Shown: positions 1 through 64,000 of the stretch, piece by piece | How positions within the stretch are numbered: the stretch's first letter is position 1 | How the letters are laid out: the number at the start of each line of letters is the position of its first letter | Origin: Actinomycetospora straminea | Lineage (GTDB): Bacteria; Actinomycetota; Actinomycetes; Mycobacteriales; Pseudonocardiaceae | Direction: 5' to 3' | NCBI RefSeq assembly: GCF_028737255.1 | Contig: NZ_JAQZAN010000012.1 | Span: forward strand, 124,001 to 188,000 | DNA: 64,000 nucleotides | The notes under the pieces: model-generated | The model's database searches: none | Seen by the model: only the letters and a program-made list of their open reading frames with translations | Told to the model about the DNA's origin: nothing | Translations under genes and position numbers: made by a program

Positions 1-378
1 CAGCGGCATCCCGGCGTAGGCGACGACGGCGAGGTCGCGGACGGCGAGGTTGTCGCGCACCAGGGGGTGGTCGCGGGAGTCCTCGACGACGAGCGGGGTG
101 CCGGTCAGCACGACGTGCTGGCAGAACGAGTGCGACAGGGGGGTGCGCCGGGTGCTGCGGTACGGCTCGGCGAGCCCGGCCGCGCCGGGGAACACCTGCT
201 CGTCGGGCCGCACGAGCGAGACGAGCGCGACGGGCACGTCGAGCCAGCGCCGCACGCGCTCGGCGTACCACTCCATGTCGGGGTCGGGGCGGGGTCCGAG
301 CCCGGCCTCGGCGAGGGCCGCGAGGCGCCCCGGATCGGCGAGGTCGCCGCAGGTGACGACGTCGTCCACCGCGTGCAC
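1..378 (-). CDS. GAF-domain protein, C-terminus beyond window
   Basis: The first 126 codons of a minus-strand gene that runs off the window start. The start is GTG at 378, preceded by a good ribosome site (GGAGGA) about eight bases upstream. The peptide begins VHAVDDVVTCGDLADP and then shows a GAF-type sensor fold: an amphipathic helix (DPDMEWYAERVRRWL), a strand with VALVSLVRPDEQVF, then the SHSFCQHVV and GTPLVVEDSRDHPLV segments typical of the GAF domains that sit in front of PP2C phosphatases, histidine kinases or GGDEF domains. Which output domain follows cannot be seen. It is divergent from the GAF-ANTAR gene at 786, so the two may share a control region. The family is secure; the specific role is unknown. 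Confidence 0.75.
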   Translation of the reverse strand, partial: MHAVDDVVTCGDLADPGRLAALAEAGLGPRPDPDMEWYAERVRRWLDVPVALVSLVRPDEQVFPGAAGLAEPYRSTRRTPLSHSFCQHVVLTGTPLVVEDSRDHPLVRDNLAVRDLAVVAYAGMPL

Positions 379-785
379 CGGCTGTCCTCCGTCCACCGTC
401 GGCGCCCCGTGCCGCCGACCTCCACCACCCCCGGGCCCTCCATCGTCCCCGTCCTGCCCGGTGTTGCACGAGATCCGGTCGGTGCGACCACGGGCACATC
501 CGGCCGGCGGTCGCCCCGCCGCGGGCGGGCGGGGACGGGAGCCGTGTCCCGCGGTGCCGTCCACGGGACCGCCCACTAATATCGCTGCTCCGCGGTCGAC
601 CAGCCGGCCGCTTCGTGGATCGGGGCACCGGCCGTCAGGCCGCGCGTGCCGGGTCCGACCGCCGTGGGGCAGACGCCCCTGCCCGTCGCCGGGTGGGGGC
701 GAACGGTCGCGCGCCGGGGACCCGCGGCACGGCGGCGTGGCGGTGCTGCCCCGACTTCTCGGGGCGAGGAGATGGGGGACACCGC
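379..785. other. 407-bp divergent intergenic region
   Basis: No convincing gene is seen; long ORFs here are frame shadows. It contains one of the few AT-rich patches of the area, a TAATAT hexamer at 577-582 that could be a -10 element for the downstream GAF-ANTAR gene. A small hairpin (CCCCGA, loop CTTC, TCGGGG) at 749-764 lies just before that gene's ribosome site. ANTAR proteins bind hairpins in RNA leaders, but the loop here is four bases rather than the usual six, so a link is only a guess. Confidence 0.4.
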
Positions 786-1574
786 GTGCAGCCGGGCCAG
801 GCGGAGCAGCTCGTCGTCGAACTGCGCAGGGCAGCGCAGACCCTGCTCGGGCGGCGGAGCATCCGCGATCTCCAACGGACGCTCTCCGAGATCGTCGCGG
901 CCGCCGTGGAGACGGTGCCCGGGGCGAGCGCCGGCGGGATCTCGGTGAGCGAGGACGGCATCGTCGACTCGCGCAACCCGACGAGCCGCGGGATCTCCGA
1001 GCTCGACCGGCTCCAGGGCGAGCTGCAGGAGGGCCCCTGCATCACCGCCCTCGAGAGCCCGGCCGAGGACGGCATCGTCATGGCCGACGACCTCGGCGGT
1101 GCCGACGCGGAGCGCTGGCCCCGCTTCGCCCCGGCGGCGGTCGCCGCGGGCTACCGGTCGATGCTCTCCACCCAGCTCGCCACGACCGGCCCGATGCGCG
1201 CCGCGCTCAACCTCTACGCGACCGAGCCCCACGTCTTCGACCCCGACGCGCGCCTGACCGCGGGGCTGTTCGCCGTGCAGGCGGCCATGCTCCTGTACGG
1301 CAGCGAGCAGGCCGTCCACCTGACGCGTGCGGTCGACAGCCGCGACGTGATCGGTCAGGCCAAGGGCATCCTCATGGAGCGGTTCGGCGTCGACGAGACC
1401 GAGGCGTTCCAGATGTTGGTCGAGTCGTCGCAGAGCACGAACCTCAAGCTCGTCGACGTGGCCCGCTGGCTCGTGGCGGAGGCGGGGCGGCGCCGGGGCC
1501 GGCGGGCGTCCGGCGACGGCGGCCGCGTCGAGGTCCCGTCCGACGGGCTGGTCCCGCCCGACGCGTCGGTGTAG
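786..1574 (+). CDS. GAF-ANTAR antitermination regulator
   Basis: A 262-residue soluble regulator. An N-terminal GAF sensor domain (roughly residues 20-165) is followed by a C-terminal ANTAR RNA-binding domain (about 182-240) with the diagnostic segment IGQAKGILMERF then DETEAFQML. ANTAR proteins bind paired hairpins in nascent RNA and prevent termination; the GAF domain supplies the signal input, ligand unknown. The start chosen is GTG 786, with GGGGGA six bases upstream; the reading frame is open further upstream but without domain content. It lies upstream of and in the same direction as the exporter at 1658, separated by an inverted-repeat region, so co-regulation is possible but not shown. 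The C-terminal 25 residues are an Arg/Gly-rich tail. Identification is secure from the ANTAR signature. Confidence 0.85.
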   Translation: MQPGQAEQLVVELRRAAQTLLGRRSIRDLQRTLSEIVAAAVETVPGASAGGISVSEDGIVDSRNPTSRGISELDRLQGELQEGPCITALESPAEDGIVMADDLGGADAERWPRFAPAAVAAGYRSMLSTQLATTGPMRAALNLYATEPHVFDPDARLTAGLFAVQAAMLLYGSEQAVHLTRAVDSRDVIGQAKGILMERFGVDETEAFQMLVESSQSTNLKLVDVARWLVAEAGRRRGRRASGDGGRVEVPSDGLVPPDASV

Positions 1575-1615
1575 GTACGAGAACCGTACCAAAAGGTTGT
1601 TCGACAGGATCGAAC
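1574..1615 (+). promoter_or_regulatory. Two inverted repeats before MFS exporter
   Basis: Two perfect 6-5-6 inverted repeats lie side by side: GGTACG-AGAAC-CGTACC at 1574-1590 and GTTCGA-CAGGA-TCGAAC at 1599-1615. A TAGCGT hexamer at 1621-1626 could be the -10 element of the exporter starting at 1658. The layout fits a repressor operator overlapping the promoter. No TetR gene is adjacent; the nearest regulators are the GAF-ANTAR gene upstream and the MarR gene at 3493-3978. Confidence 0.55.
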
Positions 1616-1657
1616 ACTGCTAGCGTCCTCGGCGTCGACCACCCGAGGAGGCCGGAG

Positions 1658-3193
1658 ATGACGTCCACCGCGACGACCGAGCGCCGCGCATGGATCGGGC
1701 TCGCCGTCCTGGCGCTGCCGACGCTGCTGCTCTCGCTCGACATGAGCGTGCTCTACCTGGCGCTGCCGGCGCTGGCCGCCGACCTCGGCCTCGGACCGAC
1801 GGCCCAGCTCTGGGCGATGGACGTCTACGGCTTCATGATCGCCGGCTTCCTCGTCACCATGGGCACGCTCGGCGACCGCATCGGGCGCCGCCGGCTGCTG
1901 CTCATCGGCGCGGCGGCGTTCGGGGTGGCGTCGGTGGCCGCGGCGTTCTCGAGCGGGCCGGCGATGCTCATCGCCACCCGCGCGCTGCTCGGCGTCGCCG
2001 GCGCGACGCTCATGCCCTCGACCCTCGGGCTGATCCGCACCATGTTCCCCGACCCGCGCGCCCGCGGGACCGCGATCTCGATCTGGATGAGCTGCTTCAT
2101 GGGCGGCATGACGGTCGGGCCCCTGGTCGGCGGGGTGCTGCTCGAGACGTTCTGGTGGGGCGCGGCCTTCCTCATCGGCGTGCCGGTGATGGTCCTGCTG
2201 CTCGTGCTCGGCCCGGTGCTGCTGCCCGAGTCGCGCGACACCGCCGCCGGCCGGCTCGACCTCGCGAGCGTCGCGCTCTCGCTCGCCGCCGTCCTGTCCG
2301 TCGTGCACGGGCTCAAGTCGCTCGCCGCCGACGGCCCCGGGCCCGGCGCCCTGGTCGCGCTCGCGGTCGGCCTCGGCGTCGGCGCGCTGTTCGTCCGCCG
2401 CCAGCTCCGGCTCGCCGACCCCCTGCTCGACCTGCGCCTGTTCCGCGCCCGTGCCCCGGCCGGCGCGCTCGGCATCAACCTCGGCGGCGGCGTCGTCATG
2501 GCGGGCACGTTCCTGCTGCTCACGCTGTGGCTGCAGCTCGTCGAGGGGCTGTCGGTGCTGACCGTGGGCCTGGTGCTCGCGCCGCTGCAGGCCGCGATGG
2601 TGGTGTCCTCGCTGCTCGCGCCGCGCCTGGCCACCCGCTTCCGCCCGGCCCGGGTGATCGCCGCGGGCCTGCTCGCCGGGGCCGTCGGCCTCGCGGTCGT
2701 GGGGCTGCTCGGCGGCGGGACGGTCGTGCTGCTCGCGGGCTTCCTGCTCGCGTCGGTGGGCATCGCGCTGCCGACGGCGCTCGGCACCGACCTGCTCGTC
2801 GGCTCGGTGCCCGAGGAGAAGGCCGGCTCGGCGGGCGCGCTGTCGGAGACCAGCGGCGAGCTCGGGATCGCGCTCGGCGTCGCGACGCTGGGCAGCCTCG
2901 CGACCGCGGTCTACCGGGACACGCTCGTCGTCCCGGCCGGCACGCCCGCCCCACTCGCCGAGGCCGCCCGGACCGGGATCACGGAGGCGGTCGCCGCGGG
3001 GCCGACCCGCGAGCTCGCCGACGCCGTCGGTGCCGCGTTCACCACCGGGCTCGGCACGGCCGCCGTGGTCGGGGCCGTGGTCTTCGCCGGCCTGGCCGGG
3101 CTCGCGGCGGCGGCCTTCCGGCGGGTGCCGACGACGGCGCCGGCCGCGCCCGTCGAGGAGGAGTGCCCGACCCCCGTGCCGAGCGCGGCCTGA
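1658..3193 (+). CDS. DHA2-family MFS multidrug exporter
   Basis: A 511-residue integral membrane protein with about 14 hydrophobic segments, the size and layout of the DHA2 (EmrB/QacA/LfrA) proton-coupled drug efflux family. The family's motif A region is seen as GTLGDRIGRRRLLLIG after the second helix, and the motif C-like GPLVGG in helix 5. The start is ATG 1658 behind GAGGAGGCCGGAG; the open frame upstream to base 50 has no domain content. It acts in the cytoplasmic membrane; substrate unknown. Twin inverted repeats upstream suggest repression by a small-molecule-responsive regulator. A small membrane gene follows, and a MarR regulator lies beyond it in the opposite direction; either may be functionally linked. 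Confidence 0.85.
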   Translation: MTSTATTERRAWIGLAVLALPTLLLSLDMSVLYLALPALAADLGLGPTAQLWAMDVYGFMIAGFLVTMGTLGDRIGRRRLLLIGAAAFGVASVAAAFSSGPAMLIATRALLGVAGATLMPSTLGLIRTMFPDPRARGTAISIWMSCFMGGMTVGPLVGGVLLETFWWGAAFLIGVPVMVLLLVLGPVLLPESRDTAAGRLDLASVALSLAAVLSVVHGLKSLAADGPGPGALVALAVGLGVGALFVRRQLRLADPLLDLRLFRARAPAGALGINLGGGVVMAGTFLLLTLWLQLVEGLSVLTVGLVLAPLQAAMVVSSLLAPRLATRFRPARVIAAGLLAGAVGLAVVGLLGGGTVVLLAGFLLASVGIALPTALGTDLLVGSVPEEKAGSAGALSETSGELGIALGVATLGSLATAVYRDTLVVPAGTPAPLAEAARTGITEAVAAGPTRELADAVGAAFTTGLGTAAVVGAVVFAGLAGLAAAAFRRVPTTAPAAPVEEECPTPVPSAA

Positions 3194-3231
3194 GCGGGGT
3201 GCGGTCGGGCTCGCCGCGTACCGTGCCCGGC

Positions 3232-3486
3232 ATGCCGGGCTTCTCGTGGCCGCCGCGCGACACCGACCGCAACCGCTTCCTGTGCCGCGTGCAGGTCGTG
3301 GTCTACGCGCTCGTCACCGCGTACTTCGGGTTGTTCGCCCTCGTCAGCGGCGCGCTCGTGCCGTGGGCGATCTTCACCGTCGCCCTCGCCGCCACCCTCG
3401 TGGTCGGCGTGGCGCTGCTGCTCATGCGCGCGCAGCGCCGGGCGACGGCGGACCGCGCCGGGCCACCCGTGCCGCTCGAGCGCTGA
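3232..3486 (+). CDS. Small two-helix membrane protein
   Basis: An 84-residue hypothetical protein. After a polar N-terminus (MPGFSWPPRDTDRNRF) there are two strongly hydrophobic stretches (about residues 20-42 and 47-66), then a basic, polar tail. Such small two-helix proteins are common and unassigned in actinobacteria. The ATG at 3232 sits seven bases after a TACCGT hexamer (3219-3224) and has no clear ribosome site, which fits a leaderless transcript starting at the ATG. The stop codon lies in a 14-bp palindrome shared with the stop of the convergent MarR gene. I do not recognise a named family. Confidence 0.6.
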   Translation: MPGFSWPPRDTDRNRFLCRVQVVVYALVTAYFGLFALVSGALVPWAIFTVALAATLVVGVALLLMRAQRRATADRAGPPVPLER

Positions 3487-3496
3487 GGGCCCTCAG
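3483..3496. terminator. Palindrome covering two convergent stop codons
   Basis: CTGAGGGCCCTCAG is a perfect 14-bp palindrome holding the stop codon of the small membrane gene (plus) and of the MarR gene (minus). With no loop and no T-tract it is a weak terminator candidate at best. Confidence 0.3.
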
Positions 3497-3978
3497 GCCG
3501 TCGGCCCCGTCGCCACCGTCTCCCACCGCCGGGAGAGGGCGTCGAGGTGGCCGAGGAGGTCGGCGAGGCTGGCGTGCTCGGCCATCAGCTCGTCCTCCAG
3601 CGCGGTCACCCGCACCCGCAGGCGACCCAGCGCCGCACGCCCGTCGTCGGTGAGCCCGAGCAGCTTGCGCCGCCCGTCGGCCGGGGCCTGGGTGCGCTCG
3701 ATGAGCCCGCGGTCCTCGAGGCGCCGGCAGACGTCGGCCATGGTCGAGCGGTCGAGCGCGACCGTGTGGGCCAGCGAGCCCTGGTCGAGCTTCGGGTGCG
3801 CCTCGACCGTGACGAGCACGGCGTACTGCGGCCCGGTGAGCACGGGATCGACCCGGCGCGCCCAGGCCGCCGTGTACGCCTGGTGGAGGCGCCGGGCCAG
3901 GTAGCCGGGTGCTTGTCGAATGACGGCCGGGGTGGTGGGGCCACCCTCCGCGTCCGCCGCGTCCCCCTCGCGTGACAT
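3493..3978 (-). CDS. MarR-family transcriptional regulator
   Basis: A 161-residue winged-helix regulator. The core reads YLARRLHQAYTAAWARR (dimerisation helix), then LTGPQYAVLVTVEAHP, DQGSLAHTVALDRSTM as recognition helix region, RLEDRGLIER, and a wing APADGRRKLLGLTDDG: the standard MarR layout. MarR proteins usually repress a nearby gene and release DNA on binding an aromatic or lipophilic ligand. I chose the start at MSREGDAAD (ATG 3978); the frame runs 17 codons further but would cross the probable operator. Directly repeated GTGA(T)ACACAAC sites lie just upstream, between this gene and the divergent gene at 4126. The likely targets are itself, the divergent isomerase-like gene and perhaps the exporter at 1658. 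Confidence 0.85.
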   Translation of the reverse strand: MSREGDAADAEGGPTTPAVIRQAPGYLARRLHQAYTAAWARRVDPVLTGPQYAVLVTVEAHPKLDQGSLAHTVALDRSTMADVCRRLEDRGLIERTQAPADGRRKLLGLTDDGRAALGRLRVRVTALEDELMAEHASLADLLGHLDALSRRWETVATGPTA

Positions 3979-3987
3979 GTGCCTACT

Positions 3988-4012
3988 GTGACACAACTCA
4001 GTGATACACAAC
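3988..4012. promoter_or_regulatory. Direct repeat, probable MarR operator
   Basis: GTGACACAAC at 3988-3997 and GTGATACACAAC at 4001-4012 form a near-direct repeat in an AT-richer patch immediately upstream of the MarR start codon and within the divergent region shared with the gene at 4126. The position suits autoregulation. Inference from placement only. Confidence 0.45.
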
Positions 4013-4125
4013 GCATTACCGCGGGTCACATCGGGACGAACGGTCGTGTGACGCGGTCACCGGGGCGGGCGGTCGGTTTCGCGGGCGGATCCGTGCCCGG
4101 GCGGCGGGGGTGGGAGGGTCGGGGC

Positions 4126-4797
4126 GTGGACGAGATCGCGGAGTGGAGCCGGGCCCAGCAGCGCGTCGTCGCCCTGGTCGCCGACCTGGATCCCGAGCGG
4201 GCGGCGACGACCGTGCCCGCCTGCCCGGACTGGACGGTGCGCGACCTGCTCTCGCACATGGTCGGCCTCGGCGCCGACGTCCTCGCCGGCGACGAGCCCG
4301 ACGACCACAACGAGGAGTGGACCGCCCGCCAGGTCGACGCCCGCCGCAGCCGCGACGTGCGCGCGCTCGTGGCCGAGTGGGAGGTCGTCGCCGGCCCGCT
4401 GCAGGCGTGGATGGCCGAGCACGGCACGCGCCCGCTCGGGGACGTCACGATCCACGAGCAGGACCTGCGCGGGGCGCTGGGGGAGCCCGGCGCCCGCGAC
4501 ACCCCCGCGATCGCCGTGCTGCGCGACCGGTTCGTCGACCGCTTCGCCGCTCGGCTCGACCCCGCGCTGCCGCCGATCGCGCTGGTCGGGGAGCAGTGGT
4601 CGTGGTGCTCGGCGGGGGAGACATCCGGGGCCGCGGTGGAGGTGCGGGCCCCCGACTTCGACCTGGCCCGCGCGCTGGTGACCCGCCGGTCGGCGGCGCA
4701 GCTGCGGTCGTGGACCACGCGCGGGGACGTCGAGCCCTACCTCGACGCGTTCGCGCTGCTCGGGGCGCTGCCGGAGCAGGACCTCACCGACGGGTAG
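4126..4797 (+). CDS. Mycothiol-dependent maleylpyruvate isomerase-like protein
   Basis: A 223-residue protein of the DinB/MDMPI fold. Helix 1 begins IAEWSRAQQRVVALV; the segment VPACPDWTVRDLLSHMVGLG carries the family's first metal-ligand histidine. IHEQDLRGALG in the middle supplies the Glu and paired residues typical of these metal-binding four-helix bundles. The ALxGR/RALVTRRSAAQLR segment near the C-terminus is also characteristic. Family members use mycothiol as a cofactor for isomerisation or detoxification, but most are uncharacterised. The start is GTG 4126; the open frame upstream overlaps the MarR operator. It is convergent with the FHA gene, only five bases apart. A detoxification role under the neighbouring MarR is an inference. 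Confidence 0.7.
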   Translation: MDEIAEWSRAQQRVVALVADLDPERAATTVPACPDWTVRDLLSHMVGLGADVLAGDEPDDHNEEWTARQVDARRSRDVRALVAEWEVVAGPLQAWMAEHGTRPLGDVTIHEQDLRGALGEPGARDTPAIAVLRDRFVDRFAARLDPALPPIALVGEQWSWCSAGETSGAAVEVRAPDFDLARALVTRRSAAQLRSWTTRGDVEPYLDAFALLGALPEQDLTDG

Positions 4798-4802
4798 GGC
4801 TC

Positions 4803-5648
4803 TCAGCGCGCGGGCGGCGCCTGGCTGGGGAAGAGCAGGCGCACGTCGTCGAGGGTGACCAGGCGCAGGTGGATCGCCTGCTCGACGACGGCGATCCGCC
4901 ACCCGCGGGTCTTGTCGTTGAGCCGCACCCCGCGCAGCCAGCGCTGGGCGTGGCGGAAGGCCTCGCTCTGGGTCTTCGGGCTCGGCGCGGGCCGGCCCTC
5001 GGCGCGGTGCCAGTCGGCGATCTGCTCGGCGTCGCCGTGGACGTCGCGCGGGGCGCTGCTGCTCGGGCCGGCCGTCGCCGCGGCGATGAGGGTGGGCCCA
5101 CAGGCGGCGACGAGCACCGACCACCACGTCTCCGCCGTCGGCAGCGAGGTGTCGATGGTGCGCCCGCCGGCGAGGCCGCCGCTGGTGGTGGGCCCGGCGC
5201 CCGCGACGGGCGCGAACCGCAGCAGCGCCAGCGTCAGCTCCTGGCCGTCGGGCAGCCACAGGCCCAGCGAGGAGCGGTCGTCGCGCACGAGCAGGCCGTT
5301 GCCGGCCCGGATGCGGTCCTTGCCGGCGATGCCGGGCACGAACAGCGTCAGCAGCCCACCGTGCCGCTGCCGGTTGATGATCAGGTAGGCGTCGTCGCGG
5401 ACCTCGATCTCGGCCGCGAGGCGGGACACCCGGTCGTCGGGGACGACGACGTGGCGCGGCGCCCCGGCCGCGCGGCTCGGGCCGTGCCCGGAGTCGCCGC
5501 GCCCGATGGTGATGCGCTCGCCCCACGGGACCGACTGCGTCGTCTCCGTGCGGACGTCGAGCACCGCGAGGCCGCCGACGGGCAGCCGCGGCGGGCCCGG
5601 GGCACGCGGCGGGCCGGACCGGGACGGGCGGGCGGCGGGTCGTGTCAC
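4803..5648 (-). CDS. FHA-domain protein, last gene of envelope block
   Basis: A 281-residue protein. An FHA-like phosphothreonine-reading domain is seen at about residues 40-110: ERITIGRGDSGHG, a following R, then VVVPDDRVSRLAAEIEVRDDAYLI. The SRxHAxI core is degenerate (SRLAAEI, no His), so phosphopeptide binding is uncertain. The C-terminal part (about 200-280) has a helical DNA-binding-like look (QSEAFRHAQRWLRGVRLNDKTRGWRI then VVEQAIHLRLVTLDDVRLLF) but I cannot name it. The start is GTG 5648 with GGGAGGTGGC upstream. It lies 31 bases downstream of a DUF3662 gene. In FhaA-type proteins DUF3662 and FHA are in one chain, so the pair may act together in Ser/Thr-kinase signalling at the envelope. 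Confidence 0.6.
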   Translation of the reverse strand: MTRPAARPSRSGPPRAPGPPRLPVGGLAVLDVRTETTQSVPWGERITIGRGDSGHGPSRAAGAPRHVVVPDDRVSRLAAEIEVRDDAYLIINRQRHGGLLTLFVPGIAGKDRIRAGNGLLVRDDRSSLGLWLPDGQELTLALLRFAPVAGAGPTTSGGLAGGRTIDTSLPTAETWWSVLVAACGPTLIAAATAGPSSSAPRDVHGDAEQIADWHRAEGRPAPSPKTQSEAFRHAQRWLRGVRLNDKTRGWRIAVVEQAIHLRLVTLDDVRLLFPSQAPPAR

Positions 5649-5679
5649 GCCACCTCCCGGTCAGCCGGAGTGGGGGCGC

Positions 5680-6738
5680 TCAGCGCTCCCCGCCACGGCG
5701 GGGATCCGCCGGTCGACGCCAGGGTACGCCGGGCCTCCCGGCACCTCGCGCGGTCGCCACCACCCGTTCGACGATCGTCGCCCCGGCCCGCGGCGTGACC
5801 CGCGCGCCGGGCCGTCCGCCGAGGCGCGCGGTGTCGGCCGTGGCGACGCCCCCCGGTCGCCGGAGGACGACCGTCGTGGCCGGTCCGCGCGCCGCGCCTC
5901 GTCCCCGGGACCCCCCGACGGAGTCCCGGGAATCCCCGGCCGGCCCCCGCGCCGGAACCGGCCGAGGTGGTGGCGGCAGGAGGGCCCGCCCGGGCCGGCC
6001 GGCTGCCCCCGGCACGGCCGGGCCGGACCCGGGCGGGGCTGGGGGCGCCGCGTCCCCGGCAGGTGTCGCGGGGGCGGCGGGCGACGCGACCGACGAGGGG
6101 GTCGGCTCGGTCGCGGAGGCCGTCGCGGCCGGGGACGCGGCGGGTCGGGAGAAGGCGGCGGTGACGACGACCCGCCCGACGGGCACGTCGGTGCCCGCGA
6201 GCAGGTGCAGGAACGTGCGCTCGGCCATCCGGCGCGCCTCGGTGCTGCGCGCGTGCTCGAGGTAGCCGCTGAGCAGCTCGTCGGCCAGCACCTCGAGCGG
6301 CCAGCGGGCGGCGACGTCGGCGAGGTCGTCGGGGTGGAGCTCGACCCACAGGTGGGGAGCGGTCACCCGCTGCCCGCGCGGGGTCCACACCAGCGCGTCC
6401 TCGGAGGCGAGGCGCCGGGCGGCGGCGCGGACGATCCCGTCGCCCTGCACCCACGGGCGCCCGAGCAGGCCACGCAGCGCCCGGCGCACGCGCTCGCCGC
6501 CCGAGGGCGGGGACAGGTCGGCGGTGGGCAGGGCGTCGGCGACGGGGGAGCTCCCCTCGGTGGCCCGCGGCGGGCGTCCGCCCCAGGACACGAGCAGCCA
6601 GGCACCGCCGGCGACGGCGACGACGAGCACCACGACGAGCAGCGCGGTGAGGAAGGACCCGGACGCGAGCCAGGTGAGCAGCAGCAGGGCGAGCGCACCG
6701 CCCCCGGCCAGGCGGGGGACGGTCAGCGGGCCCTTCAC
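5680..6738 (-). CDS. Membrane-anchored DUF3662 (FhaA N-terminal-like) protein
   Basis: A 352-residue protein. Two hydrophobic helices lie at the N-terminus (about residues 8-25 and 30-50). A domain at about 85-200 matches the FhaA N-terminal DUF3662 pattern: GLLGRPWVQGDGIVRAAARRL, then TAPHLWVELHPDDLADV, then LADELLSGYLEHAR and VGRVVVTAAF. The remainder is a long low-complexity Pro/Ala/Gly/Arg tail without any FHA fold, unlike canonical FhaA. The start GTG 6738 overlaps the stop of the CvpA-like gene by four bases (GTGA), with GGGAG upstream. The next gene encodes an FHA domain. Assignment of DUF3662 is by eye and moderately confident. Confidence 0.6.
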   Translation of the reverse strand: MKGPLTVPRLAGGGALALLLLTWLASGSFLTALLVVVLVVAVAGGAWLLVSWGGRPPRATEGSSPVADALPTADLSPPSGGERVRRALRGLLGRPWVQGDGIVRAAARRLASEDALVWTPRGQRVTAPHLWVELHPDDLADVAARWPLEVLADELLSGYLEHARSTEARRMAERTFLHLLAGTDVPVGRVVVTAAFSRPAASPAATASATEPTPSSVASPAAPATPAGDAAPPAPPGSGPAVPGAAGRPGRALLPPPPRPVPARGPAGDSRDSVGGSRGRGAARGPATTVVLRRPGGVATADTARLGGRPGARVTPRAGATIVERVVATARGAGRPGVPWRRPADPRRGGER

Positions 6739-7253
6739 CGCGCGCTCCCGTCGGCGAGCGTCGGCGCCTCGGCCGGCAGCAGGGCCAGCGGGTCGGGCAG
6801 GCGCTCGGCGGCGGCGCCCAGCACGGAGCTGTCGCGCGCGGCGTCGCCCAGGCCCTCGGGACCGATCGCCCCGACGACGCCCGCGGCCACGACCAGCACC
6901 ACCAGCGCCAGCGCTCCGTGGGCGGCGACGCCGAGGACGCGGTCGGGGAGGCCGGGGCGCCGGCGACCGAGGCCGTGACCGCTGCGCCGGGCCACGATCT
7001 CGCCGAGGCGACGCCCCAGCCCCCACCCGACGAGCGCGCCGACCAGCGCGGCGCCGAGCAGCACGGCGCCCCGGGAGATGCCGTCGTCGCTCGTGAGGAG
7101 CAGCGGCACCAGCCAGCGGGCCAGAGCGCCGGCCACCAGCACGCCGGCGACGGCGCCCGCCGCGCGGAGCACCAGCCCGGTCCCGCCCCGGCGCCAGCCG
7201 CGCAGCGCCGCGAGCGCGACGACCGCGAGCACCACCACGTCGACGACGGTCAC
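6735..7253 (-). CDS. CvpA-family membrane protein
   Basis: A 172-residue membrane protein with four hydrophobic helices. It starts VTVVDVVVLAVVALAALRGWRRG, the conserved CvpA opening (D-x3-L-x6-GxxRG), followed by AAGAVAGVLVAGALARWLVPLL and a second hairpin of helices. Actinobacterial CvpA-like proteins are often annotated as colicin V production or MarP-like protease anchors; here no protease domain follows. The start GTG 7253 has a strong ribosome site (GGAGGTGCC). It overlaps the downstream DUF3662 gene by four bases, so the two are co-translated. The upstream gap of 94 bases from the LanC-like gene contains a TTGACT that could be a -35 element (minus strand, 7304-7309), so the three-gene set may have its own promoter. 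Confidence 0.7.
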   Translation of the reverse strand: MTVVDVVVLAVVALAALRGWRRGGTGLVLRAAGAVAGVLVAGALARWLVPLLLTSDDGISRGAVLLGAALVGALVGWGLGRRLGEIVARRSGHGLGRRRPGLPDRVLGVAAHGALALVVLVVAAGVVGAIGPEGLGDAARDSSVLGAAAERLPDPLALLPAEAPTLADGSAR

Positions 7254-7347
7254 GGCACCTCCTCGGCCCACCCGCGCCGGCCACACGCCGGCGCGTGACA
7301 CCGAGTCAACGCCCGCCGTCGCGGGGCGGACGGCGGACGATCGGGAA

Positions 7348-8895
7348 CTAATTCCCGGAGTCGCCCGCGGACCCTCCTGGTCGACGAGGCCCCTCGAGCG
7401 GCACCAGGACCTCCTGCATCCCAGGGCTGTCGACGGGGCCGCCGCCCATCCGCGCGAGGAAGCCGATGACGCCGGCCGCGCCCCAGTGCCAGGACGGCTC
7501 GCCGCCGAGCGTCCAGGTCTCGGCCCGGCGCGTCGCACCCCAGCGGTGCTCGGGGGTGGCGACGGCGAGCAGCCAGTTGCGGGCGGCGCGGGCGGCGCCG
7601 GCGAACTCCTCCTCGCCGGTGACGCGCCCGAGCGAGTCGAGGAACCACCCCGTGCCCGCCGCGCCGCTGTTGGTGGCCGTGTGCACGAGCGGGCTGCCCT
7701 CGTACTCCGCCCAGGCCCGGCCGACGGGCTCGACGTGCGCGACGTCGACCAGCCAGCGCCCCGCGGCCCGCGCGCGCTCGAGGTGGCGCTCGTCGCCGAG
7801 GATCGCGTGGGCCTGCAGGGAGACCCAGCCGATCCCGGCCGCGCCCTCCTCCATGCCGGTCGCGCGGTTCGGGTTGTCCGGCGTCAGTGCCCGTGACCCG
7901 GCGCCGAGCAGTATCGGCCACGTCAGCCCCCGCCCGGCCGGCTGCGCGGTCCGGTCGAGGAAGCCCAGCGCGGACTCCGCGTCGCGGCGCCAGCGCTCGT
8001 CGCCCGTGGCCTGGTACATGCGCAGGAACACGAACGCCGCGCCCGCGGTGCCCGAGAGGAAGCCGGTGTTGCGGCGCGGTTCGTCGTCGCGCTCGGGCAG
8101 GCCGCCGTCGTCGTCGAGCCGGCTGGAGAGGTAGGCCGCGCCGCCCAGCGCGTGCGCGGTGAGCTCGGGGTCGCCCAGGCGCTCGCCCATCACCGAGAGC
8201 GCGTAGACGATCCCGGCCTGGCCCTCGCCCATGCCGTGCCGGTAGGACGGGACGCCGGGGTCGACCCACGCCCAGCGGCACATCTCGGGGCAGCCACGGC
8301 CGTCGACACCCTCGGCGCGGTCGAGCACCCAGCGCAGCGAGGCGCGGGCGCCCTCGGTGTAGCGGTCCTCGCCGGTGGCCTCGCCGAGGCGCCACAGCAC
8401 CTCGGCGATGCCGGCGGCGCCGTCGTCGAACGAGGTGTAGGCGCGGTCGGCGGGTCCGGCGGCGTTGACGTAGTCCGGCACGCGGCCACCGCGGGAGGCG
8501 CCGAGCAGGAAGTCGCCGGCGGCCCGGGCGCCGGCGAGCCAGCCGTCGCGGGCGGCGGGGTCGGGGGTGGCCGCGGCGAGGGCGAGCATCCCGTGCGCGA
8601 CGCCGGCGGCGCCCACGTCGCGGTCGGTCTGGCGGTTCGGGGCCTGGATGGCGCTGGTCCAGGCACGGGCGCCGGCGAGCTCGCCGGGGACGTCGTCGCC
8701 GAAGGGGTCGGCGACGGCGTCGGCGAGCAGGCGGTCGGCGAACGCCGTCGGGAGGCCGGGCGCCGGCGCCTCGGTGCCGGCCCCGGTCCCGGAGCTGCTC
8801 GACGGGACCCGCTCGGCGGCCGGCGCCGGCGCGCACGCCGCGAGCAGCCCGACCGCCAGCACGAACAGCAGCACCCGCGTCACGGGACCCGTCAC
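7348..8895 (-). CDS. LanC-like alpha-toroid lipoprotein of polysaccharide locus
   Basis: A 515-residue secreted lipoprotein. The N-terminus is a signal peptide with a lipobox (VLLFVLAVGLLAAC). The rest shows seven evenly spaced Gly-rich turns: GAAGVAHG, DDGAAGIAE, EGQAGIVYA, SGTAGAAFV, EEGAAGIGW, SGAAGTGWF and WGAAGVIGF. This is the signature of the LanC-like alpha/alpha toroid. The zinc-binding Cys-Cys-His of true lanthionine cyclases is absent: the place of WCxG is taken by SWHWGAAG and no CHG motif is seen. It is therefore unlikely to be a cyclase; this fold is shared with glycan-active toroid enzymes. The start GTG 8895 overlaps the deacetylase stop by four bases, so it is co-translated with a polysaccharide deacetylase. 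A role in binding, cleaving or epimerising the exported polymer is inferred. Confidence 0.65.
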   Translation of the reverse strand: MTGPVTRVLLFVLAVGLLAACAPAPAAERVPSSSSGTGAGTEAPAPGLPTAFADRLLADAVADPFGDDVPGELAGARAWTSAIQAPNRQTDRDVGAAGVAHGMLALAAATPDPAARDGWLAGARAAGDFLLGASRGGRVPDYVNAAGPADRAYTSFDDGAAGIAEVLWRLGEATGEDRYTEGARASLRWVLDRAEGVDGRGCPEMCRWAWVDPGVPSYRHGMGEGQAGIVYALSVMGERLGDPELTAHALGGAAYLSSRLDDDGGLPERDDEPRRNTGFLSGTAGAAFVFLRMYQATGDERWRRDAESALGFLDRTAQPAGRGLTWPILLGAGSRALTPDNPNRATGMEEGAAGIGWVSLQAHAILGDERHLERARAAGRWLVDVAHVEPVGRAWAEYEGSPLVHTATNSGAAGTGWFLDSLGRVTGEEEFAGAARAARNWLLAVATPEHRWGATRRAETWTLGGEPSWHWGAAGVIGFLARMGGGPVDSPGMQEVLVPLEGPRRPGGSAGDSGN

Positions 8896-9713
8896 GGCAC
8901 GACGGCCGCGAGCGAGCCGCCGTTGAGGGCGGAGGGCACCGGCGAGGGCGCGACGACGCCGAACGTGAAGCCGCGGGCGCGCAGCTCGTCGATCGCGCGC
9001 GGGAGGTACTGCAGCTGGTCCGGCGAGCAGCTGATCGCGTCGTTCGCGTCGTGGAGCAGGAGCATCGCCTGGTCGACGGCCTCCGTCACCACGAAGTCGA
9101 CCATCGCGTCCGGGCCGGGGCACTGGAAGTCGCCCTCCTTGTCCGAGGTCCACTTCCAGTGGACGCCGCCGGTCATGCCGAGCCGCGCCAGCGCCGCGTC
9201 GCCGCCCGGGGACGGCTGCCCGAAGGGGTAGCGGAAGAGCGTCGGGCGCACCCCGGTGAGCTCGGTGAGCAGGTCGTTCGTCCGGGCGATCTCGGACTCG
9301 GCCTCCTCGGCCGACAGGTCCGGGAACCACGCGTGCTGCCAGGCGTGGTTGCCGACGACGTGGCCCTCCGCCTGCACCCGCCGGACGAGGTCCGGGTAGC
9401 GCTCGGCGTTCTCGCCCTGCAGGAAGAAGGTGGCGCGGACGCGCTTGGCCGCGAGCACGTCGAGGACGTACGGCGTCAGCTGCGCCGACGGGCCGTCGTC
9501 GAACGTGAGGGCGACCCGTGGCCCGGGCCGGGCGTCGGGGGCCGGCGGCAGCTGCTGGTCGAGCGCCGTCGGGGTGTACCGGGGCGCCTGGGCGACGTCA
9601 CGGTCCGCGGCGGCCGCGAAGGAGCCCGCGAACGTGAGCACGACGGTGCCCAGGAGGGCCACCAGGAAGAACAGCAGCGAGCGGACGTTGCGGCGCCGGT
9701 CGTCGAACGACAC
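8892..9713 (-). CDS. CE4 polysaccharide deacetylase (NodB homology)
   Basis: A 273-residue membrane-anchored or secreted enzyme. One hydrophobic helix (about 13-36) is followed by a NodB-type catalytic domain. Motif 1 TFDDGP is at 70-75 (the second Asp binds metal), motif 2 HAWQH at 123-127 supplies the metal histidines, motif 3 RYPFG lies near 161, and the motif 5 LLLHD region is near the C-terminus. CE4 enzymes remove N-acetyl groups from GlcNAc polymers or peptidoglycan. The start is GTG 9713, four bases after the stop of the 59-residue membrane protein, and its own stop overlaps the LanC-like gene. Lying after a PgaC/IcaA-like synthase, it is best read as the outer-face partial deacetylase of the same polymer, like PgaB or IcaB. 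Confidence 0.85.
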   Translation of the reverse strand: MSFDDRRRNVRSLLFFLVALLGTVVLTFAGSFAAAADRDVAQAPRYTPTALDQQLPPAPDARPGPRVALTFDDGPSAQLTPYVLDVLAAKRVRATFFLQGENAERYPDLVRRVQAEGHVVGNHAWQHAWFPDLSAEEAESEIARTNDLLTELTGVRPTLFRYPFGQPSPGGDAALARLGMTGGVHWKWTSDKEGDFQCPGPDAMVDFVVTEAVDQAMLLLHDANDAISCSPDQLQYLPRAIDELRARGFTFGVVAPSPVPSALNGGSLAAVVP

Positions 9714-9717
9714 GCGG

Positions 9718-9897
9718 TCAGCGGCGGAGGCGGGCGCCGCGGCGCACGATCCGCACGAGCAGCATCGCCGTGAACAGCACGGTCACCGCCATCAGCACCA
9801 TCGCCATCGCGTTGATCCCCGTGGCCGCCGCGAGGGCGAGACCGGTGCTGCCGCCGCCGACCACGCTGGTGAGGTACATCGAGTGCTCGCCGTACAT
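9718..9897 (-). CDS. 59-residue membrane protein in polysaccharide locus
   Basis: A short gene between the glycosyltransferase and the deacetylase. It begins MYGEHSMYLTSVVGGGSTG and has one or two hydrophobic segments (ALAAATGINAMAMVL then AVTVLFTAMLLVRIV), ending in a basic tail (RRGARLRR). The start is ATG 9897; a second ATG seven codons in is possible. Spacing is 40 bases after the glycosyltransferase stop and 4 bases before the deacetylase start, so it is part of the operon. Small membrane subunits accompany PNAG and cellulose synthases (IcaD, PgaD), and an analogous helper role is likely. I do not recognise the family. Confidence 0.65.
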   Translation of the reverse strand: MYGEHSMYLTSVVGGGSTGLALAAATGINAMAMVLMAVTVLFTAMLLVRIVRRGARLRR

Positions 9898-9937
9898 CCC
9901 TGCGTCCGTCCCCTTCCGATCCGCTCGACTGCTGCCG

Positions 9938-11359
9938 CTACCAGGCCTGGCGCCGCGCGTTGAGGCAGCGCCAGGCCGCCGTCACCGCGCACAGCTCCAG
10001 GAAGAACCCGTAGAAGTCCTCGACGACCAGGACGGCGACCAGCGCGACGTCGCGCGAGCCGCGTCCCGGGAGCCGCCACATGGACGTCATCCGCTCCAGC
10101 CACATCACGCCGAGCGGGATCAGCCCGATCAGCGCGTACCGGAACGGCACCGCGTAGACGATCATCAACGTGAGCATCGCGAGGAACAGCACGCGGAAGA
10201 ACACGCTGAAGGCGAAGAGCACGTAGGACAGGCAGTCGATCCGCGTCGCGGGCGACCACCCGCGCTTGAGGACCTCGTCCATCCCGCCGCGCCCCCAGCG
10301 CAGCCGCTGCTGCCACAGCGAGCGCCAGGTGGTGGGCGGGTCGGTGTAGACGTGGGCGCCGCGCGCCGCCGCGACCCGCCAGCCGCGGGCCTTGAGCTCG
10401 AGGGTCAGCGCGTAGTCCTCGATGAGCGAGGCGCCGTCCCACGGCTCGCCGGCCTCGCGCCCCGCCGCGACCGCGGCCAGCGCCGCCGTCCGGTACATGG
10501 CGGCCGCGCCGCTCGCGACCGAGACGCGCCAGCCGCGCAGGTCGCGCAAGTCGTCGTAGCGGGTGTACTCGAGGCGCTGGAGCCGCCAGATCAGGCCCTT
10601 GCCCTCCGAGGCCCAGTACCGCGCGCACACCGCGCCGAGCACGGCGTTGCCGCGCAGCTCGCTCGCCATCTTAGCGACGGTGTCGGGCAGCAGGACCGTG
10701 TCCGCGTCCATCGTGAGCACGAAGTCGGCGTCCTGGGCCGCCACGCGCCAGCCGTGGTTGAGCGCGCCGGCCTTCTTGTCCGGGTTCCGCTCCATCTCGA
10801 GGACCGTCACCGGGAAGCGGCGCGCGATCTCGGCGGTGCGGTCGGTGCAGTTGTTGGCGACGACGACGATGCCGGAGATCTCCAGCCACTCCGGGACCCG
10901 CTGCTCGAGCAGGCCCTCGACGGTGGCGACGATCCCCTCCTCCTCGTTGTGGGCGGGGACGAGGACCGACACCGTGGTGGTCTCGGTCCGGCTGCGGCGC
11001 TTCGTGGCGGTGCCGCCGGTCGCGCCGGCCTGCCGGGCCTCCTCGTGCGCGAGCATCGCCGCGCGCAGCGTGATCGTCTCCGCTTCCGGGTCCTGCGAGC
11101 GGCGCGCGGCGGGCGGCGGCGGGACCGGACGTGACGCGGCGGGGCGCGCGGCGGCGGGGCGTGCGGCAGGCGGGTGGGGCGTGGCCGGGCGGGGCGCCGC
11201 CGGGTGGGGCGTGGCGGGGTGGGGCGCGGCCGGGTGGGACGTGGCGGGGCGGGGCCGGGCCTGCGGGTGGATGCGGCCGGTCACCGGGTCGGCGGAGGCG
11301 TGGGTGCGCGACGGGGATCCGTCGGCTCGCCTGCTCCGCACCGCCTGGCTGGTCGCCAC
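9938..11359 (-). CDS. Family 2 processive glycosyltransferase (PgaC/NodC-like)
   Basis: A 473-residue membrane glycosyltransferase. Residues about 28-90 are a Pro/Ala/His-rich low-complexity stretch. The GT-A catalytic domain starts near 128 with VSVLVPAHNEEEG. Then come the MDADTV DxD motif (near 215), the IEDYALT catalytic Asp region (near 314) and QQRLRWGRG, the QxxRW motif of processive synthases (near 351). Several C-terminal transmembrane helices follow. Such enzymes build beta-linked GlcNAc or related polymers from UDP-sugars and extrude them. The start is GTG 11359 with GAGGTGA upstream. It heads the operon with a small membrane subunit, a deacetylase and a LanC-like lipoprotein, and follows nagA. 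The polymer is inferred to be an amino-sugar glycan; hyaluronan- or cellulose-like products cannot be excluded. Confidence 0.8.
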   Translation of the reverse strand: MATSQAVRSRRADGSPSRTHASADPVTGRIHPQARPRPATSHPAAPHPATPHPAAPRPATPHPPAARPAAARPAASRPVPPPPAARRSQDPEAETITLRAAMLAHEEARQAGATGGTATKRRSRTETTTVSVLVPAHNEEEGIVATVEGLLEQRVPEWLEISGIVVVANNCTDRTAEIARRFPVTVLEMERNPDKKAGALNHGWRVAAQDADFVLTMDADTVLLPDTVAKMASELRGNAVLGAVCARYWASEGKGLIWRLQRLEYTRYDDLRDLRGWRVSVASGAAAMYRTAALAAVAAGREAGEPWDGASLIEDYALTLELKARGWRVAAARGAHVYTDPPTTWRSLWQQRLRWGRGGMDEVLKRGWSPATRIDCLSYVLFAFSVFFRVLFLAMLTLMIVYAVPFRYALIGLIPLGVMWLERMTSMWRLPGRGSRDVALVAVLVVEDFYGFFLELCAVTAAWRCLNARRQAW

Positions 11360-11482
11360 GTCACCTCACCTGCGTCGTTGGTCCGAGCCCGGAGCGCCGT
11401 CACCCGATCGGTCGGGCACTCGCGAGGCATACCGTACACAGACCGGATTTCGTTACACCATCGTGAGAAATCGGGTATCGAA
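11360..11482 (-). promoter_or_regulatory. AT-rich leader, likely promoter of polysaccharide operon
   Basis: On the minus strand, the 138 bases between the nagA stop and the glycosyltransferase start include a locally AT-rich stretch (about 11425-11480) after the nagA terminator. A TACGGT hexamer there is a candidate -10 element with only a poor -35 (GGTGTA, 17 bases before). The remaining leader up to the start codon is about 70 bases with no clear riboswitch that I can recognise. Confidence 0.4.
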
Positions 11483-11502
11483 AGTGACGCCGGGACGTCA
11501 CT
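11483..11502 (-). terminator. Hairpin terminator after nagA
   Basis: AGTGACG, six-base loop, CGTCACT: a perfect 7-bp stem, followed on the minus strand by TTTC. It overlaps the nagA stop codon at 11498-11500. Some read-through into the glycosyltransferase operon is possible because the T-tract is short. Confidence 0.55.
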
Positions 11503-12661
11503 CACCGGTCCCCTCGCGGTCGAGATCCCGGCCGCCGACGAGCACCCGGGTGACGGTGAGTGATTCGTCCAGGAGGACGAGGTCCGCCGGGCCGCCGACG
11601 GCGAGGCGACCCACGTCGCGCCGGCCCAGCAGGCGCGCCGGGACGGCCGTCGCCGCGGCGATCGCGTCGAGCACCGCGATGCCCGCCGCCACCGCCGTCC
11701 GGACGCCGCGGACCAGCGGCGCGGCGGCGCCGGCGAGGCCGCCCGCGTCGTTGCGCACGACCCCGTCGGCGAGCGTCACCGGCACCCCGGCCAGGCGGAA
11801 CGGACCGTCGGGCATCCCGGCGGCGGCCGTCGCGTCGGTGACCAGGGCCCACCGGCCGGCGGCGGCCGCCGCGGCGAGGCGCAGCATCTCGGGGGCGACG
11901 TGGTGGCCGTCGCCGATGAGCGTGACGATCACCTCGGGCCGGGTCAGCGCGACGGCCGCGAGGCCCGGGGCGCGGTGGTCGAGCCCGCTCATGGCGTTGT
12001 GGAGGTGGGTGACGGCCCGGACGCCGCGGTCGACGGCGGCGTGCGCGGCGGGGGCGTCGGCGTCGCTGTGGCCCGCGAGCACCACGACGCCGCGCGCCCG
12101 GAGCAGGTCGACCAGGTCGTCGGCGCCCGGGAGCTCGGGGGCGAGCGTGACGAGGTCCACCCGGCCCGCAGCGAGCAGGCGCGCGAGCAGGGCCGGGTCG
12201 GGGTCGCGGCGGTGCTCGGGAGGATGGGTCCCGATCCGCGCGGGGGCGAGGAACGGGCCCTCCAGGTGGGCGCCGAGGAGGTGGGCGCCGCGGCCGGGGT
12301 GGGTGGGGGCTGTGTCGCGGGCGGTGTCGCGGGCTGTGTCGCGGGCTGTGTCGCGGGCTGTGTCGAGGCGCGCGAGGGCGGCGGCGGTGCGGGCGGGGTC
12401 GTCGGTGAGCAGCGAGGGGCAGGCGGCGGTCGTCCCGTCGCGGGCGAGGGCCACGCGCCACGTCCCGATCTCCTCGACCGTGGCGCTCGCGAGGTCGACC
12501 CCGGCGTAGCCGTGGCAGAGCAGGTCGACGAGGCCGGGCACCGCGATCGTGCCGCCGCGGGCGGGCGGGAGGCCGACGGCCGCGACCCGCCCGTCGGCGA
12601 CCTCGACGTCGCCCGGGCACCACGCCCCGTCGACCACCGCCCCGGACACCCCCAGCCACAC
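11498..12661 (-). CDS. nagA: N-acetylglucosamine-6-phosphate deacetylase
   Basis: A 387-residue amidohydrolase that converts GlcNAc-6-phosphate to glucosamine-6-phosphate in the cytoplasm. Visible family elements are VDLLCHGYAG near the N-terminus, AHLEGPFLAP (metal Glu), LAGHSDAD and THLHNAMSG (metal histidines), DGHHV, and LVTDA with the catalytic Asp. I chose GTG 12661; a start at 12715 is open but would place a 33-bp palindrome inside the gene. Residues around 115-130 contain four tandem DTAR repeats coded by a 12-bp tandem repeat, an expansion not expected in the family. It precedes the polysaccharide synthase in the same direction, linking amino-sugar recycling with the locus. Confidence 0.85.
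   Translation of the reverse strand: MWLGVSGAVVDGAWCPGDVEVADGRVAAVGLPPARGGTIAVPGLVDLLCHGYAGVDLASATVEEIGTWRVALARDGTTAACPSLLTDDPARTAAALARLDTARDTARDTARDTARDTAPTHPGRGAHLLGAHLEGPFLAPARIGTHPPEHRRDPDPALLARLLAAGRVDLVTLAPELPGADDLVDLLRARGVVVLAGHSDADAPAAHAAVDRGVRAVTHLHNAMSGLDHRAPGLAAVALTRPEVIVTLIGDGHHVAPEMLRLAAAAAAGRWALVTDATAAAGMPDGPFRLAGVPVTLADGVVRNDAGGLAGAAAPLVRGVRTAVAAGIAVLDAIAAATAVPARLLGRRDVGRLAVGGPADLVLLDESLTVTRVLVGGRDLDREGTGE
12308..12367. repeat. 12-bp tandem repeat inside nagA
   Basis: Five consecutive 12-bp units with consensus CTGTGTCGCGGG (plus strand); the second has one change and the last is diverged. Being a multiple of three, the array stays in frame and encodes repeated Asp-Thr-Ala-Arg in the NagA protein. 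It is the kind of array that can change copy number by slippage. Confidence 0.85.
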
Positions 12662-12680
12662 GAGGCCAGTGTGGTGGCGC

Positions 12681-12713
12681 GGCCGACCCGTGTCCTCAGG
12701 ACACGGGTCGGCC
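12681..12713. repeat. Perfect 16-1-16 palindrome, dispersed element copy 1
   Basis: Arms GGCCGACCCGTGTCCT and AGGACACGGGTCGGCC flank a single C. It lies between the divergent nagA and MOSC genes. The central 27 bp (CGACCCGTGTCC, 3 bases, GGACACGGGTCG) occurs again at 55123-55149 with a different 3-base centre. Between divergent genes it cannot be a 3'-end terminator for either, so a protein-binding or repeat-family role is more likely. Confidence 0.75.
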
Positions 12714-12750
12714 ACCGGCCGGCCGCCGGCGCTGTCCTACCGTGGACGGG

Positions 12751-13311
12751 GTGATCGGCCTCGAGATCGTGGGCTTCGTCGTCTCGCCCGCCCACGCCTA
12801 CGACGGCCGGCCCGCCGACGGCCCGGTCGCCGTGCCGACGAGCACCCCGGACGCGATCGAGGTCCGCGCGGGGTACGGGGTGGTCGGCGACCGCTACGCG
12901 GGGCGCGCGGCGCACCGGGCGGCGGCGGTGACGCTGCTCGCGATCGAGGCGCTCGAGGCGGTCGCCGACGAGCTCGGCGTGCCCCCGTTCGATCCGGTCG
13001 CGGCCCGGCGCACCGTCCTGACCCGCGGGCTCGAGGTCGAGGCGCTGCGCGGGCGGGAGTTCGCGATCGACAGCGGCGACGGCCCGGTGCTGCTCGGCGG
13101 TGGGCGGCCGGCGGCCCCGTGCGCGTGGATGGACACGGTGCTCGCGCCCGGCGCGCACGCGGCGCTGCGGGGCCGCGCGGGGGTGCGCTGCGCCGCGCTG
13201 TCGTCGGGGACCTTGCGCCTCGGGCCGGCGACGCTGACGGTGTCCGACGGCCTCGGCGACCCCGACCCGGCCCGCGCGGGCCTGCCGCGCCGCCGCCCGG
13301 CGCGGACCTGA
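12751..13311 (+). CDS. MOSC-domain protein
   Basis: A 186-residue protein of the MOSC (molybdenum cofactor sulfurase C-terminal) fold. It shows VVGDRYAGRAAHR early, VTLLAIEALEAVADELGV, RRTVLTRGLEVEALRGREF and the conserved PCAWMD with the probable catalytic cysteine, ending LSSGTLRLGPATLTV. MOSC domains carry persulfide sulfur or bind Moco in amidoxime-reducing or YiiM-like enzymes; the precise reaction is not predictable here. I chose GTG 12751, which lies seven bases after a TACCGT hexamer (leaderless pattern); GTG 12742 is an alternative. It is divergent from nagA across the 33-bp palindrome. No molybdoenzyme is nearby. Confidence 0.75.
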   Translation: MIGLEIVGFVVSPAHAYDGRPADGPVAVPTSTPDAIEVRAGYGVVGDRYAGRAAHRAAAVTLLAIEALEAVADELGVPPFDPVAARRTVLTRGLEVEALRGREFAIDSGDGPVLLGGGRPAAPCAWMDTVLAPGAHAALRGRAGVRCAALSSGTLRLGPATLTVSDGLGDPDPARAGLPRRRPART

Positions 13312-13402
13312 CGGGCGGGCACGCGGGCACGAAGCGGGCAGGCACCCGTGTGATCGGTCTCGTCGGCGGGTGCGCCGTCGCGGCGTCGGGCACGGTCGTG
13401 CG

Positions 13403-14599
13403 GTGAGTGCCTCGCCCGCGCCGTCCGGTGCCGCGACCCCGACCACCTCCGGCATCGGCCGCGCCCGCACCCTGCTGCTGGCGGTGGTGTGCGGGGCCGC
13501 GGTCGCGAACATCTACTACGCCCAGCCGCTGCTGCACACGATCGGCCAGGCCTTCGGGGTCGGCGACGGGACGGCCGGGCTGCTGGTCACGGCCTCGCAG
13601 ATCGGCTACGCGACCGCGCTGGCGCTGCTCGTCCCGCTCGGTGACCTGCTCGAGCGCCGCCGGCTGGTCACCGTCCTGCTCGCGGCGTCGGCGGTCGTGC
13701 TCGCGCTGGCGGCGGCCGCGCCGGGCTTCGGGCTGCTGGCCGGGGCGGTGGCGCTGGTCGGCGTGACGTCGGCGGTCGCCCAGATCGCGGTGCCGCTCGC
13801 GGCGTCGCTGGCCGGGGACCACGAGCGCGGCCAGGTGGTCGGCACCGTGATGAGCGGGCTGCTCATCGGCATCCTCGGCGCCCGCACCGTCGCCGGGTTC
13901 GTGGCCGAGGCGGGCGGCTGGCGGTGGGTGTTCGCCGTCGCGGCCGGGGTGATGGTGCTGCTCGCGGTGGTCGTGCGGATCGGGCTGCCGGTGGTCGCGC
14001 CGACCGAGTCGTCGACCTACCCGCGCCTGCTGCGGACGGTCCTCGAGCTCGTCCGCGACGAGCCCGAGCTGCGCCGGCGCATGGCGCTCGGCGCGGTCGG
14101 CATGGGGTGCTTCACGATCCTCTGGACCTCGATCGACTTCCTGCTCTCGGCGCCGCCGTACGGCTACGGGCCCGCCGTGGTGGGCCTGTTCGGACTCGCG
14201 GGTCTCGCCGGCGCGGGCATGGCGGTGCTGGCCGGGCGGCTCGCCGACCGCGGCCACCAGCGGCTCGTCGTCACCGTCGGGCTGGTCGTGCTGGCCGCGA
14301 GCTGGGCGCTGCTCGGCCTCGGCGGGACGTCGCTGGTCGCGCTGATCGCCGGGGTGGTCGTGCTCGACCTCTGCCAGCAGGCCCTGCAGATCAGCCACCA
14401 GAGCGTCATCTACGCCCTCGCCCCGCAGGCCCGCAGCCGCGTGACGACCGCGTTCATGGTCTCGACGTTCGCGGGCGGCACGCTGGCCTCGGCGGCGACG
14501 GCGATCGTCTACCCGGCCTACGGCTGGCCCGGCGTCTGCGTCCTCGGCGCCGCCGTCGCCCTCGCCGGCCTCGTGGTCTGGTCCCTGCCCCGGACGTGA
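13403..14599 (+). CDS. 12-helix MFS transporter (AraJ/YgaY-like)
   Basis: A 398-residue membrane protein with about 12 hydrophobic helices. The opening ANIYYAQPLLHTIGQAFGV and the loop VPLGDLLERRRLVTVLL are typical of the DHA1-type subgroup that includes AraJ and YgaY. The second half contains GLFGLAGLAGAGMAVLAGRLADRG and ISHQSVIYALAPQARSRV, which are also characteristic. Export of sugars, drugs or amino-acid derivatives is known in the family; the substrate here is unknown. The start is GTG 13403. Its stop codon lies inside a strong bidirectional hairpin shared with the convergent IclR gene. Confidence 0.75.
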   Translation: MSASPAPSGAATPTTSGIGRARTLLLAVVCGAAVANIYYAQPLLHTIGQAFGVGDGTAGLLVTASQIGYATALALLVPLGDLLERRRLVTVLLAASAVVLALAAAAPGFGLLAGAVALVGVTSAVAQIAVPLAASLAGDHERGQVVGTVMSGLLIGILGARTVAGFVAEAGGWRWVFAVAAGVMVLLAVVVRIGLPVVAPTESSTYPRLLRTVLELVRDEPELRRRMALGAVGMGCFTILWTSIDFLLSAPPYGYGPAVVGLFGLAGLAGAGMAVLAGRLADRGHQRLVVTVGLVVLAASWALLGLGGTSLVALIAGVVVLDLCQQALQISHQSVIYALAPQARSRVTTAFMVSTFAGGTLASAATAIVYPAYGWPGVCVLGAAVALAGLVVWSLPRT

Positions 14600-14635
14600 G
14601 TGATCTTCTGAGCGATGGCTCAGGAGATCACTCAC
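14596..14635. terminator. Bidirectional hairpin terminator
   Basis: An 18-bp stem, GTGAGTGATCTTCTGAGC against GCTCAGGAGATCACTCAC, with a GATG loop and one G-T pair. It contains the stop codons of both convergent genes (MFS stop 14597-14599, IclR stop 14632-14634), so it can terminate both transcripts. Confidence 0.8.
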
Positions 14636-15351
14636 GAGGGACGGGCGGACAGGCGCGCGGAGAGGTCGGTGGCCGCGGCGGCGGTCGCGGCGGCGTGGGC
14701 GGCGAGGTGGGGCCGCAGGCGCGCGGCGGGGCCCGAGACCGTCAGCGCGGCCACGATCCCGCCGTGGAACCCCCGGACCGGGGCGGCGGCCCCCGCGAGG
14801 CCCGGGTCGAACTCGCCGTCCACGACGGCGTGGCCCGCCGCCCGGACCCGCTCCAGCACCGCCGGGTCGGCGGCCGCGGCACGGGCGGCGGCGGGGTCGC
14901 GCTCGCAGAGCAGCACCCGCCCCGTCGACGTGGTCGCGGCCGGGATGTCGTCGACGTCGAAGCGCGGCCGCGCCGGCCCGCCGCCCGCCTCGGCGGTCAG
15001 CACCGTCGCCACCCGCGTCCCGTGCAGCCGGCACAGCGAGGCGTTCTCCCCGGTCCGCACGGCCAGCGACACCAGCGCCGGGCCGGCGACGTTCACGAGC
15101 CGCGCCTCGGTGGTGCGCGCCGCCAGCGCGTAGAGCCGCCAGCCCAGGCCGAAGCGCCGGCTCCCCGTGTCGCGCTCGACGAGCCCCTCGGCCTCGAGCG
15201 CGGCCAGCGCCCGCGACACCTGGCTCGGCTGGCGTCCGGTCAGCGCCGCGAGCCGCGCCACGCCCAGCCCGCCGGCCAGCGCCTCGGGGGAGGCGAGCGC
15301 GTCGAGCAGGTCGGTGTCGCGGCGCAGCCCCGCCGACCGGGGCCGGGTCAC
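14632..15351 (-). CDS. IclR-family transcriptional regulator
   Basis: A 239-residue regulator. The N-terminal winged helix reads GLGVARLAALTGRQPSQVSRALAALEAEGLV, followed by the IclR effector domain with RLVNVAGPALVSLAVRTGENASL, ATTSTGRVLLCERD, the GHAVVDGEFDPGLAGAAAPVRG segment and IVAALTVSGP near the end. The effector domain binds small organic acids or sugars. The start GTG 15351 overlaps the stop of the membrane gene at 15348 by four bases, so the pair is co-translated. The divergent enolase-superfamily gene at 15872 is the obvious target; a perfect palindrome sits within that gene's promoter spacer. The effector is unknown. Confidence 0.85.
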   Translation of the reverse strand: MTRPRSAGLRRDTDLLDALASPEALAGGLGVARLAALTGRQPSQVSRALAALEAEGLVERDTGSRRFGLGWRLYALAARTTEARLVNVAGPALVSLAVRTGENASLCRLHGTRVATVLTAEAGGGPARPRFDVDDIPAATTSTGRVLLCERDPAAARAAAADPAVLERVRAAGHAVVDGEFDPGLAGAAAPVRGFHGGIVAALTVSGPAARLRPHLAAHAAATAAAATDLSARLSARPS

Positions 15352-15800
15352 GCCGCGACCAGCAGCATCGCGAGCGCCACCGCCCCGCCGAGTGTCCACG
15401 CCGCGGTCCGCCACCAGTTCGTCCGCGTCAGCCGGGCGTGCACGTCCGCGTCCCAGCCGTGGGAGAGCCGCGTGTGGCACGGCACCGAGATCGCGAGGGT
15501 CACCGCCACCGTCACCGCGCCGCACACCCCCGCCGCCAGCGCGAGTACCAGCGGGACCCCCGGCGGGCGCCACACCAGCAGCACCGCGCACGTCAGGCCC
15601 TGGACCAGCCACGGCAGGCCGATCAGCCGGCCCATCAGCCGCGTGTGCCGGGCGTGGACGTCGAGCCAGCCCGGTCCGGTCATCGCCGCGAACCCCGGGT
15701 AGACGAGCAGCTGGATCGTCCAGACCAGCCCCGTGCAGAACCACACCGACGCCGCGTGGACGCCGAGCAGGGCCGTGCCCACCAGCGGATTTGCGCTCAC
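15348..15800 (-). CDS. Four-helix membrane protein (DUF1772-like)
   Basis: A 150-residue membrane protein with four hydrophobic segments: ALLGVHAASVWFCTGLVWTI, LIGLPWLVQGLTCAVLL, VLALAAGVCGAVTVAVTL and WTLGGAVALAMLLVAA. Polar loop features such as LLVYPGF and HARHTRLM recall small membrane proteins annotated DUF1772 or anthrone-oxygenase-like, but the match is only by general look. The start is GTG 15800; it is translationally coupled to the IclR gene. Function unknown; it is co-transcribed with a regulator whose other likely target is the divergent catabolic gene. Confidence 0.55.
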   Translation of the reverse strand: MSANPLVGTALLGVHAASVWFCTGLVWTIQLLVYPGFAAMTGPGWLDVHARHTRLMGRLIGLPWLVQGLTCAVLLVWRPPGVPLVLALAAGVCGAVTVAVTLAISVPCHTRLSHGWDADVHARLTRTNWWRTAAWTLGGAVALAMLLVAA

Positions 15801-15811
15801 CGCACCGATTG

Positions 15812-15840
15812 TTGCCGATCGCGGGCCCGCGACCTGTACT
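15812..15840 (+). promoter_or_regulatory. Promoter with palindromic spacer, likely IclR operator
   Basis: TTGCCG (15812-15817), a 17-base spacer, then TGTACT (15835-15840) make a reasonable -35/-10 pair for the gene at 15872. The spacer holds TCGCGGGCCCGCGA (15819-15832), a perfect 14-bp palindrome. A protein bound there would block the promoter. The divergent IclR gene makes it the natural candidate. Confidence 0.6.
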
Positions 15841-15871
15841 GACGCGGCCCGCCCCCGGGAGAAGGACCCGC

Positions 15872-16957
15872 GTGAAGATCACCGACATCCGCGTCGAGCA
15901 CCGCGAGACCGTGCTCGACCCGCCCTGCTACGCCGCCTGGGACCCCGAGCCCCGCACGCGCTTCGCGGCGACGGTCGTGCGCGTCGAGACCGACGAGGGC
16001 GTCGTCGGTGTGGGGTCGGGCGACACGATGGCCGGGTTCGACGCGTACCGCGAGCTCTTCCTCGGCACCGACCCGCTGGCCACCGAGGTCCAGGTGCGCC
16101 GCATCGAGTCGGTCGGCTTCCACGCCGGGCGTTTCTGGCCGCTCGAGGCCGCGCTGTGGGACGTCGTCGGCCAGGTCGCCGGGCTCCCCGTCGCGACGCT
16201 CTTCGGTGGCGTCACCGACCGCCTGCCCGTCTACGCCTCGTGGTGCTCCGAGCAGCCGCCGGGCCGCCGGGCCGAGGACGCGCACCGCCTCGTCGACGAG
16301 GGCATCCGCGCCGTGAAGATCCGGGCGCACCCGCGGCGGCTCCGCGCGGGCGTCGCCGCCGTCGCCGCGGTCCGCGAGGCCGTCGGCGACCGTCTCGACG
16401 TCATGGTCGACCTCAACCAGGCCTGGCGGATGCCCGGCGACGTCACCGAGCCCCTCGAGCTGCGCGACGTCCGCCGCGTCGTGCGCCAGCTCGCCGAGTA
16501 CGACGTCGCCTGGGTCGAGGAGCCGCTGCCCTACGCCGACGTCGAGGGCCACCGCCTGCTGCGTGCCGACAACCCCGGCCTGCGCATCGCGGCGGGGGAG
16601 ATGCTCGACTCGCTGCCGCAGACGCTCGCGCTCGTCGAGGCCGACGCGCTGGACGTCTACCAGGCCGACGTGGTGCTCGCGCTCGGCATGACCCGCGCCC
16701 GCCAGCTCGCCGAGTCCGTCCGCGCCCGGCACCGCCGCTTCACCCCGCACACGTGGACCAACGGGCTCGGGCTGCTCGCGAACCTGCACGTCGCGGCGGG
16801 AGTCGGCGCCGGGCCCTACCTCGAGTTCCCCGACGACCCGTCCGGCGGCTGGACGCCCGAGCGGCGCGACTTCCTGCTCGCCGAGCCGCTGCGCCCCGAC
16901 CCCGACGGCATGCTGGTCGTGCCCGACGCGCCCGGCCTGGGCGCCGTGCTCGCCTGA
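15872..16957 (+). CDS. Enolase-superfamily (mandelate racemase/MLE-like) enzyme
   Basis: A 361-residue enzyme with the capping domain first (VKITDIRVEHRETVL) and a TIM barrel after. Metal ligands appear in order: Asp in VMVDLNQAW, Glu in AWVEEPLPY and Glu in AAGEMLDS. DVYQADVVLALG follows, and the general-base His is in TPHTWTNGLG. The lysine motif on strand 2, usually KxK or KxH, reads VKIRAH, so the second Lys is replaced by Arg. The PHTWTNG end and single His suggest an acid-sugar dehydratase or cycloisomerase rather than a racemase, but substrate is not predictable. It is probably controlled by the divergent IclR regulator. The start is GTG 15872 after GGGAGAAGGA. Confidence 0.8.
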   Translation: MKITDIRVEHRETVLDPPCYAAWDPEPRTRFAATVVRVETDEGVVGVGSGDTMAGFDAYRELFLGTDPLATEVQVRRIESVGFHAGRFWPLEAALWDVVGQVAGLPVATLFGGVTDRLPVYASWCSEQPPGRRAEDAHRLVDEGIRAVKIRAHPRRLRAGVAAVAAVREAVGDRLDVMVDLNQAWRMPGDVTEPLELRDVRRVVRQLAEYDVAWVEEPLPYADVEGHRLLRADNPGLRIAAGEMLDSLPQTLALVEADALDVYQADVVLALGMTRARQLAESVRARHRRFTPHTWTNGLGLLANLHVAAGVGAGPYLEFPDDPSGGWTPERRDFLLAEPLRPDPDGMLVVPDAPGLGAVLA

Positions 16958-16977
16958 GGAGCGAGCCCCCGATCGGC

Positions 16978-17011
16978 GGCCCCGGCTCCCGTCCCCCCAG
17001 GAGCCGGGGCC
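16978..17011 (+). terminator. 12-bp hairpin, terminator or attenuator
   Basis: GGCCCCGGCTCC pairs with GGAGCCGGGGCC across a 10-base loop. It follows the enolase-superfamily stop by 20 bases and precedes a short leader ORF and the alcohol dehydrogenase, so it may end the first transcript or attenuate expression of the second gene. Confidence 0.65.
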
Positions 17012-17043
17012 GTCACCCATCCCGAGCTGCTGGAGGAGACGGC

Positions 17044-17115
17044 GTGACCGGCACGACCGACGGGCCCGCACGGGCGGGCACCGCCCCGGCGACGACGACC
17101 CGGTGCGCGCCGTGA
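17044..17115 (+). CDS. 23-codon leader ORF before alcohol dehydrogenase
   Basis: A GTG at 17044 with an excellent ribosome site (GGAGGAGACGGC) opens a 23-codon frame, rich in Thr and Ala (VTGTTDGPARAGTAPATT and on to TRCAP). It ends at TGA 17113-17115, overlapping the GTG start of the dehydrogenase by four bases. The dehydrogenase itself has no comparable ribosome site. This looks like a translationally coupled leader. Alternatively it is the true N-terminus separated by a frameshift; its resemblance to the dehydrogenase start (VTGPVTTSP) makes that worth checking. Confidence 0.5.
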   Translation: MTGTTDGPARAGTAPATTTRCAP

Positions 17116-18275
17116 CCGGGCCGGTCACGACCTCGCCGTGCGCCGGGGTGGCGGCGGGCACCTTCCTGTCCGGCGCGGGGCCGGTCGTCGACTTCGGGCC
17201 CGGCGCGGTGGCCCGGATTCCCGACCACCTCGCCGGGCAGGGGGCCCGCCGCGTGCTCGTGGTGACCGACGCCGGTCTGCGCGCGGCCGGCGTCGTCGAC
17301 GCGGTCACCGGGCCGCTCGCGGCCTCCGGGGTCGCGGTCGAGGTGTTCGACGCCGTGCGCGGCAACCCGACCGTCGCCGTCGTCGAGCAGGGCGCCGAGC
17401 ACGCCCGGGCCCTGGGCCTCGACGCCGTCCTCGCCCTCGGCGGCGGGTCGAGCCTCGACGCCGCCAAGGGCATCGCCCTGCTCGCGCCCAGCCCCGGCGC
17501 CCGCGCCGACGGCAGCGGCGCCACCCCCGCCGCCGGGCTGCCCGTCGTGGCCGTCCCGACGACGGCGGGCACGGGCGCGGAGACCAACGGCTTCGGTGTG
17601 CTCGAGGACCTCGACAGCCGGCAGAAGGTCTACTGCGGCGACGCCAGCGTCGTGCCGCGCGTCGCCGTCCTCGACCCCGAGCTCACCTACGGCCTGCCCG
17701 CGGGCCCGACGGCCGCGACCGGCGTCGACGCCCTGGTCCACGGCCTCGAGTCCCTCGCCTCCCGGGGCCGCGACCCGATGTCCGAGGCCTTCGCCGCCGA
17801 GGCGGTGCGGCGGGCCTGGGCGTGGCTGCCGACCGCGGTGGCCGACGGCGCCCACCCCCGGGCGCGCGCGGAGATGCTCGTCGCCGCGCACCTCGCCGGG
17901 CAGGCGCTCACCCGGAGCGGGCTGGGGCTGGTGCACGGGTTCGCGCACGCCCTGAGCCTGCACACCGGCGCGGTGCACGGCCTGGCGCTGGCCGCGGTGC
18001 TGCCCGAGGTCGTCGCCTGGCAGCTCGACGCCGAGCCCGCCGGGTGGGGACGCGCCGCGGAGGCCGCCGGCCTGCCGGGGGCCACGGCGCTGCCCGACGC
18101 GCTGGCCGGCGTGCTGGAGACGGTCGGGGCGCGCGTCACCGTCGCCGACCTCGGCGCCCGTCCGGAGCAGCACGAGGCGCTGGCGCGCACGGCCCTCGCC
18201 GACCCCGTGACCCGCAACACGCCCCGTCACCCTGCGTCGGCCGCGGAGCTGGTGGCGCTGCTCCGGCGCTGCTGA
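17112..18275 (+). CDS. Iron-containing (group III) alcohol dehydrogenase-like
   Basis: A 387-residue dehydrogenase. The nucleotide site GGGSSLDAAKG is at about 110-120, followed by VAVPTTAGTGAE, the classic group III signature. Metal ligands are seen as Asp in GVDALVHGLE, His in LGLVHGFAHAL and His in HTGAVHG. These enzymes reduce aldehydes or oxidise alcohols with NAD(P); maleylacetate reductases belong to the same family and cannot be excluded. The start GTG 17112 overlaps the 23-codon leader. GTG 17103 is open but less well placed. It lies downstream of the enolase-superfamily gene, possibly in the same catabolic pathway, though the hairpin at 16978 separates them. Confidence 0.8.
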   Translation: MTGPVTTSPCAGVAAGTFLSGAGPVVDFGPGAVARIPDHLAGQGARRVLVVTDAGLRAAGVVDAVTGPLAASGVAVEVFDAVRGNPTVAVVEQGAEHARALGLDAVLALGGGSSLDAAKGIALLAPSPGARADGSGATPAAGLPVVAVPTTAGTGAETNGFGVLEDLDSRQKVYCGDASVVPRVAVLDPELTYGLPAGPTAATGVDALVHGLESLASRGRDPMSEAFAAEAVRRAWAWLPTAVADGAHPRARAEMLVAAHLAGQALTRSGLGLVHGFAHALSLHTGAVHGLALAAVLPEVVAWQLDAEPAGWGRAAEAAGLPGATALPDALAGVLETVGARVTVADLGARPEQHEALARTALADPVTRNTPRHPASAAELVALLRRC

Positions 18276-18487
18276 GGCGCCCACGGCGTCACCGAGTGCC
18301 ACCGACGGCGCCGGATTTGTGGTTGTGCAACAGGTTTGCCCCCGGAGTCCTTCGCTGCGCGCGTAGAGAGCGAGGCAAGGCGGTCCTTACCGTCGGGAGC
18401 GTGATCGACCAGCGGGCACGCGTGGGCGACGACCCGGTCTCGCCGATCCCGTCGCCCCGCTCCCCCCGGATCCCGCCAGGAGGACCC

Positions 18488-19738
18488 GTGACCGCACTCG
18501 AGACGATCCCCGACCACGTCACCCGCATCAACGACGCCAAGACGCCGACCGGACCCGGTCGCCCCGGCGCCAGCACGGCCCACATCACCCCGTCGACCGA
18601 GCACCTCTCGGTCGACGACATCGAGCGTCTCGGCGCCGAGCTCGAGGCCATCCGCGAGCGCGTGATGTCCTCGCTCGGCGAGGACGACGCCCGCTACATC
18701 CGCCGCGTCATCCGCTCCCAGCGCGGCTTCGAGGCGGCGGGCCGGGCTCTGCTGCTCGGGGCGCTGTTCCCGCCGGCCTTCCTCGCCGGCACCGCGTCGC
18801 TCGCCCTCGCCAAGATCCTCGAGAACATGGAGATCGGGCACAACGTCCTGCACGGGCAGTGGGACTGGATGCGCGACCCGGAGATCAACTCCACGACGTG
18901 GGAGTGGGACCACGTCTCCACCGCGCGCAGCTGGCAGCAGACCCACAACTACCTGCACCACACGTACACCAACGTGCACGGCAAGGACCGCGACATCGGC
19001 TACAACGTGCTGCGGGTCGACCCCGAGCAGCCGTGGAAGCCGATCTACCTGGTCCAGACGTTCACGAACGCCGGCCTCGCGATGATCTTCGAGTGGGGCA
19101 TCGCGGCCTTCGACCTCGAGCTCGACCAGATCGCCCGCGGCGAGGCGACCTGGAAGGACAAGCTCCCCGAGCTCAAGGCGATGGGCCGCAAGGCGGGCAA
19201 GCAGGCGCTCAAGGACTTCGTGGTGTTCCCGGCGCTGTCGGGCCCCTCGTTCGTCCCGGCGCTGGTGGGCAGCGTGCTCGCCAACATCATCCGCAACGTG
19301 TGGTCGCACGCCGTGATCTTCTGCGGGCACTTCCCGGTCGAGGTCGAGACCTTCGACGAGGAGCGGCTGGAGAACGAGTCGCAGGCCGAGTGGTACGTCC
19401 GCCAGATGCTGGGCTCGGCGAACATCGAGGGCTCGGTCCTCATGCACGTCATGACCGGGAACCTGTCCCACCAGATCGAGCACCACCTCTTCCCGGACAT
19501 GCCCTCGCGGCGCTACCGCACGATCGCGCCCGAGATCCGCGACATCTGCCGCCGCTACGGCCTGCCCTACCACTCGGGCCCGATGTGGAAGCAGTACGGC
19601 GGCGTGCTCGCCAAGATCGCCCGGCTGTCCTTCCCCGGCGGGCACGAGCGCACGCTCAAGCAGCGCCTGCGCGCCCTGCCCTTCGGCCGCCGCCGCGCCG
19701 AGGCGCTGCGCGGGCGCCCGGAGACCGCCGCGGCCTGA
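18488..19738 (+). CDS. Acyl-lipid/acyl-CoA fatty acid desaturase
   Basis: A 416-residue integral membrane di-iron desaturase. The three histidine boxes are complete: HNVLH in EIGHNVLHGQWD, HNYLHH in QQTHNYLHHTYTN, and the QIEHH variant in SHQIEHHLFPDMPS typical of front-end and linoleoyl-type desaturases. Membrane segments precede box 1 and lie near SFVPALVGSVLANII. It resembles the mycobacterial DesA3 (Rv3229c) type that makes oleic acid, though no ferredoxin reductase is adjacent here. The start GTG 18488 follows AGGAGGACCC. The 211-base leader contains GTTGTGCAAC (18322-18331), a near-palindrome that could be a regulator site. Downstream is a hairpin terminator. Confidence 0.85.
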   Translation: MTALETIPDHVTRINDAKTPTGPGRPGASTAHITPSTEHLSVDDIERLGAELEAIRERVMSSLGEDDARYIRRVIRSQRGFEAAGRALLLGALFPPAFLAGTASLALAKILENMEIGHNVLHGQWDWMRDPEINSTTWEWDHVSTARSWQQTHNYLHHTYTNVHGKDRDIGYNVLRVDPEQPWKPIYLVQTFTNAGLAMIFEWGIAAFDLELDQIARGEATWKDKLPELKAMGRKAGKQALKDFVVFPALSGPSFVPALVGSVLANIIRNVWSHAVIFCGHFPVEVETFDEERLENESQAEWYVRQMLGSANIEGSVLMHVMTGNLSHQIEHHLFPDMPSRRYRTIAPEIRDICRRYGLPYHSGPMWKQYGGVLAKIARLSFPGGHERTLKQRLRALPFGRRRAEALRGRPETAAA

Positions 19739-19752
19739 GCGGCGCGCGAGGG

Positions 19753-19777
19753 AGCAGCGAACGCGCTGTTCGCTGCT
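19753..19777. terminator. Hairpin between convergent genes
   Basis: AGCAGCGAAC, loop GCGCT, GTTCGCTGCT: a perfect 10-bp stem just after the desaturase stop and before the convergent PucR stop. The sequence is related to the AGCGAGGG palindromes at 26999-27221. Immediately after it there is a short direct repeat, AGGCCCCGCTCGCT, twice. Confidence 0.65.
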
Positions 19778-19855
19778 TCTACGCGCACGAAGGCCCCGCT
19801 CGCTCTCGCTCCGGCAGGCCCCGCTCGCTCCGGCGGGCTCCGGTGGCCCGCGCCC

Positions 19856-21097
19856 TCAGCCCTCGGCGAGGGACGGGCCGCCGGCGCGCAGGGCCAGCGC
19901 GACCTCGAGGCGCCCGACGGGGTCGTCGAGCACCCCCGCGAACGCCTCGCGGAGCCGGGCGAGCCGGTAGCGCACGGTCTGCGGGTGCACGTGCAGGCGC
20001 GTGGCCGCCTCGGCGACGTCGCCGTGGGCGTCGAGCCACGCGGTCAGCGTCGACACGGCCCGGTCGCGCGCCGTCGCCGTCATCCGGCGCAGCGGCTCGA
20101 GGCGCTGGGCGACGAGGTCGGCGGTCAGGGTGACGTCGGCGTGCAGGAGCAGGGCGAGCAGGTGGTCGTCGGCGCGCACGAGGCCCTCGTCGGGCAGGTG
20201 CCCGTCCTGCTGCAGCGCCCGCGCCGCGCGGGCCCGGGTGACGGTGCGCGGGGTCTGGTCGGGCGCGACGGTCGGCCCCAGGACCGCCGGGGTCCCGCGC
20301 AGGGCGTCGGCGACGGCGTCGAGACGCCCCGGCCCGTCGGGGTCGGGCACGAACACCACGCCGACCCGGTCGACGACCGACGCCGCGATGTCCGGCGGCA
20401 GGCGCCGGCAGACCGTGGCGAGCGACTCCTCGGCGACGACCAGCGCGCCCAGCGACTTCGGCGGCGCCCACTCCGCCTCGCGGGCCAGGGCCTCGAGCTC
20501 CGGGGCCTCGGGCGCGGGCGTGCGGCACAGGCGCTCGACCAGCGCGTGCTGCCGGGCCTGGCGCGACCCGGCCGCGAGCGACTGCTCGTAGGCGTAGCCG
20601 GAGACCGACGCCGCCGCGAGCTGCTCGATGTAGGCGAACAGGGCCTCGGCCAGCCGGAAGATGGCGTCGGGGCCCAGGCCGGGGTCCTCGGCGGCCCGGT
20701 CGCCGTTGCCGTTGCCGGTGTCGCTCGCCGCGGCGATCCGGCGCCACAGCACCCGCGAGCCGATGCGGTAGGCGCTCTGCAGGGCGTCCATGGTGCGGCC
20801 GTGGCGGTGCTCGACGCGGCCGAGCTCGAAGTAGACGCGGGTGTCGGGCAGCGCGTCGTCGGTGCCCAGCAGGTCGAGAAACTGGTCGAGCGCCACCGAC
20901 ACCCCGAGCCGGATGCGGCGCCCGAACTCGCCGTCCATCGACAGCGCGTACTCGGCGACCTCGGCGCGCACCGTCGCGATGATCTCGTCGCCGGTGCCGA
21001 GCACGATGGGGCGCAGGCGGGCGCTCGCCGCCGCCGGCACGTCGGCCCACGGGTGCCGTCGCGATGCGTCCGTCACCGGGCACACACCGTCGCTCAC
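19856..21097 (-). CDS. PucR/CdaR-family transcriptional regulator
   Basis: A 413-residue regulator. The C-terminus carries the PucR helix-turn-helix: VAEAATRLHVHPQTVRYRLARLREAF (helices at about 365-392, split here by positions). Before it is a GGDEF-like effector region, and the N-terminal half is a helical RsbRD-type sensor (LSMDGEFGRRIRLGVSVALD; VYFELGRVEHRHGR). The start GTG 21097 is the plausible one; the open frame continues upstream into the divergent gene's control region. PucR proteins activate or repress catabolic operons in response to small metabolites. It is divergent from the membrane esterase at 21225, 127 bases away, so that gene is the likely target. Confidence 0.8.
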   Translation of the reverse strand: MSDGVCPVTDASRRHPWADVPAAASARLRPIVLGTGDEIIATVRAEVAEYALSMDGEFGRRIRLGVSVALDQFLDLLGTDDALPDTRVYFELGRVEHRHGRTMDALQSAYRIGSRVLWRRIAAASDTGNGNGDRAAEDPGLGPDAIFRLAEALFAYIEQLAAASVSGYAYEQSLAAGSRQARQHALVERLCRTPAPEAPELEALAREAEWAPPKSLGALVVAEESLATVCRRLPPDIAASVVDRVGVVFVPDPDGPGRLDAVADALRGTPAVLGPTVAPDQTPRTVTRARAARALQQDGHLPDEGLVRADDHLLALLLHADVTLTADLVAQRLEPLRRMTATARDRAVSTLTAWLDAHGDVAEAATRLHVHPQTVRYRLARLREAFAGVLDDPVGRLEVALALRAGGPSLAEG

Positions 21098-21224
21098 GGC
21101 TCCAGTGTCGCAGGATCGCGGGCGGACGCCAGGATCCGAGCGCCGGGACCGCGACGACGTGGCGCACGTGACTCGGCGCGACACCGGGGGAGCACGGCGG
21201 ACCGCGGGGGTCCACGATGACCGC

Positions 21225-22598
21225 GTGACCCCGCCCGTGCGTGCGCTGTTGCGCAGGGCGCGGATCAGGGCGCAGGTCGCGGTGCGGGTCACCCTGCGGG
21301 CCGAGCTGCGCGAGCCCGGCGCGCGCACGTCGCTGCTGGTCGGGGCCGTGGCGCTGCTCGTCGCCGGCTCGGGGTTGCGGCCGCTGACCCGGCGCTGGCC
21401 CGCCGCGGTGGTCGGCAGCCTGCTCTCCTCGACGGCCACCGAGACCCCGCGGGCGACCGCGGTGCTCGTCGGCGCGGCGGCGGGGGTGGCGGTCCGGCGC
21501 GGCGCCGCCACCAACCCGGCGGGGCGCATCGGGCTCGGCGCGGCGGCGGCCGCGGTCGCGGTGCTCCTCGCCCTGGACCGCGGGGCGCGCGCCGACGCCG
21601 AGACCCTCGCCGACGCCCTGTCCGCCGAGCTGGGCCCCGTCCACCTCCCCGCGCGCGGCCGGGTCCTGGGCTCGCTGCTCGGCCGCCGGCGCTACGCCTC
21701 GGCGCGCGACGTCGCCTACGGCCCCGACCCGGTCGCGAACCTCCTCGACGTCTGGCGCGACCCGGAGCTCCCGCGCGACGCCCGGGCGCCGGTGCTGCTC
21801 CAGATCCACGGCGGGGCGTGGTCGTCGGGCAGCAAGGCCGCCGACGCCCACCCGCTCATGGCGCACCTCGTCGCCCGCGGCTGGGTGTGCGTGAGCGTCG
21901 ACTACCGCCTCGGACCCTCCGAGCGCTGGCCCGCACAGATCGTCGACGTCAAGCGGGCGATCGCCTGGACCCGCGCGCACATCGCGGAGCACGGCGGCGA
22001 CCCCGACCGCATCGCCATCACCGGCGGCTCGTCGGGCGCGCACCTCGCCGCGCTCGCGGCGCTGACGCCCGGGGCGTGGCAGCCGGGGTTCGCCGACGCC
22101 GACACCGCGGTGGCCGCCGCCGTCTGCCTCTACGGCATCTACGACCTGACCAGCGACGACGGCAGCGGCACCCTCGACGAGCTGCTCGCCGAGACGATGA
22201 TGCCGACCGCGCTCGACGAGGACGCCCACCCCTACGTCGCCGCGTCCCCGGCCGCGCGCGTCCACCCGGGCGCGCCGCCGTTCATGGTCCTGCACGGCAC
22301 CGGCGACGCGATCGTCGTGCCCGCGCAGAGCCGCGCCTTCGTCGCGCGGCTGCGGGCGGTGTCGCGGGCGCCCGTGGTGCACGCCGAGCTCGCCCGCGCC
22401 CAGCACGGCTTCGACCTCGTGCCCACCGCCCGCACGCTCGCCACGGTCCGGGCCGTCGCGGCGTTCCTGGAGGCGGTCGTGGGGACGGTCGTCGGGCCGG
22501 TCGTGGACGTCGAGGTGGGGACGGAGGTGGGGGACGCCACCGGGCTCACCACCGGGCCCACCACCGCGCCCGCCACCCTGCGTCGTCGGGGTCGATAG
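21225..22598 (+). CDS. Membrane-anchored alpha/beta-hydrolase (esterase/lipase)
   Basis: A 457-residue protein. The first 150 residues contain several hydrophobic helices (SLLVGAVALLVAGSGL; TAVLVGAAAGVAVR; AAAAVAVLLAL). The rest is an alpha/beta-hydrolase of the hormone-sensitive-lipase type: oxyanion motif LQIHGGAW, VDYRLGPSERWP, nucleophile in GGSSGAH, then Asp in HGTGDAIV and His in AQHGFD. It resembles mycobacterial LipQ-like membrane esterases (family-level recall). After the catalytic domain there is a repetitive Val/Gly/Thr tail (VVGTVVGPVV and TTGPTTAPAT). The start is GTG 21225; an ATG at 21216 closes after two codons. Regulation is probably by the divergent PucR gene. The substrate is unknown. 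Confidence 0.75.
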   Translation: MTPPVRALLRRARIRAQVAVRVTLRAELREPGARTSLLVGAVALLVAGSGLRPLTRRWPAAVVGSLLSSTATETPRATAVLVGAAAGVAVRRGAATNPAGRIGLGAAAAAVAVLLALDRGARADAETLADALSAELGPVHLPARGRVLGSLLGRRRYASARDVAYGPDPVANLLDVWRDPELPRDARAPVLLQIHGGAWSSGSKAADAHPLMAHLVARGWVCVSVDYRLGPSERWPAQIVDVKRAIAWTRAHIAEHGGDPDRIAITGGSSGAHLAALAALTPGAWQPGFADADTAVAAAVCLYGIYDLTSDDGSGTLDELLAETMMPTALDEDAHPYVAASPAARVHPGAPPFMVLHGTGDAIVVPAQSRAFVARLRAVSRAPVVHAELARAQHGFDLVPTARTLATVRAVAAFLEAVVGTVVGPVVDVEVGTEVGDATGLTTGPTTAPATLRRRGR

Positions 22599-22601
22599 GC
22601 T
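22591..22601 (+). promoter_or_regulatory. thrS promoter -10 region
   Basis: GTCGATAGGCT, with TAGGCT (22596-22601) as probable -10. The same 11 bases occur before pimA at 35621-35631. No convincing -35 element is seen at either site. The thrS leader would be about 30 bases. Confidence 0.5.
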
Positions 22602-22637
22602 CGGGACACCACCCTCGACACCGGAGGAGAGACCGTC

Positions 22638-24710
22638 GTGTCCTCGCTCGCCCCGCCCCAGCCCCTCGTCGCCGACAGCGTCCGGGTGACCGCGGGCACC
22701 ACGGCGGGCCAGGCGGTCCGGGAGGCGGGGCTGCCGACCACGGGGCCGCAGACGGTCGTCGTCGTGCGGGCGCCCGACGGCACGCTCAAGGATCTCGCGT
22801 GGAGCCCCGCCGAGGACGTCGACGTCCAGCCGGTCGCGGCCGACACGGAGGACGGGCGCGCCGTGATCCGCCACTCGGCGGCGCACGTGCTGGCCCAGGC
22901 GGTCCAGCAGATGTTCCCCGAGGCCAAGCTTGGCATCGGCCCGCCGGTCACCGACGGCTTCTACTACGACTTCGCCGTCGACCGCCCGTTCACGCCGGAG
23001 GACCTCGAGGCCCTCGAGAAGGCGATGCGCAAGATCGTCAAGGCGAAGCAGCGGTTCGTGCGTCGCGAGTACCCGTCGCTCGAGGCCGCCCGTGAGGAGC
23101 TGGCGGCCGAGCCGTTCAAGCTCGAGCTGGTCGACCTCAAGGGGTCGGCCGACGCCGAGGACGACAGCGTCGACACGTCCGAGATCATGGAGGTGGGGTC
23201 GGGCGACCTCACCGCCTACGACAACGTGCACGCCCACACCGGCGAGCGCGTGTGGGGCGACCTCTGCCGCGGACCGCACATCCCCACGACGGGCTTCATC
23301 CCCGCCTTCAAGATCACGCGCAGCGCCGCCGCCTACTGGCGCGGCGACCAGCGCAACGCCCAGCTCCAGCGCATCTACGGCACGGCGTGGGAGAGCCAGG
23401 AGGCCCAGGACGCCTACCTGGAGCGCGTCGCCGAGGCCGAGCGCCGCGACCACCGCCGCCTCGGGGCGGAGCTCGACCTGTTCAGCTTCCCCGACGAGAT
23501 CGGCTCGGGCCTGCCGGTCTTCCACCCCAAGGGCGGGATCGTCCGCAAGGAGCTGGAGGACTACAGCCGGCAGCGCCACGCCGAGGCCGGCTACGAGTTC
23601 GTCAACACCCCGCACGCCACCAAGGGCGAGCTGTTCCAGGTGTCCGGGCACCTCGACTGGTACCGCGAGGGCATGTTCCCCGCGATGCACCTCGACGCCG
23701 AGTACGGCGACGACGGCGAGGTGAAGCGGCAGGGCGTCGACTACTACCTCAAGCCGATGAACTGCCCGATGCACAACCTGATCTACCGGGCGCGCGGGCG
23801 GTCGTACCGTGAGCTGCCGCTGCGGCTCTTCGAGTTCGGCACGGTCTACCGGTACGAGAAGTCCGGCGTCGTGCACGGGCTGACGCGCGCCCGCGGCTTC
23901 ACCCAGGACGACGCGCACATCTACTGCACGCGCGACCAGATGCGCGACGAGATCCGCTCGCTGCTGCAGTTCGTGCTCGACCTGCTGCGCGACTACGGCC
24001 TCGACGACTTCTACCTCGAGCTCTCCACCCGCAACCCCGAGAAGTCGATCGGCTCGGACGAGTCGTGGGAGGAGGCCACCGACGTCCTGCGCGAGGTCGC
24101 CGAGGGCGCGGGCCTCGACCTCGTCCTCGACCCGGGCGGCGCCGCGTTCTACGCCCCGAAGATCTCGGTGCAGGCGAAGGACGCGATCGGGCGCACCTGG
24201 CAGATGTCGACGATCCAGGTCGACCTCATGCTCCCCGACCGCTTCGAGCTGGAGTACACGGCACCGGACGGCTCGCGGCAGCGCCCGGTCATGATCCACC
24301 GCGCGCTGTTCGGGTCGATCGAGCGCTTCTTCGGCGTGCTCACCGAGCACTACGCCGGCGCGTTCCCGGCCTGGCTGGCGCCGGTGCAGGTCGTCGGCAT
24401 CCCGGTCTCGGGCGACCAGGCCGAGTACGTCGCGGATGTCGCCGCCCGCCTGCGGGCCGAGGGCCTGCGCGTCGAGGTCGACGACTCCGACGACCGGATG
24501 CAGAAGAAGATCCGGAACCACACGCTGCAGAAGGTGCCGTTCCTGCTGCTCGCCGGGGGCAAGGACCAGGACGCCGGCGCGGTGTCGTTCCGGTTCCGCG
24601 ACGGCTCGCAGCGCAACGCCGTCCCGGTCGACGACGCGGTCGCGGCCGTCGTCGACTGGGTGCGCCGCCGCGAGAACGCCTCACCGGACGCGGAGAAGTT
24701 CACCCCCTGA
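22638..24710 (+). CDS. thrS: Threonyl-tRNA synthetase
   Basis: A 690-residue class II synthetase charging tRNA-Thr. Domains in order: TGS (about 10-70); the editing domain with [11 protein letters not shown] (near 78) and the second site region SGDLTAYDN; the catalytic core with [11 protein letters not shown] (zinc cysteine and motif 2 vicinity), [14 protein letters not shown] and the motif 3 region [13 protein letters not shown]; and the C-terminal anticodon domain ([15 protein letters not shown] onward). Length matches the bacterial enzyme. The start GTG 22638 follows GGAGGAGAG. It leads the four-gene set thrS, HIT, pgsA, patA, joined by overlaps, as in M. tuberculosis. Confidence 0.97.
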
Positions 24711-25270
24711 TGTCCGAGGACGTGGGCACCGGGTCGGGCGAGCTCGACGAGCTCTGGGGTGCCGGGACGCCCGACGGCTTCCGGCGGCTGTGGGCGCCGC
24801 ACCGGATGGCCTACATCGCGGGGGAGACCGCCACCGGCGAGGAGTCCGGGAAGTGCCCGCTGTGCCGCATCCCGACCCTCTCCGACGAGGACGGCCTGGT
24901 CCTGCACCGCGGCGAGCGGGTGTACGCCGTGCTCAACCTGCACCCGTACAACCCCGGGCACCTCATGGTCGTGCCCTACCGCCACGTCGCCGGGCTCGAC
25001 GAGCTCGACGAGGGGGAGTCCGCGGAGCTCGTCGCGGTGACGCAGCAGGCGGTGCGCGCGCTGCGGGCGGTCGCGGCGCCGCACGGGTTCAACGTCGGCA
25101 TCAACCTCGGCCACGTCGCGGGCGGGTCCCTCGCCGACCACCTCCACCAGCACGTCGTGCCGCGCTGGGGCGGCGACGCCAACTTCATCACGGTCGTCGG
25201 GCAGACGAAGGTGATCCCGCAGCTGCTCGCCGAGACGCGGTCGCGGCTCGCCGAGGCGTGGCCGTCGTGA
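24710..25270 (+). CDS. HIT-family Ap4A phosphorylase-like protein
   Basis: A 186-residue histidine-triad protein. A CPLCRIP zinc-type motif is near residue 54; LNLHPYNPGHLMVVPYRHV is the conserved HIT strand region. The active site is HLHQHVVPRWGGD, the triad with the C-terminal WGGD seen in the mycobacterial Ap4A phosphorylase Rv2613c. That enzyme splits diadenosine tetraphosphate with phosphate. Ap4A is a by-product of aminoacyl-tRNA synthetases, so coupling to thrS makes sense. The start ATG 24710 shares one base with the thrS stop (TGATG), and its stop overlaps pgsA. Confidence 0.88.
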   Translation: MSEDVGTGSGELDELWGAGTPDGFRRLWAPHRMAYIAGETATGEESGKCPLCRIPTLSDEDGLVLHRGERVYAVLNLHPYNPGHLMVVPYRHVAGLDELDEGESAELVAVTQQAVRALRAVAAPHGFNVGINLGHVAGGSLADHLHQHVVPRWGGDANFITVVGQTKVIPQLLAETRSRLAEAWPS

Positions 25271-26049
25271 TCAACCAGTGGGCCCGGGCGGCGATGCGGG
25301 GCGGGGTCGAGCCGACGGCGTCGTGGCTGGTCCGCCGCGGGGTGCACCCGGACTTCGTGACGATCGTGGGGACGGTCGCGTCGACGGCGTCGGCGCTCTG
25401 GCTGATCCCGACCGGGCACCTGTTCGCGGCGTCGCTGGTGGTGTGGGCGTTCGCGATGCTCGACGTGCTCGACGGCGCGATGGCCCGCGCGCGGGGGGTG
25501 CCCAGTCCCTTCGGGGGCGTGCTCGACTCGGTGGGCGACCGCCTCGTCGACGGGGCGGTGTTCGCGGGCATCGCGTGGTGGGCGTTCACCGTCGACCGGC
25601 CCCTGCTCGCCGGGCTCGCGCTCGCCTGCCTGATCACCGGCCAGCTCATCTCCTACATCAAGGCGCGGGCCGAGGCGGCCGGGCTGCGCGCCGACGGCGG
25701 GCTCGTGGAGCGCGCGGAGCGGCTCATCCTCGGGCTCGCGGGCTGCGGCCTCGTCGGCCTCGGCGTGCCCTACGCCCTCGACGTCGCGCTCTGGCTGCTC
25801 GCCGTCGGGTCGGTGATCACGGTCGGGCAGCGGGTCGTGGCCGTGTGGCGCAGCGCCCGCGACCAGTACGGCGCGGCGACCGGGCACACCCCGGAGCGGC
25901 GCCCCACCGCGGAACGCCCCGAGCCCGCGGAGCCGACGGAGCGCACGGGCCCCACGCAGCCCACCGAGTCCGCCCAGCCCCCCGAGTCCGCCCAGCCCCC
26001 CGAGTCCCGCCGGACGACCCCGGACGACGGCGCGGGGGGCACACCGTGA
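25267..26049 (+). CDS. pgsA: Phosphatidylinositol-phosphate synthase (CDP-alcohol transferase)
   Basis: A 260-residue membrane enzyme with about six helices. The CDP-alcohol phosphotransferase motif is complete: DG then AMAR, eight residues, G, three residues, D, three residues, D (LDGAMARAR, then FGGVLDSVGDRLVDG). In this operon position the mycobacterial homologue joins CDP-diacylglycerol to inositol-phosphate, the first step to phosphatidylinositol and PIMs. After the last helix the C-terminus is a Pro/Thr/Glu-rich tail with repeated TESAQPPESAQ. The start GTG 25267 overlaps the HIT stop by four bases, and the stop overlaps patA in the same way. Confidence 0.9.
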   Translation: MINQWARAAMRGGVEPTASWLVRRGVHPDFVTIVGTVASTASALWLIPTGHLFAASLVVWAFAMLDVLDGAMARARGVPSPFGGVLDSVGDRLVDGAVFAGIAWWAFTVDRPLLAGLALACLITGQLISYIKARAEAAGLRADGGLVERAERLILGLAGCGLVGLGVPYALDVALWLLAVGSVITVGQRVVAVWRSARDQYGAATGHTPERRPTAERPEPAEPTERTGPTQPTESAQPPESAQPPESRRTTPDDGAGGTP

Positions 26050-26972
26050 GCGCGCGGACCCTGTCGCTGCCGGCCCTGCGGTCGCGCGCGGCGGAGCGGG
26101 CCAGCGAGCTCGGGTACGCGGCGGGCTGGCGCCTGGTGCGCGCGATCCCGGAGCCCGCGGCCCGGTGGGCCTTCCGCGCCGGTGCCGACCTCGCGGCGCG
26201 CCGCGGCGGGCCGGGCACCCGGCGGCTGCGCGCCAACCTCGCCCGCGTCCGCCCCGACCTGGGTCCCGAGGCGCTCGACGCCCTCACCCGCGCGGCGCTG
26301 CGCTCGTACGCCCGGTACTGGCGCGAGGCCTTCCGCCTGCCGGCGACGGACCACGCGGCCCTGGCGCGCCGGCCGGTCGTCGAGGGCCAGGAGCACCTCG
26401 ACGCGGCCCTGGCCACCGGGAAGGGCGCGGTGGTCGCGCTCCCGCACTCGGGCAACTGGGACATGGCGGGGCTCTGGCTGGTGGCGCACTCGGGGCGCTT
26501 CACCACGGTCGCCGAGCGCCTCAGGCCGGAGTCGCTCTACGAGCGGTTCGTGGCCTACCGCGAGTCGCTGGGCTTCGAGATCCTGCCGATGACCGGCGGC
26601 GAGGCCCCGGTCCGCGGGCTCCTGCGGGCGCTGCGGCGGGGCGGGGTGGTGTGCCTGGTCGCCGACCGCGACCTGTCCGCCCACGGCGTGCCCGTGACCT
26701 TCTTCGGCGCGCGGGCGACCATGCCGCCCGGCCCCGCCTCCCTCGCCGCGACCACCGGCGCCGCGCTGCTGCCGGTCGGGCTGTGGTTCAGCGAGGACCC
26801 GGTCACCGGGGAGGAGGGCTGGCACTTCCGCATCCACCCGCCCGTCGGTGTGCCCGACCGCGACGCCGTCCCCGCCGCCACCCAGCGCGTCGCGGACGCC
26901 TTCGCTGGCGACATCGCCGAGCACCCCGAGGACTGGCACATGCTCCAGCGCATCTGGACCGACCCGGCCTGA
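26046..26972 (+). CDS. patA: Phosphatidylinositol mannoside acyltransferase
   Basis: A 308-residue membrane-associated acyltransferase of the LpxL/HtrB family. The catalytic HxxxxD appears in LPHSGNWDMAGLW (about residues 136-148), with a conserved Glu region GGEAPVRGLLRAL and RDLSAHGVPVTFFG later. In mycobacteria PatA (Rv2611c) palmitoylates the 6-position of mannose in PIM1/PIM2 on the inner face of the membrane. The start GTG 26046 overlaps the pgsA stop. In M. tuberculosis pimA follows directly; here pimA lies 8.7 kb further on, after a palindrome array and a sugar operon. Confidence 0.88.
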   Translation: MSARTLSLPALRSRAAERASELGYAAGWRLVRAIPEPAARWAFRAGADLAARRGGPGTRRLRANLARVRPDLGPEALDALTRAALRSYARYWREAFRLPATDHAALARRPVVEGQEHLDAALATGKGAVVALPHSGNWDMAGLWLVAHSGRFTTVAERLRPESLYERFVAYRESLGFEILPMTGGEAPVRGLLRALRRGGVVCLVADRDLSAHGVPVTFFGARATMPPGPASLAATTGAALLPVGLWFSEDPVTGEEGWHFRIHPPVGVPDRDAVPAATQRVADAFAGDIAEHPEDWHMLQRIWTDPA

Positions 26973-26998
26973 GGGCGCCCGCCCGCGCGCGTCCCCGG

Positions 26999-27221
26999 AG
27001 CAGCGAAGGACTCCTCGGCTGCCGGGGACGCAGCGAGGGACGCCCTCGCTCCCCAGGGCGCGCCGGAACGCGCCGGGACCCCGACGCAGCGAGGGACGCC
27101 CTCGCTGTCCGGGACGCAGCGAGGGACGCCCTCGCTCCCGGGGGCGCGCCGGGGCACGCCGGACCTCGACGCACCCAGGGACGCCCTCGCTGCCCAGGAC
27201 GCAGCGAAGGAGTCCCTCGCT
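26999..27221. repeat. Array of six imperfect palindromes
   Basis: Intergenic space of 338 bases (26973-27310) with no gene. It holds six related palindromes with core AGCGAGGGACGCCCTCGCT: at 26999-27022 (diverged), 27032-27050, 27088-27106, 27118-27136, 27173-27191 (left arm decayed) and 27203-27221 (AGCGAAGG variant). Most are preceded by GGGACGC. Between some units lie GGCGCGCCGG-type palindromic spacers. The same GGGACGCAGCG string recurs in the hairpin at 35527-35573, at the other end of the sugar operon. The unit spacing is irregular (30-56 bases) and the repeats are self-complementary. Confidence 0.8.
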
Positions 27222-27297
27222 GCCACCCCCCAGCGCGCCCCGCCACCCCGCTCCGACCTCCCCCGGAAGACGTGACGTGGAGCACACGATCCCGGGG

Positions 27298-27316
27298 TAG
27301 AGTTCATCGCATGAAC
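27298..27316 (+). promoter_or_regulatory. ROK gene promoter and autoregulatory operator
   Basis: TAGAGT (27298-27303) is a probable -10, with the ATG seven bases after it, so the mRNA would be leaderless. GTTCAT-CGC-ATGAAC (27302-27316) is a perfect palindrome spanning the start codon. A related half site, GTTCATCCG, lies before the otsB promoter. Confidence 0.6.
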
Positions 27317-28498
27317 ACGGCGTCGCGGCCCGGCTCGCCGGCCGGCCTGCGCGACGCGAACCGCCGCCGGGTGCTCGACGCCGTGCGTGCGGCCGGCGCG
27401 CCGACGCAGGCGGAGATCGCCGCGGTGACCGGGCTGGCGCCGGCGACGGTGTCGAACATCGTCCGCGACCTGGGTGCCGCGGGCGTCCTCGCGGCCGGTG
27501 ACGAGGTCCGCGGCGGGCGGCGGGTGCGGGCGGTCCGCCTCGTCCGCGGCGCGGGCGTCGTGGCCGGCATCGACTTCGGGCACCGGCACGTGCGCGTGGC
27601 CCTCGCCGACGTCGCCGACCCGGCGATCAGCGCGGCACCCGAGCGCATCGAGCTCCGCGCGGACCTGCCCGACGGGCACGGGGTCACCGACGGGCTGGCC
27701 ACCGCCGCCGAGCTGCTCGAGCGGGCGGTGACCGAGGCCGGGGCCCGCCGCGCCGCGCTGCGCGGGGCCGTCGTCGGCCTCCCCGCCCCGCTCGATCTCG
27801 CGACCGGGGCCGTCGGCGCGTCCGGGGTCCTGCCCGGCTGGGTGGGCGTGCCCGTGGCCGGGCGGGTCGCCGAGCACCTGGGCGTCCCGAGCTGGGTGGA
27901 CAACGACGCGACCCTCGGCACCCTCGCCGAGCAGCGGTGGGGCGCACTGCGGGGCGTCGACCACGGCATCTTCCTCAAGCTCTCCGACGGGGTCGGCGCC
28001 GGACTCGTCCTCGACGGGCGGCTCTACCGCGGTCCCGACGGCACGGCCGGCGAGGTCGGGCACGTCGCCGTCGACCCGGGGGACCGGTTCGCGGCGGTCT
28101 GTCGGTGCGGGCACCGCGGCTGCCTCGAGACCCTGGTGTCCACGCGCACCGTCACCGCCATGCTCGAGCCGCTGCTCGGCGCCCCGCTCACCGTCGCGGA
28201 CGTCGTCGCCCGCGCCCGTGACGGCGACGCGCCCTGCGCCCGGGTCCTCGCCGACACCGGGCACCACGTCGGCGTCGCGCTCGCGGGCCTGTGCACCGTG
28301 CTCACCCCGCGCCGCATCGTCGTCGGCGGAGAGCTCGCGCAGGCCGGTGACCTGTTGCTGGGCCCGCTGCACGCGGCGCTCGGGGCGGCCGCGCTGCCCG
28401 GCACCACGCGCACCGCCGAGGTGGTCGTCGCCGAGCTCGCCGAGCACGCGCCGGTGCTGGGGGCGCTGGCGCTCGCCCTCGACCGGTGCGCCGTTTGA
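27311..28498 (+). CDS. ROK-family repressor of disaccharide operon
   Basis: A 395-residue NagC/XylR-type regulator. An N-terminal winged helix (TQAEIAAVTGLAPATVSNIV, about residues 36-55) is followed by a ROK sugar-kinase fold: VAGIDFGHRHVRVALADV (ATP-site-like), WVDNDATLGTLAEQ, GVGAGLVLDG, GTAGEVGHV and the ROK zinc motif CRCGHRGCLE. It is likely to bind a sugar or sugar phosphate and repress. The next gene 200 bases downstream, otsB, starts a five-gene trehalose-type operon in the same direction, and both promoters share a GTTCAT site, supporting control of that operon. The start ATG 27311 lies inside its own probable operator. Confidence 0.85.
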   Translation: MNTASRPGSPAGLRDANRRRVLDAVRAAGAPTQAEIAAVTGLAPATVSNIVRDLGAAGVLAAGDEVRGGRRVRAVRLVRGAGVVAGIDFGHRHVRVALADVADPAISAAPERIELRADLPDGHGVTDGLATAAELLERAVTEAGARRAALRGAVVGLPAPLDLATGAVGASGVLPGWVGVPVAGRVAEHLGVPSWVDNDATLGTLAEQRWGALRGVDHGIFLKLSDGVGAGLVLDGRLYRGPDGTAGEVGHVAVDPGDRFAAVCRCGHRGCLETLVSTRTVTAMLEPLLGAPLTVADVVARARDGDAPCARVLADTGHHVGVALAGLCTVLTPRRIVVGGELAQAGDLLLGPLHAALGAAALPGTTRTAEVVVAELAEHAPVLGALALALDRCAV

Positions 28499-28612
28499 AG
28501 ATCTCCCGACCCCGCGGCGGAACCCCGCCCGCCACCCGGTGACGAGCCCACCCGAACGGGTGGTGCCCCGCCGTGCGCGCGGGGCAGCGGTGGTCCAGGA
28601 TCGCGACGCTGT

Positions 28613-28650
28613 GTTCATCCGTTGACGACGTCCGGGTGCCGCCCTAGCCT
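28613..28650 (+). promoter_or_regulatory. Promoter and operator of disaccharide operon
   Basis: TTGACG (28622-28627), exactly 17 bases, then TAGCCT (28645-28650): the best -35/-10 pair in the window. GTTCAT (28613-28618) with a degenerate second arm overlaps the -35, matching the palindrome at the ROK gene start. The 199-base interval 28499-28697 holds nothing else clear. Confidence 0.75.
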
Positions 28651-28697
28651 GTGGTTCGCATCACACGACAACGGCGCCCCGAGATGCGGAGGCCCTG

Positions 28698-29567
28698 GTG
28701 ACCGTGCCCGCAGACGACGGTCGGGCTCCGCAGCGCGGCGCGCCCGTCACCACGACGGCGGACCGGTTGCCGCACGCGCTCGACGCCGCCGAGGTGTCGG
28801 AGCGCCTGGCCGGGCGTCGCCCCGCGGTCTTCCTCGACTACGACGGGGTGCTCACGCCGATCGTGCCGCGGCCCGAGGACGCGATCATGACCGACGCGAT
28901 GCGCGACGTGCTGCACGCGCTCGCGGGCCGCTGCCCGGTGTGCATCGTCTCCGGCCGCGACCGGGCGGTCGTCGCCGAGCTCTCCGGTGTCGACGACCTC
29001 GTCATCGCCGGCAGCCACGGCTTCGACATCCACGACCCGCAGCGCGGCGTCATCGAGCACGAGGCCTCGCGCGGGTGGGAGGATCTGGTCGCCGAGGTCA
29101 CCGAGCGGGTCCGCACGGCCGCGGCGGAGATCGAGGGCACGCAGGTCGAGCCCAAGCACGCCTCGGTCGCCGTGCACGACCGCCACGTCGCCGACGCCGA
29201 CCGCCCGCGGGTCCAGGAGCTGGTCGACGCCGTCCTCGCCGAGCACCCCGGGCAGCTGCGCGTGACGCCCGGCAAGTTCGTCCACGAGATCCAGCCGAAG
29301 ATCGACTGGAACAAGGGCAAGGCCGTCGAGCACCTCATCGGCGTCCTCGACCTCGACCACCCCGACGTCGTCCCGATCTACCTGGGCGACGACATCACCG
29401 ACGAGGACGCGTTCCGGGCCCTGGCCCGGCGCGGTGATCACCGCGAGCCCGGACTGGGCATCCTCGTGATCGACCCGGCCGACGCGCCGTCGCGCGAGAC
29501 CGCCGCGACGGCCGTGCTCGCGACGGTCGACGAGGTGGCCCGCTTCCTCGACGGCCTCGCCCGGTGA
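28698..29567 (+). CDS. otsB: Trehalose-6-phosphate phosphatase
   Basis: A 289-residue HAD-superfamily phosphatase that releases trehalose from trehalose-6-phosphate in the cytoplasm. HAD motif 1 is FLDYDGVLTPI (near residue 45), motif 2 is IVSGRDR, the cap has the typical SHGFDIHDP, then a Lys in WNKGKAV and motif 4 GDDITDEDAF. All are diagnostic for OtsB. The start GTG 28698 follows GGAGGCCCT. No otsA (synthase) gene is in the window. It is followed 76 bases later by a GH65 phosphorylase. In M. tuberculosis OtsB1 (Rv2006), as I recall it, HAD, OtsB and GH65 domains are fused, which supports a shared pathway. Confidence 0.92.
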   Translation: MTVPADDGRAPQRGAPVTTTADRLPHALDAAEVSERLAGRRPAVFLDYDGVLTPIVPRPEDAIMTDAMRDVLHALAGRCPVCIVSGRDRAVVAELSGVDDLVIAGSHGFDIHDPQRGVIEHEASRGWEDLVAEVTERVRTAAAEIEGTQVEPKHASVAVHDRHVADADRPRVQELVDAVLAEHPGQLRVTPGKFVHEIQPKIDWNKGKAVEHLIGVLDLDHPDVVPIYLGDDITDEDAFRALARRGDHREPGLGILVIDPADAPSRETAATAVLATVDEVARFLDGLAR

Positions 29568-29643
29568 GCCCCGCCCGGGTGAGCCCCCGCCCGCCCCGAG
29601 AGTCCCGACAGCCGCCGCCCGCTCCCGGAGACCGGAGACGTCC

Positions 29644-32343
29644 GTGACCACGACGACGACCGAAGACCAGACCCCCAGCACCACGACCGACGGCCGCACG
29701 ACGCCGTCGACGTCCGACGTCCTGCCCGGCGGCGCCGTCGCCGACGACTTCACCCTCACCTGGACCGGCCTCGAGCCCGACGACGAGGGCCTGCGCGAGG
29801 CGCTGACCAGCACCGGCAACGGCTACTTCTGCACCCGCGGCGCGGCCGAGTGGGAGGACACCGACGCGCCCCGGCACTACGCCGGCACCTACGCCCACGG
29901 CGCGTACAACCGCGAGACGACGATCCTCGGCGGCCGCCCGGTCCTCAACGAGGACCTCGTCAACCTGCCGAACTGGCTCGTCCTCAAGCTGCGCATCGAG
30001 GGCGAGGAGGCCATCCGCCTCGACAACGTCGAGGTGCTGGACTACCGCCACTCCTACGACATCCGCACCGCGACGATCAGCCGCGACTTCCGCTTCCGCG
30101 ACCGCGCCGGGCGCGAGACGACACTGTCCAGCCGGCGCTTCGTCTCGATGGCGCACAGCCACCAGGCGGCGATGGAGTGGACGGTCACCGCCGAGAACTG
30201 GTCGGGCCGCATCGGGATCGTGTCGGCGATCGACGGCCGCGTCGACAACACGATGGTCGCCCGCTACCGCGACCTCGAGGGCCGCCACCTCGACCCCGTC
30301 ACGCCCCGGACGTTCGGGCCGGAGATCATCGCGCTGAAGGTGCGGACCCGGCAGTCGAACCTCTACGTCTCCGAGGCCGCCCGCACGCGGGTGTACCGGG
30401 GCCGGGGCCGCGGCTGGGAGAAGATCGAGCCCGCCCGCACGCTCCACCAGATGAACGACTACGTGCAGCAGGTGCTCGACCTCGACATCACCGAGGGCGA
30501 GACCGTGCGGGTCGAGAAGATCGTCTCGTTCTTCACCAGCCACGACAACGCGATCACCGAGACGCTGACCGCGGCCGGACGCCACGTCGAGCGCTACCCG
30601 GACTTCGCCGGCTGCCTGGCCGAGCACGTCGACGCCTGGGACGAGTACTGGGACGTCTGCGACCTCGAGGTCCCGGCCGAGCCGCGCGTGCAGCTGCTGC
30701 TGCGCTTCCACATGGCCCACGTCCTGCAGGTGTGCTCGCGGCACACCGCCCGCCACGACGCCGGCGTCCCCGCCCGCGGTCTGAACGGCGAGGCCTACCG
30801 CGGGCACGTGTTCTGGGACGAGCTGTACGTCTACCCGTTCCTCAACTACCGGCTCCCCGAGATCACGCGCGGCCTGCTGATGTACCGCTACCGCCGCCTC
30901 GCCGAGGCCCGCGCGGCCGCGGCCGAGGCCGGCTACCGCGGCGCGATGTTCCCGTGGCAGTCGGGCAGCGACGGCACCGAGGAGACGCAGGTCGTCCACC
31001 TCAACCCGCTGTCGGGCCAGTGGGACCCCGACCACTCCCACAACCAGCGCCACGTCAACGCCGCGATCTTCTACAACGTCTGGCAGTACTACCAGGCCAC
31101 CGACGACCTCGAGTTCCTGCGCGACTACGGCGCGGAGCTCATGCTCGAGATCGCCCGCTTCTGGGCCTCGATCGCGCACCGCAACCCCAACACCGGGCGC
31201 TACGAGATCCACGGCGTCATGGGGCCGGACGAGTTCCACGAGCGCTACCCCGGCGCGGACGCCGGCGGGCTGCGCAACAACGCCTACACCAACGTCATGG
31301 TCGCCTGGATCTGCGCGACCGCGCCGAAGGTCCTGGCGCTGCTGCCCAAGAGCCGCCGGCGCGCGCTGCGCAGCCGCCTCGGCATCACCGACGACGAGAT
31401 CGCGCGCTGGTCGGAGATGTGCACGTCGATGGCGGTGCCGACCCACCTCGACGACGACGGCCACGCCGTCATCACCCAGTTCGAGGGCTACGAGGCGCTC
31501 GACGAGCTCGACTGGGAGGGCTACCGGTCGAAGCACAAGAACATCCAGCGGATGGACCGCATCCTCAAGGCCGAGGGTGACGACCCCGACCGCTACAAGC
31601 TCGCCAAGCAGGCCGACGCGGTCATGCTGTTCTTCCTGTTCGGCGACGACGAGCTGCGCGAGATCTTCTCCCGGCTCGGCTACGACGAGATCGCCCACGA
31701 CGGCGACCTCGCGCGGCGCACCATCGCCTACTACGACCGGCGCACCTCGCACGGCTCGACGCTCTCGCTCGTCGCGCACGCCGCGGTGCTGGCCGGCATC
31801 GACCCCGAGAGCTCCTGGGAGCGCTTCCTCGTCGCCGTCGAGTCCGACATCGGCGACGTGCAGGGCGGCACCACCAAGGAGGGCATCCACATGGGGGTCA
31901 TGTCGGGGACCCTCGACCTGCTCCAGCGGGCCTACCTCGGCGCCGGGGCCCGCGACGGCGTGCTGACGTTCTCGCCGCGCCTGACGCTGCGCCTCGACGG
32001 GCTCGCGCTCTCGCTGGTGTTCCAGGGCACGACGCTGCGCGTCTCGGTCGCCGACGGCGCGATGACCGTCGCCGTGCAGTCCGAGGGCTTCAGCCACCCG
32101 GTCCGCATCGGCCTCGGCGACGAGGTCCGCGAGCTCGGCGCCGGCCAGGAGTGGACGGTGCCCCTCGACCGCGACGGCCGGATCGGCCCCGGCGCGACGT
32201 CCGCGTCGGGCTCGACGTCCGCGGCGGGCGGCGACAGCACCGGCGGCACCGGCGGCACCGGCGGCGCCGGCGCGACCGACCACGGCACCGCCTCGATCCC
32301 GACGACCACCGGCGGGCACGACCACGAAGGGAACGGCGCATGA
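29644..32343 (+). CDS. GH65 disaccharide phosphorylase (trehalose/maltose type)
   Basis: An 899-residue glycoside hydrolase family 65 enzyme. The beta-sandwich N-terminal domain starts near residue 35 (FTLTWTGLEPDDEGL). The alpha/alpha barrel includes GLNGEAYRGHVFWDELYVYP and the catalytic acid Glu in GVMGPDEFHERYP. KQADAVMLFFLF and the phosphate-binding RTSHGSTLS and GGTTKEGIHMG segments follow. Phosphorolysis of an alpha-glucoside gives beta-glucose-1-phosphate and glucose; the next genes (beta-phosphoglucomutase and glucokinase) handle both products. Substrate could be trehalose, maltose, kojibiose or nigerose; otsB favours trehalose. The first 30 and last 60 residues are Thr/Ser/Gly-rich tails (TGGTGGTGGAGAT near the end). 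The stop overlaps the mutase gene. Confidence 0.88.
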   Translation: MTTTTTEDQTPSTTTDGRTTPSTSDVLPGGAVADDFTLTWTGLEPDDEGLREALTSTGNGYFCTRGAAEWEDTDAPRHYAGTYAHGAYNRETTILGGRPVLNEDLVNLPNWLVLKLRIEGEEAIRLDNVEVLDYRHSYDIRTATISRDFRFRDRAGRETTLSSRRFVSMAHSHQAAMEWTVTAENWSGRIGIVSAIDGRVDNTMVARYRDLEGRHLDPVTPRTFGPEIIALKVRTRQSNLYVSEAARTRVYRGRGRGWEKIEPARTLHQMNDYVQQVLDLDITEGETVRVEKIVSFFTSHDNAITETLTAAGRHVERYPDFAGCLAEHVDAWDEYWDVCDLEVPAEPRVQLLLRFHMAHVLQVCSRHTARHDAGVPARGLNGEAYRGHVFWDELYVYPFLNYRLPEITRGLLMYRYRRLAEARAAAAEAGYRGAMFPWQSGSDGTEETQVVHLNPLSGQWDPDHSHNQRHVNAAIFYNVWQYYQATDDLEFLRDYGAELMLEIARFWASIAHRNPNTGRYEIHGVMGPDEFHERYPGADAGGLRNNAYTNVMVAWICATAPKVLALLPKSRRRALRSRLGITDDEIARWSEMCTSMAVPTHLDDDGHAVITQFEGYEALDELDWEGYRSKHKNIQRMDRILKAEGDDPDRYKLAKQADAVMLFFLFGDDELREIFSRLGYDEIAHDGDLARRTIAYYDRRTSHGSTLSLVAHAAVLAGIDPESSWERFLVAVESDIGDVQGGTTKEGIHMGVMSGTLDLLQRAYLGAGARDGVLTFSPRLTLRLDGLALSLVFQGTTLRVSVADGAMTVAVQSEGFSHPVRIGLGDEVRELGAGQEWTVPLDRDGRIGPGATSASGSTSAAGGDSTGGTGGTGGAGATDHGTASIPTTTGGHDHEGNGA

Positions 32344-33089
32344 GCGGGTACAGCGGAGCGATCTTCGACGTGGACGGGGTCCTCGTCGACTCGCCGCACG
32401 AGGAGGCCTGGCGCGAGTCCCTGCGCGAGCTCATGGAGGGCCCGTGGTCGGACATCGTCGCGCAGACGAGCTACGCACCGGAGAAGTTCACGCCGGCGCT
32501 CTACCACGAGCGGATGTCGGGCAAGCCGCGCAAGGCCGGCGCCACCGCGGCGCTCGAGTACTTCGGCGTCCCCGACATCGACCGGCGCGTGCAGGAGTAC
32601 GGCGAGTACAAGCAGGAGATGATCATCCGGCTGATCTCGGAGGGTCGCTTCTCGGCCTACGACGACGCCGTGCGCTTCGTCGTCGAGGTCAAGCAGTCCG
32701 GCATCCCCATCGCCGCCGCCTCGTCGTCGAAGAACGCGAAGCTCTTCCTCGAGCGCGTCGACCTGACGCGGTTCGGGGCGGAGGGCAACCTCCACGGCTA
32801 CTTCGACGTGGACGTCTCCGGCCGTGACTTCGCGCAGGGCAAGCCCAACCCGGAGATCTTCCTGACCGCGGCCGCCGAGCTCGGTGTCGACCCGGCGAAC
32901 GCGTTCGTCGCGGAGGACGCGGTCAACGGCATCCAGGCGGCGAAGGCCGGCGGCTTCGGCGCGCTCGGGGTGTCCCGCGCCGACGACGTCGACGCGCTCG
33001 CCGCCGAGGGCGCGGACGTGGTCGTCACCGACATGGGCGAGATCGACCTGTCCGCTCTGGCCCGGGGCGAGCTGGTGAAGAAGTCATGA
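32340..33089 (+). CDS. Beta-phosphoglucomutase (HAD)
   Basis: A 249-residue HAD enzyme. Motif 1 is AIFDVDGVLVDSPHEEAW with two Asp, the cap contains RMSGKPRKAG, motif 2 is AAASSSKNAK, motif 3 Lys is in GKPNPEIF and motif 4 is AEDAVNGIQAAKAGG. The paired Asp-x-Asp and SSSKN segment fit the beta-phosphoglucomutase subgroup, which turns beta-glucose-1-phosphate into glucose-6-phosphate. It is therefore the natural partner of the GH65 phosphorylase. ATG 32340 overlaps the GH65 stop (ATGA) and its stop overlaps the glucokinase start in the same manner. Confidence 0.88.
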   Translation: MSGYSGAIFDVDGVLVDSPHEEAWRESLRELMEGPWSDIVAQTSYAPEKFTPALYHERMSGKPRKAGATAALEYFGVPDIDRRVQEYGEYKQEMIIRLISEGRFSAYDDAVRFVVEVKQSGIPIAAASSSKNAKLFLERVDLTRFGAEGNLHGYFDVDVSGRDFAQGKPNPEIFLTAAAELGVDPANAFVAEDAVNGIQAAKAGGFGALGVSRADDVDALAAEGADVVVTDMGEIDLSALARGELVKKS

Positions 33090-34063
33090 GCGAGCTGACC
33101 GTCGGCGTCGACGTCGGCGGCACCAAGATCGCGGCGGGCGTCGTCGACGACAGTGGCAAGCTCCTCGCGTCGACCCGCCGGGAGACCCCGGCGACCGACA
33201 CCCACATGGTGCTCGAGGCCATCGCCGACGCTGTCCGCGAGCTGCGCGCCGGCCACGACGTCACCGCCGTCGGCATCGGAGCGGCCGGGTTCGTCGACGC
33301 CGCCCGGGCCAAGGTCATGTTCGCGCCGAACCTCGCGTGGCGCGACGAGGACCTGCGCGGCCAGCTGTCGGCGGCCCTCGAGCTGCCCGTGGTGGTCGAG
33401 AACGACGCGAACGCCGTCGCGTGGGCGGAGTCCCGCTTCGGCGCGGGCCGCGACCACGACGACCTCGTCGCGATCACGATCGGCACGGGGGTCGGCGGCG
33501 GCATCGTCACCAACGGGCGGCTGCTGCGCGGCGGGTTCGGGGTGGCCGCCGAGATCGGCCACATCACGATGGTCCCGTACGGCCGCCGGTGCGGCTGCGG
33601 GTTGCAGGGCTGCTGGGAGCAGTACGGCTCGGGCCGCGCGCTGCTCACCGAGGCCCTCGAGATCGCGCGGCACTCGCCGGCGTTCGCCGCGGGCCTCATC
33701 GCGGCGGCCGGCGGCGACCCCGAGGCGATCACCGGCGAGATGGTCACCGCGACCGCCCAGCAGGGCGACGTGGGCGCGCTGCACTGCTTCGACGAGATCG
33801 GCCGCTGGATCGGCCTCGGTCTCGCCCAGCTCGCGGCGGTGCTCGACCCCACCCTCTTCGTCATCGGCGGCGGCGTGTCCGCGGCGGGCGAGGTGCTGCG
33901 GGGACGGGTCGAGGAGGTCTTCCGGGCCAACCTCACGGGGCGCGGCCACCGGCCCGTCGCCGAGGTGCGGCTCGCGGAGATGGGGTGGGAATCCGGCATG
34001 GTCGGCGCCGCCGACCTCGCCCGGACCAATTTCGACAGTGCCGTACCGGGGAGTGACCGATGA
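33086..34063 (+). CDS. glk: ROK-family glucokinase
   Basis: A 325-residue sugar kinase. Phosphate-1 motif GVDVGGTKIAAGVVD, the catalytic VVVENDANAVAWAE, ITIGTGVGGGIV, GVAAEIGHIT with the ROK His, and the zinc motif CGCGLQGCWEQY are all present, and there is no helix-turn-helix domain. This distinguishes it from the ROK regulator at 27311. It phosphorylates the free glucose released by the phosphorylase, or imported sugar, using ATP or polyphosphate. ATG 33086 overlaps the mutase stop, and the stop overlaps the transporter start by four bases. Confidence 0.9.
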   Translation: MSELTVGVDVGGTKIAAGVVDDSGKLLASTRRETPATDTHMVLEAIADAVRELRAGHDVTAVGIGAAGFVDAARAKVMFAPNLAWRDEDLRGQLSAALELPVVVENDANAVAWAESRFGAGRDHDDLVAITIGTGVGGGIVTNGRLLRGGFGVAAEIGHITMVPYGRRCGCGLQGCWEQYGSGRALLTEALEIARHSPAFAAGLIAAAGGDPEAITGEMVTATAQQGDVGALHCFDEIGRWIGLGLAQLAAVLDPTLFVIGGGVSAAGEVLRGRVEEVFRANLTGRGHRPVAEVRLAEMGWESGMVGAADLARTNFDSAVPGSDR

Positions 34064-35508
34064 CCAGTCCAGGATCGGGGTCGGGCGCGCCCGGCTCACG
34101 GGAGAAGACGACCGCCAAGGCGATCCTCATCTCCATCGTCGCCGCCGTGGGCGGCTTCCTCTTCGGCTTCGACTCGAGCGTCATCAACGGCGCGGTCGAC
34201 GCCATCAACTCGCAGTTCGGGCTGGAGAGCAGCCCCTTCCTGTCCGGGTTCGCGGTGGCGGTGGCGCTGCTCGGCTCGGCGGTCGGCGCGTGGTTCGCCG
34301 GCCCGACGGCCGACCGCTACGGCCGCGTCCGCGTCATGCTCATCGCCGCCGCCGCGTTCGCGATCAGCTCGATCCTGTCCGGCCTCGCGTTCGCCGTGTG
34401 GGACCTCATCCTGTGGCGCTTCATCGCCGGCATCGGCATCGGCATCGCCTCGGTGATCGCGCCGGCCTACATCGCCGAGATCGCGCCCGCGCACATCCGC
34501 GGCCGCCTGGCCTCGCTGCAGCAGATGGCCATCGTGCTCGGCATCTTCGTCGCGCTGCTCTCGGACGCGCTGCTCGCCAACGCCGCCGGCTCGGCGGCGA
34601 ACGTGCTGTTCCTCGGCGCCGAGGCCTGGCGCTGGATGTTCATCGTCGGCGTCATCCCGGCGGTCATCTACGCGATCCTCGCCCTGCGGATCCCCGAGTC
34701 GCCGCGCTACCTCGTGGCCAAGGGCCGCAACGACGAAGCGGCCGTGGTGCTGGCGAACGTGCTGGGGTCGTCGACCGACGCCGTCCAGCACAAGATCGGT
34801 GAGATCGCGGACAGCCTGCGCCGCGAGGACAAGCCCAGCCTGCGGGACCTCACCGCGCCCGGCACCGGCCTGCGCCCGATCGTCTGGATCGGCATCCTGC
34901 TGTCGGTCTTCCAGCAGTTCGTCGGCATCAACGTGATCTTCTACTACTCGACGACGCTGTGGCAGGCCGTCGGGTTCTCCGAGAGCGACTCGTTCTTCGC
35001 GTCGGTCATCAACTCGCTGGTCAACGTGGTCTCGACGATCGTCGCGATCCTCATCGTCGACCGCGTCGGCCGGAAGCCGATGCTGCTCGGCGGCTCGGCC
35101 GGCATGGTGGTGACGCTCGCCGTCATGGCGGTCGCGTTCTCGCAGGCGGTGGAGACGGTCGGTGCCGACGGCGAGCTCTCGCCCAGCCTGCCGGGCGTCT
35201 GGGGCCCGGTCGCCCTGGTCGCCGCCAACCTCTACGTGGTCTCCTTCGCGGTCACGTGGGGCCCGGTCGTCTGGGTGCTGCTCGGCGAGATCTTCCCGAA
35301 CTGGCTGCGGGCCGCCGCGCTCGCCGTCGCCGCCGCCGCGCAGTGGATGGCGAACTTCGTGGTCACGGTGACGTTCCAGGCGCTCGCCGACCTCAGCCTG
35401 GCGTTCGCCTACGGCATCTACGCCGCCATGGCCCTGCTCTCCTTCTTCTTCGTCGCGCGGTACGTGCAGGAGACGAAGGGCAAGGAGCTCGAGGAGATGG
35501 TCGGCTGA
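34060..35508 (+). CDS. Sugar porter (MFS, GlcP/XylE type)
   Basis: A 482-residue transporter with 12 hydrophobic helices. Sugar-porter marks are clear: GGFLFGFDSSVINGA in helix 1, GPTADRYGRVRVML, RFIAGIGIGIASVIAPAYIAE, the PESPRYLV loop end, QQFVGINVIFYYST in helix 7, VDRVGRKPML, and the final QETKGKELEEM. It imports a sugar with protons across the inner membrane. As the last gene of the otsB operon (ATG 34060 overlapping the kinase stop) it is likely to take up the disaccharide or glucose that the operon metabolises. A 13+7-bp hairpin follows. Confidence 0.88.
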   Translation: MTSPGSGSGAPGSREKTTAKAILISIVAAVGGFLFGFDSSVINGAVDAINSQFGLESSPFLSGFAVAVALLGSAVGAWFAGPTADRYGRVRVMLIAAAAFAISSILSGLAFAVWDLILWRFIAGIGIGIASVIAPAYIAEIAPAHIRGRLASLQQMAIVLGIFVALLSDALLANAAGSAANVLFLGAEAWRWMFIVGVIPAVIYAILALRIPESPRYLVAKGRNDEAAVVLANVLGSSTDAVQHKIGEIADSLRREDKPSLRDLTAPGTGLRPIVWIGILLSVFQQFVGINVIFYYSTTLWQAVGFSESDSFFASVINSLVNVVSTIVAILIVDRVGRKPMLLGGSAGMVVTLAVMAVAFSQAVETVGADGELSPSLPGVWGPVALVAANLYVVSFAVTWGPVVWVLLGEIFPNWLRAAALAVAAAAQWMANFVVTVTFQALADLSLAFAYGIYAAMALLSFFFVARYVQETKGKELEEMVG

Positions 35509-35526
35509 CCTCTGCGCGCTGGGGGA

Positions 35527-35573
35527 GCGAGGGTGACGTTCGCTGCGTGGGACGCAGCGGACGTCACCCTCGC
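35527..35573 (+). terminator. Large two-tier hairpin after sugar operon
   Basis: Outer arms GCGAGGGTGACGT / ACGTCACCCTCGC (13 bp), inner arms GCTGCGT / ACGCAGC (7 bp), loop GGG. It closes the sugar operon 18 bases after the transporter stop, before the pimA promoter. It shares GGGACGCAGCG with the palindrome array at 26999-27221. Confidence 0.75.
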
Positions 35574-35620
35574 CCCGACGGGCCCGTGTGCCGGCGGTGG
35601 TCACGGGGGTCCGACGCGCG

Positions 35621-35631
35621 GTCGATAGGCT
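35621..35631 (+). promoter_or_regulatory. pimA promoter -10 region
   Basis: GTCGATAGGCT, identical to the sequence before thrS. TAGGCT at 35626-35631 lies nine bases before the pimA ATG, which suggests a leaderless or near-leaderless transcript. Confidence 0.5.
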
Positions 35632-35640
35632 GGGCGCGCC

Positions 35641-36837
35641 ATGCGCATCGGGATCGTGTGTCCGTACTCGCTGGACGTGGCCGGCGGGGTCCAGGCCCAC
35701 GTCCTCGACCTCGCCCGCGCGCTGACGGGCCTGGGCCACCACGTCGACGTCCTCGCGCCGGCCGGTGACGACACCCCGGTGCCGGCGGGGGTGACGCGCG
35801 CGGGGCGCTCGCTCGGCATCCCGTACAACGGCTCGGTGGCCCGGCTGACGTTCGGGCCGGTCTCGCTCGCGCGGGTGCGGCGGTGGCTGCGCGACGGGAA
35901 CTTCGACGTCCTGCACGTCCACGAGCCGACCGCGCCGAGCCTGTCGTTCCTCGCGCTGGTGGTGGCCGAGGGCCCGGTGGTGGCGACGTTCCACACCTCG
36001 ACGCCGCGCTCGCGCACCATGACCTTCTTCGAGCCGGTGCTGCGCCCGCTGCTCGAGCGCGTCACGGCCCGGATCGCGGTGTCGCCGCTGGCGCGCCAGG
36101 TCTACGTCGAGCACCTCGGCGGCGACGCCGTCGAGATCCCCAACGGGGTGGACGTCGCGGCCTTCGCGGATGCGCCGCCGCTGCCAGGGCACGGCCACCA
36201 CGGGAACGGGGCCACGGTCGGGTTCGTCGGGCGCTACACCGAGCCCCGCAAGGGCATGCCGCTGCTGCTCGAGGCCCTGCGCCCGCTCGCCCCCACCCGC
36301 CCCGACCTGCGGCTGCTCGTGGTCGGCCGCGGCGACGAGGACGAGCTGCGCGAGCAGGCGGGCCCCGAGCTCGCCGACCGCATCGAGCTCCTCGGCGCCG
36401 TCGACGAGGCCACCAAGGCGTCGATGCTCGCCTCGGTGGACCTGCTCGCCACGCCCAACACCGGCGGCGAGAGCTTCGGCGTCGTGCTCGCCGAGGGCAT
36501 GGCGGCCGGCGCGCCGATCGTCGCGAGCGACATCGACGCCTTCCGCCGCGTGCTCGGCGAGCCGCCGGCGGGCGTCGCGGTGCCGAGCGGGGACGCCGCG
36601 GCGTGGGGCGCGGCCATCGCGGCGCTCCTCGACGACCCCGCCCGGCGCGACGCCCTGCGCCTCGCCGGGCGGCGTCGCGTAGCGGCCTTCGACTGGTCGG
36701 TGGTCGCCGCCGCCGTCCTGCGGGTGTACGAGGTCGCCGTGGCGGCCGATCCCCGGCGCGTCGCCGCGAGCCCCCTCCCGAGGAGGGCGGACCGCGCGCC
36801 GGCCGGCGCGGGCCACGACCTACCGTCGTCCCCGTGA
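35641..36837 (+). CDS. pimA: Phosphatidylinositol alpha-mannosyltransferase
   Basis: A 398-residue GT4 glycosyltransferase with the GT-B fold. It opens MRIGIVCPYSLDVAGGVQAHV (Gly-rich acceptor loop), has the acceptor-side HVHEP and ATFHTSTPRS, then the donor-site VGRYTEPRKGMP (Arg and Lys binding GDP-mannose) and the EX7E element in TPNTGGESFGVVLAEG. PimA puts the first mannose on phosphatidylinositol at the inner face of the membrane. The last 40 residues are a basic/Pro tail. Its stop overlaps the LemA-NUDIX gene by four bases. Upstream partners pgsA and patA have been separated from it by the sugar operon. Confidence 0.93.
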   Translation: MRIGIVCPYSLDVAGGVQAHVLDLARALTGLGHHVDVLAPAGDDTPVPAGVTRAGRSLGIPYNGSVARLTFGPVSLARVRRWLRDGNFDVLHVHEPTAPSLSFLALVVAEGPVVATFHTSTPRSRTMTFFEPVLRPLLERVTARIAVSPLARQVYVEHLGGDAVEIPNGVDVAAFADAPPLPGHGHHGNGATVGFVGRYTEPRKGMPLLLEALRPLAPTRPDLRLLVVGRGDEDELREQAGPELADRIELLGAVDEATKASMLASVDLLATPNTGGESFGVVLAEGMAAGAPIVASDIDAFRRVLGEPPAGVAVPSGDAAAWGAAIAALLDDPARRDALRLAGRRRVAAFDWSVVAAAVLRVYEVAVAADPRRVAASPLPRRADRAPAGAGHDLPSSP

Positions 36838-37886
36838 CCCTCCTCGGCCCCACCGGCGTGCTGGTGGTCATCGTCGTCACCGCGGTCCTGCTGCTGGTGA
36901 TCGTCACCGCGGCGGTGCTCGTCGCCCGGGCCCGTCGGCTGGACCGGCTGCACGTGCGCACCGATGCCGCGGCCGCGGGCCTCGCGGCCGTGCTCGACCG
37001 GCGCGCGGCCATCGTGCGGGCCATCGCCGCGACGGCCGGGCCGGTCGCGCTCGCGGACGGCGACCGCCGGGCCCTGCGCGCCGCGGCCCGTGCGGCCACC
37101 GCGACGCGCGCCGCCGGCGAGGGGGTCCTCGACACCGAGCGCGAGGAGGCCGAGAACGACCTGACCCGCGCGCTCGTCCCGCTCGACACCGCGGCGCTGC
37201 CCGCCGACCTGGCCGCCGAGCTCGCCGACGTCCACGCCCGCGTCTCGGTCGCCCGGCGGATCTACAACGACGCGGTGCGCGACACCCGCGCGCTGCGCGG
37301 ACGGCGGATGGTGCGCTGGCTGCGCCTCGCGGGCACGGCCCCGATGCCGCCGTACTTCGAGATCGCAGAGCCGGGCCCCGACGGCGTGGTGGTCGAGCCC
37401 GCCGCGGTGCACGTGGCCCAGGACGCGGTGCGCGCCGTGGTCGTCGACGACGACGGGCGGGTGCTGCTGTTCGAGGGCGTCGACCCGGCCCGGCCGGCCG
37501 AGGCGTTCTGGTTCGCCCCCGGCGGGGGCGTCGCGACCGGCGAGGACCCCGTGGCCGCCGTCGCGCGCACGGTGGGGGAGGAGACGGGGCTCGAGGTCGC
37601 CGCCGAGCAGGTCCGCGGGCCGCTCTGGGTACGCGAGGTGGTCTTCGAGGCCGACGGCACCACCTACGCCGGGCGCGAGCTCTTCCACGCCGTGCACGTC
37701 CCTTCCGGCGAGATCGACGCGACGGCGTTCACCGAGCACGAGGCCCGGACGGTGCGCGGGCACCGCTGGTGGACCCCCGCCGAGCTCGCGGTGACCCTCG
37801 ACGTCGTGCACCCGCACCAGCTGCCCGACCTGCTCGCCGACCCCCGGTCGCTCGAGCCCGGCCCGGTGCCGCTCGCGATCCACTAG
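36834..37886 (+). CDS. LemA-like/NUDIX fusion membrane protein
   Basis: A 350-residue protein. A single N-terminal helix (VLVVIVVTAVLLLVIVTAAV) is followed by a LemA-type helical domain (about 30-175): LDRLHVRTDAAAAGL, DRRAAIVRAIAA, then VSVARRIYNDAVRDTRALR and MPPYFEI, the usual LemA end. After it is a NUDIX hydrolase (about 195-310) with GGGVATGEDPVAAV then ARTVGEETGL. The box should read REUXEEXGU; here the first Glu is Thr, while the key EE pair is kept. The M. tuberculosis gene at this place, Rv2609c, is also a membrane NUDIX protein (recalled). GTG 36834 overlaps the pimA stop; TACCGT seven bases before it could also start a leaderless transcript. The substrate is unknown. Confidence 0.75.
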   Translation: MTLLGPTGVLVVIVVTAVLLLVIVTAAVLVARARRLDRLHVRTDAAAAGLAAVLDRRAAIVRAIAATAGPVALADGDRRALRAAARAATATRAAGEGVLDTEREEAENDLTRALVPLDTAALPADLAAELADVHARVSVARRIYNDAVRDTRALRGRRMVRWLRLAGTAPMPPYFEIAEPGPDGVVVEPAAVHVAQDAVRAVVVDDDGRVLLFEGVDPARPAEAFWFAPGGGVATGEDPVAAVARTVGEETGLEVAAEQVRGPLWVREVVFEADGTTYAGRELFHAVHVPSGEIDATAFTEHEARTVRGHRWWTPAELAVTLDVVHPHQLPDLLADPRSLEPGPVPLAIH

Positions 37887-37910
37887 CCCACCACCAGGTG
37901 CGCCTCCGGC

Positions 37911-37958
37911 GCTCGTGAGCAGAAAGAAGTGCTGGAGCACTTCTTTCTGCTCACGAGC
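37911..37958. terminator. Perfect 23-bp-arm palindrome between convergent genes
   Basis: The arms at 37911-37933 and 37936-37958 are perfectly complementary over 23 bp around a GG centre; they begin GCTCGTGAGCAGAAAG and end CTTTCTGCTCACGAGC. An outer helix continues with AGGTGC (37896-37901) against GCACCT (37966-37971). The stop codon of the minus-strand VOC gene lies inside it. It can terminate both convergent genes. Confidence 0.85.
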
Positions 37959-38367
37959 CCGAAGGGCACCTAGCGGCGTCCTCGTACGCGGCGCCGACGG
38001 GGATCTCGGTGATCACGTCGACGAGCACGCCGGCCGGGTCGGCGACGATGAAGTGGCGCTGGCCGAACTCCTCGGAGCGCAGGTCGAGCTCGGGGCGCAG
38101 GCCCCCGCGCACGACGAGCCGCTCGTACTCGGCGTCGACGTCGGGCACCTCGACGTTGAGCAGCAGCCCCCGGGCCGGGGTGCGGAAACCGGCGGGCACG
38201 GTCGGGTGGTCGGCGGCGACGAAGGCCAGCTCGTGGGCGCCGCGGCGCAGGCTGACGTACCAGTCGACGGCGAAGACCACCTCGAAGCCGAAGCGCTCGA
38301 CCCAGAAGCGGCGGGAGGCGTCGACGTCGGCGACGCCGAGAACGGGGTAGAAGCCGGTCGGTCCCAT
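37951..38367 (-). CDS. VOC/glyoxalase-fold protein
   Basis: A 138-residue vicinal-oxygen-chelate fold protein. It begins [30 protein letters not shown], the usual first beta-alpha-beta-beta-beta unit (shown in parts: [13 protein letters not shown] and [10 protein letters not shown]). It then has [17 protein letters not shown] and [16 protein letters not shown] as the second unit. VOC proteins include dioxygenases, glyoxalases and antibiotic-binding proteins. The start ATG 38367 follows AAAGGACACG. The divergent TetR gene and the twin operators between them indicate ligand-induced expression. The reading frame ends within the giant palindrome (TGA 37951-37953). Confidence 0.8.
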
Positions 38368-38382
38368 GGGCGTGTCCTTTCG

Positions 38383-38426
38383 CGTACCGTTGGTACGTCG
38401 AAGAGTGCTCACGTACCATCGGTACG
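38383..38426. promoter_or_regulatory. Twin palindromic TetR operators
   Basis: CGTACC-GTT-GGTACG (38383-38397) and CGTACC-ATC-GGTACG (38412-38426): two perfect 6-3-6 palindromes with identical arms, 29 bp apart centre to centre, filling the space between the divergent VOC and TetR genes. They are very likely the binding sites of the TetR protein at 38442. The inverse order (GGTACG...CGTACC) occurs at 1574-1590. Confidence 0.8.
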
Positions 38427-38441
38427 TCAAGCGGAGGTGTC

Positions 38442-39032
38442 GTGGCCGGGGTGCGGGTCGAGCAGAAGGAGCGCACGCGCCGGGCGCTCGTCGGGGCGGC
38501 GCGGACGCTGTTCGCGTCGCGCGGGTACGCCGACGTCGGCCTGGCCGAGATCGTCGCGGCCGCGGGCGTCACCAAGGGCGCGCTCTACCACCAGTTCGAC
38601 GGCAAGGCCGAGCTGTTCCGGGCGGTGCTGGGCGAGGTCGCGGCCGAGGTCGCCGACGCCGTCGTCGCGGCGGCGCGGGCGGCGGGCCGCGACACCGGCG
38701 GGGACCCGTGGGCGCAGCTGCGGGCCGGGTGCCGGGCGTTCCTCGTGGCGAGCACCGACCCCGCCCGGGTCCGGATCGCGCTCGTCGACGGCCCGGCGGT
38801 GCTCGGGTGGGCGCAGTGGCGCGCGCTCGACGAGGCGACCTCGCAGCGCCACCTCGTCGAGGCGCTCGAGGGCCTGGTCGCGCGGGGTCTGCTCGCGCCG
38901 CGCCCCGTCGCCCCGCTGGCGCACCTCCTCGGCGGCGCCATGAACGAGGCGGCCCTGTGGCTCGCCGACGAGCCGGACGCGCTCGAGCCGGCGTGGACCG
39001 AGCTCGCGGCGATGCTCGACGCCCTGCGCTGA
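38442..39032 (+). CDS. TetR-family repressor
   Basis: A 196-residue regulator. The N-terminal helix-turn-helix domain reads [19 protein letters not shown], then [19 protein letters not shown] as recognition helix region, then [11 protein letters not shown]. The C-terminal ligand domain includes [19 protein letters not shown], which is common in one TetR subgroup. It should repress itself and the divergent VOC gene through the two CGTACCNNNGGTACG palindromes. GTG 38442 has GGAGGTGT upstream. The inducing ligand is unknown. Confidence 0.9.
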
Positions 39033-39142
39033 GTCGCGGACCGAGGGGTGCACGGCGTCACGGCACCGGGCCTCCCCGCGGCCGTACGATCGCGGGGGAC
39101 CCACCACCGACGCAGCCGTCGTACGTGCACCGGAGGACCACC

Positions 39143-40045
39143 GTGACCAGGCCCGACACCGCCACCACCACCGGCACCGGAGGGGTCAAGCGCGGCCTCG
39201 CCGACATGCTCAAGGGCGGTGTGATCATGGATGTGGTGACGCCCGAGCAGGCGCGGATCGCCGAGGACGCCGGGGCCGTCGCCGTCATGGCCCTCGAGCG
39301 CGTGCCCGCCGACATCCGCGCCGACGGGGGCGTCGCCCGGATGTCCGACCCGGACATGGTGCGCGGCATCGTCGACGCGGTCTCGATCCCGGTGATGGCC
39401 AAGGCGCGCATCGGCCACTTCGTCGAGGCGCAGGTGCTGCAGTCGCTCGGCGTCGACTACGTCGACGAGTCCGAGGTGCTCACCCCCGCCGACGAGGCGC
39501 ACCACATCGACAAGTGGGCGTTCACCGTGCCGTTCGTGTGCGGGGCGACCAACCTCGGCGAGGCGCTGCGGCGCATCGGCGAGGGCGCGGCGATGATCCG
39601 CTCGAAGGGCGAGGCGGGCACCGGCAACGTCGTCGAGGCCACCCGCCACATGCGCGCGATCCGCGCCGACATCCGCCGCCTGTCGCGCACGGACCCCCAG
39701 GAGCTCTACGCCGCGGCCAAGGAGCTGCAGGCCCCGCTGCCGCTGGTCCAGGAGGTCGCCGAGTCGGGCCGGCTGCCCGTCGTCCTGTTCACCGCCGGCG
39801 GCATCGCGACCCCCGCCGACGCGGCGATGATGATGCAGCTCGGCGCCGAGGGCGTCTTCGTCGGCTCGGGCATCTTCAAGTCCGGCGACCCGGCGCGGCG
39901 CGCCGAGGCGATCGTGCGCGCGACGACCTTCCACGACGACCCGGACGTCATCGCCAAGGTCTCGGCCGGGCTCGGCGAGGCGATGGTCGGGCGCACCACC
40001 GCCGACATGCCCGACGCCGAGCGGCTCGCCACCCGCGGCTGGTGA
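39143..40045 (+). CDS. pdxS: Pyridoxal 5'-phosphate synthase subunit PdxS
   Basis: A 300-residue TIM-barrel lyase that makes PLP from ribose-5-phosphate, glyceraldehyde-3-phosphate and ammonia from PdxT. Diagnostic segments: [17 protein letters not shown] at the start, [31 protein letters not shown] with the reaction-intermediate Lys, [28 protein letters not shown] and [14 protein letters not shown]. Length and motifs are standard. GTG 39143 follows CGGAGGACC; TACGAT at 39085-39090 is a candidate -10. Its partner pdxT is at 43427, separated by five genes rather than adjacent. Confidence 0.96.
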
Positions 40046-40088
40046 GGCTCCCCGGACGACCACACCGACGCATGGGACGATCGCGACG

Positions 40089-40634
40089 ATGACCACCCCG
40101 CACGGCTCCCCGCGCCGGCTGGTCGACCTCCGCGGCCAGGAGGCGCCCGCCGACCCGGACGCCCGGACCGACGTCGTGCGGGCGGTGCCCGAGCCTGCCC
40201 CGGAGTCGCCGGCCCGGGGCCGGCGTACGCCCGCCGACGAGCCCGAGCCGGTCGCGGAGCCGGCCCGGCGCAACGGCATGGGCACGCCGGCGCTCGTGCT
40301 CGGCCTGCTCGCCGCCGCCACGTGCTGGACGGGCTGGGCGGGTGTCGTGCTCGGCCTGCCGGCGGTGATCGCGGGCTACCTGGGTGCGCGGCGCGCGTTC
40401 CACGACCTCGCGACCGACGGCGCGTCGTCGCTGGGCGGGCTCGTCGCGGGCGCCGTCGGGCTCGTCGTCGGCGCGGTCATCGTCTGGCCGACGCTGTTCG
40501 GTTCCGGCGGGTTCGGCGACGGGCTGACGCTCGACCAGTGCATGGCGCAGTCGACGACGGCCCGCGAGATGCACATGTGCAAGTCGCAGCACCTCGCCGA
40601 GTTCAACCAGCGCTACCCGAACGCCGCCGAGTGA
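40089..40634 (+). CDS. DUF4190-type membrane protein, twin A
   Basis: A 181-residue hypothetical protein. A polar, Pro/Glu-rich N-terminal 60 residues is followed by two or three membrane segments (ALVLGLLAAATCWTGWAGVVLGL and GGLVAGAVGLVVGAVIVW) flanking the conserved GARRAFHDLATD loop, as in DUF4190 proteins. After the last helix is a short segment with two cysteines 13 residues apart: GLTLDQCMAQ then MHMCKSQHLAEF. The next gene encodes a paralogue with the same end. The conserved Cys-x12-Cys tail is probably outside the membrane. Function unknown. Confidence 0.65.
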   Translation: MTTPHGSPRRLVDLRGQEAPADPDARTDVVRAVPEPAPESPARGRRTPADEPEPVAEPARRNGMGTPALVLGLLAAATCWTGWAGVVLGLPAVIAGYLGARRAFHDLATDGASSLGGLVAGAVGLVVGAVIVWPTLFGSGGFGDGLTLDQCMAQSTTAREMHMCKSQHLAEFNQRYPNAAE

Positions 40635-40656
40635 GGGCCGCTGGCACGATGCCGGC

Positions 40657-41118
40657 ATGACGTCCGCCCCGCCCCCTGCCCGGCAGGACCGCCAGCGGGA
40701 CCCGCGTGAGCGCGACGGCGGTCTCGGCACCCTCGCCCTCGCCCTCGGCCTGGTCGCCGCGGGGACGGGCCTGACCGCCGCACTGTGGGCGGGTATGGAC
40801 TGGCTGGGGTGGGTCGCCCTCGTGCTGGGCCTGCTCGGTCTGGTCGCCGGGTTCGTCGGCTCGCGGCGCGCGTTCCACGACCCGCGGCGCAGCGGCGGCA
40901 TGTCGCTCGGGGGCTTCGTGCTCGCCCTCGTGGGGCTGATCGTCGGGGCGTGGCTGGTCGTGCCCGGCCTGCTCGGCATCGGCACCTTCGGCGAGGGCCT
41001 GACCCTCGACGAGTGCATGGCCCAGGCCCAGGGCCAGCAGGAGGAGCGCATGTGCGCCTCCCAGCACCTCGACGAGTACCGCGCCCGCTTCGGTGATCCG
41101 GGCGGCACCGGCGGATAG
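40657..41118 (+). CDS. DUF4190-type membrane protein, twin B
   Basis: A 153-residue paralogue of the preceding gene, 22 bases downstream. It has a short polar N-terminus, membrane helices (LALALGLVAAGTGL; GWVALVLGLLGLVAGFVG; GGFVLALVGLIVGAWLVV), the SRRAFHDPRRSGG loop, and the same extracytoplasmic end: GLTLDECMAQ then RMCASQHLDEYRARF. The two cysteines are again 13 residues apart. A tandem duplication with conservation concentrated in loop and tail suggests those parts are functional. No known role. Confidence 0.65.
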   Translation: MTSAPPPARQDRQRDPRERDGGLGTLALALGLVAAGTGLTAALWAGMDWLGWVALVLGLLGLVAGFVGSRRAFHDPRRSGGMSLGGFVLALVGLIVGAWLVVPGLLGIGTFGEGLTLDECMAQAQGQQEERMCASQHLDEYRARFGDPGGTGG

Positions 41119-41155
41119 ACGGGTATCGCGCCGCACGATCGGTGACCCCTCCGGG

Positions 41156-41992
41156 ATGAGTGGTCACCAGCAGGAGCACCCCGGCTACGAGCACGCGATG
41201 ACGCCGCCGAGCGACTGCGGCGAGGAGAGCTACACCGGCTCCGGCCGCCTGACCGGCAAGGTCGCGCTGATCACCGGCGGCGACAGCGGCATCGGGCGGG
41301 CCGTCGCGATCGCGTTCGCGCGCGAGGGCGCCGACGTCGCGTTCGGGCACCTGCCGGCCGAGGAGGAGGACGGCAAGGAGGTCGAGCGTCTCGTCACCGA
41401 CGCCGGCCGCCGCGTGCTGCGCGTGCCCGGTGACCTCACCGACCCGCAGGCGTGCCGCGACCTCGTCGCCCGCACCGTCGACGCGTTCGGCCGCCTCGAC
41501 GTGCTGGTCAACAACGCGGCGTTCCAGATGGTCCGCGAGCGCCTCGAGGACATCCCGGACGAGGAGTGGGACCGCACCATCGCCACCAACCTCGACGCGA
41601 TGTTCCACGTCACGAAGGCCGCCTTGCCCCACCTCGGCGCCGGCGCGTCCATCATCAACACGACGTCGATCAACTCCGACAACCCGCCGCCCGGGCTCAT
41701 CGCGTACGACGCGACGAAGGCCGGCATCGCCAACTTCACCGCCGCGCTCGCCCGCCAGTACGGCGACCGCGGCATCCGCGCCAACAGCGTCGCGCCCGGC
41801 CCGATCTGGACCCCGCTGATCCCCGCGACGATGCCCGCCGAGGCCGTCGCGTCGTTCGGCCAGGACACCCCGCTGGGGCGCGCGGGCCAGCCCGTGGAGC
41901 TCGCCCCGGTGTACGTGATGCTGGCCTCTGACGAGGCGAGCTACGTCTCCGGCGCCCGGATCGCGGTCACCGGCGGGACGCCGATCCTGTGA
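41156..41992 (+). CDS. SDR-family oxidoreductase (YdaD/YhdF-like)
   Basis: A 278-residue short-chain dehydrogenase. The N-terminal extension before the fold (GHQQEHPGYEHAMTPPSD) is typical of the stress-associated YdaD/glucose-ribitol dehydrogenase-like group. NAD-binding TGGDSGIGRA is at about residues 43-52, then NNAAFQM, the catalytic Ser in NTTSINS and YDATKAG with Tyr and Lys, and a final SYVSGARIAVTGG. Substrate unknown; likely a sugar or aldehyde. The start ATG 41156 was chosen; the frame is open upstream. The stop overlaps manA by four bases. Confidence 0.85.
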   Translation: MSGHQQEHPGYEHAMTPPSDCGEESYTGSGRLTGKVALITGGDSGIGRAVAIAFAREGADVAFGHLPAEEEDGKEVERLVTDAGRRVLRVPGDLTDPQACRDLVARTVDAFGRLDVLVNNAAFQMVRERLEDIPDEEWDRTIATNLDAMFHVTKAALPHLGAGASIINTTSINSDNPPPGLIAYDATKAGIANFTAALARQYGDRGIRANSVAPGPIWTPLIPATMPAEAVASFGQDTPLGRAGQPVELAPVYVMLASDEASYVSGARIAVTGGTPIL

Positions 41993-43070
41993 CCGCCCGG
42001 CGGTCCTCCCTGCTGCCCTCCCTGCCCCTGCACCTGTCCACCCCGATCGCCCGCCACGTCTTCGGCGGGCGCGCGGTCGTCGACCGCCTCGGCCGCGACG
42101 ACCTGCCGGGCGGGCGGATCGCCGAGGCGTGGGAGGTCAGCGACGTCGACGGCACGGCCTCGGTGGTCGTCGACGGGCCGCTGGCGGGCCGGCCGCTGCG
42201 CGAGCTGGTGACGACGTGGCCCGAGGAGCTGCTCGGGCCGGGGTGCCACGACGCGGTCTTCCCGTTCCTCACCAAGCTCATCGACGCCGCCGGCACGCTG
42301 CCGGTCCACCTGCACGCCGACGACGCCACCGCGCAGCGGCTCGAGGGCACGCCCACGGGCAAGACCGAGGCGTGGCACGTCCTCGAGGCCGCGCCGGGGG
42401 CGACCGCGCTGTGCGGCACGCGGCCCGGTGTCGACGCCGACCGCCTGCGCGAGGCCCTGCTCGCGGGCGAGTTCGACGCCGTGCTGCGCCGCCTGCCGGT
42501 GCGCGCGGGCGAGACGATCTACGTACCGGGCGGGACGTTGCACTCCTTCGGCCCCGACACCCTCGTGCACGAGATCGAGCAGACCTCCGACGTCGTGCAG
42601 CACGCGATGCCGTGGCACATGGAGGACGGCTCGCCGGTCCCGCCCGACGAGCAGCGGGCCAACATCGAGACGCTGCTGGCGGAGTGGGACCCCGCGCCGC
42701 GCCCGGAGTTCCGGCCCGGCCTCGCGATCGACGTCGACGACGGCGTCTCGCGGGTGGTGCTCACCGCCGGCCCGTACTTCGCCCTCGACCGCTGGCGCGT
42801 CGCCCGGCGCGCCACGATCGACGTCGCCGCGGCGACCGTGCTGACCAACGTCGGCGCCCCGCTGCGGCTGCGGGTCGGCGACCACGTCGAGGGCCTGGGC
42901 CGCGGGCGGTCGGTGCTGCTGCCCGCCGCGCTCGGCTCGGTCACCGTCGAGGGCCCGGCCACCTGCTCGCCGGCCACCGCCCCGACCTCGAGCGCGACGT
43001 ACGGGCGCCGCTGCTCGCCGCGGGCCACGGGGCGGAGGCGGTGGCGCGTCTGGTCGCGGGAGGCGGTTGA
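41989..43070 (+). CDS. manA: Mannose-6-phosphate isomerase, class I, frameshifted near end
   Basis: A type I phosphomannose isomerase linking fructose-6-phosphate with mannose-6-phosphate, the route to GDP-mannose used by PimA. Zinc and active-site parts are visible: FPFLTKLIDAAGTLPVHLHADD, GKTEAWHVLEA and VPGGTLHSFGPDTLVHEIEQ. The frame from GTG 41989 is normal to about 42960. The family's expected end then appears in the frame one base earlier (LLAGHRPDLERDVRAPLL, AAGHGAEAVARL), stopping at 43070. Read straight on, the first frame runs to 43416 with an unrelated Arg-rich tail over the next gene. One base seems missing in GGCCCGGCCACC (about 42952-42963): a real frameshift or an assembly error. 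Without it the product would be about 360 residues, normal length. Confidence 0.75.
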
Positions 43071-43135
43071 CCCGGATGCGACCGGGCCGTCCGCCGCGCC
43101 GGGCCGGTGCTCCTCGGTCCGTAGCGTCGGTCGCC

Positions 43136-43405
43136 ATGAGCCGCCCCCTGACACCGGTCGAGGTCTGGACGCGCGCCGTGCGGATCTACGTCGAGACGCC
43201 CGTGAGGGCCTGGAACGAGGGCGTGACCGCGGTCGCGCTGTCCCCGATCACGGCGTGGACGCGGGCCGCGAGCTCGATCGCCGAGGCCCCGATCGACGCC
43301 TGGAGCCGCGGCGCGAAGTCCGTGGTCACGGCCCCCATCAGCGCGTGGAGCCACGCGGCGACGTCGGCGACCCAGCGCGTGCTGCGTCTCGTCCTGCCGC
43401 GCTGA
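43136..43405 (+). CDS. Small protein of five 15-residue repeats
   Basis: An 89-residue hypothetical protein that after five residues consists of five consecutive 15-residue units: TPVEVWTRAVRIYVE, TPVRAWNEGVTAVAL, SPITAWTRAASSIAE, APIDAWSRGAKSVVT and APISAWSHAATSATQ. A basic end (RVLRLVLPR) follows. The consensus is Pro at 2, Val/Ile at 3, Ala at 5, Trp at 6 and small residues at 9-12. It is probably a helical repeat, perhaps membrane-surface associated. ATG 43136 lies eight bases after TAGCGT (43122-43127), the leaderless pattern. It sits between manA and pdxT. I know no family with this repeat. Confidence 0.7.
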   Translation: MSRPLTPVEVWTRAVRIYVETPVRAWNEGVTAVALSPITAWTRAASSIAEAPIDAWSRGAKSVVTAPISAWSHAATSATQRVLRLVLPR

Positions 43406-43426
43406 CGGGTTCCTAGACTGGGGGGC

Positions 43427-44044
43427 GTGAGCGCACCCGTCGGCGTCCTGGCCCTCCAGGGCAACGTCCCCGAGCACCTCGACGCCCTCCGCGCGTGCGG
43501 GGCCGACGCGCGCCCGGTGCGCCGCCCGTCCGAGCTCGCCGAGGTCGCGGGGCTCGTGCTCCCGGGCGGCGAGTCGACGACGCTGTCGAAGCTGCTCGAG
43601 GCGTTCGAGCTGCTCGAGCCGCTGCGCGAGCGCCTCCGCGCCGGGATGCCGGCGTTCGGGTCGTGCGCGGGCATGATCCTGCTGGCGCGCGAGGCCGTCG
43701 ACGCTCGCCCCGACCAGCACCAGCTCGGCGCCCTCGACATCACCGTGCGCCGCAACGCGTTCGGTCGCCAGGTGCAGTCGTTCGAGACCGACCTCGCGGT
43801 CACCGGCATCCACGGCGGTCCGGTGCGGGCGGTGTTCATCCGCGCGCCCTGGGTCGAGTCGACCGGCCGCGGCGTCGAGGTCCTCGCCCGCGTCCCCGGG
43901 TCGGTGCGGGGTGAGGCGTCGGGCAAGGTCGTGGCCGTGCGCCAGGGCCCGGTGATGGCGACGGCCTTCCACCCCGAGCAGACCGGCGACGCCCGCCTCC
44001 ACGACCTGTTCCTGCGCCAGGTCCGGGACCGGGTCAGCACCTGA
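43427..44044 (+). CDS. pdxT: PLP synthase glutaminase subunit PdxT
   Basis: A 205-residue class I glutamine amidotransferase that supplies ammonia to PdxS. It shows [17 protein letters not shown] at the start, [15 protein letters not shown], the nucleophile in [11 protein letters not shown], a central [12 protein letters not shown] and the His-Glu pair in [10 protein letters not shown]. All catalytic residues are present. GTG 43427 is seven bases after TAGACT (43414-43419), so a leaderless mRNA is probable. It is separated from pdxS by five genes but oriented alike, as in mycobacteria where pdxT also lies near yebC. Confidence 0.95.
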
Positions 44045-44088
44045 CTCGCTGGGTGTCGTCCGCGCACCCAGCCCGATACGCTGCGGCG

Positions 44089-44598
44089 ATGCGCTACACC
44101 GACCGCCCCACCGTCGAGGCGTCCGTCCACGTCGCGGCCCCGCCCGCGCGGGTGTGGCCGCTGGTCCGGGACATCGGCGTGGTCGCCGAGACCTCCGAGG
44201 AGCTGCAGGAGGCGCACTGGCTGCCCGCCCCGGACGGGCCGGGCGAGGGTGAGCAGCCGGGGGTCGGGCACCGCTTCCGCGGCCGCAACGCGCACCCGCA
44301 GGTCGGGGAGTGGGAGACGGTCTCGACGGTCGTGGAGTGCGACGAGGCCCGCCGCTTCTCCTGGGCGGTCATGGACCCCGACAACCCCAGCGCGATCTGG
44401 CGCTTCACGCTCACGCCGGTCGAGGGCGGCACCGAGCTCCACCAGTGGGCGCAGCTCGGGCCCGGCCCGTCGAACCTCACGACGGTGATCGAGCGCCTGC
44501 CCGACAAGGAGGAGCGGATCGTGGCCGGCCGGTTGCGCGAGTTCCGGCAGGGCATCGAGCGCACGCTCGCCGGGATCAAGGAGCGCGCCGAGGCGTGA
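44089..44598 (+). CDS. SRPBCC-family (polyketide cyclase-like) protein
   Basis: A 169-residue START/Bet v1-like protein. The typical opening EASVHVAAPPARVWPLVRDI is followed by GVGHRFRGRNAHPQVGEWE and RRFSWAVMDPDNPSAIWRF, and a C-terminal helix LREFRQGIERTLAGIK. Such proteins bind hydrophobic ligands. ATG 44089 lies six bases after TACGCT, and there is no ribosome site, so it may be leaderless. Its stop overlaps the ATG of the LLM oxidoreductase (TGATG), and a HxlR regulator follows, making a three-gene operon. Specific ligand unknown. Confidence 0.75.
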   Translation: MRYTDRPTVEASVHVAAPPARVWPLVRDIGVVAETSEELQEAHWLPAPDGPGEGEQPGVGHRFRGRNAHPQVGEWETVSTVVECDEARRFSWAVMDPDNPSAIWRFTLTPVEGGTELHQWAQLGPGPSNLTTVIERLPDKEERIVAGRLREFRQGIERTLAGIKERAEA

Positions 44599-45641
44599 TG
44601 CGCACCGCCACGACGATCGAGGCCTCCGGCGCGCCGTGGGCCGAGACGGTCGACTTCGTCGTCGAGGCCGAGCGCCTCGGGCTCGACGTCTGCTGGGTGG
44701 CCGAGGCGTGGGGCTCCGACGCGCCGTCGCCGCTGGGCTACCTCGCCGCGCGCACCCACCGGCTGCTGCTCGGGTCGGGCGTGGTGCAGGTCGGCACGCG
44801 GTCGCCGGCGCTGATCGCACAGACCGCGCTGACGCTGCAGACGATGTCGGAGGGCCGCTTCCTGCTCGGTCTCGGGAGCTCGGGGCCGCAGGTGCTCGAG
44901 GGCCTGCACGGGGTGTCGTTCGCCCACCCGCTGGGGCGGATGCGCGAGACCGTCGAGGTGGTCCGCCGGGTGATGGCGGGCGAGAAGGTCCGCCACGACG
45001 GCCGGCACGTGACGCTGCCGCTGCCCGGCGAGGCCCGGCCGATGCGGGTGTCGGTGACCGCCGACGTGCGGGTGCCGATCCACCTCGCCACCCTGTCGCC
45101 GAAGATGCTGCACCTGACCGGCGAGGTCGCCGACGGCTGGCTCGGCACGAGCTTCGTCCCCGAGGGCGCGGCCACCTCGCTGGAGCCGCTGGCGGCGGGC
45201 GCGGCGGCGGCCGGGCGCACGCTCGCGGACCTCGACCTGTGCCAGGGCGCCGAGGTCGCCTTCGCGTGGGACGAGGCCGAGCTCGCGACGATGCTCGACG
45301 AGCGGCGCGCCGGCCTCGCGTTCAGCCTCGGCGGCATGGGGTCGGCGACGCGGAACTTCTACCACGACGCCTACGCCCGCCAGGGCTGGCGCGAGGTCGC
45401 CGCCGAGGTCCGCGGGCTGTGGCAGGCGGGGCGGCGGGAGGACGCGGCGGCCGCGGTGCCGCGGGAGATGGTCGCCGCGACGACGCTGATCGGTACCGAG
45501 GACGGGGTGCGCGAGCGGCTGCGCGCGTGGCGCGACGCCGGGATCACCACGGTGCGGCTCTACCCCGCCGGCGCCGACCTCACGGCCCGGCTGGAGACGC
45601 TGGCCCGGGCGATCGAGCTGGTGCGGGAGGTCTCGCGGTGA
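44598..45641 (+). CDS. F420-type LLM-class oxidoreductase
   Basis: A 347-residue luciferase-like monooxygenase fold protein. It starts MRTATTIEASGAPWAETVDFV (split here: TIEASGAPWAETVDF), has LGLDVCWVAEAWGSDAPS, the GSGVVQVGTRSPALIAQTA strand, FLLGLGSSGPQVLEG, RMRETVEVVRRVMAGE and a long C-terminal part with LIGTEDGVRERLRAW. These are the marks of the F420-dependent LLM family common in actinobacteria. It probably performs a reduction or oxidation with F420 or FMN; substrate unknown. It is joined by overlap to the SRPBCC gene upstream and the HxlR gene downstream, which fits a ligand-responsive redox operon. Confidence 0.82.
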   Translation: MRTATTIEASGAPWAETVDFVVEAERLGLDVCWVAEAWGSDAPSPLGYLAARTHRLLLGSGVVQVGTRSPALIAQTALTLQTMSEGRFLLGLGSSGPQVLEGLHGVSFAHPLGRMRETVEVVRRVMAGEKVRHDGRHVTLPLPGEARPMRVSVTADVRVPIHLATLSPKMLHLTGEVADGWLGTSFVPEGAATSLEPLAAGAAAAGRTLADLDLCQGAEVAFAWDEAELATMLDERRAGLAFSLGGMGSATRNFYHDAYARQGWREVAAEVRGLWQAGRREDAAAAVPREMVAATTLIGTEDGVRERLRAWRDAGITTVRLYPAGADLTARLETLARAIELVREVSR

Positions 45642-46117
45642 CGGAGCCCCTGCGCTGGCGCGACCTCGACAGCGGCGCGTGCTCGATCGCGCGGACGATG
45701 ACCGTGCTCGGCGAGCCGTGGACCGTGCTCGTCGTCCGCGACCTGCTCCACGGCGTGCGGCGGTTCGACGACCTCGTCGCGCACCTCGGGATCGCGCGCA
45801 CGGTCCTCGCGCGGCGTCTCGCGGTGCTGGCCGAGGCGGGGCTGGTGGAGACCGCGGAGTACCGCGAGCCGGGGCGCCGGGCGCGGCGCGAGTACCGGCT
45901 CACCGCGGCCGGGCAGGACCTGCGCCCGGTGCTCATGGCGCTCATGGAGTACGGCGACCGGCACCGCGCCGACGCGCCGCCCGTGGTCGTGCGCCACGAG
46001 GGCTGCGGCGAGCCGGTGACGATGGTGGCCGAGTGCCGCGCCGGCCACCGTGTCGGCACCGGCGACCGGGTCCGCAGCACGCCGGGGCCCGGGGCGCGCG
46101 GCCCGGACACCGGCTGA
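45638..46117 (+). CDS. HxlR-family transcriptional regulator
   Basis: A 159-residue winged-helix regulator. The HxlR pattern is clear: CSIARTMTVLGEPWTVLVVRDL (N-terminal helix), HGVRRFDDLVAHLGIARTVL, ARRLAVLAEAGLVE and the wing EYREPGRRARREYRLTAAGQ. HxlR proteins respond to electrophiles or quinones. A C-terminal addition has a possible zinc-like arrangement, RHEGCGEPVTMVAECRAGH, with two Cys and two His. GTG 45638 overlaps the LLM stop by four bases. It likely regulates its own operon. Confidence 0.85.
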   Translation: MTEPLRWRDLDSGACSIARTMTVLGEPWTVLVVRDLLHGVRRFDDLVAHLGIARTVLARRLAVLAEAGLVETAEYREPGRRARREYRLTAAGQDLRPVLMALMEYGDRHRADAPPVVVRHEGCGEPVTMVAECRAGHRVGTGDRVRSTPGPGARGPDTG

Positions 46118-46135
46118 CGGGCTCGCCGGGACCGC

Positions 46136-46612
46136 TCAGGAGGTCGCGGCCTCGGCGACGTTGTCGATCGTCCGGCCCATCTGCTCCTCGGTGACCATCG
46201 GGAAGAAGCCCTTGAACTGGTCGTCCCGGACGGCGCTCCAGTCGTAGGTCTGGGTGACCTCGGTGCCGGTGCCCGACGGCTCGAGCCGCCAGCGCCAGAC
46301 GTGGCCCTTGGCCTGCACGTCGCCGAGCTTGTCGGTGTAGCCGTCGAGCGGGTGCAGCTGCGGCGACCACGCGATCTCGCGGTCCTGCTCGTAGGCGGTG
46401 ACGGTGTTGAGCATCTGGTAGTCGCCCAGCGCGTCGTTGCGCATGTTCATGACGAACTGGTCGCCGACGCCGCTGACCGTCGCGTTGCCCTCGACGCCCT
46501 GGAGCATGCCCGCGCCGTCGAACTCGTGGTGGCGCCCCGGCGTGGCCAGCAGCGAGAACAGCTGGTCGGGCTTGGCGTCGACGGTGCGCGTGACGGTGAT
46601 CTGGTCGCTCAT
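46136..46612 (-). CDS. SRPBCC-family protein
   Basis: A 158-residue START/Bet v1-like protein. It opens MSDQITVTRTVDAKPDQLF, then LLATPGRHHEFDGAGM, VYxxEQDREIAWSP-like (AYEQDREIAWSP), GHVWRWRLEPSGTGTEVTQTYDW and a C-terminal helix ending in MGRTIDNVAEAA. The strand-ligand groove layout is standard; the ligand is unknown. The start ATG 46612 follows GGGAGGGGACGC. It is convergent with the HxlR gene, 18 bases apart, and monocistronic as far as visible. Confidence 0.78.
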   Translation of the reverse strand: MSDQITVTRTVDAKPDQLFSLLATPGRHHEFDGAGMLQGVEGNATVSGVGDQFVMNMRNDALGDYQMLNTVTAYEQDREIAWSPQLHPLDGYTDKLGDVQAKGHVWRWRLEPSGTGTEVTQTYDWSAVRDDQFKGFFPMVTEEQMGRTIDNVAEAATS

Positions 46613-46711
46613 GCGTCCCCTCCCGTGGTCGTGACGACGGTCTCGTGCCCCACCCGACCGGGCCACAAACGGTGGGACCGAGCGTCCGCGGCCGTGGCGT
46701 CGACCCTGGCG

Positions 46712-48124
46712 TCACAGCCCCGGCGGCGCCACCCGGTAAACCGCGTCGGCCCCGTCGTCGGTGACGTACACGGCGCTGTCGGGACCGGGGACGGCCGCGA
46801 CCGGGCGTCCCCACCGCGAGCCGTCCGGGCCCTGGAAGCCGCCGACGAGCGTGCGCTGGCCGTCGAGACCGCCGCCCCGCCACGGGTAGAACGACACCTC
46901 GGGCGCCCGCGGCGTCTGCCGGTTCCACGACCCGTGCACCCCGACCAGCGCGCCCTGCCCGTACGGCGCGGGCAGCGTCCCGAACGCCATCCCGAGCGGG
47001 GCCGAGTGCGCGCCCATCGTCTGCTCGACGGGCGTCAGCGCCGCGCAGTCCAGCGCCCGGCCGTCGGGGTTGGTCTCGGCGTCGGCGACGAAGGGGACGT
47101 CGGACGGGTCGAGCGCGCTCGTCGGCACGCCGGGGTCGACGTCGGGGTCCGCGTTGCAGTACGGCCAGCCCACGTCGCGCCCGGGGTAGAGGCGCACGAG
47201 CTCCTCGGGCGGGTGGTCGTCGACGTAGTCGGGGATGACCCGGCCGCGGGCGGAGCCGTCGTCGTCGCCGTCACCACTGCCGTAGGGGCGGTCGTAGGGG
47301 AACGGGATGTCGTCCCGGTTGTTGACCGCCGACCACACCGCGCCGTCGGGGGCGACGGCGAGCCCGGTGCCGTTGCGCACGCCGCGGGCGAAGGGCGCGG
47401 CGGGCCCGCCCCCGGGCGGGACCCGCAGGATCGCGGCGCGCTGGGGGGTCGACGCGCGGTCGGCGGGGGAGACGTTGCCGGTCGATCCGACCGAGACGTA
47501 GACCGAGCCGTCCGGGCCCACCGCGACGCTCTTGAGCGCGTGCGCGTAGGCCCCGCGCAGGTCGGGGCTCCGGGCGTCGGGCAGCCCGTCGACGACCGTC
47601 GTCGCCTCCCCGAGCCGCCCACCCTCGTACGGGTAGGAACGCACGGCGTCGCTCTCCGCGACGTAGAGCGTCGAGCCCGCGAACCACAGCCCGTGCGGCT
47701 GGGTCAGGCCGCTGACCAGCGACGTGCTCGTCGTGCCGCCGGGGCCGGCGACGAGGCGCACGACCTCGCCCGCGCCGGGGCGCGAGACCAGGAGCGCGCC
47801 GTCCGGGGCGAACGCCGCGAGCCGGGCGCCGGGCACGCGCGCCCACACCGCGATCGACCAGCCGGCGGGCACCAGCGCCCGGCGCGCCGTGTCGAACGGC
47901 TCCGCGCCGAGCCCGGGCGGGACCGTCACCGGCGTCGGCACCAGGCCCTCGGTGGCGGCGCCGGCCGGCGCCGGGCCGCCGTCGTCGCTGCCGGGTCCCG
48001 CCGAGGCGGTCCGGGCCGGGTCGGGGGGTCCCGCGGGCGGCGTGGGGGCGGCCGCGCCGTCGCCGCACGCGGTGACCAGCACGAGGAACGCGGCGGCCAC
48101 CGCGGCGAGCAGTGAGCGAGACAT
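46712..48124 (-). CDS. Sugar dehydrogenase-like (PQQ GDH-type) lipoprotein
   Basis: A 470-residue exported lipoprotein. The signal is MSRSLLAAVAAAFLVLVTAC with the lipobox Cys at its end. After a Pro/Ala/Gly-rich linker a six-bladed beta-propeller of the glucose/sorbosone dehydrogenase family follows: SIAVWARVPGARLAAFAPDG, TQPHGLWFAGSTLYVAES, HALKSVAVGPDGSVYVSVGS, RNGTGLAVAPDGAVWSAVN, VGWPYCNADP and HSAPLGMAFG. Members oxidise sugars with PQQ, but many actinobacterial ones lack demonstrated activity. The start is ATG 48124 after AAGGGTCGAG. It appears to be a single-gene unit outside the cytoplasmic membrane. Confidence 0.8.
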   Translation of the reverse strand: MSRSLLAAVAAAFLVLVTACGDGAAAPTPPAGPPDPARTASAGPGSDDGGPAPAGAATEGLVPTPVTVPPGLGAEPFDTARRALVPAGWSIAVWARVPGARLAAFAPDGALLVSRPGAGEVVRLVAGPGGTTSTSLVSGLTQPHGLWFAGSTLYVAESDAVRSYPYEGGRLGEATTVVDGLPDARSPDLRGAYAHALKSVAVGPDGSVYVSVGSTGNVSPADRASTPQRAAILRVPPGGGPAAPFARGVRNGTGLAVAPDGAVWSAVNNRDDIPFPYDRPYGSGDGDDDGSARGRVIPDYVDDHPPEELVRLYPGRDVGWPYCNADPDVDPGVPTSALDPSDVPFVADAETNPDGRALDCAALTPVEQTMGAHSAPLGMAFGTLPAPYGQGALVGVHGSWNRQTPRAPEVSFYPWRGGGLDGQRTLVGGFQGPDGSRWGRPVAAVPGPDSAVYVTDDGADAVYRVAPPGL

Positions 48125-48209
48125 CTCGACCCTTCGTCCACGGTGTGTCCCGGGCGGCCCGGCGGGTCGAGCCCACCACACGTCCGGCGGCACTCCGCGG
48201 CGGGTCTCC

Positions 48210-48704
48210 TCAGCCGCGCAGGATCAAACAGCTCGACGTCGCCTCGGCCACCAGCCGCCCGGCGCCGTCGACCAGCTCCGCGCGGGCCAGCGCCGTGCTG
48301 CGCCCGGCGTGCACGACGTGGCCGACGGCGCGGCAGGTGCCGGAGTCGGAGGTCAGGCGGCGCAGGAACTTCACCGACAGGTCGAGGCTCGTGTAGCCGA
48401 CGCCGGCCTCGAGGGTGCTCTGCACGGCGCAGCCGGTCGCGGAGTCGAGGAAGGTCGCGTAGACGCCGCCGTGCACCGAGCCGATCGGGTTGTAGTGGTG
48501 CTCGGCGGGCTCGAACGTGAACACCACGCGCCCGCGCTCGACGGTCTCGATCCCCCCGCCGACCAGCGTCATGATCGGCGGCGGGGGCAGCGTCCCGTCG
48601 GCCACGGCCCGCAGGAAGGCGAGCCCGTCGCGGCCGGTGGCCTCGGCGGCGAGCGCCCGCGGGTCCGACCAGGTGTGCGTGCGCTCGCGCGTGGTGACGT
48701 CCAT
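48210..48704 (-). CDS. PaaI-family hotdog thioesterase
   Basis: A 164-residue acyl-CoA thioesterase. The hotdog core reads [26 protein letters not shown], with the conserved HGG at the start of the long central helix (shown: NPIGSVHGG and [10 protein letters not shown]), then [13 protein letters not shown] and [18 protein letters not shown]. It hydrolyses acyl-CoA thioesters in the cytoplasm; chain preference unknown. In M. tuberculosis a thioesterase (tesB2) also lies between pdxS and pdxT, but that is a different family. The start ATG 48704 is divergent from yebC with 215 bases between, which must hold promoters for both. Confidence 0.82.
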
Positions 48705-48797
48705 CGGGCTCCCTGTCGTGCGGTCTCGTCTGGGTATCGCATCACTACTCAGCTGTGTCGGCACCGTACCGTCCCGGAGCCGCGGGGAGCACCTCGG

Positions 48798-48803
48798 TAG
48801 ACT
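48798..48803 (+). promoter_or_regulatory. Probable -10 element for yebC
   Basis: TAGACT within CTCGGTAGACTGG, 117 bases before the yebC ATG. No clear -35 is seen 17 bases upstream. The leader between them is GC-rich without an obvious hairpin terminator. Confidence 0.4.
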
Positions 48804-48919
48804 GGATCGTTGGATGCGTGCGCGGCGGTGAGCCGTGCGTCAGTGCCGGCCGGGACCCCCGGGAGCGGCGCCGCGGGAGGTCCCGCCGCAGGGACGCGCG
48901 AGACGAAGGGCGGGAGACG

Positions 48920-49681
48920 ATGAGCGGCCACTCCAAGTGGGCGACCACGAAGCACAAGAAGGCCGCGATCGACGCCAAGCGCGGCAAGATGTTCGCGAAG
49001 CTGATCAAGAACATCGAGGTGGCGGCCCGCACCGGCGGCGGCGACCCGTCGGCCAACCCGACGCTCTACGACGCCATCCAGAAGGCGAAGAAGACGTCGG
49101 TGCCCAACGACAACATCGACCGCGCCGTCAAGCGCGGGTCGGGCGCCGAGGCCGGCGGGGCCGACTACCAGGCGATCACCTACGAGGGCTACGCCCCGGG
49201 CGGCATCGCGGTGCTCATCGAGTGCCTCACCGACAACAAGAACCGCGCCGCCGGCGAGGTCCGCACGGCCATGAACCGCAACGGCGGCGCCATGGCCGAC
49301 CCGGGCTCGGTGGCGTACCTGTTCCACCGCAAGGGCGTCATCATCGTCCCCAAGGCGCAGGCGTCGGGCGAGCTCGCCGAGGACGACCTCCTGATGGCCG
49401 TCCTCGAGGCGGGCGCCGAGGAGGTCAACGACTACGGCGAGAGCTTCGAGGTGCTCACCGAGGCCTCCGACCTCGTCACCGTCCGCACCGCGCTGCAGGA
49501 GGCGGACATCGACTACGACTCCGCCGAGGTGTCGTTCGTGCCGTCGATGAACGTCGAGGTCGACGCGGACGGGGCCCGCAAGGTGCTGCGGATCATCGAC
49601 GCGCTCGAGGACTCCGACGACGTGCAGAACGTCTACTCGAACTTCGACGCCTCCGACGAGGTCATGGCCGAGGTCGGCTGA
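48920..49681 (+). CDS. YebC/PmpR-family transcriptional regulator
   Basis: A 253-residue protein of the YebC/PmpR/TACO1 family. It begins [16 protein letters not shown] and shows [63 protein letters not shown] and [17 protein letters not shown], all standard. Family members act as DNA-binding regulators, and some promote translation at polyproline stretches. ATG 48920 follows CGGGAGACG. In M. tuberculosis the homologue (Rv2603c) lies just after pdxT and before the ruv cluster, the same order as here. Confidence 0.95.
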
Positions 49682-49685
49682 CCAC

Positions 49686-50192
49686 GTGACCGCCCCCTGT
49701 GTCGTCGCCGGGCTCACCGCGGGCGACGCCGGGGAGGCGCTGACCGTGCAGTACGCGGCGTACCTCGCCGAGGCGCGCCGCTACGGCACCACCGAGATCC
49801 CGCCGCTGCGCGAGACGGTCGCCGAGCTGGCCGCCGACCTGCAGCGCCCGGACGTCCGGGCGTTCGGGGCGTGGGTCGGGGCGCGGCTGGTCGGGTCGGT
49901 GCGCCTGCGCGGGGGCGGGGCCGGCACGGGGACGGGGTGCGTCGAGCTCGCCCGGTACTCCGTCGCGCCCGACGTGCAGGGCCACGGCATCGGGCGCGCG
50001 CTGATGGAGCGCGCGCACGCCGAGCTCGCCGCGGGCGACGTGAGCTGGCTGGTCACGGGCGCGCGCAGCGACGAGAACCTGCGGCTCTACCGGCGTGCGG
50101 GCTACGCGGAGACGGGCCGGCTCGTCGACAGCGCCGGTGTGGAGCTCCTGCGCCTCGAGCGCGTGGCGCCGGCCGCGCCGACACCGTCGTGA
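49686..50192 (+). CDS. GNAT-family acetyltransferase
   Basis: A 168-residue N-acetyltransferase. Acetyl-CoA-binding motif A is VELARYSVAPDVQGHGIGRALMERAH (in parts: ARYSVAPDVQGHGIG), following RLVGSVRLRGGG; then SWLVTGARSDENLRLYRRAGYAETG gives motif B with the conserved NxRLYxRxGY. The substrate is unknown. GTG 49686 follows four bases after the yebC stop, with little of a ribosome site, so coupling to yebC is likely. Its stop overlaps the start of the following degraded gene by four bases. Confidence 0.82.
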   Translation: MTAPCVVAGLTAGDAGEALTVQYAAYLAEARRYGTTEIPPLRETVAELAADLQRPDVRAFGAWVGARLVGSVRLRGGGAGTGTGCVELARYSVAPDVQGHGIGRALMERAHAELAAGDVSWLVTGARSDENLRLYRRAGYAETGRLVDSAGVELLRLERVAPAAPTPS

Positions 50193-50910
50193 GGCGCCTG
50201 GCCGGCGCGCTGCTCGGCGTCGCCGCGGTGGTCGTGGCCGCCTGGGTGCCGTTCTGGTGGTGGGCCCCGACGGGCTCCCCGGTGGCCTTCGCGCTGCTGG
50301 CCCTGACCCCGCTCGTCACCGTGCTCGCGGTGGTGGTGGCGGGCTGACCGCGGGGCTGCCGTTCGTCAGCTCTCGGGCGCGCGACGCGGCGGGCGGCACC
50401 GCGCTGCTGGCCCGACACCCGCTCGCGCCGTCGGGGATGGTGCTGCGCGAGGGCGTGTTCGCGCAGGTCGAGGGGCGGGTGCTGGCGCCGGGCGGGCCCG
50501 TCGACGTCGTCGTCGCCCACCCCGCCGCCCCGGTCTTCCGCGGCGACCCGACCGGCTGGGCGCAGGAGATCACCGACCTCCCGCCGCCCGCGGTGTCGCC
50601 GGACCAGCCGCCGCGCCTCGTCGTCGGCGACCTCGACGCCACCCTCGACCACCGCCCGCTGCGCACGCTGCTCGCTCGCGGGTGGGACGACGCGGCGGAC
50701 GCCGTCGGCGCCGGGCTGCGCGGGACCTGGCCGACCGACCGCACCGTCCCGCCGTTCGCGGCGATCGACCACGTCCTGGTGTCGGGGCGTGCGAGCCCGG
50801 TCGGCGTGCTGACCCGCGACCTGCCCGGTACCGACCACGCGGGGCTGGTGGTGACCCTCGCCGTCGACGGCGGTCGACCCGGGGCCACCGGGATCAGGCC
50901 GGGGCCGTGA
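50189..50910 (+). pseudogene. Endonuclease/exonuclease/phosphatase-family gene with internal deletion
   Basis: The frame from GTG 50189 encodes two membrane helices (RRLAGALLGVAAVVVAAWVP; ALLALTPLVTVLAVVVAG) and stops at 50347. In another frame, directly after, the C-terminal half of an EEP-family protein continues: LPFVSS, GGTALLARHPL, VVVAHPAAPV, VVGDLDATLDHRPLRTLL, GTWPTD and AIDHVLVSG, ending GTDHAGLVVTLAV at 50910. The part that should lie between, with the metal-binding Asn and Glu motifs, is missing, together with a frame change. A deletion of roughly a hundred codons explains this. The remaining GDxxAT, DH and GTDH motifs show what it was: membrane-anchored EEP phosphatases/nucleases are common in actinobacteria. 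Confidence 0.7.
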
Positions 50911-52006
50911 GCTCCCGGCCCAGCACGCGGCTCCACGTCGCGCGCTCCCCGTCCGGCACGGCGACGGGGGCGTCGAACGGGGCGACGGCGAGGCGGTCGT
51001 CGTCGGCGCTCCAGGTCGCCACCACCCGACCGTCGTCGACCACCACCGGTGCGATCCAGCCGGCGGCGCGGCTGACCTTCCGGCGGTGCCCGGGCGGCAC
51101 GAGGTCCGGGTCGGCGGTGCCCGCGCCGAGCACGTAGGGGTCGAACGGCCCGAGGAGGCGGATCCCGATGGGGTCGGCGGCGGCCAGGTCGTCGAGGTCG
51201 TCGAGGTCGGCGGTGCGCGCGTACCGGGCCTCGCCGTCGACGGTGACCGCGGTGAGCGTGCCGTCGGCGACCAGGTCGGCGAACCACCGCCGCAGCCGCG
51301 CCTTCGGGGTCCCGCCGCGCAGGAGCCAGGCGTCGAACGCGGTGGGCGTCGCGGGCCCGTGCGCGGCGAGGAAGGCGGGCACGATCGTCCGGGCGGCGTC
51401 GTCGGGGTCGGGGAGCCCGGGCCAGCCGGCGACGGCGGTGCGCGGGCTCGTGAACGTCACGCGGGTGCCGGCCGGCGGGCCGTGACAGAGCAGCCCCTGC
51501 CAGGCCAGCGGCTTGAGCACCGCGCCCCACCCCGAGCCGAGCGCCGCCGAGAGGTCGGTGTGCCCGCTGTGGGCGACGAGGCCGGCGGTGAGCTCCTCGC
51601 GGGTGAGGACGGCGCCGTCGGCGAGCACCTCGGCCACCGCGGCCTCGAGCGCGCGCATCTGCTCGGCGGTCGCGAACTCGCGCTGCCACGAGCCCTTGTC
51701 CCAGGTCCGCGCCGCGGCGAGGAGCGCCAGCAGGGCGGGCGCCTGGTCGGCGGCGAGCAGGTGCAGCGTGCCGCGGGCCGACCAGGTGCGCACCAGCGTC
51801 CCGGCGGTGAGCGCGTCGTCGACGGTGCCGTCGTCAGCGCGACCCGTGGCCGTGCGCGACGCGACCGCCTGCGCCGCGGCCGAGGGCACCTGGGCCTGCA
51901 CCCCGAGCAGCCGGCGCGCGATCGCCACCGGGTCCCCGCCGTCGCGGCCGGCGAGGTGCTGGCGGTACAGGCGGAAGCGGCGGACCTGCTGCGCGGTGGC
52001 CCTCAC
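50894..52006 (-). CDS. Winged-helix DNA-binding protein (AlkZ/YcaQ-like, HTH_42)
   Basis: A 370-residue protein of the winged-helix family related to the DNA glycosylases AlkZ/YcaQ. Marks: QVRRFRLYRQHLAG at the start, ARRLLGVQAQVPSAAAQAV (the QxQ region), LVRTWSARGTLHLLAADQ, LTREELTAGLVAHSGH, RAxGWIAPVVVDDGRVVATW-type end (AAGWIAPVVVDDGRVVATW). In AlkZ a QxQ or QxD motif is catalytic; here VQAQV is present, so glycosylase activity on damaged bases is possible. GTG 52006 overlaps the acylphosphatase stop by four bases. Across the divergent alkB and LexA-type box, a repair role fits. It overlaps the end of the pseudogene by 17 bases. Confidence 0.7.
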   Translation of the reverse strand: MRATAQQVRRFRLYRQHLAGRDGGDPVAIARRLLGVQAQVPSAAAQAVASRTATGRADDGTVDDALTAGTLVRTWSARGTLHLLAADQAPALLALLAAARTWDKGSWQREFATAEQMRALEAAVAEVLADGAVLTREELTAGLVAHSGHTDLSAALGSGWGAVLKPLAWQGLLCHGPPAGTRVTFTSPRTAVAGWPGLPDPDDAARTIVPAFLAAHGPATPTAFDAWLLRGGTPKARLRRWFADLVADGTLTAVTVDGEARYARTADLDDLDDLAAADPIGIRLLGPFDPYVLGAGTADPDLVPPGHRRKVSRAAGWIAPVVVDDGRVVATWSADDDRLAVAPFDAPVAVPDGERATWSRVLGRELTAPA

Positions 52007-52269
52007 GTCTCCTCGAACGACCGCGACCCCTGCGGCTCGGTGTCGCTGACCTCGACGTCGCTGACCTGCGCCTGTGGCGACCCCTCCCGGGCCCAGGCGA
52101 TCATCCGGTCGACGGCGTCGTCCTCGCCCTCGACGAGCATCTCGACGCTGCCGTCGTCGCGGTTGCGCACCCAGCCGGTGACGCCGAGCCGGTTCGCGGT
52201 GTCCCGGGCGCTCGACCGGTAGAAGACGCCCTGCACCTGCCCGCGGACGACGACGTGCTTGCTCGGCAT
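52003..52269 (-). CDS. acyP: Acylphosphatase
   Basis: An 88-residue enzyme that hydrolyses carboxyl-phosphate bonds such as acetyl phosphate. The whole family signature is there: VVVRGQVQGVFYRSSARDTA with the catalytic Arg in the GxVQGVFYR loop, GVTGWVRNRDDGSVEM with the catalytic Asn, and GPxxAxV-like SPQAQVSDVEV. ATG 52269 has GGAGGCACACC upstream. The stop overlaps the winged-helix gene. The LexA-type box at 52283 lies 14 bases upstream of its ATG too, so both this operon and alkB could be damage-inducible. Confidence 0.92.
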   Translation of the reverse strand: MPSKHVVVRGQVQGVFYRSSARDTANRLGVTGWVRNRDDGSVEMLVEGEDDAVDRMIAWAREGSPQAQVSDVEVSDTEPQGSRSFEET

Positions 52270-52282
52270 GGTGTGCCTCCGA

Positions 52283-52298
52283 TCGAACATGTGTTCTA
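52283..52298. promoter_or_regulatory. LexA/SOS-type box between acyP and alkB
   Basis: TCGAAC-ATGT-GTTCTA matches the actinobacterial LexA consensus TCGAAC-N4-GTTCGA at 11 of 12 fixed positions. It is 10 bases before the alkB ATG and 13 bases before the divergent acyP start, placed to control both. Confidence 0.7.
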
Positions 52299-52308
52299 CT
52301 GGTCGGCG

Positions 52309-52929
52309 ATGACCGCAGCATGGACGCCCTCGCTCTTCGGTGGGGGCGAGGGCGCCGAGGGCCCGGGCGTGGACCCGACGGTCGTGCCGCGCCGCATCGT
52401 CCTGGACGAGCGCTCGTGGGTCGACCTGGCGCCCGCCTGGATCACCGGCGCGGACGCCTGGTTCGACACGATCGTCGCCGAGGCGCCGTGGGACCAGCGG
52501 CGGCGCCGCATGTACGACCAGGACGTCATGGAGCCGCGGCTGACCTGCGGCTGGCGCATCCCCGAGGCGCCCGACCCGATGCCGGCCGTCGCCGAGGTGC
52601 TCACCGAGCGGTACGGCGTGCGGTTCGACCGGGTGGGCGCCAACTTCTACCGCCACGGTGACGACTCGGTGGCCTGGCACGGCGACCGGGTCCGGTTCAC
52701 CCACGAGGCACCGATCGTCGCCATCGTCTCGCTGGGCGCGCCGCGCCGGTTCGGCCTGCGGCCGGTCGGGGGCGGCGCGTCGACGCGGCTGACGGTGGCC
52801 GGGGGCGACCTGCTGGTCATGGGCGGGCGCTGCCAGCACGAGTGGCAGCACACGGTGCCCAAGTGGCCCGGCGCCGGGCCGCGGGTCAGCGTCACCTTCC
52901 GCCACGACGACCCGGGTCCACGGCCGTGA
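52309..52929 (+). CDS. alkB: AlkB-family alkylated-DNA repair dioxygenase
   Basis: A 206-residue Fe(II)/2-oxoglutarate dioxygenase. The iron site is HGD in VAWHGDRVRFTHEAPIV and the distal His in RCQHEWQHTVPK. The 2-oxoglutarate Arg lies in GPRVSVTFRH. RLTCGWRIPEAP and GANFYRHGDDS, with the substrate-lid residues, also fit AlkB. It removes methyl groups from 1-methyladenine and 3-methylcytosine. ATG 52309 was chosen; the open frame upstream crosses the LexA-type box. That box indicates induction by DNA damage. Confidence 0.88.
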   Translation: MTAAWTPSLFGGGEGAEGPGVDPTVVPRRIVLDERSWVDLAPAWITGADAWFDTIVAEAPWDQRRRRMYDQDVMEPRLTCGWRIPEAPDPMPAVAEVLTERYGVRFDRVGANFYRHGDDSVAWHGDRVRFTHEAPIVAIVSLGAPRRFGLRPVGGGASTRLTVAGGDLLVMGGRCQHEWQHTVPKWPGAGPRVSVTFRHDDPGPRP

Positions 52930-52948
52930 ACGGCCCTGATCCCCGGGC

Positions 52949-53419
52949 CTAGATCGGGATCTCGCTCGTGTCCCCGTCCGCGCGGGGCCCGTGCAGCCGG
53001 CGCTCCTCCTCGGCGATGCGGACGTCGTTGATGCTCGCCTCGCGCCGGGCCATGAGCCCGTTGTCGGCGAACTCCCAGTTCTCGTTGCCGTAGCAGCGCC
53101 ACCACTGCCCGGCGGCGTCGCGGCACTCGTACTGGAAGCGCACGGCGATGCGGTGCCCGCCGAAGGTCCACAGCGACTTGCGCAGCACGTAGTCCCGCTC
53201 GCGCTCCCACTTACGGGTCAGGAAGTCGACGACCTCCTGCCGCCCGGTGACCCACTCGTCGCGGTTCCGCCACACCGTGTCCACCGTGTAGGCGAGCGCG
53301 ACCTTCTCGGGATCGCGGGTGTTCCACGCGTTCTCCGCGGCGAGCACCTTCGCCCGCGCCGACTCCTCGTCGAACGGCGGGAACGGCGGGCGGGGCTCCT
53401 CGGTGGGGCTGGTGGTCAC
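52949..53419 (-). CDS. DUF1348 (NTF2-like) protein
   Basis: A 156-residue SnoaL/NTF2-fold protein of the DUF1348 group. The body reads [44 protein letters not shown] (in parts), [39 protein letters not shown] and EASINDVRI. These are very strongly conserved across bacteria but the function is not established. GTG 53419 has AGGAGG eight bases upstream. It is convergent with alkB and divergent from ruvC. Confidence 0.85.
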
Positions 53420-53554
53420 GGGGTGGTCCTCCTCGCGGGGTGGCGCCGGCGCGGCCAGCATGCCGATCCCGGGGTCGCCGGTCGATCACCGGGACACGCC
53501 GGTCCGGGGGACGAGGCCCGGGTCGCCGGCCGGTCGCCGCGTAGCGTCCCGCCC

Positions 53555-54121
53555 ATGCGGGTGCTGGGCGTCGACCCCGGGCTGACGCGGTGCGGGCTGG
53601 GCGTGGTCGAGGGCGGCGGCGGGCGGACGGTGCGCGCCGTGGCCGTCGACGTCGTCCGCACCCCGCCCGAGGCGGCGGTCGCCGAGCGCCTGGGCGCCGT
53701 CGCCGACGTCGTCGAGGCGTGGATCGCGGAGCACCGCCCCGACGTCGTCGCCGTGGAGCGGGTCTTCGCCCAGCACAACGTGCGCACGGTGATGGGCACC
53801 GCGCAGGTCGGCGGGGTCGTCGCGCTGGTGGCGGGGCGCGCCGGGCTGCCGGTCGCGTTCCACACACCCAGCGAGGTCAAGGCCGCGGTCACGGGGTCGG
53901 GGCGCGCGGGCAAGGAACAGGTCACGACGATGGTCACCCGGGTGCTCGCGCTCGGGACCGCCCCGCGCCCGGCCGACGCCGCCGACGCCCTCGCGCTCGC
54001 GGTGTGTCACTGCTGGCGCGCCCCGATGATCGCGCGCATGGCGGAAGCCGAGGCCCGCGCCGCCGAGGTCGCCAAGCACCACCGCGCCCGCCTCGCCGCC
54101 GCCCGCCGCGCCGCTCGGTGA
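53555..54121 (+). CDS. ruvC: Holliday junction resolvase RuvC
   Basis: A 188-residue nuclease that resolves four-way junctions made mobile by RuvAB. It begins [19 protein letters not shown] with the first catalytic Asp. [21 protein letters not shown] holds the Glu and DNA-binding loop, and the last acids are in [18 protein letters not shown] 53555 is seven bases after TAGCGT (53542-53547): a probable leaderless start. Unlike the usual ruvCAB order it is cut off from ruvA by a hydrolase gene (overlapping its stop) and a strong terminator. Confidence 0.95.
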
Positions 54122-54930
54122 CCCTCGCGCACGTCACCTCGGCCGACGGCACCCGCCTCGCGGTCGAGACGCTGGGGGAGGGCCCGCCGCTGGTGCTGAC
54201 GACCGGCGCGCTGCAGGACCGGGCGAGCGTCCGGGTGCTCGCGCAGGCCCTCGCCGACCGCGCGACCGTCCACCTGTGGGACCGGCGCGGCCGGGGCGAC
54301 AGCGACGGTGCGCCCGATCCCTCGGTCGACGCCGGCGGCCCGGACGGCGAGGAGCTGGTGGCCGCCGAGGTCGCGGACCTCGCCGCGGTCGTCTCCCACG
54401 CCGGCGGTTCCCCGGCGCTCTACGGGCACTCGGCGGGCGCGGTCCTCGTGCTCGAGGCGGTGATGCGGGGCGTGCCGGCCGCCTCGGTCGTCGCGCACGA
54501 GCCGCCCTGGCGTGGCGACGACTCCCCGCCCCGCCGGGCCCTCGCCGACGCCGTGCTCGCCGCCCTGCGCGAGGGCCGGGACGACGACGCCGCGGCCGCG
54601 TTCCTCGGCGGCTTCCCGGCGGCCGCGCCCGCCCCGGTCGCGCGCCTGCGCACCACCCCGTTCTGGGCGCGCACCGTCGCCCTCGCCCCGTCGCTGGCCT
54701 GCGACGTTGCGCTCGTCGCCCGCGGTCCGGTGCCCGCCGCGAGGCTCGCCGGGCTCGCCGTGCCGCTGCTCGCCGTCGACGGCGGCGCGAGCCCGGACTG
54801 GGTGCGGGCCGCCGTCGCCGCCGTGGCCGACGCCGTCCCGGGCGCCGCGCGGCGCACCCTGCCCGACCAGGCGCACGTCGTGGTCCCCGCCGTCCTGGCC
54901 CCGGTGCTCGCGCAGTTCCTCCTCGGGTGA
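54118..54930 (+). CDS. Alpha/beta-hydrolase
   Basis: A 270-residue alpha/beta-hydrolase. [21 protein letters not shown] is followed by [14 protein letters not shown], the nucleophile elbow in [16 protein letters not shown], and a C-terminal [11 protein letters not shown] with the probable His. The expected Asp region is [14 protein letters not shown]. This arrangement fits small-molecule esterases or epoxide-hydrolase-like proteins; substrate unknown. GTG 54118 overlaps the ruvC stop by four bases, so it is co-translated with ruvC. A large hairpin follows directly. It has no known link with recombination. Confidence 0.78.
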
Positions 54931-54983
54931 GGGGCACGTTCCGCACGGTCGGCAGGGCCCGGCGCCTGCCGGACGTGCCCCTC
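54929..54983 (+). terminator. Two-tier hairpin ending ruvC operon
   Basis: Outer arms GAGGGGCACGT / ACGTGCCCCTC (11 bp), inner arms GGCAGG / CCTGCC (6 bp). It overlaps the hydrolase stop and should stop transcripts before ruvA. Downstream, 54984-55222 is gene-free, with a further inverted repeat CTCCGGA / TCCGGAG (54996-55017). Confidence 0.75.
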
Positions 54984-55122
54984 GCGCCGGTGACACTCCG
55001 GAGAGATCGTTCCGGAGACGTCGTCCGACCGGCGCCGACTCCTTGCCCGCGGCGCCCCGGTGCGTGGGGAGCTCTCCATCCCGATCTCCCGAGGCTGTCG
55101 TGGGCGTCGTCGGCGTCGCCGC

Positions 55123-55149
55123 CGACCCGTGTCCCGAGGACACGGGTCG
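55123..55149. repeat. 27-bp palindrome, dispersed element copy 2
   Basis: CGACCCGTGTCC-CGA-GGACACGGGTCG. The two 12-base arms are identical to the centre of the palindrome at 12681-12713; only the three middle bases differ (TCA there). It lies in the 340-base gene-free space before ruvA, about 75 bases upstream of the probable -10. Confidence 0.75.
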
Positions 55150-55224
55150 ACCGGTCGTCCACGCCCCTCGCCCCGACGGGGGAGCCCGGGCGCGGCGGTC
55201 CGCGGGAGCGTCGGGGGCGGCCGG

Positions 55225-55246
55225 TAGCCTTCGAACGTCTGTTCGT
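55225..55246 (+). promoter_or_regulatory. ruvA promoter -10 with LexA/SOS-type box
   Basis: TAGCCT (55225-55230) is directly followed by TCGAAC-GTCT-GTTCGT (55231-55246), which matches the actinobacterial LexA consensus at 11 of 12 fixed positions. A repressor bound there would cover the transcription start. The ruvA GTG is 24 bases further on. Confidence 0.75.
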
Positions 55247-55270
55247 CGGGTGGGACCGGAGGCTCGTGCG

Positions 55271-55912
55271 GTGATCTCGTCGGTGCGGGGGGAGGTCCTG
55301 GCGGTCGGGCTCGACCACGCCGTGGTGGAGGTCGGCGGGGTGGGGCTGGCGGTCCAGGCCACGCCGGCGACGCTTGCGCGCCTGCGCCGCGGCCAGCAGG
55401 CGCGGCTGGACACCGCGCTGGTGGTCCGGGAGGACTCGCTGACGCTCTACGGGTTCGCCGACGCCGCCGAGCGCGAGATGTTCCTGCTGCTCCAGACGGT
55501 GTCCGGGGTGGGCCCGCGGGTCGCGCTGGCGACGCTGGCGGTGCTCGACCCCGCGGCGCTGAGCCACGCCCTGGCCGACGGCAACCTCACGACGCTGATG
55601 AGCGTGCCGGGCATCGGGCGCAAGGGCGCCGAGCGGCTGGTCGTCGAGCTGCGCGACAAGGTCGCGCCGCCGAGCCCCGCCGACGTCGACGGCGAGCCGC
55701 CGAGCAGCCCGGTGGCCGCCGGCACCCTGCGCGACCAGGTGGTCGAGGCGCTCGTCGGCCTCGGCTTCGCCGCGAAGCCGGCGGAGAAGGCTGTCGACGA
55801 GGTCCTGGGCAGCAACGGCAGCAACGGCAGCAACGGCAGCAACGGGCACGGCGCGTCCGACTCCTCGGCCGTCCTGCGCGCCGCGCTCTCGCGCCTCGGG
55901 CCGGCGCGGTGA
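55271..55912 (+). CDS. ruvA: Holliday junction-binding protein RuvA
   Basis: A 213-residue protein that tetramerises on Holliday junctions and loads RuvB. Domain I starts [19 protein letters not shown] and includes [18 protein letters not shown]. Domain II has the two helix-hairpin-helices [17 protein letters not shown] and [22 protein letters not shown]. Domain III ([19 protein letters not shown]) contacts RuvB. A repeated GSN linker (four GSNG-type units, near residue 178) precedes the last helix, somewhat unusual. GTG 55271 follows GGAGG. The stop overlaps ruvB by four bases. The LexA-type box upstream implies SOS control of ruvAB. Confidence 0.96.
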
Positions 55913-56973
55913 ACGAGCACGACCTCGAGGGCAGCCTCCAGCGCGCCCTCGACGCCACGGTGGAGGACGGCGAGTCCGACCTCGAGAACCGCCTGCGCCC
56001 CGCCCGGCTGGCGGAGTTCATCGGCCAGCCCCGCGTGCGCGAGCAGCTCGACCTCGTGCTCCAGGGCGCTCTGCGCCGCGGCGCCCCGCCGGACCACGTG
56101 CTGCTCTCGGGCCCGCCCGGGCTGGGCAAGACGAGCCTCGCGATGATCATCGGGCACGAGCTCGGCAGCGCCGTGCGCATCACGTCGGGCCCGGCGCTCG
56201 AGCGGGCCGGCGACCTCGCGGCGATGCTGTCGAACCTGCTCGAGGGCGACGTCCTGTTCATCGACGAGATCCACCGCATGGCCCGGCCCGCCGAGGAGAT
56301 GCTCTACCTCGCGATGGAGGACTTCCGGGTCGACGTCGTGGTCGGCAAGGGGCCCGGGGCGACGTCGATCCCGCTCGACGTCGCTCCGTTCACGCTGGTC
56401 GGGGCGACGACGCGGGCCGGCTCGCTCACCGGCCCGCTGCGTGACCGCTTCGGCTTCACCGCGCACATGGAGTTCTACGAGCCCAGCGACCTCGAGCAGG
56501 TGCTCACCCGCAGCGCCCGCATCCTCGAGGTCGACCTGCGCCCCGACGGCGCCCGGGAGATCGCCGGCCGGTCACGGGGCACGCCGCGCATCGCCAACCG
56601 CCTGCTACGCCGGGTGCGCGACTACGCCGAGGTGCGCGCCGACGGCGCGGTCACGCGCGACGTCGCCCGCGCGGCGCTCGCGGTCTACGACGTCGACGAG
56701 CTCGGTCTCGACCGGCTGGACCGCGCCGTCCTGGGCGCGCTCGTGCGGAGCTTCGGCGGCGGGCCGGTCGGGGTGTCGACGCTCGCGGTGGCCGTGGGGG
56801 AGGAGCCCGGCACGGTCGAGGAGGTGTGCGAGCCGTACCTCGTGCGCGCCGGGATGCTCGCCCGGACGCCACGCGGGCGTGTCGCGACCCCCGCGGCGTG
56901 GCGCCATCTGGGGCAGGAGCCCCCCGCCGACCGGAGCGATGACGACCGGGGCCAGGGGACCCTGTTCGCCTGA
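55909..56973 (+). CDS. ruvB: Holliday junction branch migration ATPase RuvB
   Basis: A 354-residue AAA+ motor. [22 protein letters not shown] is the typical start; Walker A is [13 protein letters not shown], Walker B is LFIDEIHRM, sensor 1 lies in [20 protein letters not shown], and sensor 2 in [16 protein letters not shown]. The C-terminal winged helix ends with [17 protein letters not shown]. RuvB hexamers drive branch migration with RuvA. It is translated by overlap with ruvA. YajC follows 67 bases later. Confidence 0.97.
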
Positions 56974-57040
56974 GCTGGCAGACTCGGAAACGGACAGTGC
57001 GGGGTGCGAGACCGACGCGCCCCCCGGTGATCGGAGAACG

Positions 57041-57505
57041 ATGGACCTGATCTTCCCCCTGCTCATCCTGTTCATGATCGGTCTGGTGTTCATGTCCAGC
57101 CGGCAGCGCAAGAAGCAGGAGAACCAGCAGAAGAGCCTGCAGAACAGCCTCCACGTCGGCGATGTGGTCGTCATGACGTCCGGCATCAGCGGCACGGTGG
57201 TCGACGTCGACGACGAGCGCACCATCGACCTCGAGATCGCCCCGGACGTCGTCACGACCTGGCTGCGCGCCGCGGTGCGCGAGAAGCTCGTGGCCGAGGA
57301 GGCCGTGGTCGACGGCGACACGGCCGACGCCGACGCCGACGCCCACGCCCACGCACTGCCCGAGTCGTCGGTGCCCACCGCGTCCACCCCGGTCGTCGAC
57401 CCGGCGCCGACGGCGAGCACGACGGACACGAAGGACGCACCGGGCGTCACGGCGGACGCCAAGACGGACACGACGGACAACGTGTCCTCGCCGCGCTCGT
57501 CCTGA
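57041..57505 (+). CDS. yajC: Preprotein translocase subunit YajC
   Basis: A 154-residue single-pass membrane protein of the Sec accessory complex. It has the N-terminal helix MDLIFPLLILFMIGLVFMSS, then RQRKKQENQQKSLQNSLHVGD, VVMTSGISGTVVDVDDE and TIDLEIAPDVVTTWLRAAV, all typical YajC. The C-terminal half is an acidic/Ala/Thr-rich tail with DADADAHAHA-like repeats. It acts with SecD and SecF, which follow after 116 bases. ATG 57041 follows CGGAGAACG. Confidence 0.92.
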   Translation: MDLIFPLLILFMIGLVFMSSRQRKKQENQQKSLQNSLHVGDVVVMTSGISGTVVDVDDERTIDLEIAPDVVTTWLRAAVREKLVAEEAVVDGDTADADADAHAHALPESSVPTASTPVVDPAPTASTTDTKDAPGVTADAKTDTTDNVSSPRSS

Positions 57506-57621
57506 CGCTGCGCACGACCGGTTAGCGGGCGGGGCGGCGCGGGGAGCGTCGGACCCGGCGCCTACCCTCGCGTCGAGCCCCTCCCCGGCTGACCCCACCC
57601 GACCTCCTGGAGCAACGCAGC

Positions 57622-59427
57622 GTGGCCCCTCCGACCGTCCGGTTCTCGCCCGGGCGCTACCTCGCCGCCTTCGTGGTGATCGTGGCCGCGCTCTACGGGC
57701 TGGTGTTCTTCACCGGGGACGGGTCGCCGACGCCGAAGCTCGGCATCGACCTCCAGGGCGGCACGCGGGTCACGCTGACGGCGCGCACCGAGACCGGTGC
57801 GGCGCCGACGCCGGACCAGCTGAACCTGGCGCGCACGATCATCGACCAGCGCGTCAACGGCCTCGGCGTCAGCGGCGCCGAGGTCGTGCAGGACGGCAAC
57901 AACCTGGTCATCACCGTGCCCGGTCAGGAGGGCGACCAGGCCCGCTCGTTGGGACAGACGGCACGGCTGTACTTCCGCCCGGTGCTCGGCGGCCCGATCC
58001 CGGCGCAGCAGCCGGGCCAGCCCGGCCAGCCGGCTCAGCCCGGTGCACCCCCGGAGGGCGCGGCGACGCCCGGCGGCGCGACCGGCGCCGGCACCCCGGG
58101 GCAGACCCCGGCGGGCCAGAGCGCCCCGATCGCGGCGCCGGAGCAGCCGCCGGTGCCGACGCCGCCCCCGGGCGGCGGGGTGGCCGGCGGCGGCACGTCG
58201 CAGGACCCGCGCCAGGCCCAGGCCATCGCCCAGGCCAAGGAGACGCGCCAGAGCGAGGACCCGGCGGTCCAGGAGCAGGCGGCGCTGGCGCTCGACTGCG
58301 CGGTCGAGGACCCGCTGCGCGGCTACGACGACCCGGCTCGCCCGCTCGTCGCCTGCAACCGCGAGGGCACCGAGAAGTACCTGCTCGGCCCGGCGATCCT
58401 CTCGGGCACCGACGTCGCCAGCGCGACGCCGAACCCGAACCCGCAGGGCGTCGGCTGGGTCATCAACCTCGCCTTCAAGTCCGAGGCGGCGGGCACCTGG
58501 GCCGACTACACCAGCGCGAACGTCAACAACTCGAACGCCGTGGTGCTCGACTCGCAGGTGGTCTCGGCGCTGCGGATCGTGCAGCCGCTGCTCGACGGCA
58601 ACGCCCAGATCTCCGGCAACTTCAATCAGGGCTCGGCCACCGACTTCGCCAACGTCCTGCGCTACGGCTCTCTGCCGTTGTCGTTCGACGTCTCCGAGGC
58701 CCAGACCGTGTCGGCGACCCTGGGCCTCGCCTCGCTGCAGGCCGGGCTGATCGCGGGCGTCGTCGGCCTCGCGCTGGTCTTCCTGTACTCGCTGTTCTAC
58801 TACCGCGCGCTCGGCGTGCTGACCATCCTGTCGCTGATCCTGTCCGGGCTCGTCGTCTACGCCGTGCTCGTGCTGCTCGGGCGCGGGATCGGCTTCACCC
58901 TCGACCTCGCCGGCGTCGCCGGGTTCATCGTCGCCATCGGCATCACGGCCGACTCGTTCGTCATCTTCTTCGAACGGATCAAGGACGAGGTCCGCGAGGG
59001 ACGGAGCTTCCGGTCGGCGGTGCCCCGAGGCTGGGTGCGGGCGCGGAGGACGATCCTGTCGGGCGACGCGGTCAGCTTCCTCGCCGCCGTCGTGCTCTAC
59101 GTGCTCGCGGTCGGCCAGGTCAAGGGCTTCGCCTTCACCCTGGGCATGTCCACGGTCCTCGACCTCATCGTGGTGTTCCTCGTGACGCACCCCCTGCTCG
59201 CCCTCGCGTCGAACTCCCGCCTGTTCTCGAGCCCGGCGTGGTCCGGGCTCGGGGAGGTGGCGCGCACCGCGCCCCGGTCCGGCTCCGGACCACCCCGCAC
59301 GGGCGGGCGACGACCGGCGGGCCGGGCAGGCACCACGAGCCGGTCGGGCACGGGCTCGCCGGGCAACGGTGCCCGCGCCGGCGCGGGCACCGCCCGCAGC
59401 CGCACCCAGCGCGGGGGTGACCGATGA
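57622..59427 (+). CDS. secD: Protein translocase subunit SecD
   Basis: A 601-residue membrane protein of the SecDF proton-driven export motor. One helix opens it (LAAFVVIVAALYGLVFF), then LGIDLQGGTRVTLTA and TIIDQRVNGLGVSGAEV of the P1 head. Residues about 127-198 are a Pro/Gln/Gly/Ala-rich insertion. The P1 domain resumes and five helices follow, with GVAGFIVAIGITADSFVIFFERIKDE-type motif (ADSFVIFFERIKDEVREG). The tail after the last helix is Gly/Arg/Ser-rich and basic. GTG 57622 starts it; the secF ATG overlaps its stop (ATGA). Confidence 0.95.
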   Translation: MAPPTVRFSPGRYLAAFVVIVAALYGLVFFTGDGSPTPKLGIDLQGGTRVTLTARTETGAAPTPDQLNLARTIIDQRVNGLGVSGAEVVQDGNNLVITVPGQEGDQARSLGQTARLYFRPVLGGPIPAQQPGQPGQPAQPGAPPEGAATPGGATGAGTPGQTPAGQSAPIAAPEQPPVPTPPPGGGVAGGGTSQDPRQAQAIAQAKETRQSEDPAVQEQAALALDCAVEDPLRGYDDPARPLVACNREGTEKYLLGPAILSGTDVASATPNPNPQGVGWVINLAFKSEAAGTWADYTSANVNNSNAVVLDSQVVSALRIVQPLLDGNAQISGNFNQGSATDFANVLRYGSLPLSFDVSEAQTVSATLGLASLQAGLIAGVVGLALVFLYSLFYYRALGVLTILSLILSGLVVYAVLVLLGRGIGFTLDLAGVAGFIVAIGITADSFVIFFERIKDEVREGRSFRSAVPRGWVRARRTILSGDAVSFLAAVVLYVLAVGQVKGFAFTLGMSTVLDLIVVFLVTHPLLALASNSRLFSSPAWSGLGEVARTAPRSGSGPPRTGGRRPAGRAGTTSRSGTGSPGNGARAGAGTARSRTQRGGDR

Positions 59428-60863
59428 CCCACTCCACCGGACCCACCGGACGACGCCCGCAGTTCCGGGCGAGCACGGGCGAGCCCGTCGACGACCGCCT
59501 CGACGACCGCCTCGACGAGATGGACCGCGACGACCTCGCCGATCGCGGGGACGATCCCGCCGACGACCTCGCCGACCGCGACGAGGACGTCGACGACACC
59601 GCCGACGCCACCGCCGCGTCCCGCACCCCGCGCCGGCGCAGCCGGCTCGACGCGCTCTACCGCGGCAACGGCGGGCTGGACATCGTCGGGCGCTCGAAGA
59701 CCTGGTACGCGGTCTTCGGCGCCGCGTTGATCATCTGCATCCTGTCGATGGTCATCCGGGGCTTCAACTTCGGCATCGACTTCGAGGGCGGCACGAGCGT
59801 CCAGCTGCCCGCCGCTGGCGCGAACGGCGTCATCGCGACGAGCCAGGTCGAGGAGACCTACCAGCAGACGCTGGGCTTCCCGGCCACCTCGGTGCAGAGC
59901 GCCGGTCAGGGCGACAGCGCGACGATCATCATCCGGTCCGAGCGCCTCGACATCGGGCAGGTCGTGGCGCTGCGGCAGGCGCTGTTCGACCAGTTCCAGC
60001 CGCTGGGCACCGCCGGCACACCCGACCCGAACGCGATCTCCGACAGCGCCGTCAGCGCGAGCTGGGGCGGGGAGATCACGCAGCAGGCGCTCATCGCGCT
60101 CGCCGTGTTCCTCGTGCTGGTGACGATCTATCTCTCGTTCTACTTCGAGAGACGCATGGCCTTCGCGGCCCTCGTCGCCCTGGCCAACGACATCATCATC
60201 ACCGCCGGCGTGTACTCGCTGGTCGGCTTCGAGGTGTCGCCCGCGACGGTCATCGGCCTGCTGACCATCCTCGGGTTCTCGCTCTACGACACGGTCGTCG
60301 TGTTCGACAAGGTCCGCGAGAACACCCGCGGCCTGCTCGGGCTCACGCGGCGCACCTACGCCGAGGCCGCGAACCTCGCCGTCAACCAGACCCTCATGCG
60401 GTCGCTGAACACCTCGCTCATCGCCGCGCTCCCGCTGGTCGGGCTGTTCGTGGTCGGCGTGGTGCTGCTCGGCGTCGGCGTGCTCGGCGACCTGGCGCTG
60501 GTCCAGCTCGTCGGCACGATCGTCGGCGCCGCGTCGTCGGTGCTGCTCGCGACGCCGATCGTCGTGGACCTCGCGATGCGCGACAGGCGCTGGGCCGCGC
60601 AGGCCGAGAAGGTCGCGGCGCGGCGGGCCAAGGCCGCGCGCCGGGCGTCCGCACCCGCCGGTGACGGCGAGGGGTCGGGGAGCGCGGGCACCGCGGGCCC
60701 CAGCACCGACGTCCTCGACACCCGCGAGGTCGCGGCGGCCGGGGCGGGCCGGTCGGGCACGCCGCGGGCCGGCAGCCGGGCCGCCGCCGGAGCGGGCGCG
60801 CCCCGACCGGGCGCGCGCCCTGCGGGCAAGTCCGGGCGGCCGTCGGGCAAGCGGCGCCGGTGA
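59424..60863 (+). CDS. secF: Protein translocase subunit SecF
   Basis: A 479-residue partner of SecD. An acidic Asp-rich N-terminal 60 residues (repeated DDRLDDRLDE) is unusual. The conserved part begins with LDIVGRSKTWYAVFG, FGIDFEGGTSVQLPA and the five C-terminal helices including LTILGFSLYDTVVVFDKVREN and NQTLMRSLNTSLIAALPL. A basic Ala/Arg/Gly tail of about 90 residues ends it. ATG 59424 overlaps the secD stop by four bases, and its stop overlaps apt. Confidence 0.95.
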   Translation: MTHSTGPTGRRPQFRASTGEPVDDRLDDRLDEMDRDDLADRGDDPADDLADRDEDVDDTADATAASRTPRRRSRLDALYRGNGGLDIVGRSKTWYAVFGAALIICILSMVIRGFNFGIDFEGGTSVQLPAAGANGVIATSQVEETYQQTLGFPATSVQSAGQGDSATIIIRSERLDIGQVVALRQALFDQFQPLGTAGTPDPNAISDSAVSASWGGEITQQALIALAVFLVLVTIYLSFYFERRMAFAALVALANDIIITAGVYSLVGFEVSPATVIGLLTILGFSLYDTVVVFDKVRENTRGLLGLTRRTYAEAANLAVNQTLMRSLNTSLIAALPLVGLFVVGVVLLGVGVLGDLALVQLVGTIVGAASSVLLATPIVVDLAMRDRRWAAQAEKVAARRAKAARRASAPAGDGEGSGSAGTAGPSTDVLDTREVAAAGAGRSGTPRAGSRAAAGAGAPRPGARPAGKSGRPSGKRRR

Positions 60864-61423
60864 ACACCCCCGACACGGTGAACACGGCCGCCGACACCGA
60901 TCTCGACCTCGTCGCCGGGCTCCTGCGCGACGTCCCGGACTTCCCGACGCCGGGCATCCGGTTCTGGGACCTGTCCGCCCTGCTCGCCGACGGCGCCGGG
61001 CTCGCCGCGACGACCCGTCTGCTCGCGGCGAGCGCGGGGGAGGGCGAGCACGCCGCCGACGTCGTCGTGGGCATCGAGGCCCGCGGGTTCCTGCTCGGCG
61101 CGGCCGTGGCGCACGCGCTCGGCGTGGGCGTCGTGGCGGTGCGCAAGCACGGCAAGCTCCCGGTGGTGGCCGCGCGCCGGTCCTACGACCTCGAGTACGG
61201 CTCGGCGACCCTCGAGCTCCCCGCCGACGTCCTGCGCCCCGGCGAGCGGGCCCTGCTGGTGGACGACGTGCTCGCCACCGGCGGCACCGCGGTCGCGGCG
61301 TGCGAGCTGGTCGAGGGGGCGGGCGCGGAGGTCGCGGCGATCTCCATGGTGCTCGAGCTGCCCGCCCTCGGCGGGCGCGCGCGGCTGGGCGACCGGCCCG
61401 TGCACACCCTGCTCGCCCGCTGA
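60860..61423 (+). CDS. apt: Adenine phosphoribosyltransferase
   Basis: A 187-residue enzyme making AMP from adenine and PRPP. It has [19 protein letters not shown] at the start (usually ...GIxFxDi), [47 protein letters not shown] and the PRPP loop [17 protein letters not shown]. All match APRT. GTG 60860 overlaps the secF stop by four bases. The order secD, secF, apt, rel is conserved in actinobacteria. A 10-bp-stem hairpin follows. Confidence 0.95.
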
Positions 61424-61428
61424 GCGCA

Positions 61429-61466
61429 CGCGACGGCGCCGCCGGTCGCCGCCGATCGCCGTCGCG
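61429..61466 (+). terminator. Hairpin terminator after apt
   Basis: CGCGACGGCG pairs with CGCCGTCGCG (10 bp) around an 18-base loop, beginning six bases after the apt stop. The remaining intergenic space to 61727 (304 bases in all) contains no gene that I can support, only the rel promoter below and several short GATCG-type inverted repeats. Confidence 0.6.
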
Positions 61467-61635
61467 CCCGCGGGGACGGAGCAGCGCGCCGTGACCGCCG
61501 GCCCGCTCCTCGCGCGGGGACCGACGACCGTCGGACCGCCCGGCGCACGCCGGCGGCCGCCCCGACCGTGGCGATCGCCGTCACCCACGCGTACCGATCG
61601 TGGGCGACCGATGGCCCGATCGGGCCCCGACCGTC

Positions 61636-61664
61636 CGGACACCTCGCCCGCGCGGAGATATCCT
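61636..61664 (+). promoter_or_regulatory. Probable rel promoter
   Basis: CGGACA (61636-61641), a 17-base spacer, then TATCCT (61659-61664), giving a leader of about 55 bases before the rel GTG. The -10 is good; the -35 matches only at its GACA part. Confidence 0.45.
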
Positions 61665-61727
61665 GGATGGATTCCGGGCGTCGCGGCACACGAGTGCGGG
61701 CCCGCCCGGAGGGGAAGGGGACGACGC

Positions 61728-64000
61728 GTGAGCCAGGACGTCGACGCCGCAGGGACCGGGCCGGGCTCCCCGCCCGCCACGAGCACCGGGTCCGGCCCCG
61801 CCGACGTGTCCTCCGCCTCCGAGGACGCCGTCCTCGACGCCGCCGGCCTCTCACCCGCGCGCCCGGTCAGCCCCACGCGCCCGCCGTCGGCCACGCGCCG
61901 CGTCCGCGCCCGCATCGCCCGGCGCATCACCGCCCAGCGCTCGGGCGCGGTCAAGCCGGTGCTCGAGCCGCTGGCCGCGGTGCACCGCGAGCTGCACCCG
62001 TCGGCGGACATGGGCACCCTGCAGCGCGCCTACGACACCGCCGAGCGTTTCCACGACGGCCAGATGCGCAAGAGCGGCGACCCGTACATCACCCACCCGC
62101 TCGCCGTCGCCACCATCCTCGGCGAGCTCGGGATGGACACGACGACGCTGGTCGCGGCCCTGCTGCACGACACCGTCGAGGACACCGCCTACTCGCTGGA
62201 CAAGCTCTCGGCCGACTTCGGCGCCGAGGTCGCCCACCTCGTCGACGGCGTCACCAAGCTCGACAAGGTCCAGCTGGGCGCGGCCGCCGAGGCGGAGACG
62301 ATCCGCAAGATGGTCGTCGCGATGGCCCGCGACCCGCGCGTGCTCGTGATCAAGCTGGCCGACCGGCTGCACAACATGCGCACGATGCGCTTCCTCAAGC
62401 CGGAGAAGCAGGCCAAGAAGGCCCGCGAGACCCTCGAGGTGCTCGCTCCGCTCGCCCACCGCCTCGGGATGTCGACGGTCAAGTGGGAGCTGGAGGACCT
62501 CGCGTTCGCGATCCTGCACCCCAAGCGCTACGACGAGATCGTGCGCCTGGTCGCGGACCGCGCGCCGAGCCGCGACACGTACCTGCGCACGGTGATCGAC
62601 GAGGTCTCCGGGCAGCTGACCGAGGCGCGGGTCAAGGCCGAGGTGCTCGGCCGCCCGAAGCACTACTACTCGATCTACCAGAAGATGATCGTCAAGGGGA
62701 AGGACTTCGACGACATCCACGACCTGGTGGGCGTCCGGGTGCTCGTCGAGGACGTGCGCGACTGCTACGCCGCGATGGGCATGGTCCACGCGCTGTGGCA
62801 GCCGATGCCCGGCCGGTTCAAGGACTACATCGCCCAGCCGCGCTTCGGCGTCTACCAGTCACTGCACACCACGGTGATCGGGCCGGACGGGCAGCCGCTC
62901 GAGGTGCAGATCCGCACCCACGAGATGCACCGCACCGCCGAGTACGGCATCGCCGCGCACTGGCGGTACAAGGAGACCAAGGGTGCGCACAAGGGCGGGT
63001 CGTCCGGTGACGGCACCCTCGAGCTCGACGAGATGGCCTGGATGCGCCAGCTGCTCGACTGGCAGCGCGAGGCCGCGGACCCCGGCGAGTTCCTCGAGTC
63101 CCTGCGCTACGACCTCGCCACCCGCGAGATCTTCGTCTTCACGCCGAAGGGCGACGTCATCACGCTGCCCAGCGGGTCGACGCCGGTCGACTTCGCGTAC
63201 GCCGTGCACACCGAGGTCGGCAACAAGTGCATCGGCAGCCGCGTCAACGGCCGGCTCGTCGCCCTCGAGCGGGAGCTCGAGAACGGCGAGGTCGTCGAGA
63301 TCTTCACGTCGAAGGCCGAGGGCGCCGGGCCGTCGCGCGACTGGCTGTCGTTCGTCGCCTCGCCGCGGGCCAAGCAGAAGATCAAGCAGTGGTTCGCGAA
63401 GGAGCGCCGCGAGGAGGCGATCGAGGGCGGCAAGGAGGCCATCACCCGCGAGGCGCGGCGCACCGGCCTGCCGCTGCAGCGCCTGGTCTCCGCCGACTCG
63501 ATGGGCGCGCTCGCCCACGAGCTGCACTACCAGGACATCTCGGCGCTCTACGCCGCCGTCGGCGAGCACCACGTCTCGGCCCGCCACGTCGTGCAGCGCC
63601 TCGTCGCCCTGCTCGGCGGGGTGGAGCAGAACGAGGAGGAGCTCGCCGACCGCGCGACGCCGTCGACGGTCCAGCGCCGCCGCGGCACCGGCGACGTCGG
63701 CGTCGTCATCGACGACATGGAGGGCAGCGGGGACGGGGGCGACTCCTCCGACGTCTGGATCAAGCTCGCGCGGTGCTGCACGCCGGTCCCGGGCGACGGC
63801 ATCCTCGGCTTCGTCACCCGTGGCGGCGGGGTCAGCGTGCACCGCACCGACTGCACCAACGCCGACGAGCTGCGCAGCGAGCCCGAGCGCCTGGTCAACG
63901 TCCACTGGGCGTCGTCGTCGAGCGCGCTGTTCCTCGTCGCGATCCAGGCCGAGGCGCTCGACCGGCACCGTCTGCTGTCCGACATCACCAAGGTCCTCGC
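61728..64000 (+). CDS. rel: Bifunctional (p)ppGpp synthetase/hydrolase, C-terminus beyond window
   Basis: The first 757 codons of the long RelA/SpoT homologue of actinobacteria. After an 80-residue Ala/Pro/Ser-rich start, the HD hydrolase domain has [22 protein letters not shown] (near 146) and [13 protein letters not shown], all intact. The synthetase domain has [13 protein letters not shown] and [19 protein letters not shown], where RxKD is the charge pattern of bifunctional Rel rather than of synthetase-only RelA (ExDD). TGS follows ([23 protein letters not shown], in parts) and then the zinc-finger-type [11 protein letters not shown]. The last seen residues are in the ACT region ([13 protein letters not shown]). 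GTG 61728 has GAGGGGAAGGGG upstream. It synthesises and destroys the starvation alarmone. Confidence 0.95.

Follow-up and report, generated by a model that had tools for sequence, protein, structure and literature searches.

The soil actinobacterium Actinomycetospora straminea carries a compact cassette of four genes whose most likely task is the synthesis and modification of a surface polysaccharide. The cassette lies in a stretch of 64,000 nucleotides, referred to here as the window (Table 1). New in it are a LanC-fold lipoprotein that lacks the zinc cysteines of LanC and sits in the slot of a glycan enzyme, and a pairing of GT2 glycosyltransferases with membrane microproteins that extends well beyond this locus. 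The four genes almost certainly form a functional, co-inherited unit, and a role of this unit in polymer synthesis and deacetylation is probable. Judging from sequence, predicted structure and analogy, we slightly favour a synthase-dependent exopolysaccharide system in which the lipoprotein would act as a glycan-active outer toroid.

Table 1 Genes of the cassette, with positions in the window.
Feature	Position	Strand	Basis and remarks
GT2 glycosyltransferase, processive type (QxxRW)	9938..11359	-	Pfam and motifs; predicted polymer synthase
59-aa single-TM microprotein (MYGEHSMYLTS...)	9718..9897	-	predicted GT2 partner
CE4 polysaccharide deacetylase, N-terminal hydrophobic segment	8892..9713	-	Pfam and motifs TFDDG, HAWQH, RYPFG, LLLHD
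LanC-fold lipoprotein	7348..8883	-	lipobox LLAAC; conserved CPxxC; no Cys in the seven inner GxxG-type motifs; start at 8883 preferred over 8895

Layout and inheritance of the cassette

The four genes lie on the minus strand at the positions given by the initial annotation, and its gaps of 40 bases (GT2/microprotein) and 4 bases (microprotein/CE4) are correct. The third gap, between the CE4 and lipoprotein genes, had been given as -4 and is probably +8 instead, because the GTG at 8883 coincides with a start codon in relatives, whereas the GTG at 8895, which overlaps the CE4 stop, is missing in some of them. The gene nagA adjoins the cassette in the window at a distance of 138 bases; as it is found beside only 6 of the 13 cassette loci, its membership was rejected. 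An inverted repeat, GTGACGtcccggCGTCAC, was seen by eye at the nagA stop in the nagA/GT2 gap (window 11360-11500). Rfam gave no match at the gathering threshold, this gap included, a promoter scan found nothing, and a terminator scan returned one site on the opposite strand. Further along the window (28698-35508), between pgsA/patA-like and pimA-like genes, lie what we take, by eye, to be look-alikes of a trehalose phosphatase, a large GH65-like phosphorylase, a beta-phosphoglucomutase, a ROK kinase and a sugar transporter.

The initial annotation had made its reading depend on co-conservation of the four genes in relatives, and this is what we found: the genes are syntenic in 13 loci, the window among them. 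Their distribution was followed in 61 genomes, namely that of the window, 17 other Actinomycetospora and 43 others. The lipoprotein is present in 13 of the 18 members of the genus, and only short partial matches to it occur outside (9 of 43 genomes). Twelve of the 61 genomes encode the microprotein; the same twelve contain the GT2 at 74-100% identity (next best 36%) and an adjacent CE4 at 50-100% identity. In the thirteenth genome with the lipoprotein (G007), a fragment of it lies at a contig end with nothing more of the set, and apart from this fragment the lipoprotein never occurs without the other three in the 61 genomes. None of the four genes was detected in G004, G009, G013, G014 and G015, of which G004 (83%) and G013 (59%) are incomplete.

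The cassette loci of the genus fall into two clades. The eight loci of clade 1, to which the window belongs, are found close to cvpA and fhaB-like genes; the four of clade 2 (L033-L036) lie elsewhere. The cvpA/fhaB stretch without the cassette is found in the four L033-L036 genomes as well as in G009, G014 and G015; in G004, cvpA itself was not located. A Pseudonocardia MAG (L049; L072 is the same record) carries the cassette in a different setting, on a contig that stops inside the last part of the lipoprotein. Between the window and L026, dN/dS values were 0.28 for the GT2, 0.00 for the microprotein, 0.17 for the CE4 and 0.20 for the lipoprotein. Within clade 1, the microprotein ranged from 0.00 to 0.39 (six comparisons) and the lipoprotein from 0.15 to 0.24; the respective values were 0.53-0.63 and 0.51-0.58 when L049 and two loci of clade 2 were compared. 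The synteny in 13 loci together with the low dN/dS values argues that the cassette is more than a chance assembly.

A broad distribution of the lipoprotein was not found. Its profile matched at E <= 1e-6 in 8 of 394 genomes of the class and at full length in the window's own genome only, with at most three candidates per genome scored. The family PF05147 overall occurs in 127 of these 394 genomes and in 1 of 14 control genomes, exported and cytoplasmic proteins being counted together. A scan of the genome collection, which may miss remote kin of the lipoprotein because it was seeded with a pattern, returned 13 loci: 11 from Actinomycetospora, one from the Pseudonocardia MAG and one short stretch of 40% identity from Burkholderiales. 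Within the genomes searched, the cassette is narrow in its distribution, with one genus and one MAG.

Predicted synthase, deacetylase and a parallel arrangement

The GT2 of the window matches Glycos_transf_2 at 94.4 bits (Pfam cut-off 23.3), contains the motifs QQRLRW, MDADT and EDY, and combines a Pro/Ala-rich N-terminal region of about 120 aa with C-terminal hydrophobic segments. QxxRW was recovered by script in 12 of the 13 loci, the script being mis-anchored in the thirteenth (L032). The best NCBIfam model for this GT2 is the PgaC/IcaA model TIGR03937, with 102.2 bits (E 3e-29) and thus under the equivalog cut-off of 422.3. The initial annotation's reading of the locus as a polysaccharide locus is supported, and its term 'PgaC-like' is appropriate for the relationship of the synthase, not for membership in PgaC/IcaA. 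The CE4 matches Polysacc_deac_1 (PF01522) at 126.4 bits (cut-off 23.1); over the 13 loci, TFDDG and HxxxH are each present in 13, RxP[FY]G in 12 (not in L049) and a literal LLLHD in two. The N-terminal region that is Pro/Ala-rich in the Actinomycetospora GT2s is replaced in the GT2 frame of L049 (3123-4817) by a Rossmann-like stretch with similarity to UDP-glucose dehydrogenase (E 0.0036, below the cut-off); this may hint at a uronic-acid donor.

A second arrangement was found in three loci (L060, L061 at 4171-7125, and L069), two from Actinomycetospora and one from another genus of the family. It consists of a GT2, a microprotein beginning with MY (MYN), a CE4 and a GH16 protein. The GH16 protein of L061 has a lipobox-like N-terminus, and the microprotein frame of L069 is disturbed. 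The CE4s of the two arrangements group together against 18 other CE4s sampled (94/91, short of full support), while their GT2s form separate clades in the tree (100/99 and 100/96). With the slots being equivalent, similar cores therefore appear to be combined with different outer enzymes, namely GH16 or the LanC-fold lipoprotein. Since the GT2s are distant, the shared outer slot may also be convergent or due to chance.

Microproteins behind GT2 genes

The microprotein of the window has no Pfam match over cut-off. It contains no Lys or Arg before the transmembrane segment and six after it, which suggests an N-out/C-in orientation, and its N-terminal segment features a conserved MYGE and Tyr/Ser/Thr residues. 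In many other Actinomycetes, too, related GT2s are followed by small membrane proteins, a pairing absent from the initial annotation. Related GT2s were collected by profile (E <= 1e-50) from 38 of 296 class genomes and 24 of 249 family genomes, and 61 loci were read downstream of the GT2, comprising all listed sites beyond the genus plus eight chosen from the 61-genome GT2 search. Among the 57 loci above 370 bits, of which one (L072) is of the window's own kind and several stem from one genus and are hence non-independent, 46 have, immediately after the GT2, an ATG-started ORF of 40-110 aa that encodes a strongly hydrophobic stretch, some of the misses being false negatives caused by another start codon, masked bases or the hydrophobicity threshold. 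In 34 of the 57 this ORF begins with Met-Tyr. Of 249 other gene ends in these loci, taken as a control, five are followed by such an ORF and none by one beginning with Met-Tyr.

The motif L[AP]xTG, described in the available sections of PMC5148588 as that of class A and E sortases, occurs in 28 of the 34 MY microproteins of the related loci (LAxTG in 26). A sortase gene lies downstream in 4 related loci, including L059 from the same genome as the window. In this paralogous locus (G000:C2:1-9000, 233-2409), the GT2 is followed by a 52-aa microprotein of the form MYG...LAYTG and then by the sortase (PF04203, 96 bits); the microprotein is possibly a sortase-anchored partner of a polymer synthase. 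The 11 window-type microproteins contain LAAATG, LAATTG, LAATQG or LAASQG instead of LAxTG. The NCBIfam model NF058583 ('LAXTG motif-containing small protein') was matched by three of six related microproteins scanned, with E < 0.001 and scores below the model cut-off in each case; the window microprotein gave no match to it at E <= 1. In size, MY start, single transmembrane segment and basic tail, the microproteins of the related loci resemble NF058583 and the class E sortase substrates covered in those sections of PMC5148588, from which the window microprotein differs by its missing LAxTG.

With hhalign, window-type and LAxTG microproteins align at a probability of 86.5 over 33 columns, mostly within the transmembrane segment. 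Against a profile of the core microprotein-GT2 family built without the window's kind, the window GT2 scored 238 bits, compared to 196-220 for four outgroup GT2s. The GT2 tree, from which 13 rows were left out as near-copies or long branches (including L113, one of the four sortase loci), groups the window clade with two outgroup GT2s (96/87), apart from the core family that holds the GH16-type GT2s. Scores and tree led us to reject a place of the window GT2 within this core family. As the alignment is biased towards the transmembrane segment and the GT2 lies outside the core family, homology of the window microprotein to the LAxTG ones is likely yet uncertain. The pairing of a GT2 with a membrane protein of about 50 aa, in many cases with a wall-sorting motif, raises a testable question about the attachment of polymers to the actinomycete wall. 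Another type of small membrane protein, 65-89 aa long, was observed behind GT2s in other families of the class (L064, L090-L093, L095-L097, L101, L104). In 8 of the 10 loci its start overlaps the end of the GT2 by 4 bases, and in most it has an ETRSIHP-like tail.

The LanC-fold lipoprotein and its putative role

The lipoprotein matches LANC_like (PF05147) at 60.9 bits (cut-off 23.2) and is predicted to adopt the LanC toroid fold, with seven GxxG-type motifs readable by eye. The zinc site of LanC is formed by two cysteines and one histidine at the inner motifs. In the lipoprotein, the invariant cysteines are C19 of the lipobox (in all 12 aligned sequences, from the window and 11 relatives) and C200 and C204 of the CPxxC motif; none of the seven inner motifs contains a cysteine, and the zinc cysteines of LanC are hence absent. 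The inner motifs are rich in invariant acids (DDG, GEG, EEG). The protein also differs from LanC cyclases and LanCL proteins (NisC 2g02, LanCL1, LanCL2, CuvL) in being a predicted exported lipoprotein. Mainly enzymes are found among the solved structures nearest to the predicted fold. Matches to glycan-family profiles are weak; among those compared with cut-offs, from the window and L049, Pec_lyase in L049 alone exceeds its threshold (24.9 versus 22). That a LanC-fold lipoprotein stands outside the membrane in the place of a usual exported partner, as initially proposed, is supported by the slot that a GH16 enzyme holds in the other arrangement. Slot, fold and the mostly weak matches to glycan-active toroids incline us to the view that it acts on the cassette's own glycan, although a shared (alpha/alpha) fold and slot do not establish its function or chemistry.

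In the exopolysaccharide system that we favour, the GT2 would polymerise a beta-linked sugar, by its family most likely an N-acetylated hexosamine, and the chain would exit through the synthase's own membrane helices. The strictly adjacent microprotein may accompany the GT2 within the membrane, aiding assembly or export. The membrane-held CE4, with its intact motifs, would strip some of the N-acetyl groups from the emerging chain. On the outer face of the membrane, the lipoprotein might then be a glycan-active toroid that processes this chain by cutting, epimerising or lyase-type trimming, a role corresponding to that expected of GH16 in the parallel arrangement and of the hydrolase in PgaB and Pel systems. 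If this is true, the LanC fold would gain an extracellular job on sugars instead of peptides, and Gram-positive exopolysaccharide synthesis a new set of parts.

It is also conceivable, at a clearly smaller yet appreciable probability, that the lipoprotein holds glycan without catalysis. Its acidic inner ring would then bind deacetylated polymer at the membrane or wall, or the protein would scaffold GT2 and CE4. The invariant lipid anchor is in line with this, and the inner acids would suit a cationic glucosamine polymer, but the equivalent slot is occupied by a GH16 enzyme, and enzymes also predominate among the closest solved structures. CE4s and toroids also serve on peptidoglycan, and the envelope location of the lipoprotein would agree with an action on peptidoglycan or another envelope glycan under mere co-regulation with the polymer genes. 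We consider this unlikely, as all four genes are found together both in two separate places within Actinomycetospora and in Pseudonocardia, and in the 61 genomes the lipoprotein does not occur alone, bar the one contig-end fragment. The PF05147 match, the LanC fold and the small peptide encoded nearby could point to a peptide-modification set, in which the LanC-like protein would cyclise or modify the 59-aa peptide in lanthipeptide style. LanC, however, works inside the cell and the lipoprotein is predicted outside the membrane; different from the LanC cyclase systems, the neighbouring peptide is Cys-free in 11 of 11 window-type rows, and a visual check of the ORF lists showed no dehydratase. 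This extremely improbable reading was rejected, as cysteines are absent from both the microprotein and the inner motifs.

A further alternative concerns the microprotein, which could serve as an acceptor, with the glycan assembled on its exposed N-terminal peptide or transferred to it. The strict adjacency to GT2s, the conserved MYGE with its Tyr/Ser/Thr residues, and the sorting motifs and sortase genes of related loci are compatible with this. The window-type microproteins lack the motif, however, their N-out topology is no more than suggested by charges, and to our knowledge no processive GT2 takes a membrane peptide as acceptor, so that we regard this as very unlikely. It may be speculated, with considerable doubt, that across the Actinomycetes GT2 clan a dedicated microprotein carries the nascent glycan, with the exposed MY-peptide receiving or guiding the chain before a sortase cuts at LAxTG and attaches it to the wall. 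In Actinomycetospora, where the cassette has no sorting motif, holding or releasing the deacetylated chain would fall to the LanC-fold lipoprotein, which would give this fold a new activity.

Systems of the pga and ica type include a small membrane partner. The cassette shares a PgaC/IcaA-related GT2 and a CE4 deacetylase with PNAG systems (pgaABCD, icaADBC, Streptomyces MatAB). It differs from them by a GT2 far under the PgaC/IcaA cut-off, a microprotein without Pfam or NCBIfam match over cut-off, and a LanC-fold lipoprotein in place of the PgaB hydrolase or IcaC. According to the available sections of PMC7112194 and PMC7112168, such polymers follow a logic of synthase, deacetylase and hydrolase, the latter two being united in Gram-negative PgaB (PMC7112194) and encoded by separate genes in Gram-positive Pel loci (PMC7112168). 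As far as these sections describe the Pel operons, the cassette resembles them in its separate genes for deacetylase and putative outer enzyme within one polymer system, and differs in that its third protein has a LanC fold and is not a PelA hydrolase. 'LanC' is absent from the main text of both papers, and no published description of a set of GT2, microprotein, CE4 and LanC-fold lipoprotein was found in the open-licence literature. In the available part of PMC5972031, Streptomyces MatB is described as a CE4-GT2 fusion. Fused frames of this kind also occur in Actinomycetospora: one of about 1300 aa (L120, G000:C7:134000-141000), from the genome that holds the window, contains both CE4 and GT2 in a MatB-like arrangement. 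As a GT2 match inside a frame of 1294-1450 aa occurs in 16 of the 18 genomes of the genus, a separate PNAG-type system probably coexists with the cassette.
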